From NCBI GenBank assembly GCA_944323625.1, contig CALUTD010000019.1, forward strand, positions 1 through 47,567: 47,567 nucleotides of DNA, given 5' to 3'. Positions 1 through 47,567 of the stretch are shown one piece after another; within the stretch, counting starts at the first letter, position 1; each line of letters opens with the position of its first letter. Position numbers and translations under genes: made by a program. This stretch comes from Candidatus Gastranaerophilales bacterium (GTDB taxonomy: Bacteria; Cyanobacteriota; Vampirovibrionia; Gastranaerophilales; Gastranaerophilaceae). The notes beneath the pieces are model-generated. The model worked only from the letters and a program-made list of their open reading frames with translations. It searched no databases and was not told the origin of the DNA.

Positions 1-374
1 TTCTTGCTGCTGTCTTGTTTTTGCTTCCTCTCGGACAAGTGTTTGCTTCGCTATCGCTGCCGCAAACTTTTGTCCTCTCATATTCGGGCTGGGGCACTTT
101 GTGCCACGGCGCCCTACGCAAAAACGCTTCGACCGATTTTCGCCTCTTCGGCGTTCCGCTCCGCTAAAAATAATTTGAGTAAAGTCGAAAATAAGTTAAG
201 CCAGTTAGGACCCCGCCGCTGCGGGCGGAAAATCCGCGTCTTGAATTTTCCTTTCGGCTCAGGCAATCTGTTCCATTTCGTAAAAAACTTTCGGTTTTTT
301 ACTTCATTTCACCTGCCTTTCGCCTCTTCGGGCTCGCACGCTTCCGCGTGACTCCGCCCTACGGAAAATCCGCT
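1..374 (-). repeat. Structured repeat cluster R1 (about three units)
   Basis: This GC-richer block lies just downstream of the GGDEF gene and reads in the same direction as that gene (minus strand). Unit 1 is bounded by GTTTTTGC (17-24) and GCAAAAAC (118-125), with an inner pair GGACAA (33-38) and TTGTCC (70-75). Unit 3 is bounded by GAATTTTCC (243-251) and GGAAAATCC (363-371) and carries an inner hairpin with a TTTCG loop. The middle unit (about 129-238) looks like a hybrid. Parts recur at 39388-39563 and 47347-47400. The open frames through it are repeat sequence, not genes. Confidence 0.85.
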
Positions 375-398
375 ATCATAACTTTTTGCTCGGACAAA

Positions 399-2003
399 TT
401 ATATAGGGTTATAACGAGTAAATTTTCCGTCAAAATATAAGTGAATACAATTTTTGCCGTTTGCTTTTGAAGTGTATAATGCTTTATCTGCAGCATCAAT
501 TAAACCTTTTATATCATCTGCTGCATTTGGATATTCTGCTACCCCGAGGCTGATTGTAGGTGATATTACTGTTCCGTCTTCGGTTGTGATTTTTATTTCC
601 GATATACGTTGTCTTAATCTTTCTGCAATTACAACTCCGTTTAAAGCACTTGTTTCAGGTAATATTACAGTAAATTCTTCTCCGCCGTATCTTGCAGCTA
701 TGTCAACATGTCTTATTGTTTTTATAACAGTTGAAGCTATTTCTTTTAAAACCATATCCCCGACTAAGTGTCCGTATGTATCATTTACCTGTTTAAAATT
801 ATCTATGTCAAACATTAGTAATGTTAATACGTGATGATACCTTTGTACTCTTTTTATTTCAGATTCCAAAAGCATGTAAAAATGTCTGTGAATATATAAT
901 TTTGTTAAACCGTCTTTAGTTGCCAGTTCATATAGCTGTGCATTATCAACCGCGATTGCTGCTTGGTTTGCAAGTGCTTCCACAAATTCCAAATCTTTTT
1001 TATTAAACAGTTTTCCGTTTTTTTTGTTTGTTATATTTATAATACCTATGCAGTCACCTTTTGCAATCAACGGTACACATATTAAAGAGGAAACGTTATT
1101 ATCGGAGGACATTTGATTAAACCTTGGGTCCAACCCTCCTAAATTTGTTATTATGGACTTTCTTTCCGTAAAGACTTTGCCTGCAATACCAGAATCAGGC
1201 GACATTTTTCTGCACTCAATTATTCCGTTATTGATTGCATCTTCATGATCTTTTTCTTTTAAACCGTATACAACTTTTACTTGAAGCGTGTTATCAGACG
1301 GGTCATAAAGCATTAACGAACCTTTTTCGGCATTTACTGTTTCTATTGCTTTATCTAATATAACGCTTATTAATCTTTTTAAATCATCAATAAAATTTAC
1401 TGCCTGAGATATATTATACAAGATTGAAAGATTATGAATTGTTTTGTTTAAGTCTTGTATTTTTTGTTCCTGTTCGGTATTTCTTATAAATTTTTTCATA
1501 ATAGGATAAATACAACTGAATACCTGATTTATATATTTAAGATTTTCTTCCGTAAATTCAGTTCCGTCTTGCTTTTTACTTATAGAACAGAAACAAAAAG
1601 GTTGTCCGTCATAATAAAAAACTTTTATATATTCACTTTCAAGTTCAAGCAGATTTGAACTATGCCAAAAGGCTTTGTATATTAAGTTTCCGTCGTCGGA
1701 GGTTATTTTTATCAAATCTGAATTTTCTTGCTGTAAAAATGGGGCACTGTCAGCATTAAATTCAAAATCCAAATCACTGCCCGAGTCAATATTCCTGGTT
1801 TGGAACAGACCGTCATTATTAACAAAAAATCTTATACATTTTAAATCAAGAGCGGATTTCATTATAAATCCGACTTTTGATAACAAATCCTCAATTGAAC
1901 TTGCCTGATTTGCTATCATATTTAAATCAAACAAATTGTGCAATTCAAGAATATTTTTTTGAAGGTTATATACTTTTTCTGATAAATCCTGTGTCATATT
2001 CAT
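399..2003 (-). CDS. GAF-GGDEF diguanylate cyclase
   Basis: Predicted cytosolic diguanylate cyclase, making cyclic di-GMP from two GTP. The 534-residue protein has no signal peptide or membrane segment. A divergent GAF-like region fills about residues 1-170, followed by a short helical linker, a clear GAF domain (about 205-355) and a C-terminal GGDEF domain (about 365-525). The active-site motif is GGEEF, preceded by RHVD exactly where the inhibitory RxxD product-binding site lies, so feedback inhibition by c-di-GMP is likely. The metal-binding FDIDNFKQVND segment is also present. The GAF ligand is unknown. It is transcribed away from the ribD cluster and followed by repeat cluster R1. c-di-GMP often controls pili and surface attachment, which may matter given the prepilin genes in this window; that link is inference. 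Confidence 0.93.
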   Translation of the reverse strand: MNMTQDLSEKVYNLQKNILELHNLFDLNMIANQASSIEDLLSKVGFIMKSALDLKCIRFFVNNDGLFQTRNIDSGSDLDFEFNADSAPFLQQENSDLIKITSDDGNLIYKAFWHSSNLLELESEYIKVFYYDGQPFCFCSISKKQDGTEFTEENLKYINQVFSCIYPIMKKFIRNTEQEQKIQDLNKTIHNLSILYNISQAVNFIDDLKRLISVILDKAIETVNAEKGSLMLYDPSDNTLQVKVVYGLKEKDHEDAINNGIIECRKMSPDSGIAGKVFTERKSIITNLGGLDPRFNQMSSDNNVSSLICVPLIAKGDCIGIINITNKKNGKLFNKKDLEFVEALANQAAIAVDNAQLYELATKDGLTKLYIHRHFYMLLESEIKRVQRYHHVLTLLMFDIDNFKQVNDTYGHLVGDMVLKEIASTVIKTIRHVDIAARYGGEEFTVILPETSALNGVVIAERLRQRISEIKITTEDGTVISPTISLGVAEYPNAADDIKGLIDAADKALYTSKANGKNCIHLYFDGKFTRYNPI

Positions 2004-2037
2004 ATTTTATTATAAAAACTAATTTTATTCCATTACT

Positions 2038-2364
2038 TTATTTATTTTCTTTTTTCCTGCCGCTTAATTCAACAACAGTCAAAATTGCAGAAGAAACTAA
2101 TAAAGTAGGAATAAAGAAATTTTTTAAATTATTTTTTAATGAGTCTTTTATTTTTTGGTGTCGTGCTATTTTATCTATTCCTGTCCAAAGTGCAGTAAAC
2201 CCAAGCAAAACAGGTGTTGATTTTACAGTGTTAGTACAAAAACTATCTGCTGCCAAAGCAACTTTACTGTTTTTTATTTTATTATAAAAACCGTTTTCCT
2301 CTTTGTTTTGAGCTTTATTGATTTTTTGACGAAAACCAATATTACCCGCTACTCTCTGAATCAT
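2038..2364 (-). CDS. Small membrane protein of unknown function
   Basis: A 108-residue protein that I do not recognise. The N-terminal third is basic and polar, and residues about 50-65 and 85-102 are hydrophobic enough to be membrane segments. The C-terminus is short and charged. Its ATG overlaps the ribD stop as ATGA, so it is probably translated by coupling from the ribD message. That tight overlap is the main reason to believe it is a real gene. No catalytic motif is visible. Confidence 0.6.
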   Translation of the reverse strand: MIQRVAGNIGFRQKINKAQNKEENGFYNKIKNSKVALAADSFCTNTVKSTPVLLGFTALWTGIDKIARHQKIKDSLKNNLKNFFIPTLLVSSAILTVVELSGRKKENK

Positions 2365-3473
2365 TTTGTCTCCCCGGCTGTTTTTATAAAACTGCCAAGT
2401 ATCATTATATCGTTTTTTAATTTTTTTGTCGATTTTATAATTAAATTGTTACACTCTGATATTAAGTTCCTCTTTTCACCATATACAAAATTTATTCCGT
2501 CTTTATCTGCAAGTATTTTGGGGGCAAGAAACAGAATTAACTCGTCTGCCGCGTTAGATTGAATAAATGCATTGTTTAATTGTCCTCCTGCCTCTATTAG
2601 TATACTTGATATTCCTTTTTTATAAAGTAAATCGCACATTATATTTATGTCTAAATAATTATTTTTTATGGGACAAGTAATAATTTCAACATATTCAGGG
2701 AATTTTTTCTGATTTTTTTGATATAAATTTTCGTCTGTTACTATAATTACTCTTGTTTTATTATCTTCAAATATTTTTAAATCGGGAGTTGTTTTTAAAT
2801 ATCTGTCTGCAATAATTCTTACAGGGTTTACTCCGTTTTTTATCCGGCATGTCATTGAAGGATTATCCGTAATAACTGTCTTTGCGCTTGTTAATATTCC
2901 GTCGTATTCATTTCTTAGCTTTTGAACTTCTTTTCTTGATACTTCATCAGTTATCCATTTTGAAGTTCCAACTGTCGTCGCTATTTTACCGTCTAATGTT
3001 GAAGCTGTTTTAATAGTTATAAAGGGTTTATTTTCTGTTTGATTTTTGATAAATATTTTATTCAGTTCTTTGCATTCTTGCTCTAAAACTCCCGTAATTA
3101 CTTCAATGTTTGAGGCTATTAGTTTTTTTATTCCCCTTCCTGAAACTATAGGATTCGGGTCTTGCATACCGATAATAACTTTTTTAATTCCTTTTTCTAT
3201 TATTAGATCGGCGCAAGGCGGAGTTTTACCATAGTGTGAACAAGGTTCTAAATTTACAATTAAATTCATTCCTTTTAAATCTTCTTTTGAATTTAATATT
3301 GCGTTGCGCTCGGCATGATTTTCGCCGTATTTTTGATGGTATCCTGTTGATATTATCCTAAAATTGTCGTCAAAAATAATACAACCTACAAGAGGATTCG
3401 GAGAAACTTTTCCTTTCCCTTTTTCGGCAAGTTTTATACATTTTTTCATAAGAAGGTTGTATTTGTTAATCAT
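2361..3473 (-). CDS. ribD: Bifunctional riboflavin deaminase/reductase RibD
   Basis: Carries out the second and third steps of riboflavin synthesis: deamination of the pyrimidine from GTP cyclohydrolase II, then reduction of its ribosyl group with NADPH. The 370-residue length fits the two-domain family. The N-terminal deaminase domain has the zinc motif HAE (H53, E55) and PCxxxGxTPPC (C78, C87). The C-terminal domain (about 147-365) is the RibD reductase fold, with a TLDGKIAT segment and a late EAGG motif. It overlaps the upstream gene by one base (TAATG) and the downstream gene as ATGA, so the three form one translationally coupled unit. No other riboflavin genes are nearby, so the pathway is scattered. 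Confidence 0.95.
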   Translation of the reverse strand: MINKYNLLMKKCIKLAEKGKGKVSPNPLVGCIIFDDNFRIISTGYHQKYGENHAERNAILNSKEDLKGMNLIVNLEPCSHYGKTPPCADLIIEKGIKKVIIGMQDPNPIVSGRGIKKLIASNIEVITGVLEQECKELNKIFIKNQTENKPFITIKTASTLDGKIATTVGTSKWITDEVSRKEVQKLRNEYDGILTSAKTVITDNPSMTCRIKNGVNPVRIIADRYLKTTPDLKIFEDNKTRVIIVTDENLYQKNQKKFPEYVEIITCPIKNNYLDINIMCDLLYKKGISSILIEAGGQLNNAFIQSNAADELILFLAPKILADKDGINFVYGEKRNLISECNNLIIKSTKKLKNDIMILGSFIKTAGETK

Positions 3474-4075
3474 TATTGAACCTTTTCGTAAAAAGCTTCC
3501 GTTATAATTTGAGAATATTTACCGGCTTCGTTCAAAGATACCACTATAATATTTTTACCGTTTTCAGTTTCGGCGCAGCCAATTATTCCTTCTATAGACT
3601 TTACCGGCAAATTTGTTACATCAACTTTTACCAATGCGTAGGGAATCTCTTGATTAAATCCCTTCATTTCACCTTTTTTTGTAACTTCAATTTTATTAAC
3701 TTTTATAAATTTATATTGTTTTTCCTTTGCAAGACTTTCTAATTTTTCTTGAAAATTATCATTTATAATATCATTTTTAGTAATAATATTTTCTGATTTT
3801 GGTTCCACCATAATCATTTTTTGTCCGGAAGCATTATGTTCCGCTATAATCATCCTGTTTTTTAAAATATTAAAATCTTTTTCAACCGAGTATTCTTCAC
3901 CTATTTGAGACAAATCCGCAAAATCTTTTGCTTTTTCAATTATTTTCTCTTGCGGCGGATTCATATATTCATTAATTTTATCTTTTAGAAAATCAACAGC
4001 ACCAATATGTACAAGTCCAAAAAATATAAGAACTGCTACAATAATTTTAAAAATAAAACTTAAACAACCTTTCAT
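3473..4075 (-). CDS. Membrane-anchored protein of unknown function
   Basis: A 200-residue protein with one N-terminal hydrophobic segment (about residues 6-27) and a hydrophilic remainder, so it is probably anchored in the inner membrane with its body outside the cytoplasm. I recognise no family. The body is lysine- and glutamate-rich and ends in a regular alpha/beta-looking region containing a GCAETENGKNIIVVSL stretch. It is the first gene of the unit leading into ribD, with which it shares a TAATG junction. It starts 68 bases from mutS, which diverges from it. The genomic link to ribD is no proof of a role in flavin metabolism. Confidence 0.6.
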   Translation of the reverse strand: MKGCLSFIFKIIVAVLIFFGLVHIGAVDFLKDKINEYMNPPQEKIIEKAKDFADLSQIGEEYSVEKDFNILKNRMIIAEHNASGQKMIMVEPKSENIITKNDIINDNFQEKLESLAKEKQYKFIKVNKIEVTKKGEMKGFNQEIPYALVKVDVTNLPVKSIEGIIGCAETENGKNIIVVSLNEAGKYSQIITEAFYEKVQ

Positions 4076-4143
4076 TAATACTCCTTTATAAATTTGTAAA
4101 ATTGTTGAAATTAATTGAAATTTGTAATAAATTAAGTATAGAC

Positions 4144-6717
4144 ATGATAAGTAAAGAAATCAAGAACAGTAATAATTTGGAAGTTGATATTGAACTTGCT
4201 ACGCCAATGTTCAAGCAATTTTTGGAAATAAAAAGAAGTCACCCGGGGGTTGTCTTGCTATATAGAATGGGCGACTTCTATGAAGGCTTTTTTGAAGATG
4301 CAATTTTATTTGCGCGTGAACTCGGGCTTACCCTTACTCATAAAGACGGCGGTCCGCTTGGAAAAGTACCGATGGCGGGTATTCCGGTCAAATCTTTGGA
4401 TACTTTTATACCAAAACTTATTCATAATAATCATAAAGTTGCAATATGCGAACAGCTTGAAAATCCTAAAGAAGTTAAAGGGCTTGTTAAACGTGATATA
4501 GTAAAAACAATCACTGCAGGAACAATCACTGAAGTTAATCTTTTGGAACCTACAGGGAATAATTATCTTGCAGCTGTTATTTGTGTTAATAATATTTTTG
4601 GTTTGGCATATACGGATATTACGACAGGAGAGTTTCGCGTAACAAAAGGTTCTTTGAATGACATTTTGGCAGAACTTGCCCGAATAAAACCATCAGAAAT
4701 TTTGACACCTATAAAAATACAAAAAATTCAACCGTTTCAAATAGTTCCTGATGAAGAGATTGATTTACCCAATGAAATTACGGCATTGTATCCCTGTACT
4801 AAAATGCCTGCATCTTCTTTTAGTGCGGAAAATTCTGTTAATTCAATTAAACAGGTGTTTAAAATTTCATCTTTGGATTCTTTCGGATATGATGATTACA
4901 AACCCGGATTTATGGCTGCCGGTGCAATTATTGATTATATTAACGAAACACAAAAAGGGGTGTTTCCTAAATTTGATGTAATAAAACCATATTCGATATC
5001 CGAATTTGTATCAATAGATGCAAACACAAGAAGAAATTTGGAGCTTGTCGAAACATACAGAGATAAAACGACATACGGCAGTTTATTTTGGGCTATAGAT
5101 AGAGTAAGAACTCCAATGGGAGCAAGACTCTTAAAAAGCTGGATTACACAACCCGTTAAAAATACAAGTGAAATTATAAAAAGACAGGATTCTGTTGAAG
5201 AACTGATAAATAACTCACAGGGCAGATTAAATCTTGCAAGTATACTTGAAAGATTTTGTGATATTGAAAGACTTGCAATAAGAATTACAAACGGTTCTGT
5301 TAATCCGCGTGATTTTCTTGCTCTTAAAGAGTCATTATCGTTTCTGCCTAATTTAAAAGCAATTTTTAATTCTTTTAACTCAGAATATTTAAGCAATTTT
5401 AGTGATAATATATCAGTTTTGGGTGAATTTTCTTCTATTATTGCAAGAACAATAGAAGAAAATGCTACCAATAATATAAAAAACGGTAATATAATAAAAA
5501 ATGAAGTAAATGGTGAACTTGACTATTATAGGAATCTTATATCGGGCGGAGAAGAATGGATAAAAGATTTTGAATCAAGACAACGTGAAATTACCGGAAT
5601 AAAAAGCTTAAAAGTTAATTATAACAGAAATTTCGGGTTTTCAATAGAAATTTCAAAAACAAATACAAGTCAAGTACCGGCAGATTATGTCAGAAAACAA
5701 ACACTTACAAATGCCGAAAGATATATTACAGAAGAACTAAAAAAACATGAAAATGAAGTATTTTCTGCACAATATAAAATTTCAGAACTGGAGCAAAAAA
5801 TATATTCCGATTTAATAGAATATTCAAAATCATTTGTAGATGAAATAAAATCTGTTTCAAAATTTTTATCAAGAGCTGATGTTTTACTTTCTTTTGCAAC
5901 AATTGCGCTTGAGTCTGATTATGTAAGACCTGAAATTGACGAGTCTAATACATTATATATAAAAGACGGCCGCCACCCGGTTGTTGAAAAGATTCTACCT
6001 ATGGGGCAGTACGTTCCTAATGATTTAAGATTGATTGCCGATAAACAAAATTATGAAGATACCCAATTTATGATATTAACAGGGCCGAATATGGCCGGGA
6101 AATCTACATATATGCGTCAAAATGCTTTAATTGTATTAATGGCTCAAATAGGCTCTTTTGTTCCGGCTTCTTATGCAAGAATAGGTATAGTTGATAAAAT
6201 ATTTACCAGGGTCGGAGCCAGTGATGATTTATCGCTTGGGCAATCTACTTTTATGGTGGAAATGACTGAAACTGCTTATATCCTAAACAGTGCAACTGAA
6301 AAAAGTCTAATATTGCTTGATGAAATTGGAAGAGGAACTTCAACTTACGATGGTGTTGCAATAGCATGGTCGGTTGCCGAATATATTGCAACAAAAATCA
6401 AGGCAAGGACTATATTTGCAACTCACTACCATGAATTAAACGTTATGCCAAAATCAATTGACAGTATTAAAAATTACAGAATAACTCTTGCCGAAAAAGA
6501 TGGTGAAATCCAGTTTTTGAGAAAAGTAGTTGAAGGTTCGGCAAGTAAAAGCTATGGTATTCATGTTGCTAAAATGGCAGGGCTTCCTTCAAGCGTAATT
6601 ACAAAAGCTCAAGGCCTTATGAACAGAATGCAGAAGGATTATTCAAAAGATTTATCCGCTAAAAAGTCTAAAAACAGTATGTCTGATGTCCCGCAATTAA
6701 ACCTGTTTTGTGATTAA
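4144..6717 (+). CDS. mutS: DNA mismatch repair ATPase MutS
   Basis: Recognises mismatches and small loops and starts mismatch repair. The N-terminal domain carries the mismatch-wedging Phe-x-Glu in GDFYE. The clamp and lever regions follow, and the C-terminal ATPase has Walker A GPNMAGKST (about residue 647), Walker B LILLDEIGRGTST and the ATHYHEL switch. I take the ATG at 4144, which leaves 19 residues before the conserved TPM segment as in other MutS proteins. An in-frame TTG at 4102 would add 14 residues but lies against the divergent gene. rimO follows almost at once. No mutL is in the window. MutS matters here because mismatch repair limits slippage in mononucleotide runs such as the poly-G tracts described below. 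Confidence 0.96.
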   Translation: MISKEIKNSNNLEVDIELATPMFKQFLEIKRSHPGVVLLYRMGDFYEGFFEDAILFARELGLTLTHKDGGPLGKVPMAGIPVKSLDTFIPKLIHNNHKVAICEQLENPKEVKGLVKRDIVKTITAGTITEVNLLEPTGNNYLAAVICVNNIFGLAYTDITTGEFRVTKGSLNDILAELARIKPSEILTPIKIQKIQPFQIVPDEEIDLPNEITALYPCTKMPASSFSAENSVNSIKQVFKISSLDSFGYDDYKPGFMAAGAIIDYINETQKGVFPKFDVIKPYSISEFVSIDANTRRNLELVETYRDKTTYGSLFWAIDRVRTPMGARLLKSWITQPVKNTSEIIKRQDSVEELINNSQGRLNLASILERFCDIERLAIRITNGSVNPRDFLALKESLSFLPNLKAIFNSFNSEYLSNFSDNISVLGEFSSIIARTIEENATNNIKNGNIIKNEVNGELDYYRNLISGGEEWIKDFESRQREITGIKSLKVNYNRNFGFSIEISKTNTSQVPADYVRKQTLTNAERYITEELKKHENEVFSAQYKISELEQKIYSDLIEYSKSFVDEIKSVSKFLSRADVLLSFATIALESDYVRPEIDESNTLYIKDGRHPVVEKILPMGQYVPNDLRLIADKQNYEDTQFMILTGPNMAGKSTYMRQNALIVLMAQIGSFVPASYARIGIVDKIFTRVGASDDLSLGQSTFMVEMTETAYILNSATEKSLILLDEIGRGTSTYDGVAIAWSVAEYIATKIKARTIFATHYHELNVMPKSIDSIKNYRITLAEKDGEIQFLRKVVEGSASKSYGIHVAKMAGLPSSVITKAQGLMNRMQKDYSKDLSAKKSKNSMSDVPQLNLFCD

Positions 6718-6730
6718 TGGAATTGAAAAT

Positions 6731-8035
6731 ATGAAACAAATTGCATTAATAAATCACGGTTGTGCTAAAAATCTTGTAGATTCAGAGTTAATGCTAGGCA
6801 AGATTGCTAAAAGCGGATATAAAATTACATTAGATGAAACTAAAGCGGATATTGTTATTATTAATACCTGCTCTTTTATACATGATGCAGAAAAAGAATC
6901 GATTGCTTCCATATTCGATATGATTCGGGCCGGAAAGAAAATCATTATTACAGGCTGTTTGCCTCAAAAATATAAGAAAGAGCTTCAAGAGTTAATACCT
7001 GAAGCCGTTGCTTTTATAGGTACATCAGATATAGATAAAATTGTAGATGTTATTAAAAATATCGGAAAAAATAAGGATAAAATGTATGCAGTTTCTGAAA
7101 AACCCGAATATATTTATCCTGAGGATATTAAAAGGCAGCAAATAACAATGGGAGCAAGCTCTTACATTAAAATAGCCGAAGGCTGTGATTTTAACTGCGG
7201 ATATTGTGTTATCCCGAAACTTAGAGGTCCTTATAGGTCAAGAACAATTGAAAATATTGTTAAAGAAGCTAAAGAACTTGCGCAAAAAGGTGTTTCAGAA
7301 ATAGTTTTGATTGCGCAGGATACTTCAAGTTACGGAAAAGATATATATTCAAAACCGTCATTACATAAATTATTAGAAGAACTAAATAAAATTCAAGATT
7401 TAAACTGGATAAGAATTATGTATACTTATCCGTCTTTATTATCAGATGAATTATTGGAAACAATAAAAAGACTCGACAAGGTAGTAAAATACATTGATGT
7501 TCCGCTGCAGCATGTAAGCAGTAATATACTTGAGCAAATGAATCGCCCTGTAATGGATTATAAAAAACTTATAAAAAGAATCAGAAAAATTATACCTTCG
7601 GCTGCAATAAGGACTACTTTTATTGTCGGATACCCGGGAGAAACACAAGAAGATTTTCAAGAACTTTATGATTTTATTAACGAAATGAAGTTTGACAGAG
7701 CCGGAGTTTTTGAATATTCGCGCGAAAAAGATACAAAGGCGTATAAACTTAAGCCTCAAATCCTTTCAAAAGAAAAAAAACGAAGAAAGAAACTGTTAAT
7801 GGAACTGCAGCAGCGTATATCAAAAGAATTGAACAGAAAATTAATAGGTAAGAAAATTGATTGCATAGTTGAAACAGTAAACCAAGATGGAGTTATATGT
7901 GCAAGAACATATAAAGATGCTCCCGAAGTTGATGGCTTAATATATATTAAAACCTCAACTCCTGTCATGCCGGGTGATATAATAACCGCAACGATAACCG
8001 GCGCAAGTGAATATGATTTGGAAGGTGAATTTTAA
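6731..8035 (+). CDS. rimO: Ribosomal protein S12 methylthiotransferase RimO
   Basis: Radical-SAM enzyme that adds a methylthio group to an aspartate of ribosomal protein S12. Domains in order: an N-terminal MTTase domain with three cluster cysteines (in HGCAKN, NTCSF and GCLPQK), a radical-SAM core with C152, C156 and C159 in CDFNCGYC, and a C-terminal TRAM-type RNA-binding region. GCAKNLVDSE and LRGPYRSR favour RimO over the tRNA enzyme MiaB. The chosen ATG at 6731 starts just before the conserved QIALINHGC. A GTG at 6710 in the same frame overlaps the mutS stop and would add seven residues. It is probably co-transcribed with mutS. Confidence 0.94.
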   Translation: MKQIALINHGCAKNLVDSELMLGKIAKSGYKITLDETKADIVIINTCSFIHDAEKESIASIFDMIRAGKKIIITGCLPQKYKKELQELIPEAVAFIGTSDIDKIVDVIKNIGKNKDKMYAVSEKPEYIYPEDIKRQQITMGASSYIKIAEGCDFNCGYCVIPKLRGPYRSRTIENIVKEAKELAQKGVSEIVLIAQDTSSYGKDIYSKPSLHKLLEELNKIQDLNWIRIMYTYPSLLSDELLETIKRLDKVVKYIDVPLQHVSSNILEQMNRPVMDYKKLIKRIRKIIPSAAIRTTFIVGYPGETQEDFQELYDFINEMKFDRAGVFEYSREKDTKAYKLKPQILSKEKKRRKKLLMELQQRISKELNRKLIGKKIDCIVETVNQDGVICARTYKDAPEVDGLIYIKTSTPVMPGDIITATITGASEYDLEGEF

Positions 8036-8055
8036 TATATAGTTATAAAAAACTG

Positions 8056-8213
8056 CGGGAAAAAACGTAGGTTGGGTTTTTTACCCCCCCCCCAACAATA
8101 CTAGATAACTGACAGTCGGAACTTAATCTATTATCTAAAATTCAAAGCAGTCTTTTAATTGTCTGAAAAAACGTAAGTAGGTTGGGTTTTCTGAAGTGTA
8201 CCCCAACCTACTT
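8056..8213. repeat. Duplicated hairpin sequence with a ten-C run
   Basis: Two near-direct copies of AAAAAACGTA(AGTA)GGTTGGGTTTT lie at about 8060-8080 and 8167-8190. The second copy closes into a perfect 12-bp stem. The first copy closes only through GTTGGG (8071-8076) and CCCAAC, and its right arm contains a run of ten C (8084-8093). It lies in the 285-base gap between the convergent rimO and obg genes, where no gene is visible. Runs this long are rare in such AT-rich DNA. Confidence 0.7.
8175..8213 (-). terminator. Likely terminator downstream of obg
   Basis: AAGTAGGTTGGG (8175-8186) pairs perfectly with CCCAACCTACTT (8202-8213). Read on the minus strand the hairpin is followed by ACGTTTTTTCAG, a fair U-run, which fits a terminator for obg. 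On the plus strand the run after the stem is weaker, but it may also stop rimO transcripts. Confidence 0.6.
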
Positions 8214-8320
8214 GCTTATTTTAGCATATATAAACACATGAAGTCATCCTGAAAGCGGATTTTCTTGAAATTATTTTTGATATAAAAAATATATTAAATA
8301 CAAAATATCACCAACAAAAA

Positions 8321-9586
8321 CTAAAACAAATAATCAAATTCTAAATGACCAATTTTTACGATATCGCCTTCTTTTACGCCGGCTTCTTTAAGTGCATCAA
8401 AAACTCCCATTGATTTAAGTATATTTTGGAATCGATATAACTGTTCGGTATTCCTGCCGTCGGTTACGTTTGCGAGTCTGAATATTTTTCCGCCTTCAAC
8501 AACAAATGTATGTTTATCAACTTTATATACACTGAAAGAGCTGTCATCATTATCAAAAGCACCTTCATCTTCTTCAATTTCAACCTCTATAACAGGTTTA
8601 GGTATTTCATCAACTTTTTTTGAAACAAAGTGCATAAACGGCTCTATATTTTCGTGAGTTGCAGCAGAAATCATAAATACATCATCAGAAAGCTTTTTAA
8701 ACTCTTCATAATATTTTTGTTTTATATTTTCGCAAACTGCATCTATTTTATTGAGTGCAATTATTTGATAAACTTGGGCCAGTCGTTCAGAGTGCTTTCT
8801 TAATTCTTCATTAATAAGTTTATAGTTTTCAATCGGATTTTCTTTTGTTAAATCCACAATATGAATTAAAAATCTGCATCTTTCAACATGTCTTAAAAAC
8901 TCATGCCCAAGGCCTGTACCTTCCGATGCTCCCTCGATTAAACCGGGAATATCGGCAACAACATAGCTCATACCCGTATCTCTTTTTACGACACCTAAAT
9001 GAGGGACAAGCGTTGTAAACGGATAGTCTGCTATTTTGGGTTTTGCAGAGCTTATCACGCTTATAAGAGTTGATTTACCGGCATTAGGCATGCCTAAAAG
9101 CCCGACATCCGCAATAAGTTTAAGTTCAAGCTCTAAAGTTCTTTCGATTCCGTTTTCACCCGGTTCGCAGAATTGGGGGGCTCTTTTTTGAGCGGTTGCA
9201 AAACAAGCGTTTCCTCGCCCGCCTCGTCCTCCTTTTGCCGCCAAAATAGTGTGCCCGTCTTGATTAAGGTCTGCAATGATTTTTCCTGTAGCGGAATCTT
9301 TTACAATAGTTCCTACAGGAACTTTTATATATAAGTCTTTTCCGCATTTTCCATGCTGTGTTTTTATATAACCGTTTTCACCGTTTTCGGCTTTAAAAAC
9401 GGATTGAAATTTAAAATCCATCAATGTTGATAAATCTTCGGTTGCAGTAATATAAACGTCACCGCCCTTGCCGCCGTTGCCGCCGGCAGGTCCGCCTTTA
9501 TCAACATATTTTTCCCTGCGCCAAGCTACAATTCCGTTGCCGCCTTTGCCTGATTGAATTTTAATTTTTGCTTTATCTAAAAACAT
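8321..9586 (-). CDS. obg: Obg family GTPase (CgtA)
   Basis: Essential GTPase acting in late assembly of the large ribosomal subunit and in stress responses. The 421-residue protein has the glycine-rich Obg fold (about 1-158), a GTPase domain with G1 GMPNAGKST, G3 DIPGLIEGA and G4 NKID, and a C-terminal OCT domain (about 350-421) ending in HLEFDYLF. An acidic linker, EIEEDEGAFDNDD, lies between the GTPase and OCT domains. It stands alone: the usual rplU-rpmA neighbours are absent. Confidence 0.96.
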   Translation of the reverse strand: MFLDKAKIKIQSGKGGNGIVAWRREKYVDKGGPAGGNGGKGGDVYITATEDLSTLMDFKFQSVFKAENGENGYIKTQHGKCGKDLYIKVPVGTIVKDSATGKIIADLNQDGHTILAAKGGRGGRGNACFATAQKRAPQFCEPGENGIERTLELELKLIADVGLLGMPNAGKSTLISVISSAKPKIADYPFTTLVPHLGVVKRDTGMSYVVADIPGLIEGASEGTGLGHEFLRHVERCRFLIHIVDLTKENPIENYKLINEELRKHSERLAQVYQIIALNKIDAVCENIKQKYYEEFKKLSDDVFMISAATHENIEPFMHFVSKKVDEIPKPVIEVEIEEDEGAFDNDDSSFSVYKVDKHTFVVEGGKIFRLANVTDGRNTEQLYRFQNILKSMGVFDALKEAGVKEGDIVKIGHLEFDYLF

Positions 9587-9626
9587 AATAAACCTTTATA
9601 TACAGTTATTATAAACAAAACAAAAT

Positions 9627-10325
9627 TTATAATAAACCTTCACACAATAAGAAACGCCCAAGGGGTATAACTTCGCAGTAATTTTTTAATGAATCTACAA
9701 AACATTGATTCTCGCAAAATCCTCCGGATAAATATATTTTTTCGGGTTTCTTAGCAAAGTTCCAAGCATTAAAGGCTATTCCGTGTATAAATTTTGAAAT
9801 TGCCGACTCTGCTCCTGAGCCTTTTGCTATATCATCCATTATTTTTTCTAGACCGAATATACCGCAGGTAATAACATATTTTTCATTTGTAAACTTTAAT
9901 TTTCGGACATCAATATTATAAAATTTTAAAAGCATTTCAATTGTTGCACCTGTAGAGCTTGAACAGCTGTTATTCCAATCCAAATCTTTAAAATTACCGT
10001 TTTTAAATGCTGCCCATTTTGAATCTCTGCTTCCCATATCGAGAATTAAAGCATCAGAAGATATTCTTTTTCTGAAACCTTGAATTAGTGCAATTACTTC
10101 ATTTTCATAGTCTTTTTTATCATTGAGCATACTCAAAGACATGTGTCCTGTTGCTTTAGAAAATTTAAAATTAATCTCCTTAAGCATTGATGAAGGCAAA
10201 ATATAATATTTCAGATTATTTTCATTTTTTACAAGATAATCATTATAATTATTCATCAGATTAGAATCGGATGTTTCAATAATTTTAGACCAGGTTGTTC
10301 CTGCATCAAGTACTATTTTGTTCAT
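9627..10325 (-). CDS. HgdC/BadF-type ASKHA iron-sulfur activator ATPase
   Basis: Resembles the activators of 2-hydroxyacyl-CoA dehydratases and double-cubane proteins, which use ATP to push a low-potential electron into a partner. Visible motifs: VLDAGTTWSK (phosphate 1), LDMGSRDSK (residues about 95-103, the counterpart of DIGGQDSK), NSCSSSTGATIE with C121 and ITCGIFGLE with C154. These last two are at the positions of the cysteines that hold the [4Fe-4S] cluster bridging the dimer. YLSGGFCEN matches the late adenosine loop. The 232-residue length is slightly short for the family. It is translationally coupled (ATGA overlap) to the upstream gene, its likely redox partner. The substrate cannot be named. 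Confidence 0.8.
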   Translation of the reverse strand: MNKIVLDAGTTWSKIIETSDSNLMNNYNDYLVKNENNLKYYILPSSMLKEINFKFSKATGHMSLSMLNDKKDYENEVIALIQGFRKRISSDALILDMGSRDSKWAAFKNGNFKDLDWNNSCSSSTGATIEMLLKFYNIDVRKLKFTNEKYVITCGIFGLEKIMDDIAKGSGAESAISKFIHGIAFNAWNFAKKPEKIYLSGGFCENQCFVDSLKNYCEVIPLGRFLLCEGLL

Positions 10326-11047
10326 CTTAACCTCAAAAAAGCTTCTATTTTAGCCTTTGTGGAATTTGTAATTTCGTCATCAATATCAATATAAAGACCG
10401 TTATACTTATCGGCAAGGTATTTAGCCAGCTGTGCTTTCGAACAAAAAGCCTGAGAGTAAAATACTGTCGGTACATTTTTATCCACATACATTTCAAGCT
10501 CTATATCGGCAGGCGCCATTGCTTCTGTACATCTTGTCCAGCCGTATACATGCGTTTCATCGGGAAATAATTCCAAGACAGATAAATCATTCGGTGGAAC
10601 TCCCCAAAATCCGAATTTTGCCTCACATTGAGTTAAATTATACGAATTTTGTTCATAAATACCCTTAGTTATCATCTCAATTTTTTGTCTTAAAGGAAGG
10701 TTTGATGTTGAAATTTTTACATCTTTCTTATATGTTTTTTCTTCAAATACGGAAGAAATTATATTAAACCCCATATCTTTTAAAAGTTCATAACAAAACC
10801 ATCCGCTGTCACATTTATCTTTGCCTATGGGGGCAAGTATTATAATTAAATTATCTTTATAGTGAAAAGCAGCATTAATTATATTTTTAATTATTGTACA
10901 ATATGATTCGGGCAAAATATCCTGCTTTGTGAAACCGTAATCTATATCCAAATCTACCCATTCGGCATTTGGATATTCATGTTTATATTTATTAATTAAT
11001 TCAGGATGAGGGTAGCCCCAAAAACCTATTATATTCTTATTTTTCAT
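10322..11047 (-). CDS. Cysteine-containing partner of ASKHA activator, unknown function
   Basis: A 241-residue soluble protein that I do not recognise. It has six cysteines (C50, C79, C85, C141, C173, C202) and an internal echo: GFWGYPHPEL near residue 8 recurs as GFWGVPPNDL near residue 146, suggesting a duplicated fold with about 140 residues per half. It is the first gene of a two-gene unit with the ASKHA activator. In known systems such an activator serves a cysteine-ligated iron-sulfur reductase. That makes this a candidate small acceptor protein, but it is much shorter than known HgdB/DCCP partners (about 380-430 residues). Confidence 0.65.
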   Translation of the reverse strand: MKNKNIIGFWGYPHPELINKYKHEYPNAEWVDLDIDYGFTKQDILPESYCTIIKNIINAAFHYKDNLIIILAPIGKDKCDSGWFCYELLKDMGFNIISSVFEEKTYKKDVKISTSNLPLRQKIEMITKGIYEQNSYNLTQCEAKFGFWGVPPNDLSVLELFPDETHVYGWTRCTEAMAPADIELEMYVDKNVPTVFYSQAFCSKAQLAKYLADKYNGLYIDIDDEITNSTKAKIEAFLRLR

Positions 11048-11141
11048 AGATAAATTATATCATAAGAATATTAACAAATATAAATTTGTCATGCAAAACG
11101 AATAAAGTCAGATATAATAGAAATAATAGGATTATAGCAAT

Positions 11142-12362
11142 ATGGTAAATATGCCTGATAAAAAAATTAAGGAACAGAACAGAGATGAATTAACCGCTTT
11201 GGATTGGCGGAGTTCTTTGTTCTCTGAAACAGATAAAACTATTAACCTTGCTACTTTGTTTAGCGGTATAGGCTCTATTGAACAGGCTTTTAAACGTCTC
11301 AATCTTAAACATAAAATTGTATTTGCCGGAGATATAGACCCGTTTGTAAAGCAAAGTTATTTTGCAAATTATGATATTAGTGAAGAAAATTGGCACAATG
11401 ATATAACTAAATTTTCAGCACAAAAATATAGAGGAGAGGTTGATTTATTGGTGGGCGGAAGCCCGTGTCAGGCATTTTCAATAGTGGGAAAACGAAAAGG
11501 GCTTGAAGATACAAGGGGAACCCTTTTTTATGATTTTGCACGTATTGTTGATGAATCTCAACCAAAAGTTTTTATCTATGAAAATGTTAAAGGACTTGTA
11601 AATCATGACGAGGGAAAAACCTGGCAAATTGTACAGAATACATTTCGTGCACTTGGATACAAAATTTTTTCACAGGTTTTAAACAGTAAAGATTACGGTA
11701 TTCCTCAAAATCGTGAACGGATTATTGTTGTCGGATTTAAAGATAATAATACCGACTTTACCTTCCCCGCTGTTATACCGCTAACAAGGACAATGCAAGA
11801 TTTTTTAGAGGATTATATTGATTCAAAATATTATTTGAAAGAAAAAGGCATAAAATTTGTAACAAGTACAAAAAACAGAAAAAAACAGTATACTCAAATA
11901 AACGGAGAAATTGCATTATGCCAAAAGGCAAATCAGCAGTTCAACTGGCATGGTGATTTCATTTTTGAAAAAGCAAACAAAGAAGATTTTGACGAGTTTA
12001 TTTTTGATGTATCCAAAGTAGAAGAAAAATATTATTTATCCGAAAAAGTAAAAAATTACGTTTTAGCAGGAGGAACAAAAAATTTTAAAACCAGTAAAGA
12101 AACTGATTTAACGGTTGCAAGACCACTACTGCAAACTATGCATAAAATGCACAGAGCGGGAGTTGATAACTATGTTACACACAATAAAGGCAGAATAAGA
12201 AAATTAACTCCGCGAGAATGCCTTAGACTTATGGGATTTAAAGATGATTTTAAAATTGTGGTAAGTGATACTCAAATGTACAGGCAAGCAGGAAACAGCA
12301 TCGTTTCCGATGTCTTGATTGCAATTTTAAAACAAATGGATATAACAAAATATGGAAGATAA
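11142..12362 (+). CDS. C5-cytosine DNA methyltransferase (type II R-M)
   Basis: Methylates cytosine at position 5 within a short recognition site, protecting DNA from the nuclease encoded next to it. Motifs in order: LATLFSGIGS (SAM binding, I), GGSPCQAFS with catalytic C109 (IV), ENVKG (VI), QNRERI (VIII), and RQAGNSIVSDV at the C-terminus (X). The stretch from about 215 to 345 is the variable target-recognition region, so the site cannot be read. Two ATGs (11142 and 11151) are possible starts. The stop overlaps the start of the HNH gene by 11 bases. TATAAT at 11113-11118 could be its -10 element, but no good -35 is present. Confidence 0.93.
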   Translation: MVNMPDKKIKEQNRDELTALDWRSSLFSETDKTINLATLFSGIGSIEQAFKRLNLKHKIVFAGDIDPFVKQSYFANYDISEENWHNDITKFSAQKYRGEVDLLVGGSPCQAFSIVGKRKGLEDTRGTLFYDFARIVDESQPKVFIYENVKGLVNHDEGKTWQIVQNTFRALGYKIFSQVLNSKDYGIPQNRERIIVVGFKDNNTDFTFPAVIPLTRTMQDFLEDYIDSKYYLKEKGIKFVTSTKNRKKQYTQINGEIALCQKANQQFNWHGDFIFEKANKEDFDEFIFDVSKVEEKYYLSEKVKNYVLAGGTKNFKTSKETDLTVARPLLQTMHKMHRAGVDNYVTHNKGRIRKLTPRECLRLMGFKDDFKIVVSDTQMYRQAGNSIVSDVLIAILKQMDITKYGR

Positions 12363-13359
12363 AATTAAAATTGATAATGTTGAATATAGTATTATCGATA
12401 CTATTGAAAAAATGACAGTTCCTGACTGTTTTGTTGTTTCATCAAATACTATAGGAAAAGGACATGGCGAAGCAAAATTTTATATAGGAAGCAGAAATAA
12501 ATCCGAAATTTTAGATTTTTTTGGCGGACAAGGCTTTAATGTTAAATGTTTCATCAAAAAAAATGACCTTCAAAGCTATATGAAAGAGGTTAAAGATGAA
12601 TATTTTAACCCCGAACAAAACTATACAGATAAAAATAATTTTCCAAACCTATGGGGTGAAAGACTGAATAAAATTAATCAGTTACAAGATATTGAATATT
12701 TTAATTTAATTGACCAAATACAAATTCAGGGTAACAGATTCTATGTTTCATCAGATAAAATTAATACGAGAAAATTTAAATATAAAGGTTATCAAATATT
12801 GAGAGAAATATCACTTCCAAATATTACTTATTTGGCGGCAATAAAATTAAAAAATAAAGATAATAATATTTTGTATTACTTAAGACTGTTTGTTGAATAT
12901 TATGCAGAAACGGAAAACTCTGTAACAATAACAGAACAGATAAATAAAATTGAAAATTCAAATACAACACCCGAAGAAAAAATACAGCTTACGAAAGCAA
13001 GGGTGGGACAAGGTCAATACAGGCAAAAATTACTCGAAAATTGTCCGTTTTGTCCGATAACTTTGGTTTCTGATGACAGATTACTAATAGCAAGTCATAT
13101 AAAACCATGGGCAAAATCTGACAGTAAAGAAAAAATAGACCCGTATAACGGATTTATGTTTACTCCTAATATAGATTTCTTGTTTGACAGAGGATTTATA
13201 ACATTTACGGATGAAAAACGTATGTTAATTTCTCCCTGGCTATCTAAAATGACTTGTTCCAAACTTAATATCTCACCAAATAAAAAATATGATATGCTCC
13301 TTATAGAAGGAAGAGAAAAATATTTAGAATATCACCGAAAAGAAATTTTTAAAGCATAA
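12352..13359 (+). CDS. HNH-family restriction endonuclease
   Basis: Probable restriction partner of the upstream methyltransferase. The 335-residue protein has an unrecognised N-terminal two thirds and a C-terminal HNH_2-type nuclease domain (about 225-290): C231 and C234 in CPFC, ASHIKPW with H249, DPYNGFMF with N266, and FLFDRGFITF. The usual histidine of the last helix appears as asparagine in TPNIDFLF, as in some other members. The gene overlaps the methyltransferase by 11 bases, which fits a coupled type II system. The cut site is unknown. Confidence 0.85.
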   Translation: MEDKIKIDNVEYSIIDTIEKMTVPDCFVVSSNTIGKGHGEAKFYIGSRNKSEILDFFGGQGFNVKCFIKKNDLQSYMKEVKDEYFNPEQNYTDKNNFPNLWGERLNKINQLQDIEYFNLIDQIQIQGNRFYVSSDKINTRKFKYKGYQILREISLPNITYLAAIKLKNKDNNILYYLRLFVEYYAETENSVTITEQINKIENSNTTPEEKIQLTKARVGQGQYRQKLLENCPFCPITLVSDDRLLIASHIKPWAKSDSKEKIDPYNGFMFTPNIDFLFDRGFITFTDEKRMLISPWLSKMTCSKLNISPNKKYDMLLIEGREKYLEYHRKEIFKA

Positions 13360-13376
13360 TATTCAAGGAATAATAT

Positions 13377-15053
13377 TTATACTTCAAATAATCTAAAAAG
13401 TTTTAATCTTATTTCTTCCGTATCAAGCTCAGGATTTATTGTATTATATTCTATAGCTTTTTGATAATATTTTGCAGCTTCAATCTTAAGGTTTGATTCT
13501 TCATAGGCTCTGGCAAGATTGAAATACGCCATAGTATAATCTTCTTTTAATTGTATAGCTTTTTCAAACAATTTTTTTGCTTCTTTTAAATTTTTTATTC
13601 CGTCTAAATATATAACGCCGAGATTATTGTATGCGCAATGATAATCAGGGTCTATACCTATAGCTTTATGGTATGCAATTATTGCTTCTTCTAAATAATC
13701 TTTTTGCCATAGAGCCATAGCACATTTATTATATGCAACAGGATTAACAGGATTTAATTTAATTGCTTCACAATATGCTTTAATTGCGCTGTCAACATCA
13801 TCACATTTTTGATAAATATCTCCAAGTTCAACAAAAACTTCATCATTTGTTTCATCAAGAATAATAGCTGTTTTTAACATATCAAGCGCACTGTCTACAT
13901 CTTCATACACATTAAAATATACTGCAGCTAAAGATTGACATACAATTGCTGTCCATTCGGGGTCAGGGTTTTTATCTATTGCTATTTTATAATGTTCACA
14001 AGCATCTTCATACTGTTCGGCACGAATCAGTGCATATCCCAAGGCATTATGATAAAACGGGTTATCAAAATCTTTATTTAAAGCAAGTTTAAACGCATTT
14101 ATTGAGTTTAATACATCATCTTTTTTTAAGTATAAATGACCCAATTCATAATATATACCGGCATTATTTTCTTCGATTTCCAATAATCTTGTATAGCAAT
14201 CAATTGCTGTATTTATATCATCAGGAAAATACAATTGCGTAATAGTCGCAACTTTAAATAATAATTCCTTGTTATAAGGATTTGTTTCTAATGCTTTTAA
14301 ATAAAAGACTCTTGCATCTTCAATATCTTCTTCTTTTATATTAATATCGCCAATTTTTTTATAATATACTTCATCACGACCTGTTGTGTCGGCAGCTTTA
14401 TCATAAGTTTTAACGGCCATTGAATAGTTTTTTGTTTTTTCAAGAATATTTCCTATCAAATCAAAGAACATAACTGAAATATTTTTGGAAATATTTTTAT
14501 ATAACATTTTTATTGAAGGATAATCAAGAGCAATACTCAAACTTCCGGAGAGCATATAATAAAGATATTGAGAAAAATCTTTAGGGTTTAATGAAGTATT
14601 ATGCATTTTATCTATGTATAAAGAAGCTAAAGAAAGCCTTGAACGTGCGGATTTAACAGGATTTAATTTTATTGCTTCTTTAAATTCCATTTCTGCTTCA
14701 TCATACCTTTTGGCAAGTTCTAAAAAGAAACCGGCATAAATACGGGCATTAGGATTGGAAGGAGAAATACTGATTGCCGATTTACACTGTTCTATAGCAG
14801 ATGATAAATTTATTTCACCTCTATCCCACAATAGAGTTGCCAGTCTGTAATATGCTTCCGAAATATTGGGGTTAAATTTTATGGCATCAATATAATAATC
14901 AACTGCCGTATCTAAATCAGATTTTTTGCCCTTGAGCAAATATTCTTCATGATACCTGCGCGCATCTTCCATACATTCTTGAGCCATTATTGCATATTCA
15001 GATTCATTTTTTGTTTTGAAATTATTACTCATTTTTTCTTCAAACATGAACAT
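13377..15053 (-). CDS. Tetratricopeptide-repeat protein
   Basis: A 558-residue cytosolic protein made almost entirely of TPR units (about 12-14), with signatures such as AYYRLATLLWDRG, AYNNLGVIYLDG and AYFNLARAYEES. TPR solenoids bind peptides or other proteins, and no catalytic domain is attached, so the partner is unknown. No signal peptide is visible. AGAGGAA lies just upstream and could serve ATG 15053 or the in-frame ATG two codons later. A third start seven codons in (MSNNF) is also possible. It is transcribed alone; its start faces away from the secreted-protein genes below. Confidence 0.88.
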   Translation of the reverse strand: MFMFEEKMSNNFKTKNESEYAIMAQECMEDARRYHEEYLLKGKKSDLDTAVDYYIDAIKFNPNISEAYYRLATLLWDRGEINLSSAIEQCKSAISISPSNPNARIYAGFFLELAKRYDEAEMEFKEAIKLNPVKSARSRLSLASLYIDKMHNTSLNPKDFSQYLYYMLSGSLSIALDYPSIKMLYKNISKNISVMFFDLIGNILEKTKNYSMAVKTYDKAADTTGRDEVYYKKIGDINIKEEDIEDARVFYLKALETNPYNKELLFKVATITQLYFPDDINTAIDCYTRLLEIEENNAGIYYELGHLYLKKDDVLNSINAFKLALNKDFDNPFYHNALGYALIRAEQYEDACEHYKIAIDKNPDPEWTAIVCQSLAAVYFNVYEDVDSALDMLKTAIILDETNDEVFVELGDIYQKCDDVDSAIKAYCEAIKLNPVNPVAYNKCAMALWQKDYLEEAIIAYHKAIGIDPDYHCAYNNLGVIYLDGIKNLKEAKKLFEKAIQLKEDYTMAYFNLARAYEESNLKIEAAKYYQKAIEYNTINPELDTEEIRLKLFRLFEV

Positions 15054-15154
15054 CTATTCCTCTGCATATATATCATCTGATAAAATGCAAAAAAAATAAA
15101 CAGTTTAGCGCTAAAATACTGCATTTGGTGTAGTTTATCAATATCTTAATAATT

Positions 15155-15170
15155 TAATCCGGTGTCGCCC
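15155..15170. repeat. Half copy of the TAATCCGGTGTC palindromic element
   Basis: TAATCCGGTGTCGCCC here is identical to the reverse complement of the right arm of the 138-bp element at 22750-22887. Only one arm is present and the internal part is missing. It lies three bases past the stop codon of the secreted-protein gene at 15173, so it is either a remnant or a separate short form. Confidence 0.7.
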
Positions 15171-15172
15171 AA

Positions 15173-15742
15173 TTAATTCCAAGCCGGATAATAAAATACC
15201 TGTATTGTATCTTTTGTTGATATCTTTGCATTGCCGCCGACAATAAAATTTGTTAAAGAACCCGTAGGAGGCAAGAACGTAAGAGCCCATTTCAAAGGGA
15301 ATACACACAATGATAAATCCGGACCTCTCTTTATATAAGTACTTTTTAGTTTACTTTTTTCTAACCCCGGGATTTCAAAATCATCAAGAATTATAACACC
15401 CGGAATACCGTTCATTCCTCTTGGCATGAAGGTTTCAACCGTTCCTTCAACAATTGTACCCGCAGTAAGTATTACATGATGATTATGTTTTACATTCTGT
15501 TTTACTTTAAATTTGATTTTTTGACCATCTGTTATATTGTTTTTCTTTGTTGAAATGGGCTCTAATATTTGAAGCTTTATAGGAATTCTTTCAAAAGATT
15601 CATAATTGTAATTAACATTTATTTCAGGTTTTGGGCAATCAATATCTTTAAGTGTTTCATCAATAAATTCATCAGTCATAATTGCATTTACGGATATTGA
15701 AGAAAAAATTAAAACGCATAAAAGAACTATAACTTTATTCAT
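15173..15742 (-). CDS. Secreted protein of unknown function
   Basis: A 189-residue protein with a clear signal peptide (residues 1-20, hydrophobic core IVLLCVLIFSSISV, likely cleavage after VNA). The mature part is beta-rich with motifs such as GTIVEGTVETFMPRGMNG, and a hydrophobic stretch near residue 155 (WALTFLPPTGSLTNFIVGG). I recognise no family. Its start overlaps the end of the M48-like gene by eight bases, so the two are made from one message and may work together outside the cytoplasm. Confidence 0.7.
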   Translation of the reverse strand: MNKVIVLLCVLIFSSISVNAIMTDEFIDETLKDIDCPKPEINVNYNYESFERIPIKLQILEPISTKKNNITDGQKIKFKVKQNVKHNHHVILTAGTIVEGTVETFMPRGMNGIPGVIILDDFEIPGLEKSKLKSTYIKRGPDLSLCVFPLKWALTFLPPTGSLTNFIVGGNAKISTKDTIQVFYYPAWN

Positions 15743-16490
15743 ATTTTATTTTTTCCTTTGAACCTGATTTTATTTTTTCTTGAAGTTTTTTTCTGTTTTC
15801 CTGAGATGTTAACAGGAAGTTTTGGTAATATTCATTAGTAAGATATTCATTATTTTTAAGAAAATAAGGGTATTTTGTATAAATATACTCATAAATATTA
15901 GCAAGTCTTTTTGATGTAAGATTATGTCCTCCGATTATATCAAAACGTTTTTGAGGATAAGCCTTGTTAATGTAAACAATCATTGCAACAGGGTTATATC
16001 CGGCATTAACCATAAAATCGACAGCTCTTTTATCAAAAAATATTTCATACTTTTTGGGGGCTGCTTTTATTTGTGCAGAAGTAACAAACCCGCGCATAAA
16101 TCCTGAATATGATTCTGCGGTTTTTACAATTTCTCTTGCAAGCAAAGCCGCTACTTCATCATCCGAATTTGCATATTGTATTGCTTTATCATAAATAACT
16201 GTTTGTCTTTTTGAAAGCTCGGGCACACCTTTTATAAGTTTATCTTTTTTACTGTACTTAAAAACCATTCTTTTTTCAATTTTGTTTGCATTTAAAAGTT
16301 TAAAACCGATATTACTTATATGTTCCTGAATTTTCATCTCATCCATAATTTCGGAATCAGAGAAATAATACTGCACAGCCTGAACTTTATAAACATTTTT
16401 ATTTTGAACTTCCGGTTGACTTTCTTGAGCATATACATTTTGTAAACATAATACAAAAACTGCTATTATCGTAAAAAATATCTTTTTCAT
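15735..16490 (-). CDS. Secreted M48-like protein lacking zinc ligands
   Basis: A 251-residue protein with a signal peptide (1-21, ending VYA). Residues about 98-205 follow the layout of M48 metallopeptidases. SDDEVAALLAREIVKTAES matches the usual helix carrying HExxH, but both histidines are replaced (R119 and K123). FFDKRAVDFMVNAGYNP matches the ExxAD helix of that family, with the glutamate lost, and GGHNLTSKRLANI matches the usual HP...R segment. It should therefore be unable to bind zinc in the normal way and is probably a non-catalytic relative, perhaps a scaffold or chaperone. It is co-transcribed with the downstream secreted protein. Confidence 0.65.
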   Translation of the reverse strand: MKKIFFTIIAVFVLCLQNVYAQESQPEVQNKNVYKVQAVQYYFSDSEIMDEMKIQEHISNIGFKLLNANKIEKRMVFKYSKKDKLIKGVPELSKRQTVIYDKAIQYANSDDEVAALLAREIVKTAESYSGFMRGFVTSAQIKAAPKKYEIFFDKRAVDFMVNAGYNPVAMIVYINKAYPQKRFDIIGGHNLTSKRLANIYEYIYTKYPYFLKNNEYLTNEYYQNFLLTSQENRKKLQEKIKSGSKEKIKYE

Positions 16491-16541
16491 AAAACTAAAT
16501 CCTAACTGAAAATATTATATATTAAAATTTCCAAAATGTAA

Positions 16542-16565
16542 AAAAGACTGCAAATGCAGTCTTTT
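16542..16565 (-). terminator. Terminator after the cupin gene
   Basis: GACTGC (16546-16551) pairs with GCAGTC (16556-16561), extended by an A-run and a T-run on either side. On the minus strand it follows the cupin stop codon directly and ends in a run of U. It separates the cupin gene from the M48-like gene 74 bases downstream. Confidence 0.85.
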
Positions 16566-16932
16566 ATATCTTAATGAGAAGGAAAACGGAATCTTTCAAA
16601 GCTTTAACCGAGTGCATTACATTTTTTTCAAACAAAAACAAATTATCTTTTTTTATTTTATATTTCTTTTCATTTTCATCAGATTCATCAGGCATTGAAC
16701 AGCCGCAGGCCGAACATGTACAATTATCTTCAGGACTAAATATTAACTCTATTTCACCTTCCGTTACGAATAAGCATACATTAGTATGCGACATGTGAGG
16801 TTCAATAATTTCATGTTTTTTTAACGCAACAATTTTCAAATGAGACCCGTTATTTTCCATTAAATCGACAATTTCACGGTCAGAATCTTTTGTGTTAATT
16901 AAATCATCTATTTCTAAAGTTTTATAAAGCAT
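16564..16932 (-). CDS. Small cupin protein with a four-cysteine insert
   Basis: A 122-residue single-domain cupin. Motif 1 is EPHMSHTNVCLFVTEGE (H46, H49) and motif 2 lies near FEKNVMHSV (H107), so a metal site is plausible. Between the motifs sits an unusual insert with C71, C73, C76 and C78 (CTCSACGC), followed by an acidic stretch of aspartates and glutamates. This could be a second metal or redox site. Substrate unknown. It is a single-gene unit with its own terminator and a strong AGGAG-type ribosome site just upstream. Confidence 0.8.
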   Translation of the reverse strand: MLYKTLEIDDLINTKDSDREIVDLMENNGSHLKIVALKKHEIIEPHMSHTNVCLFVTEGEIELIFSPEDNCTCSACGCSMPDESDENEKKYKIKKDNLFLFEKNVMHSVKALKDSVFLLIKI

Positions 16933-17024
16933 TTTATACTCCTTTCAATTATGAAAAGGATATCTAAAATACCTGAAAATTTTATCACCAAACAGGGACC
17001 TAAAACGGTATAATAATATTTCCA

Positions 17025-18425
17025 TTAAAATATTTTACCGGGGTTTAAAATATTTTTAGGGTCAAACAATTTTTTTATTTGTTTCATATATTCAAGATTG
17101 TTTGAATCAAGAGCTTTATCAATAAAGTATGATTTTTCGCAGCCTATACCATGTTCACCTGACAATCTTCCGTTTAAAGAAAGTGAAAGTTCAAAAAGCT
17201 CTGTTTTAGCTCTTTTAAAATTATTTAATTCTATAGGATTTCTTAAATCCAGTGCAATATTCGGATGAATATTTCCATCGCCGATATGTCCCATAATACA
17301 TGTTTTCAGTTCATATTTGCTGCAAATTTGCCAAATACCTTTAACAAGCTTAACTATATTTTCCCTTGGAACAACAACATCCTCCGTTACTACATTAGGT
17401 GCAAGTTTAGCTGTAGCCCCGAATGAAGAACGGCGCGCTATCCATATTCTGTCCTCTTCTTCTTTTGTTGCTGCTGTTTGAATATAAGATGCCTTATTTT
17501 TTTTACAAATATTCATTATTTGTTCATACTGAGAATTTATATTTGACTTAAATCCATCGATTTCAATCAAAAGAGCTGCTTCTTTATCTGTTAAAAGTCC
17601 TGAAGGATAAAAGCTTTCTATTGTCTGAAGTGTATTTTTGTCTAATAAATCAATTACTGAAGGAGTTATTAGATTAGAAATTATTTCATTAACTGTCTTT
17701 GAAGTATCTTCAAGACTATCAAAGTAAGCTAACATAACCCTTTTAGCTTCGGGTTTGGGAATAAGCCTAATTACGGCTTGCGTAACAATACCAAGTGTTC
17801 CTTCAGAGCCTACGAATAATTGAGTCATATTATACCCTGTTACATCCTTTGAACATAGAGACCCCGTCTTCATAACCCGGCCGTCAGCCAGTACAATTTC
17901 CAAACCTATAACATAATCTTTTGTCGAACCGTATTTAAATGTATGCGGTCCGCCCGATGACAAGCCTATACTGCCTCCAATCATTGATACTTTAAGATTT
18001 GAAGGATCCGGAGGATAAAATAAATTTAATTTTTCAACTTCTTTTTGAAAGTCCTCAATTACAACCCCCGGTTCAACTCTGGCAACAAGGTTATCTTTAT
18101 TGATTTCTAATATTTTATTCATTTTTGAAAAATCTATTACAATTCCGCCTTTTTTAGGCAGACATGCACCGCAAAGATTTGTCCCCGCAGCCCTTGCAAC
18201 AACTGCAATATTATTTGCGTATGCATATTTCATTATCTCACTGACCTGATGAGTTTCTGCAGGAAATACAACAACCTGTGCAATTTCATCAGGATTGGTT
18301 ATATTGGTTGAGTCAGTTGAATATGTATAAAGTTCATCATAATCGGACAGCACATTATTTCGGCCTAATATACCGTACATTTTTTCAACCAGTGTATTTG
18401 ATTTTTTTTCAATAAGATTAACCAT
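17025..18425 (-). CDS. FAD-linked oxidase, GlcD / D-lactate dehydrogenase family
   Basis: Oxidises a D-2-hydroxyacid, most likely D-lactate or glycolate, passing electrons to an acceptor. The 466-residue protein has an N-terminal PCMH-type FAD domain (about 35-215, with ARAAGTNLCGACLP and SIGLSSGGPHTFKYGS) and a C-terminal FAD-oxidase domain. The latter carries MGHIGDGNIHPN and LSGEHGIGCEKS and the typical end LNPGKIF. No glcE, glcF or lactate permease is nearby, so it may act as a single-subunit enzyme. The exact substrate cannot be told from sequence alone. Confidence 0.88.
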   Translation of the reverse strand: MVNLIEKKSNTLVEKMYGILGRNNVLSDYDELYTYSTDSTNITNPDEIAQVVVFPAETHQVSEIMKYAYANNIAVVARAAGTNLCGACLPKKGGIVIDFSKMNKILEINKDNLVARVEPGVVIEDFQKEVEKLNLFYPPDPSNLKVSMIGGSIGLSSGGPHTFKYGSTKDYVIGLEIVLADGRVMKTGSLCSKDVTGYNMTQLFVGSEGTLGIVTQAVIRLIPKPEAKRVMLAYFDSLEDTSKTVNEIISNLITPSVIDLLDKNTLQTIESFYPSGLLTDKEAALLIEIDGFKSNINSQYEQIMNICKKNKASYIQTAATKEEEDRIWIARRSSFGATAKLAPNVVTEDVVVPRENIVKLVKGIWQICSKYELKTCIMGHIGDGNIHPNIALDLRNPIELNNFKRAKTELFELSLSLNGRLSGEHGIGCEKSYFIDKALDSNNLEYMKQIKKLFDPKNILNPGKIF

Positions 18426-18522
18426 ATTCCCTCTTAAATTATTATAACATCAAGTAAAAAAAATTGTTATTTAATGTTGTTTGGGAAAGTTTATGATAAA
18501 ATTTCGGATAGTGAGGTAGATT

Positions 18523-19101
18523 ATGCATGATATATTTATAAAAATGAATGATTTGTTTCAGTCAATGGGAGTTTGGGGGCTTGCGTTAAACTCATTTATA
18601 GAAAGCTTCTTTCTTGTACCACCGCCGGATTTTTTATTAATAGCAATGGATTTGGCAAACCCAAAAAAGGCATTGTACTATGCATTTGTATGTACTATAG
18701 CTTCAACTTTTGGTGGAGCCGTAGGGTATGCAATCGGATACTGGGGCGGACGTCCTGCATTTAATTGGATTTTTAGAAAAGGCGGTAAAGAAAAATTTGA
18801 AGCTGTTGAAAGACTCTATGCAAAATATGATGTAATGGCAGTTTTTTTCTCGGCTTTTACGCCTATTCCTTATAAAGTTTTTACAATAGCCAGTGGTATA
18901 TTAAATATGAATTTTCTCAAATTTATTCTCGCAAGCTTCTTTGGGCGCGGTTTGAGATTTTTTATTGTTAGTATTGTATTAATGCTTTTCGGAGAAGCAG
19001 TTAAACAGTATATAGAATTGGTGATTATTGCCGTTACTCTTGTTATTATTGCCTTCTTTGTTATTCTTTATAAAAAAAGAAAATCTTTATTCAAAGAATA
19101 A
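18523..19101 (+). CDS. DedA-like (YqaA/VTT domain) membrane protein
   Basis: A 192-residue inner-membrane protein of the SNARE-associated/VTT group, relatives of which help move lipids across the membrane. It has several hydrophobic helices (about 15-40, 47-70, 105-125 and 135-182). The FIESFFLVPPPDFLL re-entrant loop, the GGAVGYAIGYWGGRP glycine-rich helix and the FTPIPYKVFTIASGI second loop are family hallmarks. It ends in a short basic tail. Whether it forms a unit with the two-component genes 60 bases on is unclear, because a promoter seems to lie between them. Confidence 0.88.
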   Translation: MHDIFIKMNDLFQSMGVWGLALNSFIESFFLVPPPDFLLIAMDLANPKKALYYAFVCTIASTFGGAVGYAIGYWGGRPAFNWIFRKGGKEKFEAVERLYAKYDVMAVFFSAFTPIPYKVFTIASGILNMNFLKFILASFFGRGLRFFIVSIVLMLFGEAVKQYIELVIIAVTLVIIAFFVILYKKRKSLFKE

Positions 19102-19105
19102 TTGA

Positions 19106-19134
19106 TTGTTAAAAATCTTATAATATGTAATAAT
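19106..19134 (+). promoter_or_regulatory. Possible promoter of the two-component operon
   Basis: TTGTTA (19106-19111) and TAATAA (19128-19133) are 16 bases apart, just upstream of the response-regulator gene. AGGGG follows seven bases before its ATG and is a good ribosome site. The promoter call is tentative in such AT-rich DNA. Confidence 0.4.
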
Positions 19135-19160
19135 AAAAGCATATAAAATTAGGGGTTATT

Positions 19161-19871
19161 ATGGCACAAAGACTTTTAATTGCAGATGATGACAATGAAA
19201 TAAGAGAGCTTTTGGAGTTTGACCTTTCACATAGCGGTTACTCAGTAGAGTGTGCAAAAGACGGTGAAGAAGCACTGCAAAAAGCCCTGACCGGAAATTA
19301 TGATTTAATATTACTTGATGTTATGATGCCTAAAATGAACGGTTTTGACGTATGCAAGAATATTCGTGCATCAAAAAGGGAAGTACCTATTTTAATGCTT
19401 ACGGCAAAAGGTACAATAATTGATAAAACACAAGGGTTTGACTCGGGGGCGGATGATTATATTGTAAAACCGTTTGATATTCAAGAGGTGTTATTAAGAG
19501 TAAGAGCACTTGTCAGAAGAAGCCCTGCCGTAAAAACTCAAGCAGCCGCTCAGGAAATATTAAAAGTCGGAGATATTGAACTGTTTCCTGATACATTGGA
19601 AACTGAAGTAAAAGGTAAACGAATTAAACTTACCCCTACGGAATTTGAAATATTGTATTGTCTTATGCAGCATTTTAATAATGCTGTAACACTTGCAATT
19701 CTTTTAAATGAAGTTTGGGGTTATAATTCGGACGATGATGTGAGAATGTTAAGGGTTCATGTTGGCGGTTTAAGACAAAAAATTGAATATAACCCTAAAA
19801 TTCCTGAATACCTCCATACTGTTACTAATGTCGGGTATAAATTAACTCCATTCGGAGAGGAAAACGACTAA
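19161..19871 (+). CDS. OmpR/PhoB-family response regulator
   Basis: DNA-binding response regulator, presumably phosphorylated by the kinase encoded nine bases downstream. The receiver domain (1-120) has acidic residues D10 and D11, phospho-acceptor D53 (LLDVMMP), T81 and K103 (VKPFD), so all active-site residues are present. The C-terminal winged helix (about 135-230) has the KLTPTEFEILYCL start and a VRMLRVHVGGLRQKI recognition helix. The regulated genes cannot be inferred from this window. Confidence 0.94.
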   Translation: MAQRLLIADDDNEIRELLEFDLSHSGYSVECAKDGEEALQKALTGNYDLILLDVMMPKMNGFDVCKNIRASKREVPILMLTAKGTIIDKTQGFDSGADDYIVKPFDIQEVLLRVRALVRRSPAVKTQAAAQEILKVGDIELFPDTLETEVKGKRIKLTPTEFEILYCLMQHFNNAVTLAILLNEVWGYNSDDDVRMLRVHVGGLRQKIEYNPKIPEYLHTVTNVGYKLTPFGEEND

Positions 19872-19879
19872 AGGTTTTT

Positions 19880-21574
19880 ATGAAGTTTAAGAGATTAAAA
19901 ATTGTTGAACAAATTATAATTATTTCTCTTATTGGCGTGCTTGTTCCTTCCGTAATTTCTTGGTTCATTATAAACAATATAAGTCAGCACTCATTAAGGC
20001 ATGAACTTGGTAATTCCGCACAAATGTACGCTAAAATTATAGAAAATAATATTTTTTCTATTCTGCAAGAAAACAGACATCGTTTAAGTGAAATAATAAT
20101 ATCATTAAAACATTTACCATCTGAAAATCAACAGGATTTGTTTCTGAATGATTTAGCTATAAATTCACCTGTTTTTAATAATTTTGAAATAATAAGACCC
20201 TCTGAAACACCTGATTTTAATCAAGATGAAAAAGTGCATTATGACTCTGAAAATCAGAAGTTATATTTAACCGAAAAAATTCATGATGATAAATATTTAA
20301 GAGCAGAAGTAAATACTAAAATAATTAAAGATAATATCTTAAGTAATGTCGAAGACGAAAAAAACAGACGTATTTATGTTGTAGATATGGCAGGGAAATT
20401 AATTTTTTCACTAAATTATGATGAAGAAGATTTTAAAAACAGCAAAAAATTGCTTCCTGTTAATCTTGTAAATAACATAGCAACAAGATTTGAAGAAATT
20501 AAAAACCAGCCCCGTGTATATCTTAAAATGAAAGATACCGGTTTAATTATTATAGTTAATACTTCAGAGCAATTAACGGAAGCTACAATCAATAAATCAA
20601 GATTAAAAATACTTGCTGCATTTTTGGTTGCAGCTGCCGTTACTTTATTTTTGACTCTTTTATACAGTTATTATTTGTATTTCAATATAAGACAACTTTT
20701 TAAAGGCATTATTGCAGTTTCAAGAGGTAATTACAAAAAACAAATAACTCCGTTAACAAATATTTTTACTCCCAGAGAAATAATTTTTCTTTCGGAAGAA
20801 TTTAACAGTATGATTGTAGAAATAAATGCTTCCTATAAAAAATTACAAGAAAAAAATCAAGAATTAAAACAGCTTGACAGTTTTCGCTCAAATCTTGTTG
20901 ACACGGTAAGCCACGAACTCAGAACACCTTTAACAAGTATAAGAGGTTATACTTCAAGGCTTTTAAGAACGGATATAACAATTGATGAAAATACAAAACA
21001 TAAATCATTATTAATTATAAAACAGCAATCAGAAAGATTATCTAGAATGATAGAGGATTTACTTGTCATTCCGGATATAGAAGGCGCAAAATTAAATATA
21101 AATTCAGAACCGGTTAACCTTTTAAATATTGTTGAAGCTTCTATTTATTCTGTAAAAAATATAGAAACAAGAGAAACAGAAAATAATATTCCGAATGACT
21201 TTCCGCTTATTTATGCCGATAAAGACAGGCTTGAGCAAGTAATGATAAATTTAATAGGCAATGCCGAAAAATACTCATATCCTGATACTCCTATAACAAT
21301 AAACGCTTATGTAATTGAAGATAAAGCAATAATAGAAGTATCAAATCAAGCAGACTATATTGATAAAGAAACACTTGATACTCTTTTTGATAAATTTATC
21401 CGAATTGACGATAAAACAACAAGAACTACAAGAGGAACCGGTTTGGGACTTTATATTGTAAAAGGCCTGCTTGAAGCTATGAACGGCAGCGTAGAATTAA
21501 TATCGGAACCTGAAAATATTTTTAGAGTTAAAATTATTTTACCTTTATATCAAGAGGAAATTTATGAATCTTAA
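19880..21574 (+). CDS. Membrane sensor histidine kinase
   Basis: A 564-residue sensor kinase, partner of the response regulator just upstream. Transmembrane segments at about 11-32 and 243-268 flank a roughly 210-residue extracytoplasmic domain that resembles a double Cache sensor in size. A HAMP-like linker (about 270-320) and coiled region lead to the H-box SHELRTP with phospho-acceptor H345. N-box NLIGNAEKYS and G-box GTGLGLYIVK follow. The signal is unknown. Its last 11 bases overlap the start of tadA, so the unit continues. Confidence 0.93.
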   Translation: MKFKRLKIVEQIIIISLIGVLVPSVISWFIINNISQHSLRHELGNSAQMYAKIIENNIFSILQENRHRLSEIIISLKHLPSENQQDLFLNDLAINSPVFNNFEIIRPSETPDFNQDEKVHYDSENQKLYLTEKIHDDKYLRAEVNTKIIKDNILSNVEDEKNRRIYVVDMAGKLIFSLNYDEEDFKNSKKLLPVNLVNNIATRFEEIKNQPRVYLKMKDTGLIIIVNTSEQLTEATINKSRLKILAAFLVAAAVTLFLTLLYSYYLYFNIRQLFKGIIAVSRGNYKKQITPLTNIFTPREIIFLSEEFNSMIVEINASYKKLQEKNQELKQLDSFRSNLVDTVSHELRTPLTSIRGYTSRLLRTDITIDENTKHKSLLIIKQQSERLSRMIEDLLVIPDIEGAKLNINSEPVNLLNIVEASIYSVKNIETRETENNIPNDFPLIYADKDRLEQVMINLIGNAEKYSYPDTPITINAYVIEDKAIIEVSNQADYIDKETLDTLFDKFIRIDDKTTRTTRGTGLGLYIVKGLLEAMNGSVELISEPENIFRVKIILPLYQEEIYES

Positions 21575-22016
21575 ATATATGTATGAAGCATTAAATATAG
21601 CCAAAAACTCCGGAAATGATATCCCTGTGGGAGCGGTAATAGTAAAAGACGGGGAAATTATTTCAAAAGCCGTTAATGAAAGAGAAAAAAAACAAGATGC
21701 AACATTGCATGCCGAAATATCCGCAATAAAAAAAGCTAATAAAAAATTTAAAAGCTGGCGCTTAAATAATTGTGAAATGTACGTAACACTAGAGCCTTGC
21801 CCTATGTGTGCCAGTGCTATAATTCAGGCGCGTGTTTCAAAAGTATATTTTGGAGCTTATGATTTCTTAAATGGTGCTTTCGGCTCTAAATCAGATATGA
21901 AAAAAATAATGAACAGTGATATTATATATCAAGGCGGTATTTTGGAAGAAGAATGTACTCAACTATTAAAAAACTATTTTGAAGGATTAAGAAATGCTAA
22001 AAACACAGCTGGATAA
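21564..22016 (+). CDS. tadA: tRNA-specific adenosine deaminase TadA
   Basis: Converts adenosine 34 of tRNA-Arg(ACG) to inosine, which is needed to read all CGN codons. The 150-residue protein has the zinc deaminase motifs: HAE (H49, catalytic E51) and PCPMC (C79, C82). ARVSKVYFGAYD and FGS segments typical of TadA follow. It overlaps the kinase upstream by 11 bases and the DUF2400 gene downstream by 23, so translation is tightly coupled. Housekeeping genes attached to a two-component operon probably share its promoter. Confidence 0.92.
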   Translation: MNLKYMYEALNIAKNSGNDIPVGAVIVKDGEIISKAVNEREKKQDATLHAEISAIKKANKKFKSWRLNNCEMYVTLEPCPMCASAIIQARVSKVYFGAYDFLNGAFGSKSDMKKIMNSDIIYQGGILEEECTQLLKNYFEGLRNAKNTAG

Positions 22017-22752
22017 ATATGTAATTGAATATGAAACAAAAGACTTTATTAAAGATGACCCCGTTCAATTTGTTCACAGGTTTACAAATAAAAATGATAT
22101 TGAAATAGCCGGTTTTATTTCTTCCATGTTCGCATACGGCAAACGCGAAGTCTTTATTTCAAAATTAAATCACATTTTTGATTGTATGAATAATAAACCG
22201 TTTGAGTACGTTAAATCTTTTGAATATAAAGACAACAGCATTTGTAATTGTGATTATAGATTTTCTAAAGACTGTGATTTAATTTGGATTTTAAAAATAT
22301 TAAATGATTTATACAATGAAAATGAAACTCTTGAAACTCTTTTTGAATACTCATATAAACAAAAAAATGAAATTTGGAATATGTTTCAATGTGTTATCGA
22401 TTATTTTTATTCAAAAGTAAATAATGAAGAAATAACAAAAGGATTTTATCATCTTCTTCCGAATCCGAAAAAGAAAAGTGCACTAAAACGATTAAATATG
22501 ATGCTAAGATGGTTTATAAGAAAAAGCGAAGTTGATATCGGTATATGGAATTTTATCCCAAAAAGCGAGTTGTTAATTCCTTTGGATACTCATGTAGCTA
22601 AAATAAGCAGAAGTTTAGGTCTTTTAAATCGGAATGACAATGGATATGAAAGTGTTATTGAACTTACAAACAAATTAAAAGAATTTGATTCTTCTGACCC
22701 TGTTAAATATGATTTTGCACTTTTTGGCTACGGAGTGAATAATAAATTCTAA
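21994..22752 (+). CDS. DUF2400 (TIGR02757) family protein
   Basis: A 252-residue protein that looks like the TIGR02757/DUF2400 family: DPVQFVHRF near the start, FISSMFAYGKRE, LLPNPKKKSALKRLNMMLRWFIRK, and PLDTHVAKISRSLGL. That family has a helix-hairpin-helix-like layout suggestive of nucleic-acid binding, but no established function. It overlaps tadA by 23 bases. Its TAA stop codon is also the first three bases of the palindromic element that follows. Confidence 0.8.
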   Translation: MLKTQLDKYVIEYETKDFIKDDPVQFVHRFTNKNDIEIAGFISSMFAYGKREVFISKLNHIFDCMNNKPFEYVKSFEYKDNSICNCDYRFSKDCDLIWILKILNDLYNENETLETLFEYSYKQKNEIWNMFQCVIDYFYSKVNNEEITKGFYHLLPNPKKKSALKRLNMMLRWFIRKSEVDIGIWNFIPKSELLIPLDTHVAKISRSLGLLNRNDNGYESVIELTNKLKEFDSSDPVKYDFALFGYGVNNKF

Positions 22753-22887
22753 TCCGGTGTCACCCACATTTCTTGGTTACCGGCTGCGGGGAGCGGGAGC
22801 TATGGCGCAACTCATTCCCGCATAAACATACCTACAGTTGTCTGCTGTCGCAGCCGAAAACAAAGCAATACGGGCGACACCGGATTA
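22750..22887. repeat. 138-bp nested palindromic element
   Basis: The ends, TAATCCGGTGTCACCC (22750-22765) and GGGCGACACCGGATTA (22872-22887), are inverted repeats of 16 bp with one mismatch, which would be a G-U pair in a minus-strand transcript. Inside are GGCTGCG pairing with CGCAGCC, and GCGGGA pairing with TCCCGC. It fills the gap between two convergent genes and is GC-richer than its surroundings. It encodes no protein and could act as a two-way terminator or be a MITE-like element. One arm recurs at 15155. Confidence 0.85.
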
Positions 22888-22901
22888 AATTATTCATATA
22901 A

Positions 22902-25517
22902 CTAAACAGAAGCTTTAATTTCTTTTTCAGTTTCTGTAAGAATATTTGTTAAGTTTGTTTTATCTTTTCCGGCGCCTTGAGCGAATTGAGGGCGTCCGCC
23001 GCCTTTACCTCCGGTTGCTTCTGCAAGTTTCCCTACAATCTTACCTGCATTTATCCCTTTTTTAACAAAAGAATCACTAACTTTTACAACGTAAGTTATT
23101 TTATCTTCATCGACGGAAGCAAGTATTACTATACTTTCTCCAAGTTTAGATGATAGTAATTCACATCCGAATTTAATCAAATGAGCAGGATACGCCTCCA
23201 TTTCGGATATAAACAGTTTTCCGCCGTTAATATTTTGAGCTCGTGAAATAAATGATTGAAATTTAGTTTTCGCCTGTTCCGCTTTCAAGTTTTCTATTTC
23301 CGTTTGAAGATTTTTATTATCTACAACAAGTTTTAAAACTCTTGTTTCCACCTCATTAACGGGAACTTTAAATGCGTGTGCCATTTTATCAATTATTTCG
23401 GCTTTTTCATTTAAATATTTAAGCGCGGTATCGGCGCATACAGCTTCAATTCTTCGAGTTCCTGCCGCAACAGCGTTTTCTGAAACTATTTTTGTAAGCC
23501 TTATTTTCCCCGTAGATGAACAATGTGTACCGCCGCAAAGTTCCGACGAAATATTGCCAAACTTTACAACCCTAACATTATCATCATATTTTTCGCCAAA
23601 TAAAGCCATTGCCCCCGATTTTTTTGCCATTTCTATATTCATTATATCGGTATGCTGTTCAATATCCTGTTCAATCCATTGATTAATAATATTTTCAACT
23701 TCTTGAATTTCTTCTTTTGTCATAGCACGAGGGAACGTAAAGTCAAAACGTGTTCTGTTTTCTTCAACAAAAGAACCGGCTTGATGAACTTCTTCACCCA
23801 GCACTTTTCTTAATGCCGCTTGAATTAAATGGGCATTCGAGTGATGAATTGTTATCTGTTGTCTTTTTTCTTTATCGATAACAGCTTTTACAATATCTTG
23901 AGGTTTGACTTCTCCATTAATAACTTGGCATCTGTGAACAAATAATTTATTAACTTTAAAAGTATTCAAAACTTCAGCTTTAAAATCTTTACCTTCAATT
24001 ATACCCGTATCTCCTATCTGACCGCCGCTTTCCGCATAAAACGGAGTTTTATCGAGCATAATATCTATAAAATCACCTGCTTCAATTACAGCTATAACTT
24101 TAGATTCTGATTCTGTTTTATCATAACCGATAAATTCTGTTGAACCAAATTTATTTTCAACTTCTACATAAATAAGGTCATCAGTTAAACTGATTTTATG
24201 AGCAGCGGCTTTTGCTTTTTCTTTCTGCTTTTTCATTTCTTCTTTATAACCTTCAGTGTCAACGGTTACACCCTTTTCAGCCGCAATCTCAACTGTCAAT
24301 TCGAGCGGAAACCCGAATGTATCATATAGTTTGAATGCATTTTCTCCGTTAATTTGTTTATTATTTTGCATTAAATCTTCAAGTAATTTATAACCTCTGT
24401 CAAGTGTTATTTTAAATCTTTCTTCTTCCTGTTTTATTATTGATTTTATTTTTTCGGAATTCTTTTCCAAATCAGGATATGTTTCTTTATATTGATTAAT
24501 AACAGTATCAACTATCTCACTCAAGAAAGGTAGTTCCAAACCCAGTAATTTTCCGTGTCTTAATGCACGTCTTAAAATCATTCTCAAAACATAGTTTCTG
24601 CCTTCGTTCCCCGGGGTAACTCCGTCATTTATCATAAAAGTAACACATCTTGCATGGTCGGTTATAATTCTGAGCGAAATGTCGGTTTTATTGTTTTGTT
24701 TATATGGTACTTTTGACATATCGGAAACTTTTTGCAAGATAGGAAATAAAAGGTCTGTTTCAAAAGTGGATTCTTTACCTTGAACAACCATTGCAATACG
24801 TTCAAGCCCCATGCCAGTATCAACATTTTTCTTATCAAGAGGAGATTGATTACCTTCTTCATCCTGAAAAAGTTCAGTGAAAACCAAATTCCATATTTCA
24901 ACCCACCTATCGCATTCACAAGTAGCTATTGAACAGTTATCGGAGCATTTTAAATGTTCACCCAAATCATAATGGATTTCACTGCAAGGTCCGCAAGATC
25001 CGGCCGCGCCGGGAGGGCCCCAAAAATTATCTTTTTTCCCTTTTCTTATAACCCGCTCGGGGGCAACCCCAACTATTTTTGTCCATATATCAAAAGCTTC
25101 ATCATCTGTTTCATAAATAGTAACCCAAAGTCTTTTAGGGTCGAGTTTTAAATAATTTGTTACAAAATCCCAAGCCCACGGAATAACATCTTTTTTGTAG
25201 TAATCACCAAATGCAAAATTGCCGAGCATTTCAAAAAACGTATGATGTCTTGGTGTTCTTCCTACATTTTCTATATCGGAATCTTTTCCGCCAGCCCTGG
25301 CACATTTTTGACAAGATACCGCTCTTGGCGGATTATATGGAGGCTTTTCAAGCCCTAAGTAGTACGGTAAAAATTGAAGCATACCTGCAGTTGTCAATAA
25401 CACTGTAGGATTATCAGGTACTAAACTTGAACTTGCAACTTCTGTCGATTGATGTTTATCTCTAAAAAATTCTATAAATGCTTTTCTTATTTCATTTCCT
25501 GTTAACGGAGCCGTCAT
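22902..25517 (-). CDS. alaS: Alanine-tRNA ligase
   Basis: Charges tRNA-Ala and edits misacylated Ser/Gly products. The 871-residue length matches the bacterial family. The N-terminal catalytic domain has class II motifs (PRHHTFFEMLGNFAFGDYYK and GMGLERIAMVVQG). The editing domain has the zinc ligands in HHSNAHL and CGGTHC. The C-terminal C-Ala region ends with the glycine-rich GKGGGRPQFAQGAGKD. Start chosen at ATG 25517, after which MTAPLTGNEIRKAFIEFF is the typical beginning. Transcribed alone. Confidence 0.97.
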   Translation of the reverse strand: MTAPLTGNEIRKAFIEFFRDKHQSTEVASSSLVPDNPTVLLTTAGMLQFLPYYLGLEKPPYNPPRAVSCQKCARAGGKDSDIENVGRTPRHHTFFEMLGNFAFGDYYKKDVIPWAWDFVTNYLKLDPKRLWVTIYETDDEAFDIWTKIVGVAPERVIRKGKKDNFWGPPGAAGSCGPCSEIHYDLGEHLKCSDNCSIATCECDRWVEIWNLVFTELFQDEEGNQSPLDKKNVDTGMGLERIAMVVQGKESTFETDLLFPILQKVSDMSKVPYKQNNKTDISLRIITDHARCVTFMINDGVTPGNEGRNYVLRMILRRALRHGKLLGLELPFLSEIVDTVINQYKETYPDLEKNSEKIKSIIKQEEERFKITLDRGYKLLEDLMQNNKQINGENAFKLYDTFGFPLELTVEIAAEKGVTVDTEGYKEEMKKQKEKAKAAAHKISLTDDLIYVEVENKFGSTEFIGYDKTESESKVIAVIEAGDFIDIMLDKTPFYAESGGQIGDTGIIEGKDFKAEVLNTFKVNKLFVHRCQVINGEVKPQDIVKAVIDKEKRQQITIHHSNAHLIQAALRKVLGEEVHQAGSFVEENRTRFDFTFPRAMTKEEIQEVENIINQWIEQDIEQHTDIMNIEMAKKSGAMALFGEKYDDNVRVVKFGNISSELCGGTHCSSTGKIRLTKIVSENAVAAGTRRIEAVCADTALKYLNEKAEIIDKMAHAFKVPVNEVETRVLKLVVDNKNLQTEIENLKAEQAKTKFQSFISRAQNINGGKLFISEMEAYPAHLIKFGCELLSSKLGESIVILASVDEDKITYVVKVSDSFVKKGINAGKIVGKLAEATGGKGGGRPQFAQGAGKDKTNLTNILTETEKEIKASV

Positions 25518-25613
25518 TTCTTATTCCCTTTTTTACTCTCATATCAACATTTTATAACAAAAAAAATACTTTGTTGAAAATACATTTATGCATATAAAAG
25601 TAAACTCAAAAAA

Positions 25614-25820
25614 TTATTCTTCTTTTACATACTCCATTAAATCCGATATTTTACAGTCAAAATATTTACAAAGTTTGTTCAATGTATTTATGCTTATATT
25701 TATATTTTTATTATTTCTGATTGTAGACAGCGTAGACTTTCCTATCCCTGTTTTTTTAAATATATCTTCGGCTGTTGTTCTATGCTGCCAAATCAAATCA
25801 TCTAACTTAAAAATTATCAT
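25614..25820 (-). CDS. Small XRE-family (Cro/C1-type) HTH regulator
   Basis: A 68-residue DNA-binding protein that is nearly all helix-turn-helix: AEDIFKKTGIGKSTLSTIRNN carries the two HTH helices, and the INTLNKLCKYFDCKISDLMEYV end is typical of the YozG-like subgroup. It is read away from the prepilin gene at 25924. A perfect 10-bp inverted repeat sits between them, overlapping both promoters. It is therefore likely to repress itself and the prepilin gene. Confidence 0.88.
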   Translation of the reverse strand: MIIFKLDDLIWQHRTTAEDIFKKTGIGKSTLSTIRNNKNINISINTLNKLCKYFDCKISDLMEYVKEE

Positions 25821-25850
25821 TTTTTAATTATAGTTGTTGTTATTACATGA

Positions 25851-25907
25851 TTGACATTAATTATGACATATCATATTATATATAGTACTTGTCATAATTT
25901 TTGTTAA
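25851..25907. promoter_or_regulatory. Divergent promoters with a shared operator
   Basis: Rightward promoter: TTGACA (25851-25856), 17 bases, TATTAT (25874-25879). Leftward promoter on the minus strand: TTAACA (25907-25902), 17 bases, TATATA (25884-25879). AATTATGACA (25859-25868) and TGTCATAATT (25890-25899) are a perfect inverted repeat with a 21-base spacer; each arm lies inside one promoter spacer. This is the layout expected for an operator bound by the adjacent XRE protein. That it binds here is inference. Confidence 0.75.
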
Positions 25908-25923
25908 TAAAAAAGAGGTTAAA

Positions 25924-26588
25924 TTGGATAAAAAAACTTTAACATTAACGGAAGTTTTAATAACTATTGTTGTAATTGGAATAATATCTGCAATAACCAT
26001 ACCTGCAGTAGTAAATATGACATATAAAAAAGAACTTGAAACTGCATTTAAAAAACAATTTTCAAGTTTAAAACAGGCCGTTTTATTAATTAAAAGTAAA
26101 GATTCCGTACTATTGGATTTTGAAAATTATAAAATGAATTTAAACCAAGACTGGCACAAGAATATAATGTTATTTATGACTGCGGTGTTATTAATAATAA
26201 TACGGGGTGTATAATTTCAGATGAAGACGGCATTTTCAGATACTATAAATCATATTCGGGAGGAAATTTAAGCAGAAGCTATTTTGATGATGGAGGTTTC
26301 ATATTAAATGACGGAACCACATTTTTTATAGAACAGGGTATTCAGGCTCAAAATAATATTGGCGGCTACATTGTATCAATAGATATAAACGGTTATTCCA
26401 AAAAGCCAAATAAAATGGGTTATGATTTATTTATGTTTCAAATAAAACCTGAAGGTGAAGTTCTTCCCATGGGTAGTAAAAACACACATTTTAGAAATTA
26501 TTGTTCAAAGAAATCAACATCGGAATATAGCGGATACAGCTGTGCTTATAATGCACTTACAGATAAAGATTATTTTTCTAAATTATAA
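25924..26588 (+). pseudogene. Prepilin-like gene broken by a frameshift
   Basis: Starts with TTG after an AGAGG ribosome site. The N-terminus is MDKKTLTLTEVLITIVVIGIISAITIP, a type IV prepilin-like segment in which the usual Phe+1 is Leu. The frame is lost near 26150-26165: from there the reading continues one frame over (EYNVIYDCGV...) without a stop to TAA at 26588. The second part contains the family loop DINGYSKKPNKMGYDLFMF. One inserted or deleted base separates the halves, and no homopolymer marks the spot, so this looks like ordinary decay or a sequencing error, not a slippage switch. Unlike its relatives it lacks the GW..F..DYPW ending. Confidence 0.8.
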
Positions 26589-26594
26589 AAAAAA

Positions 26595-26636
26595 GAGAGA
26601 CTTTTTATGGTCTCTCGTGAAATCTTTTTTGATTTC
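26595..26636 (+). terminator. Tandem hairpins after the broken prepilin gene
   Basis: GAGAGAC (26595-26601) pairs with GTCTCTC (26610-26616), followed at once by GAAATC (26619-26624) and GATTTC (26631-26636) around a six-T loop. They begin seven bases after the stop codon, so transcription probably ends here, although a clean U-run is missing. Confidence 0.5.
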
Positions 26637-26952
26637 CTCGTGTGTTAGTTAAGGTAGTAAGTAAGGTATGTATGAATTTAAATATTATGTCTTATTTATC
26701 ATCTACATATATATAAAGTATATATAAAATTAAAAATTGCTATATAAAACAAAAATAAATTAACAAAAAGCTAAAATGCTTGTAAAATCAAAGATTTTTG
26801 GTTTCATAAAACTTAACATCAATAAATTATTGTACATGATACTTAATTTGCTAACATATATGAGGATTCCGAAAGTTGACATACTAAAGTCTGCCCTACT
26901 GACTGAAATATATTATTTTTTACAAAAAATGGCAAAGTTTTTTATAAAAAAT
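26637..26952. other. Gene-free AT-rich gap
   Basis: About 316 bases between two prepilin genes that point toward each other. I see no convincing reading frame, tRNA or hairpin here. The sequence is very AT-rich, and TTGACATACTAAAG near 26878 resembles half a promoter but has no -10 element at the right distance. Confidence 0.5.
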
Positions 26953-27672
26953 TTAAATTTTCCAAGGATAATCTTCTTTAAATTCCCATCCGTCAATCCT
27001 TAAAAGTTTTGTACAAGCCATAAACCCGCGATTATCTTCATCTGCACACATTTTTCTAATTTCAGCTCTATCTTCAACAAAATCATTAGTTTCACTATCT
27101 AAATCCGGAAGAGCATCAAAATAATTAACATGCAATTCATTAAAAAATGTTCCGCCGCAAATGCCAAATCTAAAAATGTCATATTCTGTTTTATTAGGTT
27201 TTTTATTTCCGTTTATGTCATAATATACGGCTGTGCAAGCAGCTTCTGCACATTCACTCTGACACTCTGCCGCAGCTTTTGTTTTTATGCATTCTTTATA
27301 ACACGCAGAACCTGTATTATATCTATACAATCCTTTAGGTAAAATAATAATCGAAGTGCCATCAAGTAAATATACTTTGCATTGATCACCTGCTTCAATG
27401 ATATAATAATCATATTTTATGTATGCACTTAAATATTTTAAAAAAAATTCTTTCCCCGTAAGACTCAAATGATCCCATTCAGTTGAGGAAATACCATTAT
27501 TTACAGAGGACTCTCTAATTGCATTATTCATGACAGAATAAAATTTTTTTAAACGGGCAGTATACTTCTGCCTTTTATACGAAACAATAAAATTAAGAAT
27601 AGTTAATGCAGCAATTATACCTATTACTATTATTGCTATTAATATTTCTGATAACGTAAACGATTTTCTCAT
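26953..27672 (-). CDS. Type IV prepilin-like protein (intact)
   Basis: A 239-residue pilin-like protein. The leader is only MRKS, then FTLSEILIAIIVIGIIAALTI with Glu at +5 of the expected mature protein, as needed for methylation and assembly. The globular part has many cysteines (CYKECIKTKAAAECQSECAEAAC), the loop DINGNKKPNKTEYDIFRF, and the ending GWEFKEDYPWKI shared with the poly-G prepilins. It is exported and processed by prepilin peptidase. Unlike those relatives it has no poly-G run, so it should be made constantly. Whether it belongs to a pilus or a pseudopilus is unknown. Confidence 0.85.
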   Translation of the reverse strand: MRKSFTLSEILIAIIVIGIIAALTILNFIVSYKRQKYTARLKKFYSVMNNAIRESSVNNGISSTEWDHLSLTGKEFFLKYLSAYIKYDYYIIEAGDQCKVYLLDGTSIIILPKGLYRYNTGSACYKECIKTKAAAECQSECAEAACTAVYYDINGNKKPNKTEYDIFRFGICGGTFFNELHVNYFDALPDLDSETNDFVEDRAEIRKMCADEDNRGFMACTKLLRIDGWEFKEDYPWKI

Positions 27673-27791
27673 TTATTACTCCTTAATGATACTTATTATA
27701 TACTTATATTATCAGTATTATATAAAAGTATAATTAAATTCTATGATTTTGTAAAGTTAAAATATATATAAAATCATGGAGAAGTTATTAT

Positions 27792-27950
27792 ATGAAGAAA
27801 AAATTATCACGCTCGGGAAGCGGATGGGCTCTATTTATGCCAAAAACTCTTCTCGAATTAATTGACGTCGACCCAGAAAAAGATATGCTCGAAGTAAAAG
27901 TAGAAAATGATACCGTCAAAATTACTAAAGCAAGTGAAGATAAGATATAA
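27792..27950 (+). CDS. AbrB/MazE-like small DNA-binding protein
   Basis: A 52-residue protein from an ATG with a GGAGAAG ribosome site eight bases upstream. SRSGSGWALFMPKTLLELIDVDPEKDMLEVKVENDTVKITKA has the swapped-hairpin pattern of AbrB/MazE/SpoVT domains. No toxin gene follows, so it is unlikely to be a simple antitoxin; a transcription factor is the better guess. It diverges from the intact prepilin gene (118 bases apart), so that gene is a plausible target. It is followed at once by a strong terminator. Confidence 0.7.
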   Translation: MKKKLSRSGSGWALFMPKTLLELIDVDPEKDMLEVKVENDTVKITKASEDKI

Positions 27951-27951
27951 A

Positions 27952-27976
27952 AAAACCGGACTATTTGTCCGGTTTT
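27952..27976. terminator. Bidirectional terminator
   Basis: AAAACCGGAC (27952-27961) pairs perfectly with GTCCGGTTTT (27967-27976), with a five-base loop. It starts two bases after the AbrB-like stop codon and lies 22 bases past the rplR stop on the other strand. It therefore closes both transcripts, including the long ribosomal protein operon. Confidence 0.9.
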
Positions 27977-27998
27977 ATAATTTAATTTTTATGTAAAA

Positions 27999-28367
27999 TT
28001 AGAAATTTAGACCTGCTTCTCTTGCTGCATCAGCCAATGCTGCAATTCTACCATGATATAAAAATCCGCCACGGTCAAATACTACATCTTTTACGCCTGC
28101 TGCTAAAGCTTTCTTAGCTATAGTTTCACCAACTACTTTTGCAGATTCTATATTTCCACCATGTGACAACTTTGTTTTTAACTCTTTGTCATTTGATGAT
28201 GCAGATACAATAGTAACACCTTTTACATCATCAATTATTTGTGCATATATATGTTTTGTACTTCTGTAAACTGCTAAACGAGGCGCTTCTGTTGTACCTG
28301 AAAGTTTAGCTCTTATTCTTCTGTGACGTTTTTGAGTAGCTTCTTTTCTGTTTACTTGTTTTATCAT
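27999..28367 (-). CDS. rplR: Ribosomal protein L18
   Basis: Large-subunit protein binding 5S rRNA, with the basic N-terminus [12 protein letters not shown] and the [17 protein letters not shown] core. 122 residues, normal for the family. It is the last gene of this operon. In most bacteria rpsE, rpmD, rplO and secY follow, but here a terminator comes next, so that second half is elsewhere in the genome. Confidence 0.97.
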
Positions 28368-28421
28368 CTTTCTTTCCTTTCACCCAAACCTTCTTACTTT
28401 CATAAGGGTCTATGCGGGCTA

Positions 28422-28961
28422 TTATTTCTTACCTGTCTTACCTGCTTTTCTTCTTATATGTTCGCCTTCATATTTTATACCTTTACCTTTGTATACTTCA
28501 GGCGGTCTTTTACTTCTGATTAATGCGGCCACATCGCCTACAAGCTGCTTATTGGCTCCTGATACTGTGATTTTTGTATTTTGCTCTACAGTAATCTTTA
28601 CGCCTTCAGGTGCTTCAATATCTACAGGATGTGAATAACCTAAAGCTAAATTTAATGTATTACCTTGCATAGCAGCACGATAACCAACACCAACAATCTC
28701 AAGTTTTTTTGTAAATCCTGTTTTTACTCCGTTTACTACATTTGCTACCAAAGTTCTTGATAAACCATGCAGTGAACGTGATTTTCTTTCATCATTTACT
28801 CTTGATACTACAATTGTATTATCAACTTTTTCAATTTTTATTTCGGGACGAACTTCTACTGACTCAGTACCTAAAGGTCCTTTTGCTGTAACTGTTTGTC
28901 CGTTTACTGTTACCTCAACACCTGCCGGTATCTCTATTGGTAATTTACCTATACGTGACAT
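28422..28961 (-). CDS. rplF: Ribosomal protein L6
   Basis: Large-subunit protein that binds 23S rRNA near the factor-binding site. 179 residues with the [12 protein letters not shown] start and the conserved C-terminal [16 protein letters not shown] motif. It lies 33 bases after rpsH and 54 before rplR, in the normal spc order. Confidence 0.98.
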
Positions 28962-28994
28962 TTCTTTATCTCCAATATTATTTTTCTTACCTTA

Positions 28995-29396
28995 TTACCA
29001 AACGTAGCAAAGAATTTCTCCACCGACATTTTCTTGCTTAGCTTTTCTATCGGTTAATAAACCCTTGCTTGTTGATATTATTGCTATACCCATTCCGCCT
29101 AAAACTTGTGGTATATCTTTTGCTTTGCAATAGTTTCTTAAACCCGGTCTTGAAACTCTCTTTAAGTTTGATATTACCGGTTTTGATTTTTCATCATATT
29201 TTAAAACTACTTTTAATGTCTTATAAGGTGTTCCTTCTTTTTCAACTACACTGTAGTCTTCAATATAACCTTCCGATTTTAACAATTTTGCCAGTTCTAT
29301 TTTTAATTTTGAACTAGGTATATCAACATCACTATGTGATACCATATTGGCATTTCTTATTCTTGTTAGCATATCTGCTATAGGATCTGTGTTCAT
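28995..29396 (-). CDS. rpsH: Ribosomal protein S8
   Basis: Small-subunit protein binding helix 21 of 16S rRNA and, in many bacteria, repressing the spc operon. 133 residues starting DPIADMLTRIRNA and ending GGEILCYVW. Its upstream gene rpsN is separated by 474 bases filled with repeat cluster R2, so transcripts must run through the repeats to reach it, unless a promoter lies within them. Confidence 0.98.
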   Translation of the reverse strand: MNTDPIADMLTRIRNANMVSHSDVDIPSSKLKIELAKLLKSEGYIEDYSVVEKEGTPYKTLKVVLKYDEKSKPVISNLKRVSRPGLRNYCKAKDIPQVLGGMGIAIISTSKGLLTDRKAKQENVGGEILCYVW

Positions 29397-29500
29397 CTTT
29401 TTTTCCTTTTTCTTTTAACTACTTACTAAAATTTATCTAGCAGTATAGAAAAGCTCACATTTACCGAATAATCCTTTCTTTGGAAGCTGTTCCAAATTAC

Positions 29501-29873
29501 TTGGATTTCTTTCCTCTCGGGCAAGTTGCTCGTTTCGCTATCGCTGTCACTCACTTTTGCCCTCACTTCTTCGGGTTCGTTCGGCTTTCGCCTCTCTTCA
29601 CCCTGCGGAAATCCGCTCTCTTGGATTTCCTTCCTCTCGGGCAAGTTGCTCGTTTCGCTATCGCTGTCACTCACTTTTGCCCTCACATTTTCGGGTTCGC
29701 TCGGCTGCCGCCTCTCTCCACCCTGCGGAAATCCGCTCTCTTGGATTTCCTTTCGGCTCTGTCAATCTGCTTCATTTCGTAAAAACCTTTCGGTTTTTCC
29801 TCCACTCCGCCTGACTTTCGCCTCTTCGGGTTCGTTCGGCTGCCGCCTCTCTCCACCCTGCGGAAATCCGCTA
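29501..29873 (-). repeat. Structured repeat cluster R2 (three tandem units)
   Basis: Three head-to-tail units of 120, 120 and 133 bp (29501-29620, 29621-29740, 29741-29873). The first two are near-identical. Outer arms are GGATTTCC and GGAAATCC (for example 29623-29630 with 29727-29734), with an inner pair GGGCAA and TTGCCC (29639-29644 with 29677-29682). Unit 3 has a different middle with AAAAACC-TTTC-GGTTTTT. On the coding strand the cluster begins with the rpsN stop codon itself (TAG in TAGCGGATTTCC). An open frame through it is only repeat sequence. Confidence 0.9.
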
Positions 29874-30077
29874 CCAGCTTGCTTTAACTACACCGGGCAA
29901 TAAACCTTGATGAGCCATTTTTCTTAAGCATATTCTGCAAATGCCAAAATCTCTGTGAAATCCATGCGGACGTCCACATATTGAACATCTGTTATGCAGT
30001 CTTACTCTCGGATACTTTCCTTTTGCTGCTAATGCTTCTCTTTTAAGCTCTTTGTCTATCATTGCTTTTTTAGCCAC
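29871..30077 (-). CDS. rpsN: Ribosomal protein S14, zinc-binding type
   Basis: 68 residues with four cysteines in two CxxC pairs ([11 protein letters not shown] and [11 protein letters not shown]), the zinc-ribbon form typical of Gram-positives and Cyanobacteria-related lineages, and the usual end GVVKASW. Its stop codon TAG is also the first three bases of repeat cluster R2. Slightly longer than the common 61 residues, with extra residues near the N-terminus. Confidence 0.97.
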
Positions 30078-30090
30078 GATTTACTCCTTT

Positions 30091-30642
30091 TTATTTCTTG
30101 AATGGCATTCCAAGAGCTCTTAATAATGCTCTTGCTTCTTCATCAGTATTCGCTGTTGTTATTATTGATATATTCATACCATGAATAGCATCTAACTCAT
30201 CATAAGATATTTCAGGAAACAATGATTGTTCCTTTAATCCTAATGTATAGTTTCCTCTTCCGTCAAAACTCTTTGTGCTTACACCTCTAAAGTCACGAAT
30301 CCTCGGTAATACAACACATATTAACTTTTGAAGAAAATCATACATTCTTTCGCCTCTCAGCGTTACCATTGCACCAACCGGCATGCCTTCTCTTAATTTA
30401 AAAGCTGCTATTGATTTTTTTGCTTTAGTCAATAACGCTTTCTGTCCGCCTATTTTTGTTAACTGTTTTACAATGGTTTCCGCTAATTTCGAATTATGAC
30501 ATGCTTCACCAACTCCCATATTTAAAACTATTTTACTTAATTTTGGAATTTGATGAACATTTTCATACTTAAATTCTTCTTGAAGTACTTTTTTAACTTC
30601 TTCGTTGTACTTGTCTTTTAAATTTTTTGTTACTACTGTCAT
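30091..30642 (-). CDS. rplE: Ribosomal protein L5
   Basis: Large-subunit protein binding 5S rRNA and touching P-site tRNA. 183 residues from the ATG at 30642 ([12 protein letters not shown]), with an AGAGGAAAAGG ribosome site upstream. A longer frame to 30687 is open but adds residues not found in the family. Motifs: [24 protein letters not shown] and [19 protein letters not shown]. It is separated from rplX by 514 bases of repeats. Confidence 0.97.
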
Positions 30643-30745
30643 TTTCCTTTTCCTCTTGTAGAATGCATTTCCTCTCGAAATGCCCATACTGTTTTCTATA
30701 TTTGAGCGAATCTTGTCCTACTGCTGTGAACTTATATCCGCTCTC

Positions 30746-31159
30746 TTGGATTTCCTTCCTCTCGGGCAAGTTGTTCGTTTCGCTATCGCTGTCACTCACT
30801 TTTGCCCTCACTTCTTCGGGTTCGTTCGGCTTCCGCCTCTCTCCACCCTACGGAAATCCGCTCTCTTGGATTTCCTCTCGGCTCAGTCATTCTGCTTCAT
30901 TTCGTAAAAACCTCTCGGTTTTTCCTTCATTCCGCCTGACTTTCTCCTCTTCGAACTCGCCCGCTTCGCTCGACTTCGTTCTACGGAAATTCGCATCTTG
31001 GATTTTGCTGTCTCTCGCCCGAGTCGCTCATTCGGCTTTCAGACTCCAATTCGCTTACAGGCTCACTTCCTCGGGTTTCATTCTTTCCTCTCACAAAACG
31101 ATACTTAATCGTTTTGTTCGGCAGAGTGCCTCATTTCCACCCTTTCGCAAAATCCGCTA
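30746..31159 (-). repeat. Structured repeat cluster R3 (three unlike units)
   Basis: Units at about 30746-30865, 30866-30997 and 30998-31159. Unit 1 is the R2 type. Unit 2 has the AAAAACC-TCTC-GGTTTTT hairpin and GAAC/GTTC arms. Unit 3 has outer arms GGATTTTGC (31000-31008) and GCAAAATCC (31147-31155) and an inner AAAACGAT-ACTTA-ATCGTTTT hairpin. On the coding strand it begins with the rplX stop codon TAG. A worn fragment may extend to about 30663. Confidence 0.88.
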
Positions 31160-31495
31160 ATCTAATTTTTCTCCGCATTTTTTACAAATACGTACTTTTT
31201 TATTGTCAACAACATCATACTTTATTCTTGTTGCTTTTTCACACGCAGGGCAATATAACATTACTTTTGATGAATCCATTGCAGCTTCAACTTTTATTAA
31301 TCCGCCTTGGTTTCCACCTTGTGCTTTTTGTGCTTTTGTTACTATATTTGCACCTTCTACTACAACTTTATTTTCTGATGTTATTACTTTTTTTACGGAA
31401 CTTACTTTGCCTTTATCCTTGCCGGATATTACAACAACTTTATCTCCGCTTTTTACATGTATAGGATGTTTTTCAACTTGTTTCTTTTGTCTCAT
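31157..31495 (-). CDS. rplX: Ribosomal protein L24
   Basis: Assembly-initiating large-subunit protein. 112 residues from ATG 31495 (MRQKKQVEKHPIHVKSGDKVVVISG), with a KOW motif and a C-terminal zinc ribbon (CPAC and CKKCGEKLD). The longer frame to 31525 overlaps rplN and is unlikely. Its stop TAG is the first codon of repeat cluster R3. Confidence 0.97.
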   Translation of the reverse strand: MRQKKQVEKHPIHVKSGDKVVVISGKDKGKVSSVKKVITSENKVVVEGANIVTKAQKAQGGNQGGLIKVEAAMDSSKVMLYCPACEKATRIKYDVVDNKKVRICKKCGEKLD

Positions 31496-31505
31496 CTCAC
31501 TTCTC

Positions 31506-31874
31506 CTAAATAACTTCCGGAGCAAGAGAAATAATTTTCATAAAGTTCTTATCTCTAAGCTCTCTTGCGACAGGTCCGAAAACACGTGTTCCTCTCGGAT
31601 TTCCGTCTTTGTTTATTATTACGGCTGCATTCTCGTCAAATCTGATTACACTGCCGTCAGCTCTTTTAATGTCTGCCTTTGTTCTTACAACAACTGCTTT
31701 AACAACTTCTGATTTCTTTACAGCCATATTTGGTGTAGCATCTTTTACCGCAGCTACAATAACATCACCTACATGTGCATACTTTTTATTTGAACTGCCC
31801 ATCACGCGAATGCACAACAATTCTTTCGCACCTGTATTGTCTGCTACCTGTAATCTTGTCTCATTCTGTATCAT
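31506..31874 (-). CDS. rplN: Ribosomal protein L14
   Basis: Large-subunit protein at the interface with the small subunit. 122 residues with [19 protein letters not shown] at the start and the conserved [13 protein letters not shown] near the end. Ten bases from rplX. Confidence 0.98.
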
Positions 31875-31907
31875 TTTATTGTATCCTTTGAAATTAATAC
31901 TGTTTCA

Positions 31908-32153
31908 TTATTTTACTTTTTCAACAATTTCAGACAATACCCAACGTTTACCGCCTGAAATCGGTTTTGATTCAACAATTCTTACAATATCACCTTCAGA
32001 ACATTCATTTAATTCATCATGTACTTTGTAATTCTTCGTCGTTTCAATAATTTTCTTATATTTCGGATGTTGATTGTAAGATGCAACTTTTACAACTGCT
32101 GTCTTATTCATTTTGTTACTTACTACAACACCTTGTTTTTCTTTCTTAGGCAT
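31908..32153 (-). CDS. rpsQ: Ribosomal protein S17
   Basis: Small-subunit assembly protein with an OB fold. 81 residues; GVVVSNKMNKTAVVKV and the C-terminal GDIVRIVESKPISGGKRWVL motif are clear. Confidence 0.97.
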   Translation of the reverse strand: MPKKEKQGVVVSNKMNKTAVVKVASYNQHPKYKKIIETTKNYKVHDELNECSEGDIVRIVESKPISGGKRWVLSEIVEKVK

Positions 32154-32174
32154 TTTTATTTGACCTCTTGCTCT

Positions 32175-32387
32175 TTACACTGATTCTTTTTCTTTTACTA
32201 CTGTTTTGACTCTTGCGATTGTTTTTCTGATTTCTTTTATTTGAGAGTTAGCTCTACCTAAATCAGCAGCATTGTCAAACTTATTAGTAAATTTCTTAAA
32301 TCTTAAATCAAATAATTGCTTCTTATAGTCAACAACCATTTCATTAAGCTCTTGTACTGATTTTTCACGTATTTCTTCTATTTTCAT
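32175..32387 (-). CDS. rpmC: Ribosomal protein L29
   Basis: Small helical protein at the exit tunnel rim. 70 residues with KQLFDLRFKKFTNKFDNAADLGRANSQIKEIRKTIARVKT, the usual two-helix pattern. Two bases from rplP. Confidence 0.96.
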   Translation of the reverse strand: MKIEEIREKSVQELNEMVVDYKKQLFDLRFKKFTNKFDNAADLGRANSQIKEIRKTIARVKTVVKEKESV

Positions 32388-32389
32388 AG

Positions 32390-32803
32390 TTATTCACCTG
32401 TTTTCTCAACAATTTTTACTTTAATTGGAAGTTTTTGAGCAGCCAATTCAAGTGCGCGAATAGCTACTTCTCTTTGAGGATAATCCAATTCAAAAAGAAT
32501 TCTTCCCGGTTTCACTACGGCTACCCAGTATTCAGGATTTCCTTTTCCTTTTCCCATACGAGTTTCTGCAGGTTTCGCAGTAATTGGTTTATCGGGGAAT
32601 ATCTTTATCCAAACATTACCGCCTCTTTTTATTTCACGAGTCATTGCTCTTCTTGCGGCTTCTATTTGTCTTGATGTTATCCAAGCAGGATCTTGTGCCT
32701 GAAGACCGTATGAACCTAATTCTAACTTAGTTCCGCGAGTCTCATGGCCTTTCATTCTGCCTTTCATCATTTTTCTGTATTTTGTTTTCTTGGGCATTAA
32801 CAT
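32390..32803 (-). CDS. rplP: Ribosomal protein L16
   Basis: Large-subunit protein that helps position A-site tRNA. 137 residues with the normal [11 protein letters not shown] start and [34 protein letters not shown] core. Confidence 0.98.
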
Positions 32804-32833
32804 GATAGTTTTTCGCTCCTAATTCATTGTTTA

Positions 32834-33601
32834 CTATTCTTTATCAGAGTCGGCTTCAGACTTCGCTTCTACTGCCTGAACAGCTGCTCTCTTTTTTCTT
32901 CTGCCGCCTGCCGGCTTATCTTCGTAATTATTTACTCCGGCTTTTTTAGCTTTTATGTTTTGGTCGGCCATTTCTCCAGGCATTAAATTACCTTTAAATA
33001 TCCATACCTTAACACCTATTTTACCCATTATAGTATCAGCTTCGGCAAATCCGTAATCAACATTCGCTCTTAATGTTTGAAGAGGAATTCTTCCTTCTTT
33101 CGCCCATTCGCTTCTTGCAATTTCTGCACCGCCTAATCTGCCTGATACCATAACTTTTATACCTTGAGCACCGGCTCTCATTGCTCTTTGCATTGCCTGT
33201 TTCATCGCTCTTCTGAAGGCTATACGTTTTTCTAATTGAAGTGCTATAGATTCAGCCACAAGTTGTGAATCAATATCAACTCTTGCAACTTCAACTACAT
33301 CTATTGTTACAGTCTTGTTTATTAACTTCGAAACAGCTGTTCTCAATTCATCTATACCTTGTCCGCCACGGCCTACAACTATACCTGATTTTGCTGTTAC
33401 TATAGTTACAGTCACATTTTGCGCTTTCCTTGCAATAAGAATCTTTGAAACGCCTGCAGTATAAAGTCTTTTCTTTATAAACTTTCTAATCTTTGCATCT
33501 TCCGCTACGAACTCAGGATAATCTTTCTTCGCAAACCATGTGCTAAACCAAGGTTGTATTATCCCTACTCTAAATCCGGTCGGATGTGTCTTTTGTCCCA
33601 T
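32834..33601 (-). CDS. rpsC: Ribosomal protein S3
   Basis: Small-subunit protein at the mRNA entry tunnel. 255 residues: [14 protein letters not shown] start, a KH domain with GRGGQGID, and the C-terminal [31 protein letters not shown] region. The tail is extended and basic ([11 protein letters not shown]) and then acidic, somewhat longer than in E. coli. Confidence 0.98.
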
Positions 33602-33613
33602 ATCTTTTACCTT

Positions 33614-33952
33614 CTAATTCGCTTCTTTTGTTACTTTTACAGTTAAATGAGATGTACGTTTAACTCTTGAATACATTCTGCCTTGAGCTCTCGGTTTACC
33701 TCTTTTAAGTGTTCTTGATTCGTCAGCATATATCTCAGAAATTTTTAAGTTCTCTGCTGTCGCGCCGAATTTTTCTGATGCATTCGCAATTGCCGCTGTT
33801 AAGTTCTTTTCAACTACTCTTGCAGCAAAATACGGCATAAATTTTAACATGCTTAATGCATCTGATGCTGATTTGCCTCTTACAAGATTTATTACTCTAC
33901 GTAATTTTCTTGCCGGCATTGTTATATCTGTTTGTCTTGCCTTAGCTTCCAT
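33614..33952 (-). CDS. rplV: Ribosomal protein L22
   Basis: Large-subunit protein whose long hairpin lines the exit tunnel. 112 residues; the C-terminal GKPRAQGRMYSRVKRTSHLTVKV motif is diagnostic. Confidence 0.97.
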   Translation of the reverse strand: MEAKARQTDITMPARKLRRVINLVRGKSASDALSMLKFMPYFAARVVEKNLTAAIANASEKFGATAENLKISEIYADESRTLKRGKPRAQGRMYSRVKRTSHLTVKVTKEAN

Positions 33953-33955
33953 AAT

Positions 33956-34246
33956 CTATTTCCTTTTCGCCGTTTTATCTTGCCCTGCGTGGCCTCTGAA
34001 CATTCTTGTCGGTGCAAATTCACCCAGTCTGTGTCCTACCATGGGTTCCGATATATATACCGGTACATGTGTTTTTCCGTTATATACCGCAATTGTATGT
34101 CCAACCATGTCAGGATTTTCAGGAGTAATCATAGACGCTCTAGACCAAGTCTTTATTACTCTCTTTTCTTTATTTGCATTCAATTTATCTATCTTTGCTT
34201 TTAAAGAGTCGTGTACATATACACCCTTTTTTAGTGAACGTGTCAT
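33956..34246 (-). CDS. rpsS: Ribosomal protein S19
   Basis: Small-subunit head protein contacting L5 across the interface. 96 residues with [38 protein letters not shown] and [17 protein letters not shown]. Confidence 0.98.
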
Positions 34247-34261
34247 TAATTATCTCCTTTA

Positions 34262-35089
34262 TTAGCGTTTTCTTCTTCTGACAATTAATTTATCAGATAC
34301 TTTTTTAACTTTTCTTGTCTTACGACCTAATGCCGGTTTACCCCAAGGTGTCTTCGGATTTCCGCCCGGACCCGTTTTACCTTCGCCGCCGCCGTGCGGG
34401 TGATCACAAGGATTCATTGTTACACCTCTTACCGTCGGTCTTATTCCTAAATGACGTGTACGTCCGGCTTTACCTATTTTTAAGTTCTTGAACTCTGCAT
34501 TACCTAAAACGCCTATTGTTGCCAAACATTCTTTTCTTACCATTCTCATTTCAGAACTCGGCATTTTCAACGTAACATAGTTACCATCTTTTGCCATTAA
34601 CTGTGCTCCAGCACCTGCAGTTCTTACTAATTTGGCTCCGCGGCCCGGTATCAATTCTACATTATGTATTACAGTACCTAATGGAATTAATTCTAAAGGA
34701 AGTGCATTCCCTGTTTGTATTTCAGCTTCAGGACCCGATACTACAGTATCACCTACTTTTAAATCATGAGGTGTCAATATATATCTTTTTTCTCCATCAG
34801 CATATACTACTAACGATATTCTTACATTTCTATTCGGATCATATTCTATTGTTTTTACAACGCCGGGAATTCCGAATTTATCACGCTTAAAGTCTATTAC
34901 ACGGTAAGCCTGTTTATGTCCGCCGCCTTTATGACGACAAGTTATTCTTCCTGTATTGTTTCTTCCGGCTTTCTTTCTCATTGGTCTTAATAATGATTTT
35001 TCGGGAGTTGATGTCGTTACTTCCGCATAATCACTTTTTATCATTCCTCGTTGTCCCGGAGATGTCGGATTTATTTTTCTTGTTCCCAT
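34262..35089 (-). CDS. rplB: Ribosomal protein L2
   Basis: Large-subunit protein needed for peptidyl transferase activity and subunit joining. 275 residues with KPEKSLL-like N-terminus ([18 protein letters not shown]), the histidine-containing [14 protein letters not shown] motif, and a basic end LIVRRRKR. Confidence 0.98.
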
Positions 35090-35093
35090 TGTT

Positions 35094-35402
35094 TTACACT
35101 CCTGCTAATTCTTCAATAGGATCACCTTCGATAGTTACTATCGCCTTTTTGCTTGATTGAGTTCTGCCTACTGAATATCCTACTCTTTTTGCATGTGATG
35201 GCATATATACCGTTCTTACTTTTTTTACTTTTCTGCCCGGGAATGCCAATTCAATCGCCTGTGCTATCTCTATTTTTGTTGCATCTTTCGCAACTTCAAA
35301 TGTATATTGAGATAACGTTGTTGCTGTCATTGATTTTTCCGTGATTATAGGTCTCTTTAAGATATCGTATAATCTTTCTTTATTTTGCTTATTTGTACTC
35401 AT
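35094..35402 (-). CDS. rplW: Ribosomal protein L23
   Basis: Exit-tunnel rim protein that docks trigger factor and SRP. 102 residues with [11 protein letters not shown] and the [18 protein letters not shown] motif. Overlaps rplD by one base (TAATG). Confidence 0.97.
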
Positions 35403-36037
35403 TATTTCGATAACCTCTCAGTTATTTCTAATATTGCTGCTTCCGTCATTATTAAACTGTCTGCTTCTAATAAATCTTTTACGTTTAAGTTTGAAGGAAG
35501 TATTATTTTTACATTCGGAAGATTTCTTGCAGCTAATTCCAATTGACCATTTTCTGATGCTTTTGTATTAGCTATTATTAAAATCTTTCCTTCTACTTTT
35601 AGTGCTTTTAATGATTCTGCCATTAATTTTGTTTTAGCTTCTGTTATTTCGGAAAAATCTTTCACTAAAACTGTATTTTCAACTCTTGCAGATAATGCTG
35701 ATTTTAATGCAAGTCTTCTTGCTTTTTGCGGCATTGAAATTTCATAGCTTCTTGGTTTTGGACCAAATACTACACCACCGCCTGCAAATAACGGACTTCT
35801 TATTGAACCTGCTCTTGCTCTGCCTGTTCCTTTTTGTTTCCAGGGTTTTCTTCCGCCGCCTGAAACTTCTGCTCTTGTTTTTGCACAAGCATTTCCGCCT
35901 CTTGCGTTATTTAATTGTCTTCTTAATGCCATGTGCATTACGTGCAAATTCGGTTCAACTCCGAATACTTTGTCATCAAGAGCGATTTGTCCGACTTGCT
36001 TTCCGCTTGTACTTAATATTGAAATTTCTTTTGTCAT
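35402..36037 (-). CDS. rplD: Ribosomal protein L4
   Basis: Large-subunit protein; in some bacteria it represses its own S10 operon. 211 residues with a long basic loop (RAEVSGGGRKPWKQKGTGRARAGSIRSPLFAGGGVVFGP) that reaches into the exit tunnel. The 156-base gap to rplC is wider than usual and holds no recognisable gene. Confidence 0.98.
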   Translation of the reverse strand: MTKEISILSTSGKQVGQIALDDKVFGVEPNLHVMHMALRRQLNNARGGNACAKTRAEVSGGGRKPWKQKGTGRARAGSIRSPLFAGGGVVFGPKPRSYEISMPQKARRLALKSALSARVENTVLVKDFSEITEAKTKLMAESLKALKVEGKILIIANTKASENGQLELAARNLPNVKIILPSNLNVKDLLEADSLIMTEAAILEITERLSK

Positions 36038-36193
36038 AATTTATTTTTCCTTACTTTTTTCGGGTTCTTGTTTAATGGTTTTTAATTTTCCTTTTATTTA
36101 GATAGAATACAACAACAACTTTAAAATTAGTTCAATTTATTAATTATCAATTGTCCGATTTTAATTTGATTATGTCGTTACTCTATGGAAAAT

Positions 36194-36832
36194 TTATCCA
36201 TTCCATTTAACTCTTGATGGTACTACTGTTACCAGCTTTCCTTCAGGTCCGGGAACCGAACCTTTTACCAGCAATAAATTATTTTCTTTATCTACTCTTA
36301 CTACTGTAAGCTTCGATATTGTTACTCTTTCATTGCCCATATTTCCGGCCATTCTTTTTCCTTTGATTACACGGCCCGGAGTTGTACCTGCACCGATTGA
36401 ACCGGGTTCTCTGTGATTTTTAGAACCGTGTGCCATTGGTCCTCTTCCAAAGTTCCATCTCTTTACGGTGCCCTGGAAGCCTTTTCCGATTGATGTTCCT
36501 GTTACATCTACTTTTGAACCTTCACTTAATATACTTAAGTCTATTTTTTGTCCTATTGTATAACTTTCAGGATCATCTAATCTGAATTCTTGCAAATGTC
36601 TGAAATTTTCCAATCCGTTTTTCTTTAAATGACCAATTTGCGCTTTAGTTAAATGCTTTTCCTTCGCAGGTATTAACCCTACTTGTATTGCATTATAACC
36701 ATCTGAATCTGTTGTTTTTATTTGTGTAACTGTCAACGGATCAACTTTTATTACCGTTACGGGAATCGCAAGTCCATGTTCATTAAATACTTGTGTCATC
36801 CCAAGTTTTTCACCTATTACTCCAAGTGTCAT
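36194..36832 (-). CDS. rplC: Ribosomal protein L3
   Basis: Early-assembly large-subunit protein near the peptidyl transferase centre. 212 residues with GVIGEKLGMTQVFNEHG start, KGFQGTVKRWNFGRGPMAHGSKNHREPGSIG core and the typical VKGSVPGPEG near the end. Confidence 0.98.
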   Translation of the reverse strand: MTLGVIGEKLGMTQVFNEHGLAIPVTVIKVDPLTVTQIKTTDSDGYNAIQVGLIPAKEKHLTKAQIGHLKKNGLENFRHLQEFRLDDPESYTIGQKIDLSILSEGSKVDVTGTSIGKGFQGTVKRWNFGRGPMAHGSKNHREPGSIGAGTTPGRVIKGKRMAGNMGNERVTISKLTVVRVDKENNLLLVKGSVPGPEGKLVTVVPSRVKWNG

Positions 36833-36950
36833 ATTTCACCTTTCTTTTGTGAGCGCTACGTTTTCCTTTACTTGCCTCGTAGATCACATTCAATTTATTT
36901 CGGAGTACCCTATATTAAATTGTATGTGTTTTGTTTATATCTGTTTTTCC

Positions 36951-37061
36951 TTAAATTTCCTTTCTCTCGAGCCTGTCGTTCCTTCGCCTGCAGCTGTCGT
37001 CACTTCGGCTCTCACATTATCGAACTCACTCGCTATGCTCGACTCCGTTCTACGGAAATTA
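36951..37061 (-). repeat. Structured repeat unit R4 (single, about 111 bp)
   Basis: One unit in the rpsJ-rplC gap. Outer arms AAATTTCC (36953-36960) and GGAAATT (37054-37060); inner pair GAGCC (36969-36973) and GGCTC (37007-37011). On the coding strand it starts with the rpsJ stop codon (TAA of TAATTTCCGTAG). It shares the layout of R1-R3 but differs in sequence. Confidence 0.8.
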
Positions 37062-37382
37062 TAACTTAACTTCAATATCTACTCCGGCAGGCAAATCCAT
37101 TCTTGTCAATTCTTCTGTTGTCTGTGCTGTCGGATCATAAATATCTATGATTCTTTTGTGTATTCTCATTTCAAAATGTTCTCTTGACTTTTTGTCAACG
37201 TGAGGTGAACGTAATACACAATATAAACGACGTTTTGTCGGCAATGGAACAGGTCCTGCAACTCTTGCATCTGTTCTCTTTACAACTTCCACAATTTTAC
37301 TTGCGGATAAGTCGATTAATTTATGATCGTATGCTTTCAAACAAACTCTTATTCTTTGCTGCTTGCTTTCGTTCATTTCCAC
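37059..37382 (-). CDS. rpsJ: Ribosomal protein S10
   Basis: Small-subunit protein and NusE antitermination factor. 107 residues with [48 protein letters not shown] and the end [13 protein letters not shown]. First gene of the operon; its TAA stop lies in repeat unit R4. fusA and tuf, which often precede it, are absent from the window. Confidence 0.98.
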
Positions 37383-37437
37383 TTTCCTTTTGTTTTATGG
37401 TTTTGCCATTCACAGTACTTTACTGCTTAGCATACTA

Positions 37438-37466
37438 AATGTATATTAAACATAATCCGTCGTCAA
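37438..37466 (-). promoter_or_regulatory. Probable promoter of the ribosomal protein operon
   Basis: On the minus strand TTGACG (37466-37461) is followed after 17 bases by TACATT (37443-37438), overlapping TATACA (37445-37440). The leader to the rpsJ ATG would be about 50 bases and contains a GGAAAGTGG ribosome site. Confidence 0.55.
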
Positions 37467-37745
37467 CTAATATTTTCATGTTTTTTATTATTTTCTTAAT
37501 ATTTCTTTATTTTTTTGTAAATTTCTTGACATTTCCCAAAAAACTTTATTTTTTGCTTTTTGACTCTATTCATATAGATATTAATTTTAAAAAAACAGCC
37601 TTCCCTTTTTTATTACAAAATATAAAAATAACGAGTAAACCTATTATATATTATATTGTATTTTATTCGTTATAAAATTATCATTGATAATAGCGAAAAT
37701 CGTTTCAATATTACAATTCAAATATATTAATATCAAAGTTAATAC
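37467..37745. other. AT-rich gap between rpsJ promoter and prepilin A promoter
   Basis: With the promoters at each side, this is part of a 415-base gene-free stretch between the divergent rpsJ and prepilin A genes. A 78-codon open frame lies here but is low-complexity (mostly Phe, Ile, Leu, Asn) with no ribosome site. I see no RNA gene. Confidence 0.5.
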
Positions 37746-37774
37746 TTGTAAAAATATGGAATATATGCTAAAAT
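37746..37774 (+). promoter_or_regulatory. Promoter of prepilin gene A
   Basis: TTGTAA (37746-37751), 17 bases, TAAAAT (37769-37774). A strong GAGGAGA ribosome site (37784-37790) and ATG (37798) follow. Having a good promoter and ribosome site in front of an out-of-frame start supports the view that the gene is switchable, not dead. Confidence 0.7.
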
Positions 37775-37797
37775 AAGTTAAACGAGGAGATAAGATT

Positions 37798-38546
37798 ATG
37801 AATAAATCATTAAACCGCTACGGGGGGGGGGTAAAAAGAAGGTAGTTTTTGATAATTATTTTTCTTTTAAAAAACCGTCATTTACTCTTTCAGAAGTTCT
37901 TATTACTCTTGTAATTATAGGAATCATTGCCTCAATAACAGTGCCTGTAATTATGGCGAATCACAAAAAAACTGAAACTGCCGCAAAAATAAAAAAATTT
38001 TATTCAACAATGTCTAATGCCGTTAAACTTGCTGAAATTCAAGAAGGAATACCGGCTTACGATTGGGACTTAACCCCCGTCAATAACCAAGTTTATTATT
38101 TAAACCTAATTACCAATAATATAAACTACACAAAACGCGAAATTTCTGATGACTTAGGTCTTTGTGTTGATGTTTTCTATTTAAGTGACGGGAGTATAAT
38201 GTGTACAGACGGATTGCCAGGCTCTATATTGACTTCTTCAAGTGGTAATGTTCGCGGTTATGAAATCATTTATGATGTAAACGGCGACAAAGGACCCAAT
38301 GAATATGGAAGAGATTGGTTCCACTTTGCTTTAATGGCAAATAAAGAATTTATAAAAGAGCATAATGCTAATGTTTTTGATACTTATCCATGCTATGACG
38401 TAGATATTAATTTTCATAGTTCTAGAGAAGATATTAAAAATGCCTGTGCAAATTCAAGAATTGGGAATACTGAAGATAAATGTTGTGCAAATCTTCTCAA
38501 AATAGACGGATGGAAGTTTAAAGATGACTATCCATTTAAACTATAG
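37798..38546 (+). CDS. Poly-G phase-variable prepilin A (OFF as assembled)
   Basis: From ATG 37798 the frame reads MNKSLNRYGGG and hits TAG at 37843-37845. The prepilin body is in another frame and has no start codon before its hydrophobic segment. With 8 or 11 G instead of 10 the two parts join into a protein of about 249 residues. It would have a leader ending FKKPS, then FTLSEVLITLVIIGIIASITVP with Glu+5, the loop DVNGDKGPNEYGRDWFHF, and the ending GWKFKDDYPFKL. The poly-glycine lies in the leader removed by prepilin peptidase, so the run would act only as a switch. The body is free of stops, so it has not decayed. Confidence 0.8.
37822..37831 (+). repeat. Poly-G run (10) in prepilin A
   Basis: Ten G, 24 bases after the start of the ATG. 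Flank CGCTAC matches that of prepilin C. A run of n = 8 or 11 restores the frame. Confidence 0.9.
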
Positions 38547-38604
38547 TACAGCGAAAGTTCTTTATAATTATTATATGGCTAGTATTGCTTGTTTAGTCGA
38601 TTAA

Positions 38605-38841
38605 ACGAAATTATTAATCTCAATAACAAGCAACCAAAAAATAGCATTAGCTAGTTTTTTGTTTAATCTTGGACCAAATATACTAAGTGGTTCAGAATTA
38701 CTTAAAAAACTTAATGCCGGAGATTACAAAGGAGCTGCCGATACATTTGATAGATATATAACACAAAAAGGTAAGGTATTAAAAGGACTAGTTAATAGAA
38801 GAAAAAGAGAAAAAGAATTGTTTTTAACTCCTGATGACTAA
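38605..38841 (+). pseudogene. Remnant of a phage-type GH24 lysozyme (endolysin)
   Basis: The frame from 38605 reads ...SNQKIALASFLFNLGPN, then LLKKLNAGDYKGAADTFDRY and GKVLKGLVNRRKREKELFL. This is the C-terminal half of T4/P22-type lysozymes (usually about 150-165 residues). The N-terminal half with the catalytic Glu-Asp-Thr is absent: a stop (TAA at 38602-38604) precedes it and nothing recognisable lies upstream. It is therefore inactive, probably a prophage scar beside prepilin A. No other phage genes are nearby. Confidence 0.8.
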
Positions 38842-39302
38842 TTGTCATCAGGAATATCAATATAACAACCTAATTCACCATTGGTATAAGTATCGGTTGG
38901 ATCACAACCTTCTCGCGGTTCAATATGTTTTGCAGCTATAATTATTTTAATTTCTAGTGTACTATATGCAGTATCATCATTTAAGGGTTCACCATTATCC
39001 TTATAAAGAACTTTACCTTTATATTCTACATTCCCATCTTTATTAATATTAATTTTATCAAAACGATTTGGATCATCATCGTATAAGTAAAAATCAATAG
39101 GTCTTATATTAATAAGATTAACCGTTTTATTTAAAGTATTATTTATTTTTTCAAGTTGATTAATCTTTTCTTTTAAATCAATTTTTTCAATTTCCGAATT
39201 TAAAAACTTTTTATCATCAATAAATTTTTTAACAAAGAAACCTGATGCAAATGATGCGAGCAATAAAAATATGAAAATTAATATAATAATAAGTTTTTTC
39301 AT
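38838..39302 (-). CDS. Membrane-anchored coiled-coil protein of unknown function
   Basis: A 154-residue protein from ATG 39302 (MKKLIIILIFIFLLLASFASGFFV). One N-terminal membrane helix is followed by a short coiled coil (about 30-60, EIEKIDLKEKINQLEKINNTLNKTV) and a small C-terminal domain with two or more cysteines (GCDPTDTYTNGELGCYIDIP). The frame could extend to 39344 but that adds an unlikely hydrophobic start. It converges on the endolysin remnant, overlapping it by four bases. Family unknown; exposed on the outer face of the inner membrane if the topology is as usual. Confidence 0.55.
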   Translation of the reverse strand: MKKLIIILIFIFLLLASFASGFFVKKFIDDKKFLNSEIEKIDLKEKINQLEKINNTLNKTVNLINIRPIDFYLYDDDPNRFDKININKDGNVEYKGKVLYKDNGEPLNDDTAYSTLEIKIIIAAKHIEPREGCDPTDTYTNGELGCYIDIPDDN

Positions 39303-39358
39303 AGCAATAATTATAATAATTTGTAAATTAAAATTCAATAGCAATAAGGTTAATAAAA

Positions 39359-39565
39359 GTGTCCGAACGAAAAGTTACTCACACCCTTCGGGCTGGGGCA
39401 CTTTGTGCCACGGCGCCCTACACAAAAACGCTTCTTGGATTTCCCTCTCGGCTCAATCTTGTATCTCCGCTTTCAGAAACCTTACGGTTTCTTGCGCTTC
39501 GACCGATTTTCGCCTCTTCGGGCTCGCACGCTTCCGCGTGACTCCGCCCTACGGGAAATCCGCTA
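39359..39565 (-). repeat. Structured repeat cluster R5
   Basis: One complete unit (39434-39563) with outer arms GGATTTCCC (39437-39445) and GGGAAATCC (39553-39561), and an inner AAACC-TTAC-GGTTT hairpin. Before it lies a truncated unit (39359-39433) with the GGGGCAC-TTT-GTGCC hairpin, which also occurs in R1 (94-110). On the coding strand the cluster begins with the stop codon TAG of the gene at 39563. Confidence 0.85.
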
Positions 39566-39988
39566 TATCATTGTTTTTCTGATGTGGTTTTTACTGTTTT
39601 CTATATCTTTTATTCGTCTTTCCACTGTCTTTATTTGTTTTGCCAAGACTTTTCTTTGTTCTTTTATCAACTGATATTGTGTATCTACTTCCTGATATTT
39701 TGCCTTATAGTCTAATAATTCATTTCTTATGTTTACTTGTGCACTGTCAAGCTCAAACAGAGCATTATTAAAATTCTCGGATTGACCCGATACCGCGTCT
39801 TGCGCTAATCTGGTACTCGCCTGTATATTATTGTTTATTTCATTATTTGACGGCAATTTTACCGAGCCTATTTTATTCACCTGTTCATCAACTTTATATT
39901 CCGTTGGATCATAAACCATGCCGGCAGCATAAACACAATTACATGCGCTAAATACCAATAAATTTAGTATAATAAATAGTTTCTTCAT
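39563..39988 (-). CDS. Exported coiled-coil protein of unknown function
   Basis: A 141-residue protein with a signal peptide (about 1-21, ending VYA; the cysteines at 16 and 18 could instead suggest a lipoprotein, but no proper lipobox is seen). The mature part is helical, with a coiled coil over the last 60 residues (LDYKAKYQEVDTQYQLIKEQRKVLAKQIKTVERRI). The GMVYDPTEYKVDEQV start faintly recalls VirB5/TrbJ-like proteins, but this is too weak for a call. Its TAG stop is inside repeat cluster R5. Confidence 0.65.
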   Translation of the reverse strand: MKKLFIILNLLVFSACNCVYAAGMVYDPTEYKVDEQVNKIGSVKLPSNNEINNNIQASTRLAQDAVSGQSENFNNALFELDSAQVNIRNELLDYKAKYQEVDTQYQLIKEQRKVLAKQIKTVERRIKDIENSKNHIRKTMI

Positions 39989-40090
39989 TCCTTAATCTCC
40001 ATACTCATATTGTTATTAAATCATTTTTATTCTTTTTTTGAATCATATATTTAATTGATAATTTCTTTTAAGAGTTTTAAAATTAATAAT

Positions 40091-43000
40091 ATGCAGGAAT
40101 TTATAAAAAACATTAAATTCGAATTTACAGAAAAAATTACGGCTCTTGTAAACAAACGCTGCTCATTTGCCGTAAGCGGAATTACAAATTGTTCCAAGCT
40201 ATTAATTTTAGCAAAGCTTTTAGCTTCAAATAAACAAAAATTGATTTTTATTGTTGAAACAGAACAAACTGCACTTAAATTCCAAAATGATTTAAATAAA
40301 CTTCTAAAAAAAGAGTCTGTTATTTTTCCTTATCAGGACGGTTCAATTTATGATACAAACTCTAAAAATCTTTATAAATATGCAAAACAGGTTCAAATCT
40401 TAAACCTTCAAAACAATCTTGACATTATTATTGTTCCCCAAAAAGCTTTATTTGAAAATTTTGCTTCTTTTGAATTTTTCAATAAAAACAATATCACAAT
40501 CAGAATTAATGAAGATATTGACGTTGAAAATTTTGCCAAAAAGCTTATTGAAATGGGCTATAAAAGAAAAACTCTTGTTGCCGATATAGGTGAATTTAGT
40601 ATAAGAGGCGGCATTATAGATGTATTCCCCTTGAATGACAACCCTTTTAGACTCGAATTATGGGGTGATACAGTTACAGATATAAGGATTTTTGATAACT
40701 CAACACAAAAAAGTATATCAAAAGTAAAAGAAGCTGTTATACAGCCAATATACAAATTCATTTTAAATGACAATTCTTACAAAAAAATTGATAATCTTAT
40801 TGATAAGGATAATGAAAACCAACTTGAATTAATTGAAAATCTTAAATCCAAAACTTATTTTGAAGGTATTGAATATTATGAATCCTGTTTTAATCCCGAT
40901 TTAAAAACCTTTATACAACTTGTTTCTAAAGATTTCATTATTATTTTTGATGATTATACTCAATTTAAATCACGTTATGAACAAACTCATGAAAACCTTA
41001 TAAAACAATACGAAGAAAACATAAATACCAAATTAACTCTACCTCTAGAAAATAAAAATAATTTAGACCTTAAAGATTTTATTACTTCTGTAAGTGATTT
41101 TGAGAAAATATATTTTGATAACTTTATTTCTGATGATTTTAATATCAATATTGAGCTTACAACCGAATTAATTCCTTATTTTGCATCAGGAATTGAAGAT
41201 ATTGCAAAATTTATCTCGGATAAATTAAAACAAAATTATAAAATTATAACTGCAACCGATTATAAAAACAGAGTTGAAGAAATATTTAAAGAGTATGAAA
41301 TTCCTTACAGTTATAACTCAACTGCACAAGGCAGTGTATATATAACGGATAATATAGCTTTAGCAGGCAGTATAATAGAAGATTGCAAACTTATTATAAT
41401 TACCGATAAGGAATTTTTCAATAAACGTTCAAAAGATATAACCGGTATAAGGTATAATTATCGGCGTGAAAATTTGGATTTTATAGAAACACTTAACGAT
41501 ATAAAGGAAGGTGACTATATTGTTCATATGGTTCACGGTATAGGTATTTTTAAAGGTTTGTCAAAGCAAATTATAGATAATGAAGAAAAAGATTATTTAA
41601 CCCTTGAATATGCGCGCGGAGATAAACTTCATATACCTGCGGAACAAATAAATATGCTTTCAAGGTACAGAGGCTCAGGCAGTGTATTACCGCCATTATC
41701 AAAGATGGGCGGTAATGATTGGACAAACACAAAAAACAAAGTTAAAAAAGCTGTTGAAGATGTTGCTCAAGACCTTATTAACCTTTATGCATTAAGAAAA
41801 TTATCTAAAGGGTTTGCATTTGAACCCGATACCGTTTGGCAATATGAAATGGAAGATGCTTTCGGTTACACGGAAACTCCCGACCAAATGAAAGCTATTG
41901 CCCAAACAAAAGAGGATATGGAATCTGATAAACCTATGGATAGGCTAATTTGTGGAGATGTAGGTTTTGGAAAAACAGAAGTCGCAATAAGAGCAATATT
42001 TAAATCCGTAATGTCATCAAAGCAAGCCGCTATTGTTGTACCTACCACAATTTTGGCATTGCAGCATTATCAAACCATATCTGAAAGATTTAAACCCTTT
42101 CCTGTTAAAGTTGAACTTCTTTCAAGGTTTAAAAGTAATAAAGAACAAAAAGAGGTTATCAGGAAATTAATACTAGGTGAAATTGATGTTGTAGTGGGCA
42201 CTCATAGACTTCTTCAGGATGATATTCAATTTAAAGATTTAGGTTTGCTCGTTATAGATGAAGAACATAAATTTGGTGTTGCGCATAAAGAAAAACTCAA
42301 ACGTCTTAAGAAAAATATTGATATTCTTACAATGTCAGCTACACCCATTCCGAGAACACTTTACATGTCTTTATCAGGCATAAAAGACATGAGTATTATA
42401 AACACTCCGCCTACGAACAGACTCCCGATAAAAACGTTTGTGTGCGAGTTTAAAGAATCCGTTATTAAAAATGCAATTAACTATGAAATTGAAAGAGACG
42501 GACAGGTATTCTACCTTTATAACAGAGTAGAAAGTATATATGAATTTGCACAACAATTAAAAGACTTGATGCCAAATATCAGGTTGGCAGTCGCTCATGG
42601 ACAAATGGATAAAAATTTACTCGAAAAAATAATGACAGACTTCCTCAATAAAGAATATGATGTCCTTTTGTGCACAACTATTATTGAATCAGGCCTTGAT
42701 ATACCGAATGCTAATACAATAATAATACATGATTCAAATAAATTCGGACTCGCCCAGCTCTATCAAATAAGAGGACGAGTCGGAAGAACAGATAGACAGG
42801 CTTTTTGCTATTGTTTGTATAAAAAACCTCAAAATCTTACCCAAGATGCAATTAAAAGACTTCAATATATTAAAGAATTTACAACTTTAGGGAGCGGGTA
42901 TCAAATTGCAATGAGGGATATAGAAATAAGAGGAGTCGGAAATGTTTTAGGCACTAAGCAGCACGGACAAATGGTAAATGTCGGTTTCGATACATACTGT

Positions 43001-43549
43001 CAGCTGCTCGAAAACGCCATACAAGAAATTCAAGAAGGCAAAGCCGTTGAATATAAACCTGCAATAGTAGATATAAACGTTACTGCATACATTCCCGACG
43101 ACTGGGCAGGCTCTAAAGAACAAAAAATGATTGAATATAAAAGACTTGCCGATGTTAAATCCGAAACAGAATTGAATGCCATTCAATCCGAATGGAAAGA
43201 CAGATTCTCAAAAATGTCGGAGCCTGTAGAAAATCTGATTAAACTTGTAAATTTAAGACTTCTTGCAACAAATGCAGGTATAACATTAATTCGGGAAGTT
43301 GATTCCTCAATTCGTATTTATACAAATCTTTCAAAAGGCGAATGGAACATAATATGCGCAAAAGGAGATAAAAATATTACGAAATATATAAAATATACAA
43401 TAGCCCCAAACAGTTGCCGGGACGGTAATAGTATATTAATATTGAATAAAGCATATTTAAATTTTGAAGAAGTATTTAACATTCTTTCAAATTTATTCTA
43501 TTATATTATTAAAATAGGTAACGATTATAATATAATTAATAAAGGTTAG
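40091..43549 (+). CDS. mfd: Transcription-repair coupling factor Mfd
   Basis: DNA translocase that removes stalled RNA polymerase and recruits UvrA. About 1152 residues from ATG 40091; a TTG at 40055 would add 12. Regions in order: UvrB-like N-terminus, RNA-polymerase-interacting domain (GDYIVHMVHGIGIFKGL), helicase core with Walker A GDVGFGKTEV (about 622) and DEEHKFGV, TRG motif near GLDIPNANTII, and the C-terminal TRCF domain. A promoter is not obvious in the short gap from the divergent gene. Confidence 0.96.
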   Translation: MQEFIKNIKFEFTEKITALVNKRCSFAVSGITNCSKLLILAKLLASNKQKLIFIVETEQTALKFQNDLNKLLKKESVIFPYQDGSIYDTNSKNLYKYAKQVQILNLQNNLDIIIVPQKALFENFASFEFFNKNNITIRINEDIDVENFAKKLIEMGYKRKTLVADIGEFSIRGGIIDVFPLNDNPFRLELWGDTVTDIRIFDNSTQKSISKVKEAVIQPIYKFILNDNSYKKIDNLIDKDNENQLELIENLKSKTYFEGIEYYESCFNPDLKTFIQLVSKDFIIIFDDYTQFKSRYEQTHENLIKQYEENINTKLTLPLENKNNLDLKDFITSVSDFEKIYFDNFISDDFNINIELTTELIPYFASGIEDIAKFISDKLKQNYKIITATDYKNRVEEIFKEYEIPYSYNSTAQGSVYITDNIALAGSIIEDCKLIIITDKEFFNKRSKDITGIRYNYRRENLDFIETLNDIKEGDYIVHMVHGIGIFKGLSKQIIDNEEKDYLTLEYARGDKLHIPAEQINMLSRYRGSGSVLPPLSKMGGNDWTNTKNKVKKAVEDVAQDLINLYALRKLSKGFAFEPDTVWQYEMEDAFGYTETPDQMKAIAQTKEDMESDKPMDRLICGDVGFGKTEVAIRAIFKSVMSSKQAAIVVPTTILALQHYQTISERFKPFPVKVELLSRFKSNKEQKEVIRKLILGEIDVVVGTHRLLQDDIQFKDLGLLVIDEEHKFGVAHKEKLKRLKKNIDILTMSATPIPRTLYMSLSGIKDMSIINTPPTNRLPIKTFVCEFKESVIKNAINYEIERDGQVFYLYNRVESIYEFAQQLKDLMPNIRLAVAHGQMDKNLLEKIMTDFLNKEYDVLLCTTIIESGLDIPNANTIIIHDSNKFGLAQLYQIRGRVGRTDRQAFCYCLYKKPQNLTQDAIKRLQYIKEFTTLGSGYQIAMRDIEIRGVGNVLGTKQHGQMVNVGFDTYCQLLENAIQEIQEGKAVEYKPAIVDINVTAYIPDDWAGSKEQKMIEYKRLADVKSETELNAIQSEWKDRFSKMSEPVENLIKLVNLRLLATNAGITLIREVDSSIRIYTNLSKGEWNIICAKGDKNITKYIKYTIAPNSCRDGNSILILNKAYLNFEEVFNILSNLFYYIIKIGNDYNIINKG

Positions 43550-43563
43550 TAAAGGAGAAAAAA

Positions 43564-44709
43564 ATGAATAAGTTAAAAGTAGCCTTGTTTTCGTTTTTAG
43601 CTATCTTTGTTTTTACCGGATGTTCAATCCATAAAAATGCCGAAGATATCATAAAAATTAATGATACGGTTATTACAAAAACAGAATTCAATAAAGCTTA
43701 TGATACGGTAGCTTCAAACAATATGTTTACTCAAATGGGAATAGATTTAAAATCTGACCCGAACAATGTCTTTGCTCTTATGATGAAAGAAAAAGTTGTT
43801 TCTGAACTTGTTGTTAAAGCTTTGTTAAACGATGAAATGGATAAAAGAAAAATTTCCGCAACAAAAGAAGAAATTGAAAACGCAGAAAAAGATATTGTTT
43901 CAAAATTCGGCTCTAAAGAACAGTTTAACCAAATTTTGAAAACTAACGGTGTAACTTACGAACAATTTAAAAAAGATTTAGAAGACGAAATTAAACTCAA
44001 AAAGTTTGTCGATTCAATCGCAATGGTTTCTGTCGGTGAAAAAGAAGCTAAAAAATACTATGATGAAAATATTGACAAATTTAAATATCCTAAAAGAGTC
44101 AGAGCTTCTCATATCTTGATTGCTGCAAATCCTGAACAAATAAAAGCTAAATTAAAAGAACAAAATAAAGAAATAACAGATGAAGATCTTGAATCAAAAA
44201 CAAATGAACAAATGGAATTGGCAAAAAAGACAGCTCAATCACTCCAGGCAAAAGTAAAAGCAGCTCCGTCTACCTTTGCTAAAGTTGCAAAAGAAAATTC
44301 TCAAGATGCAGCAACTGCAATAAGAGGCGGTGATTTAGGCTTCTTTGCAAAAGATGAAATGGTTGAAGCATTCGCTAATAAAGCTTTTTCTATGAAACCT
44401 AATACTATATCGGAAGTTATCCAAACTCCTTACGGTTATCATATCATCCTTGTTACTGACAGATCTGAAGCAGGACAGCTATCTTTCGAAGAAAGTAAAA
44501 AAGATATTATAAGCTACCTTGAAAGTCAGGATAAAGTTGATATCTTAAAAAATAAAATTGAAGCTCTAAGAAAAGAAGCTAAAATTGAATATTTGGATGA
44601 AAACTATAATCCTGAAAATATTCAAAAACAAATAAAAGAAGCTTCATCTGATAATCCTGAACTGCAAAAGGCAATTAGCCCCGAAACTCCGGCAGTTGAA
44701 AATAAATAA
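43564..44709 (+). CDS. PpiC-type peptidyl-prolyl isomerase lipoprotein (SurA/PrsA-like)
   Basis: Folding helper for exported proteins. 381 residues: a lipoprotein signal with FVFTGCS (Cys at 20), a SurA_N-like helical domain (about 30-165), one parvulin domain (about 178-305; RASHILI, GGDLGFFAKDEMVEAF and TPYGYHIILV), and a charged tail. A single parvulin domain plus lipid anchor makes it PrsA-like. It lies 14 bases after mfd with an AAAGGAGAAA ribosome site, so it is likely co-transcribed, and it ends in a clear terminator. Confidence 0.9.
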   Translation: MNKLKVALFSFLAIFVFTGCSIHKNAEDIIKINDTVITKTEFNKAYDTVASNNMFTQMGIDLKSDPNNVFALMMKEKVVSELVVKALLNDEMDKRKISATKEEIENAEKDIVSKFGSKEQFNQILKTNGVTYEQFKKDLEDEIKLKKFVDSIAMVSVGEKEAKKYYDENIDKFKYPKRVRASHILIAANPEQIKAKLKEQNKEITDEDLESKTNEQMELAKKTAQSLQAKVKAAPSTFAKVAKENSQDAATAIRGGDLGFFAKDEMVEAFANKAFSMKPNTISEVIQTPYGYHIILVTDRSEAGQLSFEESKKDIISYLESQDKVDILKNKIEALRKEAKIEYLDENYNPENIQKQIKEASSDNPELQKAISPETPAVENK

Positions 44710-44721
44710 TAAATTAATATT

Positions 44722-44751
44722 AAACGAGGCAAATTACTGCCTCGTTTTTTC
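44722..44751 (+). terminator. Rho-independent terminator after the PpiC gene
   Basis: AAACGAGGCA pairs perfectly with TGCCTCGTTT around a six-base loop, followed by more T. Confidence 0.92.
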
Positions 44752-44766
44752 TAAGGAAATTTTAAA

Positions 44767-45231
44767 ATGCTAATAAATAAAAATGAATTACAAGACTTAT
44801 TAAAAAAACTAAGAAATGAACATAAAACAATTGTTACAACAAACGGTTGTTTTGATATTCTTCATGTCGGACATGTAAGATATTTACAAAAAGCAAAAAG
44901 CTTCGGAGATATTCTTATTGTGGCCCTAAACTCTGATAAATCAGTTAAAAGTATAAAAGGCGAATCAAGACCAATAAACAATGAAAATGACCGCGCCGAA
45001 GTTTTAAGTGCACTAAGAAGTGTTGATTACGTAGTATTATTTGATGAAGATTCACCTATAAATCTTCTTTTGGAAATAAAACCCGATGTTCACACAAAAG
45101 GTGCAGATTATACAATTGAAACTCTGCCGGAAGCAAAAGGGATTATGGCTTCAGGTGGCAGAATCGAATTTATCTCTTTTGTTGAAGGTAAATCCACTAC
45201 GTCAATTATAAATAAATTGAAAAATAATTAA
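44767..45231 (+). CDS. rfaE2: D-glycero-beta-D-manno-heptose 1-phosphate adenylyltransferase
   Basis: Makes ADP-heptose precursor for the lipopolysaccharide core. 154 residues, the stand-alone adenylyltransferase half of HldE. Nucleotidyltransferase motifs: TNGCFDILHVGHVRYLQ (with HxGH) and a late GKSTTSII signature. KGESRPIN and HTKGADY segments also match. The kinase half is not in the window. Its presence supports a Gram-negative-type envelope. Confidence 0.92.
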   Translation: MLINKNELQDLLKKLRNEHKTIVTTNGCFDILHVGHVRYLQKAKSFGDILIVALNSDKSVKSIKGESRPINNENDRAEVLSALRSVDYVVLFDEDSPINLLLEIKPDVHTKGADYTIETLPEAKGIMASGGRIEFISFVEGKSTTSIINKLKNN

Positions 45232-45317
45232 TATCCTAAAATAATTTTTTACATTTATTTTCGACTAAAGAGATCCGGCTATTTAATGTTTGATATAATC
45301 AAACTTATTTTTAAGAC

Positions 45318-45346
45318 TTGATACAAATAAGAAATATTATTATAAT
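45318..45346 (+). promoter_or_regulatory. Promoter of prepilin gene B
   Basis: TTGATA (45318-45323), exactly 17 bases, TATAAT (45341-45346); the best sigma-70 match of the three poly-G genes. AGGAGA (45365-45370) and ATG (45377) follow. Confidence 0.8.
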
Positions 45347-45376
45347 ATAATAAATAAACGATATAGGAGATTAAAA

Positions 45377-46095
45377 ATGACAATCAGACACAAATTCACC
45401 ACGGGGGGGGGGTATTTAAAAATAAAAAATACTTTACTTTAGCAGAAATATTGAATACTCTTGTTGTTATAGGTATTATTGCAGCAATTACTGTGCCAGT
45501 AATTATGACAAAGCACAAAAAAACTGAATATTCGACAAAATTAAAAAAATTTTATTCTACTATGTCCAATGCAATCAAATTGGCAGAAATAGAGCAAGGT
45601 TCCCCTTCTTACGAATGGGATTATTCAGAAGAAACCGATGTATTTAAAAATTATCTTTTAAAATACTTAAATTGTGAACAAAAAAATATAAACGTTTGTG
45701 CATTGGGAAACGATGAATATTTTACAGATGATTCGAACTTTGGAGATTGTTACACACAAAAAGCCTGCTTTTTTAATGACGGAGTATTTTTTACATACCA
45801 TACTTATGAAAATAAAAATATGGAATTTTCAGTTATATTGACAGGTTTAAATAAAAGAAGTACATACGGTAAAGATATATATGCTTTTGATATAGGCCGT
45901 TCAATTAATATTTATAATCTTGATAATCCTGACGAAATGTATAATATGATATGTGAAGGATTACAACCAAGAGGAGTTGATCCTTGTATAAAAGATAATA
46001 ACCCGCTTGAAATATGCAAAGGCGAACAATCCTATTGTACCCCGGTAATATTTAATAATGGTTTTGATTTCAATAATTATCCATACAGAATTTAA
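45377..46095 (+). CDS. Poly-G phase-variable prepilin B (OFF as assembled)
   Basis: From ATG 45377 the frame reads MTIRHKFTTGGGYLKIKNTLL and stops at TAG 45440-45442. In the other frame the gene reads GVFKNKKYFTLAEILNTLVVIGIIAAITVP and on to 46095 without a stop. With 8 or 11 G the parts join into a protein of about 239 residues, with a leader of about 19 residues, Phe+1 and Glu+5. The body has paired cysteines and ends GFDFNNYPYRI. The leader differs from A and C (MTIRHKF against MNKS), so the shared feature is the run itself. Confidence 0.8.
45403..45412 (+). repeat. Poly-G run (10) in prepilin B
   Basis: Ten G, 26 bases after the start of the ATG, flanked by CACCAC and TATTT. A run of n = 8 or 11 restores the frame. 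Confidence 0.9.
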
Positions 46096-46106
46096 AAAAT
46101 ATAGTC

Positions 46107-46135
46107 TTGTTAAAATATAAGTTATATTATAATAT
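46107..46135 (+). promoter_or_regulatory. Promoter of prepilin gene C
   Basis: TTGTTA (46107-46112) and TAATAT (46130-46135), 17 bases apart; TATAAT also occurs at 46128. AAGGAGA (46144-46150) and ATG (46158) follow. Confidence 0.6.
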
Positions 46136-46157
46136 AAATAAAAAAGGAGATATTATT

Positions 46158-46881
46158 ATGAATAAATCAATTATCCGCTACGGGGGGGGGTGGTAGAACA
46201 GGACTAAATTTTTATAACTTTTCTATCTTCAAAAAAACTTCATTCACACTTTCAGAAGTATTAATTACACTTGTTATCATAGGCATTATTGCAGCAATAA
46301 CCGTACCTTTAATTTATACAAGCTATCAAAAAGAAGCAACAGTTCAAAAACTTAAAAAGGGATACTCTGCTGTATGCGAAATTGTTAGATTGTCAGAGCT
46401 TGACAATGGACCACTATCAACGTGGGAGTTTGATACAGCATATAACTCTGATGGCGTAAACTCAGAATTTTTTAAAAAATATTTTGAACCTTATATTATA
46501 GGTACTAAAAAATATGGAACAGCATATAATCAAGAGTATAGAATACATAATATTGACGGTACAAACGCTCTTGGTATATCATACTGGTATGTGTTAGCAG
46601 ATGGAAGCGGTCTGACTATGTTTTCAAACGGAACAAATTACTGCTGGGTTTTAATAGATACAAATGCATCAAATCCTCCAAACAGACTTGGGAAAGATAT
46701 GTTTATGCTCGATATTAAAATGAAAAAACAAGTGAGATTATGGGGTAGTACCATTAAAGATTTTAAAAATTCTTCTGGATACCCCTGTAACAAAGGAAGC
46801 GGAGCACAATATGCCGGCGGGTATTGCGGAGCCTGGATTCAAGCAGAAGGCTGGAAAATTCCCGACGGATATCCCTGGTAA
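46158..46881 (+). CDS. Poly-G phase-variable prepilin C (OFF as assembled)
   Basis: From ATG 46158 the frame reads MNKSIIRYGGGW and stops at TAG 46194-46196. The other frame reads GRTGLNFYNFSIFKKTSFTLSEVLITLVIIGIIAAITVP and runs to 46881 with no start codon before the hydrophobic segment. One G fewer (8) or two more (11) joins them into about 240 residues. It has a DTNASNPPNRLGKDMFMLDI loop and ends GWKIPDGYPW, a shortened form of the family ending. Start region and promoter resemble those of prepilin A. Confidence 0.8.
46182..46190 (+). repeat. Poly-G run (9) in prepilin C
   Basis: Nine G, 24 bases after the start of the ATG, flanked by CGCTAC as in prepilin A. A run of n = 8 or 11 restores the frame. 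Confidence 0.9.
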
Positions 46882-47001
46882 ATTCAAATCAGGACCACAG
46901 GCTAAGCAGAAGACTTGTTCTACGGTTATATGCGTTTCGTAATTTGTGCGTCAGCACATATGTTTAAGGTCAAATGTATTTCAATCAAATTTAAATGCAA
47001 A

Positions 47002-47041
47002 ATAAAAACCGGGTGTTAGAGTTGTTATCTAACCCCCGGTT
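47002..47041 (-). terminator. Terminator after 5S rRNA
   Basis: On the minus strand AACCGGGGGTTAGA pairs with TCTAACACCCGGTT, with one mismatched position, followed by a U-run. It lies 10 bases past the 5S 3' end and probably closes an rRNA operon. Confidence 0.88.
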
Positions 47042-47051
47042 CAAACTTGAA

Positions 47052-47166
47052 TCCGGCAACTAGTTATTTTCCCGGGCGGTCTTCCGCCGAGTATTTTCAC
47101 CGCAAGCAGTCTTTACGACCGTGTTCGGAATGGTTACGGGTGGTTTCCTGCCGCTTGGTCACCGGA
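47052..47166 (-). rRNA. rrf: 5S ribosomal RNA
   Basis: About 115 nucleotides on the minus strand. The conserved loop CCATTCCGAACACGG is present, the ends (TCCGGTGACC and GTTGCCGGA) pair, and the GGAAACCACCCG and CTCGGCGGAAGACCGCCCGGG regions fit the other arms. The 23S gene expected upstream is not within the remaining 400 bases; repeats fill that space instead. Confidence 0.92.
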
Positions 47167-47190
47167 AAATTTCTTTTGATGGTTTTTTTC

Positions 47191-47567
47191 TTAAAATTTG
47201 ACCATCTTTAAGCATTTCCGCTTGTACTCTGATTACTGCATAGAAAAATTTTAATCATCAAATTTCGCTTCTTGGATTTTCCTTTCAGCTCAATCTTGAA
47301 TCTTCGCTTCAGAAACTTAACAGTTTCTTGCGCTCCGACCGATTTTCGCTTCTTCGGGCTCGCACGCTCCCGCGTGACTCCGCCCTACGGAAAATCCGCT
47401 TCTTGAAATTGCTTTGCGCTCTTGCAAGTGTTCGTTTCGCTTTCGCTGTCACTCACTTTGCAATCGCTTTCCGGATCTTCGTCCGTCCGCAATTTCGCTT
47501 CTTAAAATTTTTGCACTAAACGGGTCTCCACGTGAAAACTCATCGTTTCCCCGTTTCGCCCTCTGCA
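47191..47567 (-). repeat. Structured repeat cluster R6, 5' of the 5S rRNA
   Basis: At least three units and a short one. Short unit about 47191-47268 (AAATTTGA with TCAAATTT). Unit 1 about 47271-47400: GGATTTTCC (47274-47282) with GGAAAATCC (47389-47397). Unit 2 about 47401-47498: GAAATTGC (47405-47412) with GCAATTTC (47489-47496). Unit 3 starts near 47501 and runs off the window; it has an AAACGGG and CCCGTTT pair. A 63-codon open frame here is repeat sequence. Confidence 0.85.

Follow-up and report, generated by a model that had tools for sequence, protein, structure and literature searches.

Two overlapping genes of a Candidatus Gastranaerophilales bacterium form a conserved pair that, as we judge fairly likely, encodes a minimal, CoA-independent low-potential reductase driven by an archerase. 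This reading is carried by the predicted fold of one product, hereafter the partner, by the conservation and register of its cysteines, and by the tight pairing of its gene with that of an ATPase activator. The pair was analysed within its entire 47,567 nt contig (CALUTD010000019.1), referred to here as the window, in which the following genes were located:

10322..11047, minus strand: partner gene, 241 aa (ORF)
9627..10325, minus strand: activator gene, 232 aa (ORF)
10322..10325, minus strand: 4 bp overlap of the partner and activator genes (from ORF coordinates)
8321-9586, downstream of the pair: obg (named by eye from the sequence)
11142-13359, plus strand: C5 cytosine methyltransferase, then an HNH-type restriction endonuclease (by PADLOC: MTase_II at 4.6e-94, HNH at 6.2e-24)

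The initial annotation had described an activator coupled to a small partner protein, and both reading frames were present on the minus strand at these coordinates. The two genes at 11142-13359 make up a type II restriction-modification system, which lies upstream of the partner gene and is transcribed away from it.

Relatives of the partner were present in 54 of 58 sampled relatives, with identities of 52-57 % in other families of the order; a search of a class sample with the single sequence found it in six genomes, our own included, out of 146. A partner profile (A1) matched 73 of 386 genomes in a phylum sample, again including our own, only one of which (G210) fell outside the order; an activator profile (A2), applied at E up to 1e-20, also matched 73 of the 386. 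Both genes were found together in 72 of these genomes, the partner alone in one (G486), the activator alone in one (G444) and neither in 312, these being raw counts that include kinship among the genomes and do not amount to a probability. Genera g19 and g23 each contained genomes with both genes and a genome with neither. The two genes lay side by side in 53 of the 72 genomes and apart in 19, all of the latter belonging to genera g23 and g83 and retaining both genes. At the level of loci, 81 of 97 distinct partner loci carried the activator in the same locus, whilst the other 16 included contig ends. Where the genes were adjoining, the pairing was tight: translational overlap was seen in 61 of 81 pairs (4 bp in 48 and 1 bp in 13), the gap was at most 30 bp in 80, and the remaining pair was separated by 116 bp. 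Plasmids and viral contigs that we searched yielded no relative of the partner. A scan of genome contigs by exact peptide words returned 15 loci, all assigned to Gastranaerophilales, a cyanobacterium or an unclassified bacterium; every one of them had at least 62 % identity, whereas families f2-f7 contain relatives at 52-57 %, so that a scan relying on such words does not establish absence outside the phylum.

The 232 aa activator is an archerase-type ASKHA ATPase. TIGR00241 matched it at 3.6e-12 and 46.3 bits, below the curated cut-off of 125.4, and phmmer aligned it with HadI (2.5e-6) and HgdC (6.7e-6). Its AlphaFold2 model had a pLDDT of 90.5, with only residues 120-122, in the cluster loop, falling under 50. 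Structural comparison by VIA placed the model closest to archerases (Z 18.9-19.9), namely DCCP-R (19.9), MbdQ (19.6 and 19.5), HadI (19.3 and 19.1) and HgdC (18.9), which, like our activator, combine the ASKHA fold with a pair of cluster cysteines in each subunit. A search that gave 131 hits, 81 of them distinct, was reduced to 70 non-redundant activator sequences, in which the following residues were tracked:

9963..9965, minus strand: activator C121, predicted ligand of a [4Fe-4S] cluster common to the activator dimer (70/70)
9864..9866, minus strand: activator C154, predicted second cluster ligand per subunit (70/70)
9702..9716, minus strand: activator C204 and C208 in SGGFCENxCF (C204 70/70, C208 69/70)

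Retention of both cluster cysteines, claimed initially for the single sequence, is therefore a property of the family, and C121 and C154 were also invariant in an alignment of ten sequences that included known-type activators (10/10). In that comparison the activator reads GSRD where other activators have the GGQD motif. C204 and C208 are additional cysteines within the loop GGV-A-x-N (GG-x-x-x-N), with no counterpart at those columns in six of six other full-length activators; together they may act as a redox switch or bind a second metal. The alternative that the system has no redox role, being an ASKHA kinase-like ATPase beside an unrelated zinc- or structure-binding cysteine protein, could appeal to the sub-threshold TIGR00241 match and to pantothenate kinases as the second-best fold class of the activator model (VIA Z 16.8 and below). 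We regard it as highly improbable, given that the cluster cysteines are kept throughout the 70 relatives, that archerase-type entries score 2-3 Z units above the kinases, and that the partner independently shows the fold of archerase partners.

Sequence searches did not place the partner in a described family. There was no match to any Pfam or NCBIfam family, nor in PHROGs or PADLOC, and a SKI match (E 0.024) was below the SKI cut-off. PF06050 (HGD-D) matched 0 of 33 members of the partner family at E up to 1. Searches of the PDB with phmmer and hmmsearch returned chance matches only, such as free serine kinase, and no HGD-D chain, whilst hhalign against 12 BzdN/DCCP-type and 11 HadB-type proteins gave nothing significant; the best signal, at a non-significant E of 0.024, covered the C50-C79 stretch in the expected register, and similarity elsewhere was at chance level. 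Because no sequence match was significant, kinship of the partner with HGD-D proteins rests on the predicted fold together with the register of its cysteines. Counting as canonical only proteins in which PF06050 passes 1e-10, HGD-D was found in 1 of 194 phylum genomes, and not in the genome of the window (G000). Most PF06050 matches began at about position 240 of the profile, and so included just its final portion, in frames of 330-420 aa; they presumably represent unrelated proteins. A separate canonical dehydratase cluster occurs in another genome of the same genus (G003, L085 920-3537), encoding a HadB-like protein of 382 aa, a second HGD-D-like protein of 312 aa and an apparently truncated activator ORF of 175 aa; none of the other 27 genomes in that comparison had PF06050 matches of this strength.

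The AlphaFold2 model of the partner (pLDDT 92.2, pTM 0.88) returned seven Foldseek matches in the PDB at E up to 1e-3 (3.3e-7 to 1.3e-4, probability 1.00), all of which were chains of 3-methylbenzoyl-CoA reductase (MbdN), 2-hydroxyisocaproyl-CoA dehydratase (HadC) or DCCP. VIA agreed, with nine DCCP/HAD/BCR rows at Z 10.6-13.8 covering 219-231 of the 241 residues and the next unrelated row at 6.2. The model contains the two four-stranded alpha/beta lobes of the BCR I/HAD/DCCP fold, in which strand-helix linkers bind the clusters, with eight strands in total (lobe 1: 6-9, 29-32, 67-73 and 96-99; lobe 2: 145-148, 165-168, 194-199 and 218-222). It begins directly at strand 6-9, and only 16 residues separate helix 119-128 from strand 145-148. 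In BzdN, as described in PMC11971306, an intermediate domain of 72 residues (156-227) forms the CoA channel together with the N-terminal helix. As modelled, the partner is thus a reduced dehydratase/double-cubane fold: its two alpha/beta lobes remain, and both elements that build this channel, the N-terminal helix and a helical domain of about 70 residues, are missing. The initial estimate that it is about half the size of known partners roughly holds, at 241 aa against 373-447 aa for solved relatives.

Conservation within the partner family was assessed on 82 sequences, obtained from 155 ORF hits (97 distinct) after removal of rows with identity of at least 95 % or length under 180 aa. The positions of interest were as follows:

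11009..11026, minus strand: first GFWG motif (GFWGYP, residues 8-13), in the loop that follows the first strand of lobe 1 (from sequence and model)
10898..10900, minus strand: C50, predicted cluster ligand at the place of BzdO C95 and BzdN C73 (82/82), start of helix 51-62
10811..10813, minus strand: C79, predicted cluster ligand at the place of BzdO C128 and BzdN C100 (82/82), start of helix 80-91
10592..10612, minus strand: second GFWG motif (GFWGVPP, residues 146-152), in the loop after strand 1 of lobe 2
10529..10531, minus strand: C173 in GWTRCxE, putatively equivalent, going by the register, to BzdN C263, a distal double-cubane ligand
10442..10444, minus strand: C202, predicted cluster ligand at the place of BzdO C380 and BzdN C327 (82/82), just before helix 204-214

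Poor conservation of the partner's cysteines, or their wide separation in the predicted fold, had been named at the outset as a result that would refute the idea of a coupled electron system. C50, C79 and C202 were kept in all 82 relatives and C173 in 79, the other three having Ala, Ala and Met. The description of a six-cysteine protein applies to this sequence but not to its family, as C85 was kept in 4 of 82 relatives and C141 in 41; since only four of the six are conserved, we treat the partner as a four-cysteine family, and the substitutions at C173 imply that a four-cysteine site is not obligatory. R172 and E175, which flank C173 in GWTRCxE, were invariant (82/82). A duplicated GFWG motif had also been reported, and this internal repeat was recovered when the halves of the protein were compared profile against profile (E 7.8e-5 over 26 columns), whilst in the single sequence it was borderline, 95 of 2000 shuffles reaching the same score. 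F147, W148, G149, V150 and P152 of the second motif were each present in 82 of 82 relatives, and W10 of the first in 78. In the model, the repeat marks the two lobes, each of which begins with a GFWG loop; neither this nor the reduced dehydratase/double-cubane fold of the partner had been recognised initially.

The register of these cysteines was compared with that of characterized clusters. According to PMC11971306, the catalytic [4Fe-4S] of BzdO is bound by C95, C128 and C380 and the [8Fe-9S] of BzdN by C36, C73, C100, C263, C293 and C327, with the N-terminal ends of helices 74:85, 103:113 and 327-343 lining the cavity. An alignment of 12 BzdN/DCCP-type proteins displayed six cysteine-rich columns with spacing close to that of BzdN. 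The C73-C100 spacing is 27 residues in BzdN, 27 in a BcrC-like protein and 30 in YjiM, and 29 in the partner (C50-C79). The C100-C263 spacing is 163, 163 and 165, respectively, against 94 in the partner (C79-C173), a shortfall of about 70 residues that is close to the size of the 72-residue intermediate domain. For C263-C327 the values are 64, 90 and 62 against 29 (C173-C202), and about 35 residues are missing from lobe 2 of the partner, removing the C293 loop. In the predicted fold C50, C79 and C202 mark the beginning of helices 2, 3 and 3', respectively, and by order, helix position and spacing they are predicted to occupy the three catalytic [4Fe-4S] ligand positions, equivalent to the proximal cubane set; the cluster itself is likewise a prediction. 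Fold and register together would bring the cysteines into one spatial group. C173 follows strand 2 of lobe 2. We considered its equivalence to BzdN C293 and rejected this, as the 12-sequence alignment puts it at C263.

With four conserved cysteines, the partner does not have the six-ligand [8Fe-9S] set of DCCP, and the C36- and C293-type positions carry no conserved cysteine; the sole exception is residue 12 of the G210 protein. The first GFWG motif appears to coincide with the C36-type ligand place of BzdN to within one residue. As C36 and C293 have no counterpart and the C293 loop is removed, the GFWG tryptophans would lie near the sites of the lost cluster ligands. They may in this respect resemble Trp46 of BzdO, which, according to PMC11971306, occupies the space of the lost sub-cluster. 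The G210 partner (L121 2467-3189), from outside the order, is the most distant of the set and reads GFYGCPP, with a cysteine in its first GFWG loop; it is possibly a less reduced form with a cysteine near the lost C36-type ligand.

Among known systems, DCCP/DCCP-R (7yyl, 7yzm, 6eno; the E. coli YjiM/YjiL type) was the top structural match of both proteins. It likewise consists of two genes, for one activator and one partner, with no CoA ester known as substrate, and by eye the loops of YjiM resemble those around C50, C79, C173 and C202. DCCP is longer, however, at about 383-421 aa, has six double-cubane ligands where the partner has four conserved cysteines, and possesses a helical domain and N-terminal extension that the partner lacks, whilst our activator has two extra cysteines. 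Class I benzoyl-CoA reductases (BzdNO, MbdON-PQ) share the two alpha/beta lobes around a cluster, which in the partner is predicted, as well as an activator resembling ours (MbdQ) and the C95/C128/C380 set, but they have two dissimilar subunits, CoA-channel helices and an [8Fe-9S] ligand set. The 2-hydroxyisocaproyl-CoA dehydratase HadBC with HadI, and the 2-hydroxyglutaryl-CoA dehydratase activator HgdC, show the shared fold (Z 13.4 to 3o3n_B) and the activator similarity noted above for HadI, yet the partner has about 60 % of the length, is one subunit and has no PF06050 sequence match. Judged by these features, the partner belongs with neither the 2-hydroxyacyl-CoA dehydratases nor the DCCPs; the pair probably works like a small DCCP. 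In the literature searched we found no account of a reduced HGD-D/DCCP pair, nor of HGD-D chemistry in Gastranaerophilales.

The same fold family also includes, according to PMC11971306, the small desulfidase TudS, a single domain with a [4Fe-5S] cluster. A sulfur-handling enzyme would fit this placement: as in TudS, sulfur from a thio-compound would be accepted at the open site of the cluster, which ATP-driven reduction would then reset. We consider this a very distant prospect. TudS has one lobe against the partner's two, and its family PF04463 matched neither the partner nor the genome of the window, and was not among the families matched by 33 partner relatives. To our knowledge, TudS has no ATPase partner.

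The genomic neighbourhood offered leads to a substrate rather than evidence of one. No neighbour was universal to the pair across the genera tabulated. The commonest, a GltP-type symporter, occurred in 9 of 31 genera, lying upstream on the same strand in nine of ten loci and opposite in one. It was recorded directly upstream on the same strand in L131, L132, L135, L137, L124, L043, L210 and L216-L218, overlapping the partner gene by 1 bp in L131, L135 and L137. The residues that we take, by analogy with GltPh, to specify an acidic substrate were kept in 15 of 16 aligned copies. As evidence for an amino-acid substrate the symporter is weakened by its wider distribution: among the matches listed, 51 family f1 genomes carry it, only six of them with the partner. 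Being a core gene that is present also in genomes without the pair, it is kept as a lead only. A further lead is an AGCS amino-acid carrier, encoded immediately upstream of the unlinked activator, and on its strand, in five loci of genus g83 (L193, L197, L199, L200 and L202), at 1-20 bp in L193, L197 and L200; it scored above the TIGR00835 cut-off in all four of the five loci that were tested. In one g87 locus (L123 4409-8576), gcvT, gcvH and a gcvP subunit gene are followed on one strand by the partner, which overlaps gcvP by 4 bp, and the activator. This glycine cleavage operon and an SNF2 helicase upstream of the pair in g90, g92 and g95 were both rejected as functional context, each being confined to few genera.

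These observations bear on two further readings. The first, a minimal dehydratase of 2-hydroxyacyl-CoA or reductase of acyl-CoA with a new way of binding its CoA thioester, would agree with the fold and with the three-cysteine cluster place shared with HadB and BzdO. A CoA-transferase pair is encoded in the same genome, making CoA chemistry nearby possible, and the symporter could feed glutamate fermentation. We nevertheless find this reading unlikely: the N-terminal and intermediate CoA-channel helices of the BzdNO type are absent from the partner, there is no second dissimilar subunit, nearly all matched genomes having a single partner gene, and most of the listed f1 genomes with the symporter had no partner. 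Alternatively, the partner may act as a reductive activase that hands low-potential electrons to a third metalloenzyme and does not itself reduce a small substrate, comparable in principle to the ATP-driven MCR activation machinery. Its small size, its bare cluster scaffold and the want of a fixed metabolic neighbour accord with such a role, to which we assign a small but slightly greater likelihood; no third gene is co-conserved beside the pair across all genera, however, and no candidate client was found among its neighbours.

We therefore return to a CoA-independent, archerase-driven reductase as the preferred reading. The initial proposal of a minimal ATP-driven low-potential electron system gains support from the conserved cysteines and from the predicted archerase-partner fold. 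In such a system the activator, probably a homodimer, would hold one [4Fe-4S] between two C121/C154 pairs, accept an electron from a donor such as ferredoxin and drive it onto the partner at the expense of ATP. The lobes of the partner would hold the predicted [4Fe-4S] between them through C50, C79 and C202, the fourth cluster site being either open or touched by C173. The substrate would probably be a small molecule other than a CoA ester, as for DCCP, because the CoA-channel helices are missing. A more specific and more tentative picture is that of a CoA-free, ATP-driven super-reductase of fewer than 250 residues per chain, derived from a double-cubane ancestor cut to two bare lobes, in which the GFWG tryptophan loops take the place of the lost ligands and make the cluster accessible to a small substrate other than a CoA ester, whilst the nucleotide site of the activator is flanked by another cysteine pair, peculiar to this family.

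Known reductases of this ATP-driven type are large and, DCCP apart, confined to CoA esters, a restriction that, according to PMC11971306, is what currently limits enzymatic Birch reduction. A natural two-gene, reduced version with a bare cluster site would reveal the least scaffold that such chemistry needs, and would offer a small system for studying how ATP is coupled to electron transfer. The pair resembles a pared-down form of the ATP-powered enzymes that carry out the hardest reductions in biology, but seems to lack the portion in which the CoA substrate is held. It has been kept in different families of one order of uncultured bacteria from the gut and the environment, which are non-photosynthetic relatives of cyanobacteria.

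What the first reader, a model, noticed from the sequence alone, without database searches (positions are those of the whole stretch)
37798..46881. Three poly-G-switched prepilin genes that share one ON length class
Three separate genes (37798, 45377 and 46158) each have a promoter, a strong ribosome site, an ATG, a run of 9-10 G within 26 bases, and then a stop-free prepilin body in a different frame. The bodies have no alternative start before the membrane segment. The arithmetic agrees for all three: 8 or 11 G is ON; the assembled lengths (10, 10, 9) are all OFF. Independent decay would not give the same residue class three times, nor keep about 200 codons free of stops. In the ON state the glycines fall in the leader that prepilin peptidase removes, so switching would not alter the mature pilin. 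Phase variation by poly-G is well known in other bacteria; I know of no description for this pilin family. With n independent switches, cells could display different pilin combinations.
Basis: partly seen in the sequence, partly recalled or inferred. Interest (0 to 1): 0.93.

Follow-up and report, generated by a model that had tools for sequence, protein, structure and literature searches.

The report
Genome-wide poly-G switched pilin repertoire
An uncultured gut relative of cyanobacteria carries about 110 different pilin genes, and about three quarters of them have a slippery run of 8-11 G (or C) near the start that puts the gene in or out of frame, so single cells can probably display changing sets of surface fibres.

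Summary
All three window genes have promoter, Shine-Dalgarno, ATG, 24-26 nt, G9-10, and a stop-free prepilin body with no other start. 8 or 11 G is ON; the assembled 10, 10, 9 are OFF.

They are part of something much larger. The 1.99-Mb genome (nearest named relatives: Candidatus Gastranaerophilales MAGs) has 121 G/C runs of 8 or more and about 110 prepilin genes. About 85 of these carry a tract: 58 poly-G and 4 poly-C fused to the pilin, and 23 in a separate leader ORF that ends before an intrinsic terminator in the OFF frames and runs up to or into it in the ON frame. Two congeners (63 and 54 prepilins) show the same; most congeners have 3-15.

Tract lengths (about 58% nine, 37% ten) match Campylobacter phase-variable tracts. 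The ON frame lies at the rare lengths 8/11, so most genes are OFF by default (6 of 59 ON). OFF bodies are under purifying selection (dN/dS about 0.26). The 5' switch modules are shuffled among pilin bodies.

Best reading: DNA-slippage phase variation of a very large pilin repertoire. Switching was not observed directly because no reads were available. New variant of a known kind.

The parts
37746..37774 (+). promoter-like TTGTAA-17-TAAAAT of pilin gene 1
   Evidence: read from sequence
37785..37800 (+). AGGAG ribosome site and ATG of pilin gene 1
37822..37831 (+). G10 tract of gene 1 (OFF; ON = 8/11)
37881..38546 (+). mature prepilin body 1, 221 codons plus stop, out of frame with the ATG at G10
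   Evidence: N_methyl match 26.4 bits in the genome search; AlphaFold pLDDT 86
45318..45346 (+). promoter-like TTGATA-17-TATAAT of pilin gene 2
   Evidence: read from sequence
45365..45379 (+). AGGAG ribosome site and ATG of pilin gene 2
45403..45412 (+). G10 tract of gene 2 (OFF; ON = 8/11)
45433..46095 (+). mature prepilin body 2, 220 codons plus stop
   Evidence: N_methyl below cut-off (14.6 bits); GspG-like N-terminus
46107..46133 (+). promoter-like TTGTTA-15-TATAAT of pilin gene 3
   Evidence: read from sequence
46145..46160 (+). AGGAG ribosome site and ATG of pilin gene 3
46182..46190 (+). G9 tract of gene 3 (OFF; ON = 8/11)
46243..46881 (+). mature prepilin body 3, 212 codons plus stop (DUF6613-like)
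   Evidence: N_methyl match 25.3 bits

Best explanation
The three genes belong to a genome-wide family of type IV prepilins switched by replication slippage at short poly-G (sometimes poly-C) tracts. In the main form the tract sits about 24 nt after the start codon, in the leader that prepilin peptidase would remove. Gain or loss of one G moves the pilin body in or out of frame, and the mature pilin is unchanged. The tract tends to settle at 9-10 repeats while the reading frame is ON at 8 or 11, so most genes are OFF by default and each cell would express only a few, in varying combinations. In a second form the tract lies in a separate leader ORF. In its ON frame the ribosome runs up to or into an intrinsic terminator and would allow read-through to the next pilin; in the other two frames it stops at once. 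The 5' switch modules have been exchanged among pilin bodies by recombination at the conserved N-terminal coding segment. Shown here: anatomy, frame arithmetic, genome-wide scale, length distribution, purifying selection, module shuffling. Inferred: switching itself, expression, attenuation, adhesion or immune/phage-evasion role.
For: 121 runs of 8 or more in a 32% GC genome; 117 N_methyl matches. Of 112 motif-bearing prepilins in the fetched regions, 62 have a fused tract and 23 a leader-ORF tract. Congener counts 63 and 54 against typically 3-15. Fused tracts with a good start: excess over ON length +1/+2/0 = 35/18/6 in G000, 27/1/0 in G008, 6/2/4 in G019. Lengths resemble Campylobacter tracts (53% 9, 26% 10; PMC6321876). 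Near-identical copies differ in length. OFF-OFF pairs dN/dS median 0.26, n=21. Leader-ORF form in G000 (22 units) and G008 (6 units), with different terminators, the same frame logic, and the geometry proven for S. gallolyticus Pil1 (PMC3894217). Module class has no signal on the body tree: 42 changes, shuffled mean 43.4; junction at the first mature codon. Congeners: poly-G mid-gene tracts in frame in 9 of 13. PilB/PilT-type ATPases present. Pilin fold matches, PilA5 Z 5.9 and PAK pilin 4.6, weak.
Against: No reads or sister strains: length change within one population was not observed. G008 tracts are almost all exactly 9, which is narrow for a hypermutable tract. MutS is present, so slippage may be slow. 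The leader-ORF pilins also have promoter-like sequences of their own after the terminator, so there the tract would modulate rather than switch. In 4 of 22 G000 leader ORFs the ON frame ends just short of the hairpin. The flanking motif shared by both tract orientations is not explained by slippage alone.
Confidence: 0.82

Rival explanations
1. The genes are not switched in DNA. Ribosomal +1 frameshifting or RNA polymerase slippage at the homopolymer makes some pilin from the 9-G (or 9-C) template.
For: Excess +1 is the commonest state (35 of 59, 27 of 28, 6 of 12). G008 holds 9 almost invariably in both orientations. Runs of 9 or more are physically prone to slippage.
Against: In G000 18 of 59 are at +2 and 6 in frame, with equally intact bodies; G019 is mixed with 4 of 12 in frame. 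There is no common stop codon or stimulator at the shift site: a stop follows at once for genes with 24 nt from ATG to run but not for those with 26 nt or for poly-C genes. An interrupted tract is in the ON frame (C1:158716). Poly-G tracts in other genes of congeners are mostly in frame.
Confidence: 0.1
2. The OFF genes are mainly a silent archive. Bodies are expressed after recombination behind an ON or plain 5' module, as with pilS copies, and the tract is secondary.
For: Module class shows no clustering on the body tree; well-supported branches alone force at least 11 changes for the fused class. The junction lies at the conserved N-terminal codons.
Against: Unlike pilS, nearly every copy keeps its own promoter, ribosome site and start codon. 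Closely related bodies still differ by dS 0.2-1, so exchange is not obviously rapid.
Confidence: 0.15
3. Decaying pseudogenes caught in one class of frameshift.
For: Most copies are out of frame in the assembly.
Against: About 200 stop-free codons in nearly all copies, dN/dS about 0.26 among OFF pairs, start signals kept; few copies are truncated.
Confidence: 0.02
4. Run lengths are assembly errors and the genes are in frame in reality.
For: The genome is a draft assembly in 37 contigs, probably from a metagenome; homopolymers can be miscalled.
Against: Illumina assemblies call such G tracts well (PMC6321876 discussion). The error would have to be systematic for pilins, while poly-G tracts in other congener genes are mostly in frame.
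Confidence: 0.04

Closest known systems
Poly-G contingency loci of Campylobacter/Helicobacter/Neisseria (e.g. lgt, pgl, pilC, flagellar glycan genes)
   Same: Homopolymer G/C of 8-12 near the gene start; frame switching; the same 9/10 length peak (PMC6321876, PMC5953494).
   Different: Here the switched genes are dozens of the pilins themselves. 121 tracts exceed the 5-81 phase-variable genes per strain reported for Campylobacter. ON lies at the rare lengths.
Neisseria pilC poly-G/C and pilE/pilS
   Same: Pilus phase variation by homopolymer (pilC); a large set of pilin variants with a conserved N-terminus and variable body; recombination.
   Different: pilC is a pilus-associated protein, not a pilin. 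pilS copies are silent and lack their own expression signals (from general knowledge); here nearly every copy has its own switch module.
Streptococcus gallolyticus pil1/pil3 leader-peptide attenuation (PMC3894217)
   Same: A repeat in a leader ORF; OFF frame stops about 40 nt before an intrinsic terminator, ON frame ends in or past it.
   Different: Single-base G tract instead of GCAGA; type IV pilins instead of sortase pili; over 20 copies in one genome; the downstream gene has an additional promoter-like sequence.
Large pilin families (Elusimicrobium minutum, from memory, not verified)
   Same: Many dispersed pilin genes in a small gut-associated genome.
   Different: I know of no homopolymer switches there; not tested.

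Membership tests
Simple-sequence-repeat phase-variable (contingency) gene | Homopolymer of 8 or more in the 5' coding region, length change alters frame | tested here: met
Simple-sequence-repeat phase-variable (contingency) gene | Tract length varies among copies or relatives with conserved flanks | tested here: met
   (paralogues: e.g. C30 9/10, C22 8/9/9, G019 C194/C255 11/10)
Simple-sequence-repeat phase-variable (contingency) gene | Reversible length change within one population | not testable with these tools
   no reads, one genome per species
Simple-sequence-repeat phase-variable (contingency) gene | Coding body kept functional while OFF | tested here: met
   dN/dS about 0.26 for OFF pairs
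Type IV prepilin | N-terminal [F]TLxExLxxLxxIGI with Glu5 and hydrophobic helix | tested here: met
   invariant T2 L3 E5 L7 G14 in 56 sequences
Type IV prepilin | Curated N-terminal model above cut-off | tested here: met
   Genome search: two of three window genes over the PF07963 cut-off; TIGR02532 over cut-off for the same two; the 45433 body is below it in both
Type IV prepilin | Pilin fold of the mature protein | tested here: inconclusive
   AlphaFold pLDDT 86; best hits T. thermophilus PilA5 Z 5.9, PAK pilin 4.6, but middling scores
Type IV prepilin | Processing by prepilin peptidase and assembly | not testable with these tools
   PilB/PilT-type ATPases present; peptidase not searched
pilE/pilS antigenic variation | One expression locus plus silent copies without expression signals | tested here: not met
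   Nearly every tract-bearing copy has its own Shine-Dalgarno and ATG
S. gallolyticus-type phase-variable attenuator (leader-ORF class) | OFF frame stops well before the terminator, ON frame reaches it | tested here: met
   OFF ends at +3 to +29, ON at +40 to +128, hairpin from about +48; in 4 of 22 G000 units ON ends just short of the hairpin
S. gallolyticus-type phase-variable attenuator (leader-ORF class) | Downstream gene depends on read-through (no promoter of its own) | tested here: not met
   Promoter-like hexamers between terminator and ATG, score 10 or more in 18 of 23 against 11% of shuffles; consensus match only, activity not tested

The most novel reading that the evidence does not exclude
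The poly-G element is more than a passive slippery run. A nucleotide motif GCYAC-G(8-11)-TA recurs around pilin tracts in three species, in both orientations (poly-G or poly-C coding) and in different reading frames. It could be the recognition site of a dedicated factor (mutator, recombinase or regulator, or an RNA-RNA pairing partner) that controls a shuffled set of about 85 pilin switch modules.
Probability: 0.15. Interest if true: 0.95.

Novelty: new variant of a known kind. Interest (0 to 1): 0.86.

Why it matters
If switching is confirmed, this would be one of the largest phase-variable surface-protein repertoires in any bacterium. It sits in an uncultured, non-photosynthetic gut lineage related to the cyanobacteria. 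It would mean that commensals, not only pathogens, run antigen-style variation of pili. It also offers three switch designs (fused poly-G, fused poly-C, leader-ORF attenuator) on interchangeable bodies in one genome, testable directly by counting tract lengths in existing metagenome reads.

Tried and rejected
Looked for orthologous loci with different tract lengths in named relatives: the mfd-surA-rfaE block is conserved, but synteny ends at the rfaE stop, where the pilins begin in the window, and no pilin was found there in the relatives' stretches. Tested whether G000 lengths depend on the ON frame beyond chance: weak (Fisher p = 0.06; permutation p = 0.14); part of the apparent link is T-to-G extension of the run (compare PMC12344412). 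Checked for loss of mismatch repair: MutS is present. Early tract counts included duplicates; searches are the de-duplicated ones. No paper found on phase variation in this lineage.
Full report
CHECK OF THE OBSERVATION. The three window genes are as described. Each has a promoter-like hexamer pair, AGGAG, ATG, then 24, 26 and 24 nt to a run of 10, 10 and 9 G. After 49, 20 and 52 nt comes a prepilin N-terminus and 212-221 open codons. No in-frame start lies between the preceding stop and the membrane segment. The three sums give ON at 8 or 11 G, so all are OFF in the assembly.

SCALE. In the whole genome (1.99 Mb, 37 contigs) a search for runs of 8 or more G/C gave 121, against roughly 1-2 expected from base composition (my arithmetic). 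The family PF07963 matched 117 places. Fetching these and applying a motif scan gave 112 prepilins. About 62 have a tract within 90 nt of the motif (58 G, 4 C), 23 have the tract in a separate upstream leader ORF, and about 27 have a plain start. The nearest named relatives are Candidatus Gastranaerophilales MAGs (identity up to 84% for the surA-like protein), most labelled Lapin, which I take to be rabbit gut. In the genus, most genomes have 3-15 prepilins; G000 has 108, G008 63 and G019 54 at E 0.01. These are the three with abundant pilin tracts. Runs of 8 or more G are common across the genus (5 to 79 per genome in the 21 counted). In the loci looked at they lie in other coding genes and in promoter-like positions just upstream of TATAAT (L216).

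LENGTHS AND FRAMES. For fused tracts with a good start codon the excess over the ON length (mod 3) is +1/+2/0 = 35/18/6 in G000, 27/1/0 in G008 and 6/2/4 in G019. In G000 fused poly-G tracts are 9 (34 of 59) or 10 (22 of 59) long. PhasomeIt reports 53% 9 and 26% 10 for Campylobacter tracts, and 5-81 phase-variable genes per strain (PMC6321876). So the G000 spectrum looks like ordinary drift of mutable tracts. Because ON is 8/11 for most genes, this drift leaves most of them OFF. Twenty of 35 distinct architectures have ON = 8/11 (p = 0.003, not fully independent). G008 is narrower (9 in nearly all pilin tracts, while its other tracts run 9-11), which I cannot explain.

NOT PSEUDOGENES. Closely related OFF-OFF pairs have median dN/dS 0.26 (21 pairs). 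Very few bodies are truncated. A copy with an interrupted run (C1:158716, GGGGTGGGG) is in the ON frame.

LEADER-ORF CLASS. In 23 G000 loci the tract sits in a short ORF with its own ribosome site; one has lost its ATG. Two frames stop 3-29 nt after the run. The third frame, the same one that is ON in fused genes, runs 40-127 nt, up to or into a hairpin-T-run terminator at about +48 to +83 where one was found. In 4 of 22 it ends just short of the hairpin. G008 has six such units with a different terminator and the same logic (OFF at most +22, ON +77 to +128). This is the geometry shown experimentally for S. gallolyticus pil1 (PMC3894217). Here, however, promoter-like hexamers follow the terminator, so read-through would add to basal expression. 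This mechanism is inferred.

MODULE SHUFFLING. On a tree of 105 mature pilins the 5' class changes 42 times, as often as with shuffled labels (43.4). Well-supported branches alone force at least 11 changes for the fused class, 10 for plain and 7 for leader-ORF (a quick tree with weak deep branches). Pairs such as C12:56840/C17:115 or C19:46243/C22:5001/C6:59255 share 71-80% of the pilin but have unrelated 5' regions, with the junction at the first mature codon.

FLANKING MOTIF. AC before and TA after the run (G strand) occur together in 76-100% of pilin tracts of G000 and G008 but in 4-22% of other tracts in those genomes and congeners; G019 is intermediate for poly-G (42%). It is kept in both orientations and in different reading frames, so protein coding does not explain it. 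Its role is unknown. The 3' T fits the reported GnT hotspot that extends G runs (PMC12344412), and several G10 copies look like T-to-G extensions of G9 copies.

PROTEIN. The body is a pilin-like protein (model pLDDT 86; best structural neighbours T. thermophilus PilA5 Z 5.9, P. aeruginosa pilin 4.6, both middling). One of the three is DUF6613-like. PilB/PilT-type ATPases are present.

VERDICT. A real and large phenomenon. The mechanism is known in kind (slippage phase variation), but the target set, scale, multiple switch designs and module shuffling are new as far as I could find. Direct proof of switching needs reads.

Noticed in passing
window 8084-8093: A C10 run 49 nt downstream of an ORF at 6710-8035 (probably mutL, by position after the MutS gene 4102-6717); intergenic, no pilin nearby.
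   Followed up: no
window 26953-27672 (-) and 25924-26214 (+): Two more prepilin-like genes in the window without a tract; the second is short and may be a fragment.
   Followed up: partly
L216:8725, L216:12039, L216:14912 and several congener loci (L269, L270, L279, L293, L305, L307): A promoter family with a G8-11 run 9 nt upstream of TATAAT ([G]taaaagtggtataat), probably a transcriptional phase switch in related species.
   Followed up: partly
G000 C4:4850, 6691, 8729 (L190): Three poly-G runs within 4 kb, probably a surface sugar locus (aminotransferase- and acetyltransferase-like reading frames by eye); typical contingency targets.
   Followed up: partly
G008 pilin tracts: Length exactly 9 in nearly all pilin tracts of G008, while other tracts of the same genome run 9-11; unexplained.
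   Followed up: partly
window 47051-47166 (-): 5S rRNA next to the pilin pair, near the end of the contig.
   Followed up: no
window 45231/45377: Synteny with the named congeners (mfd-surA-rfaE) ends at the rfaE stop, where the pilin pair begins.
   Followed up: partly
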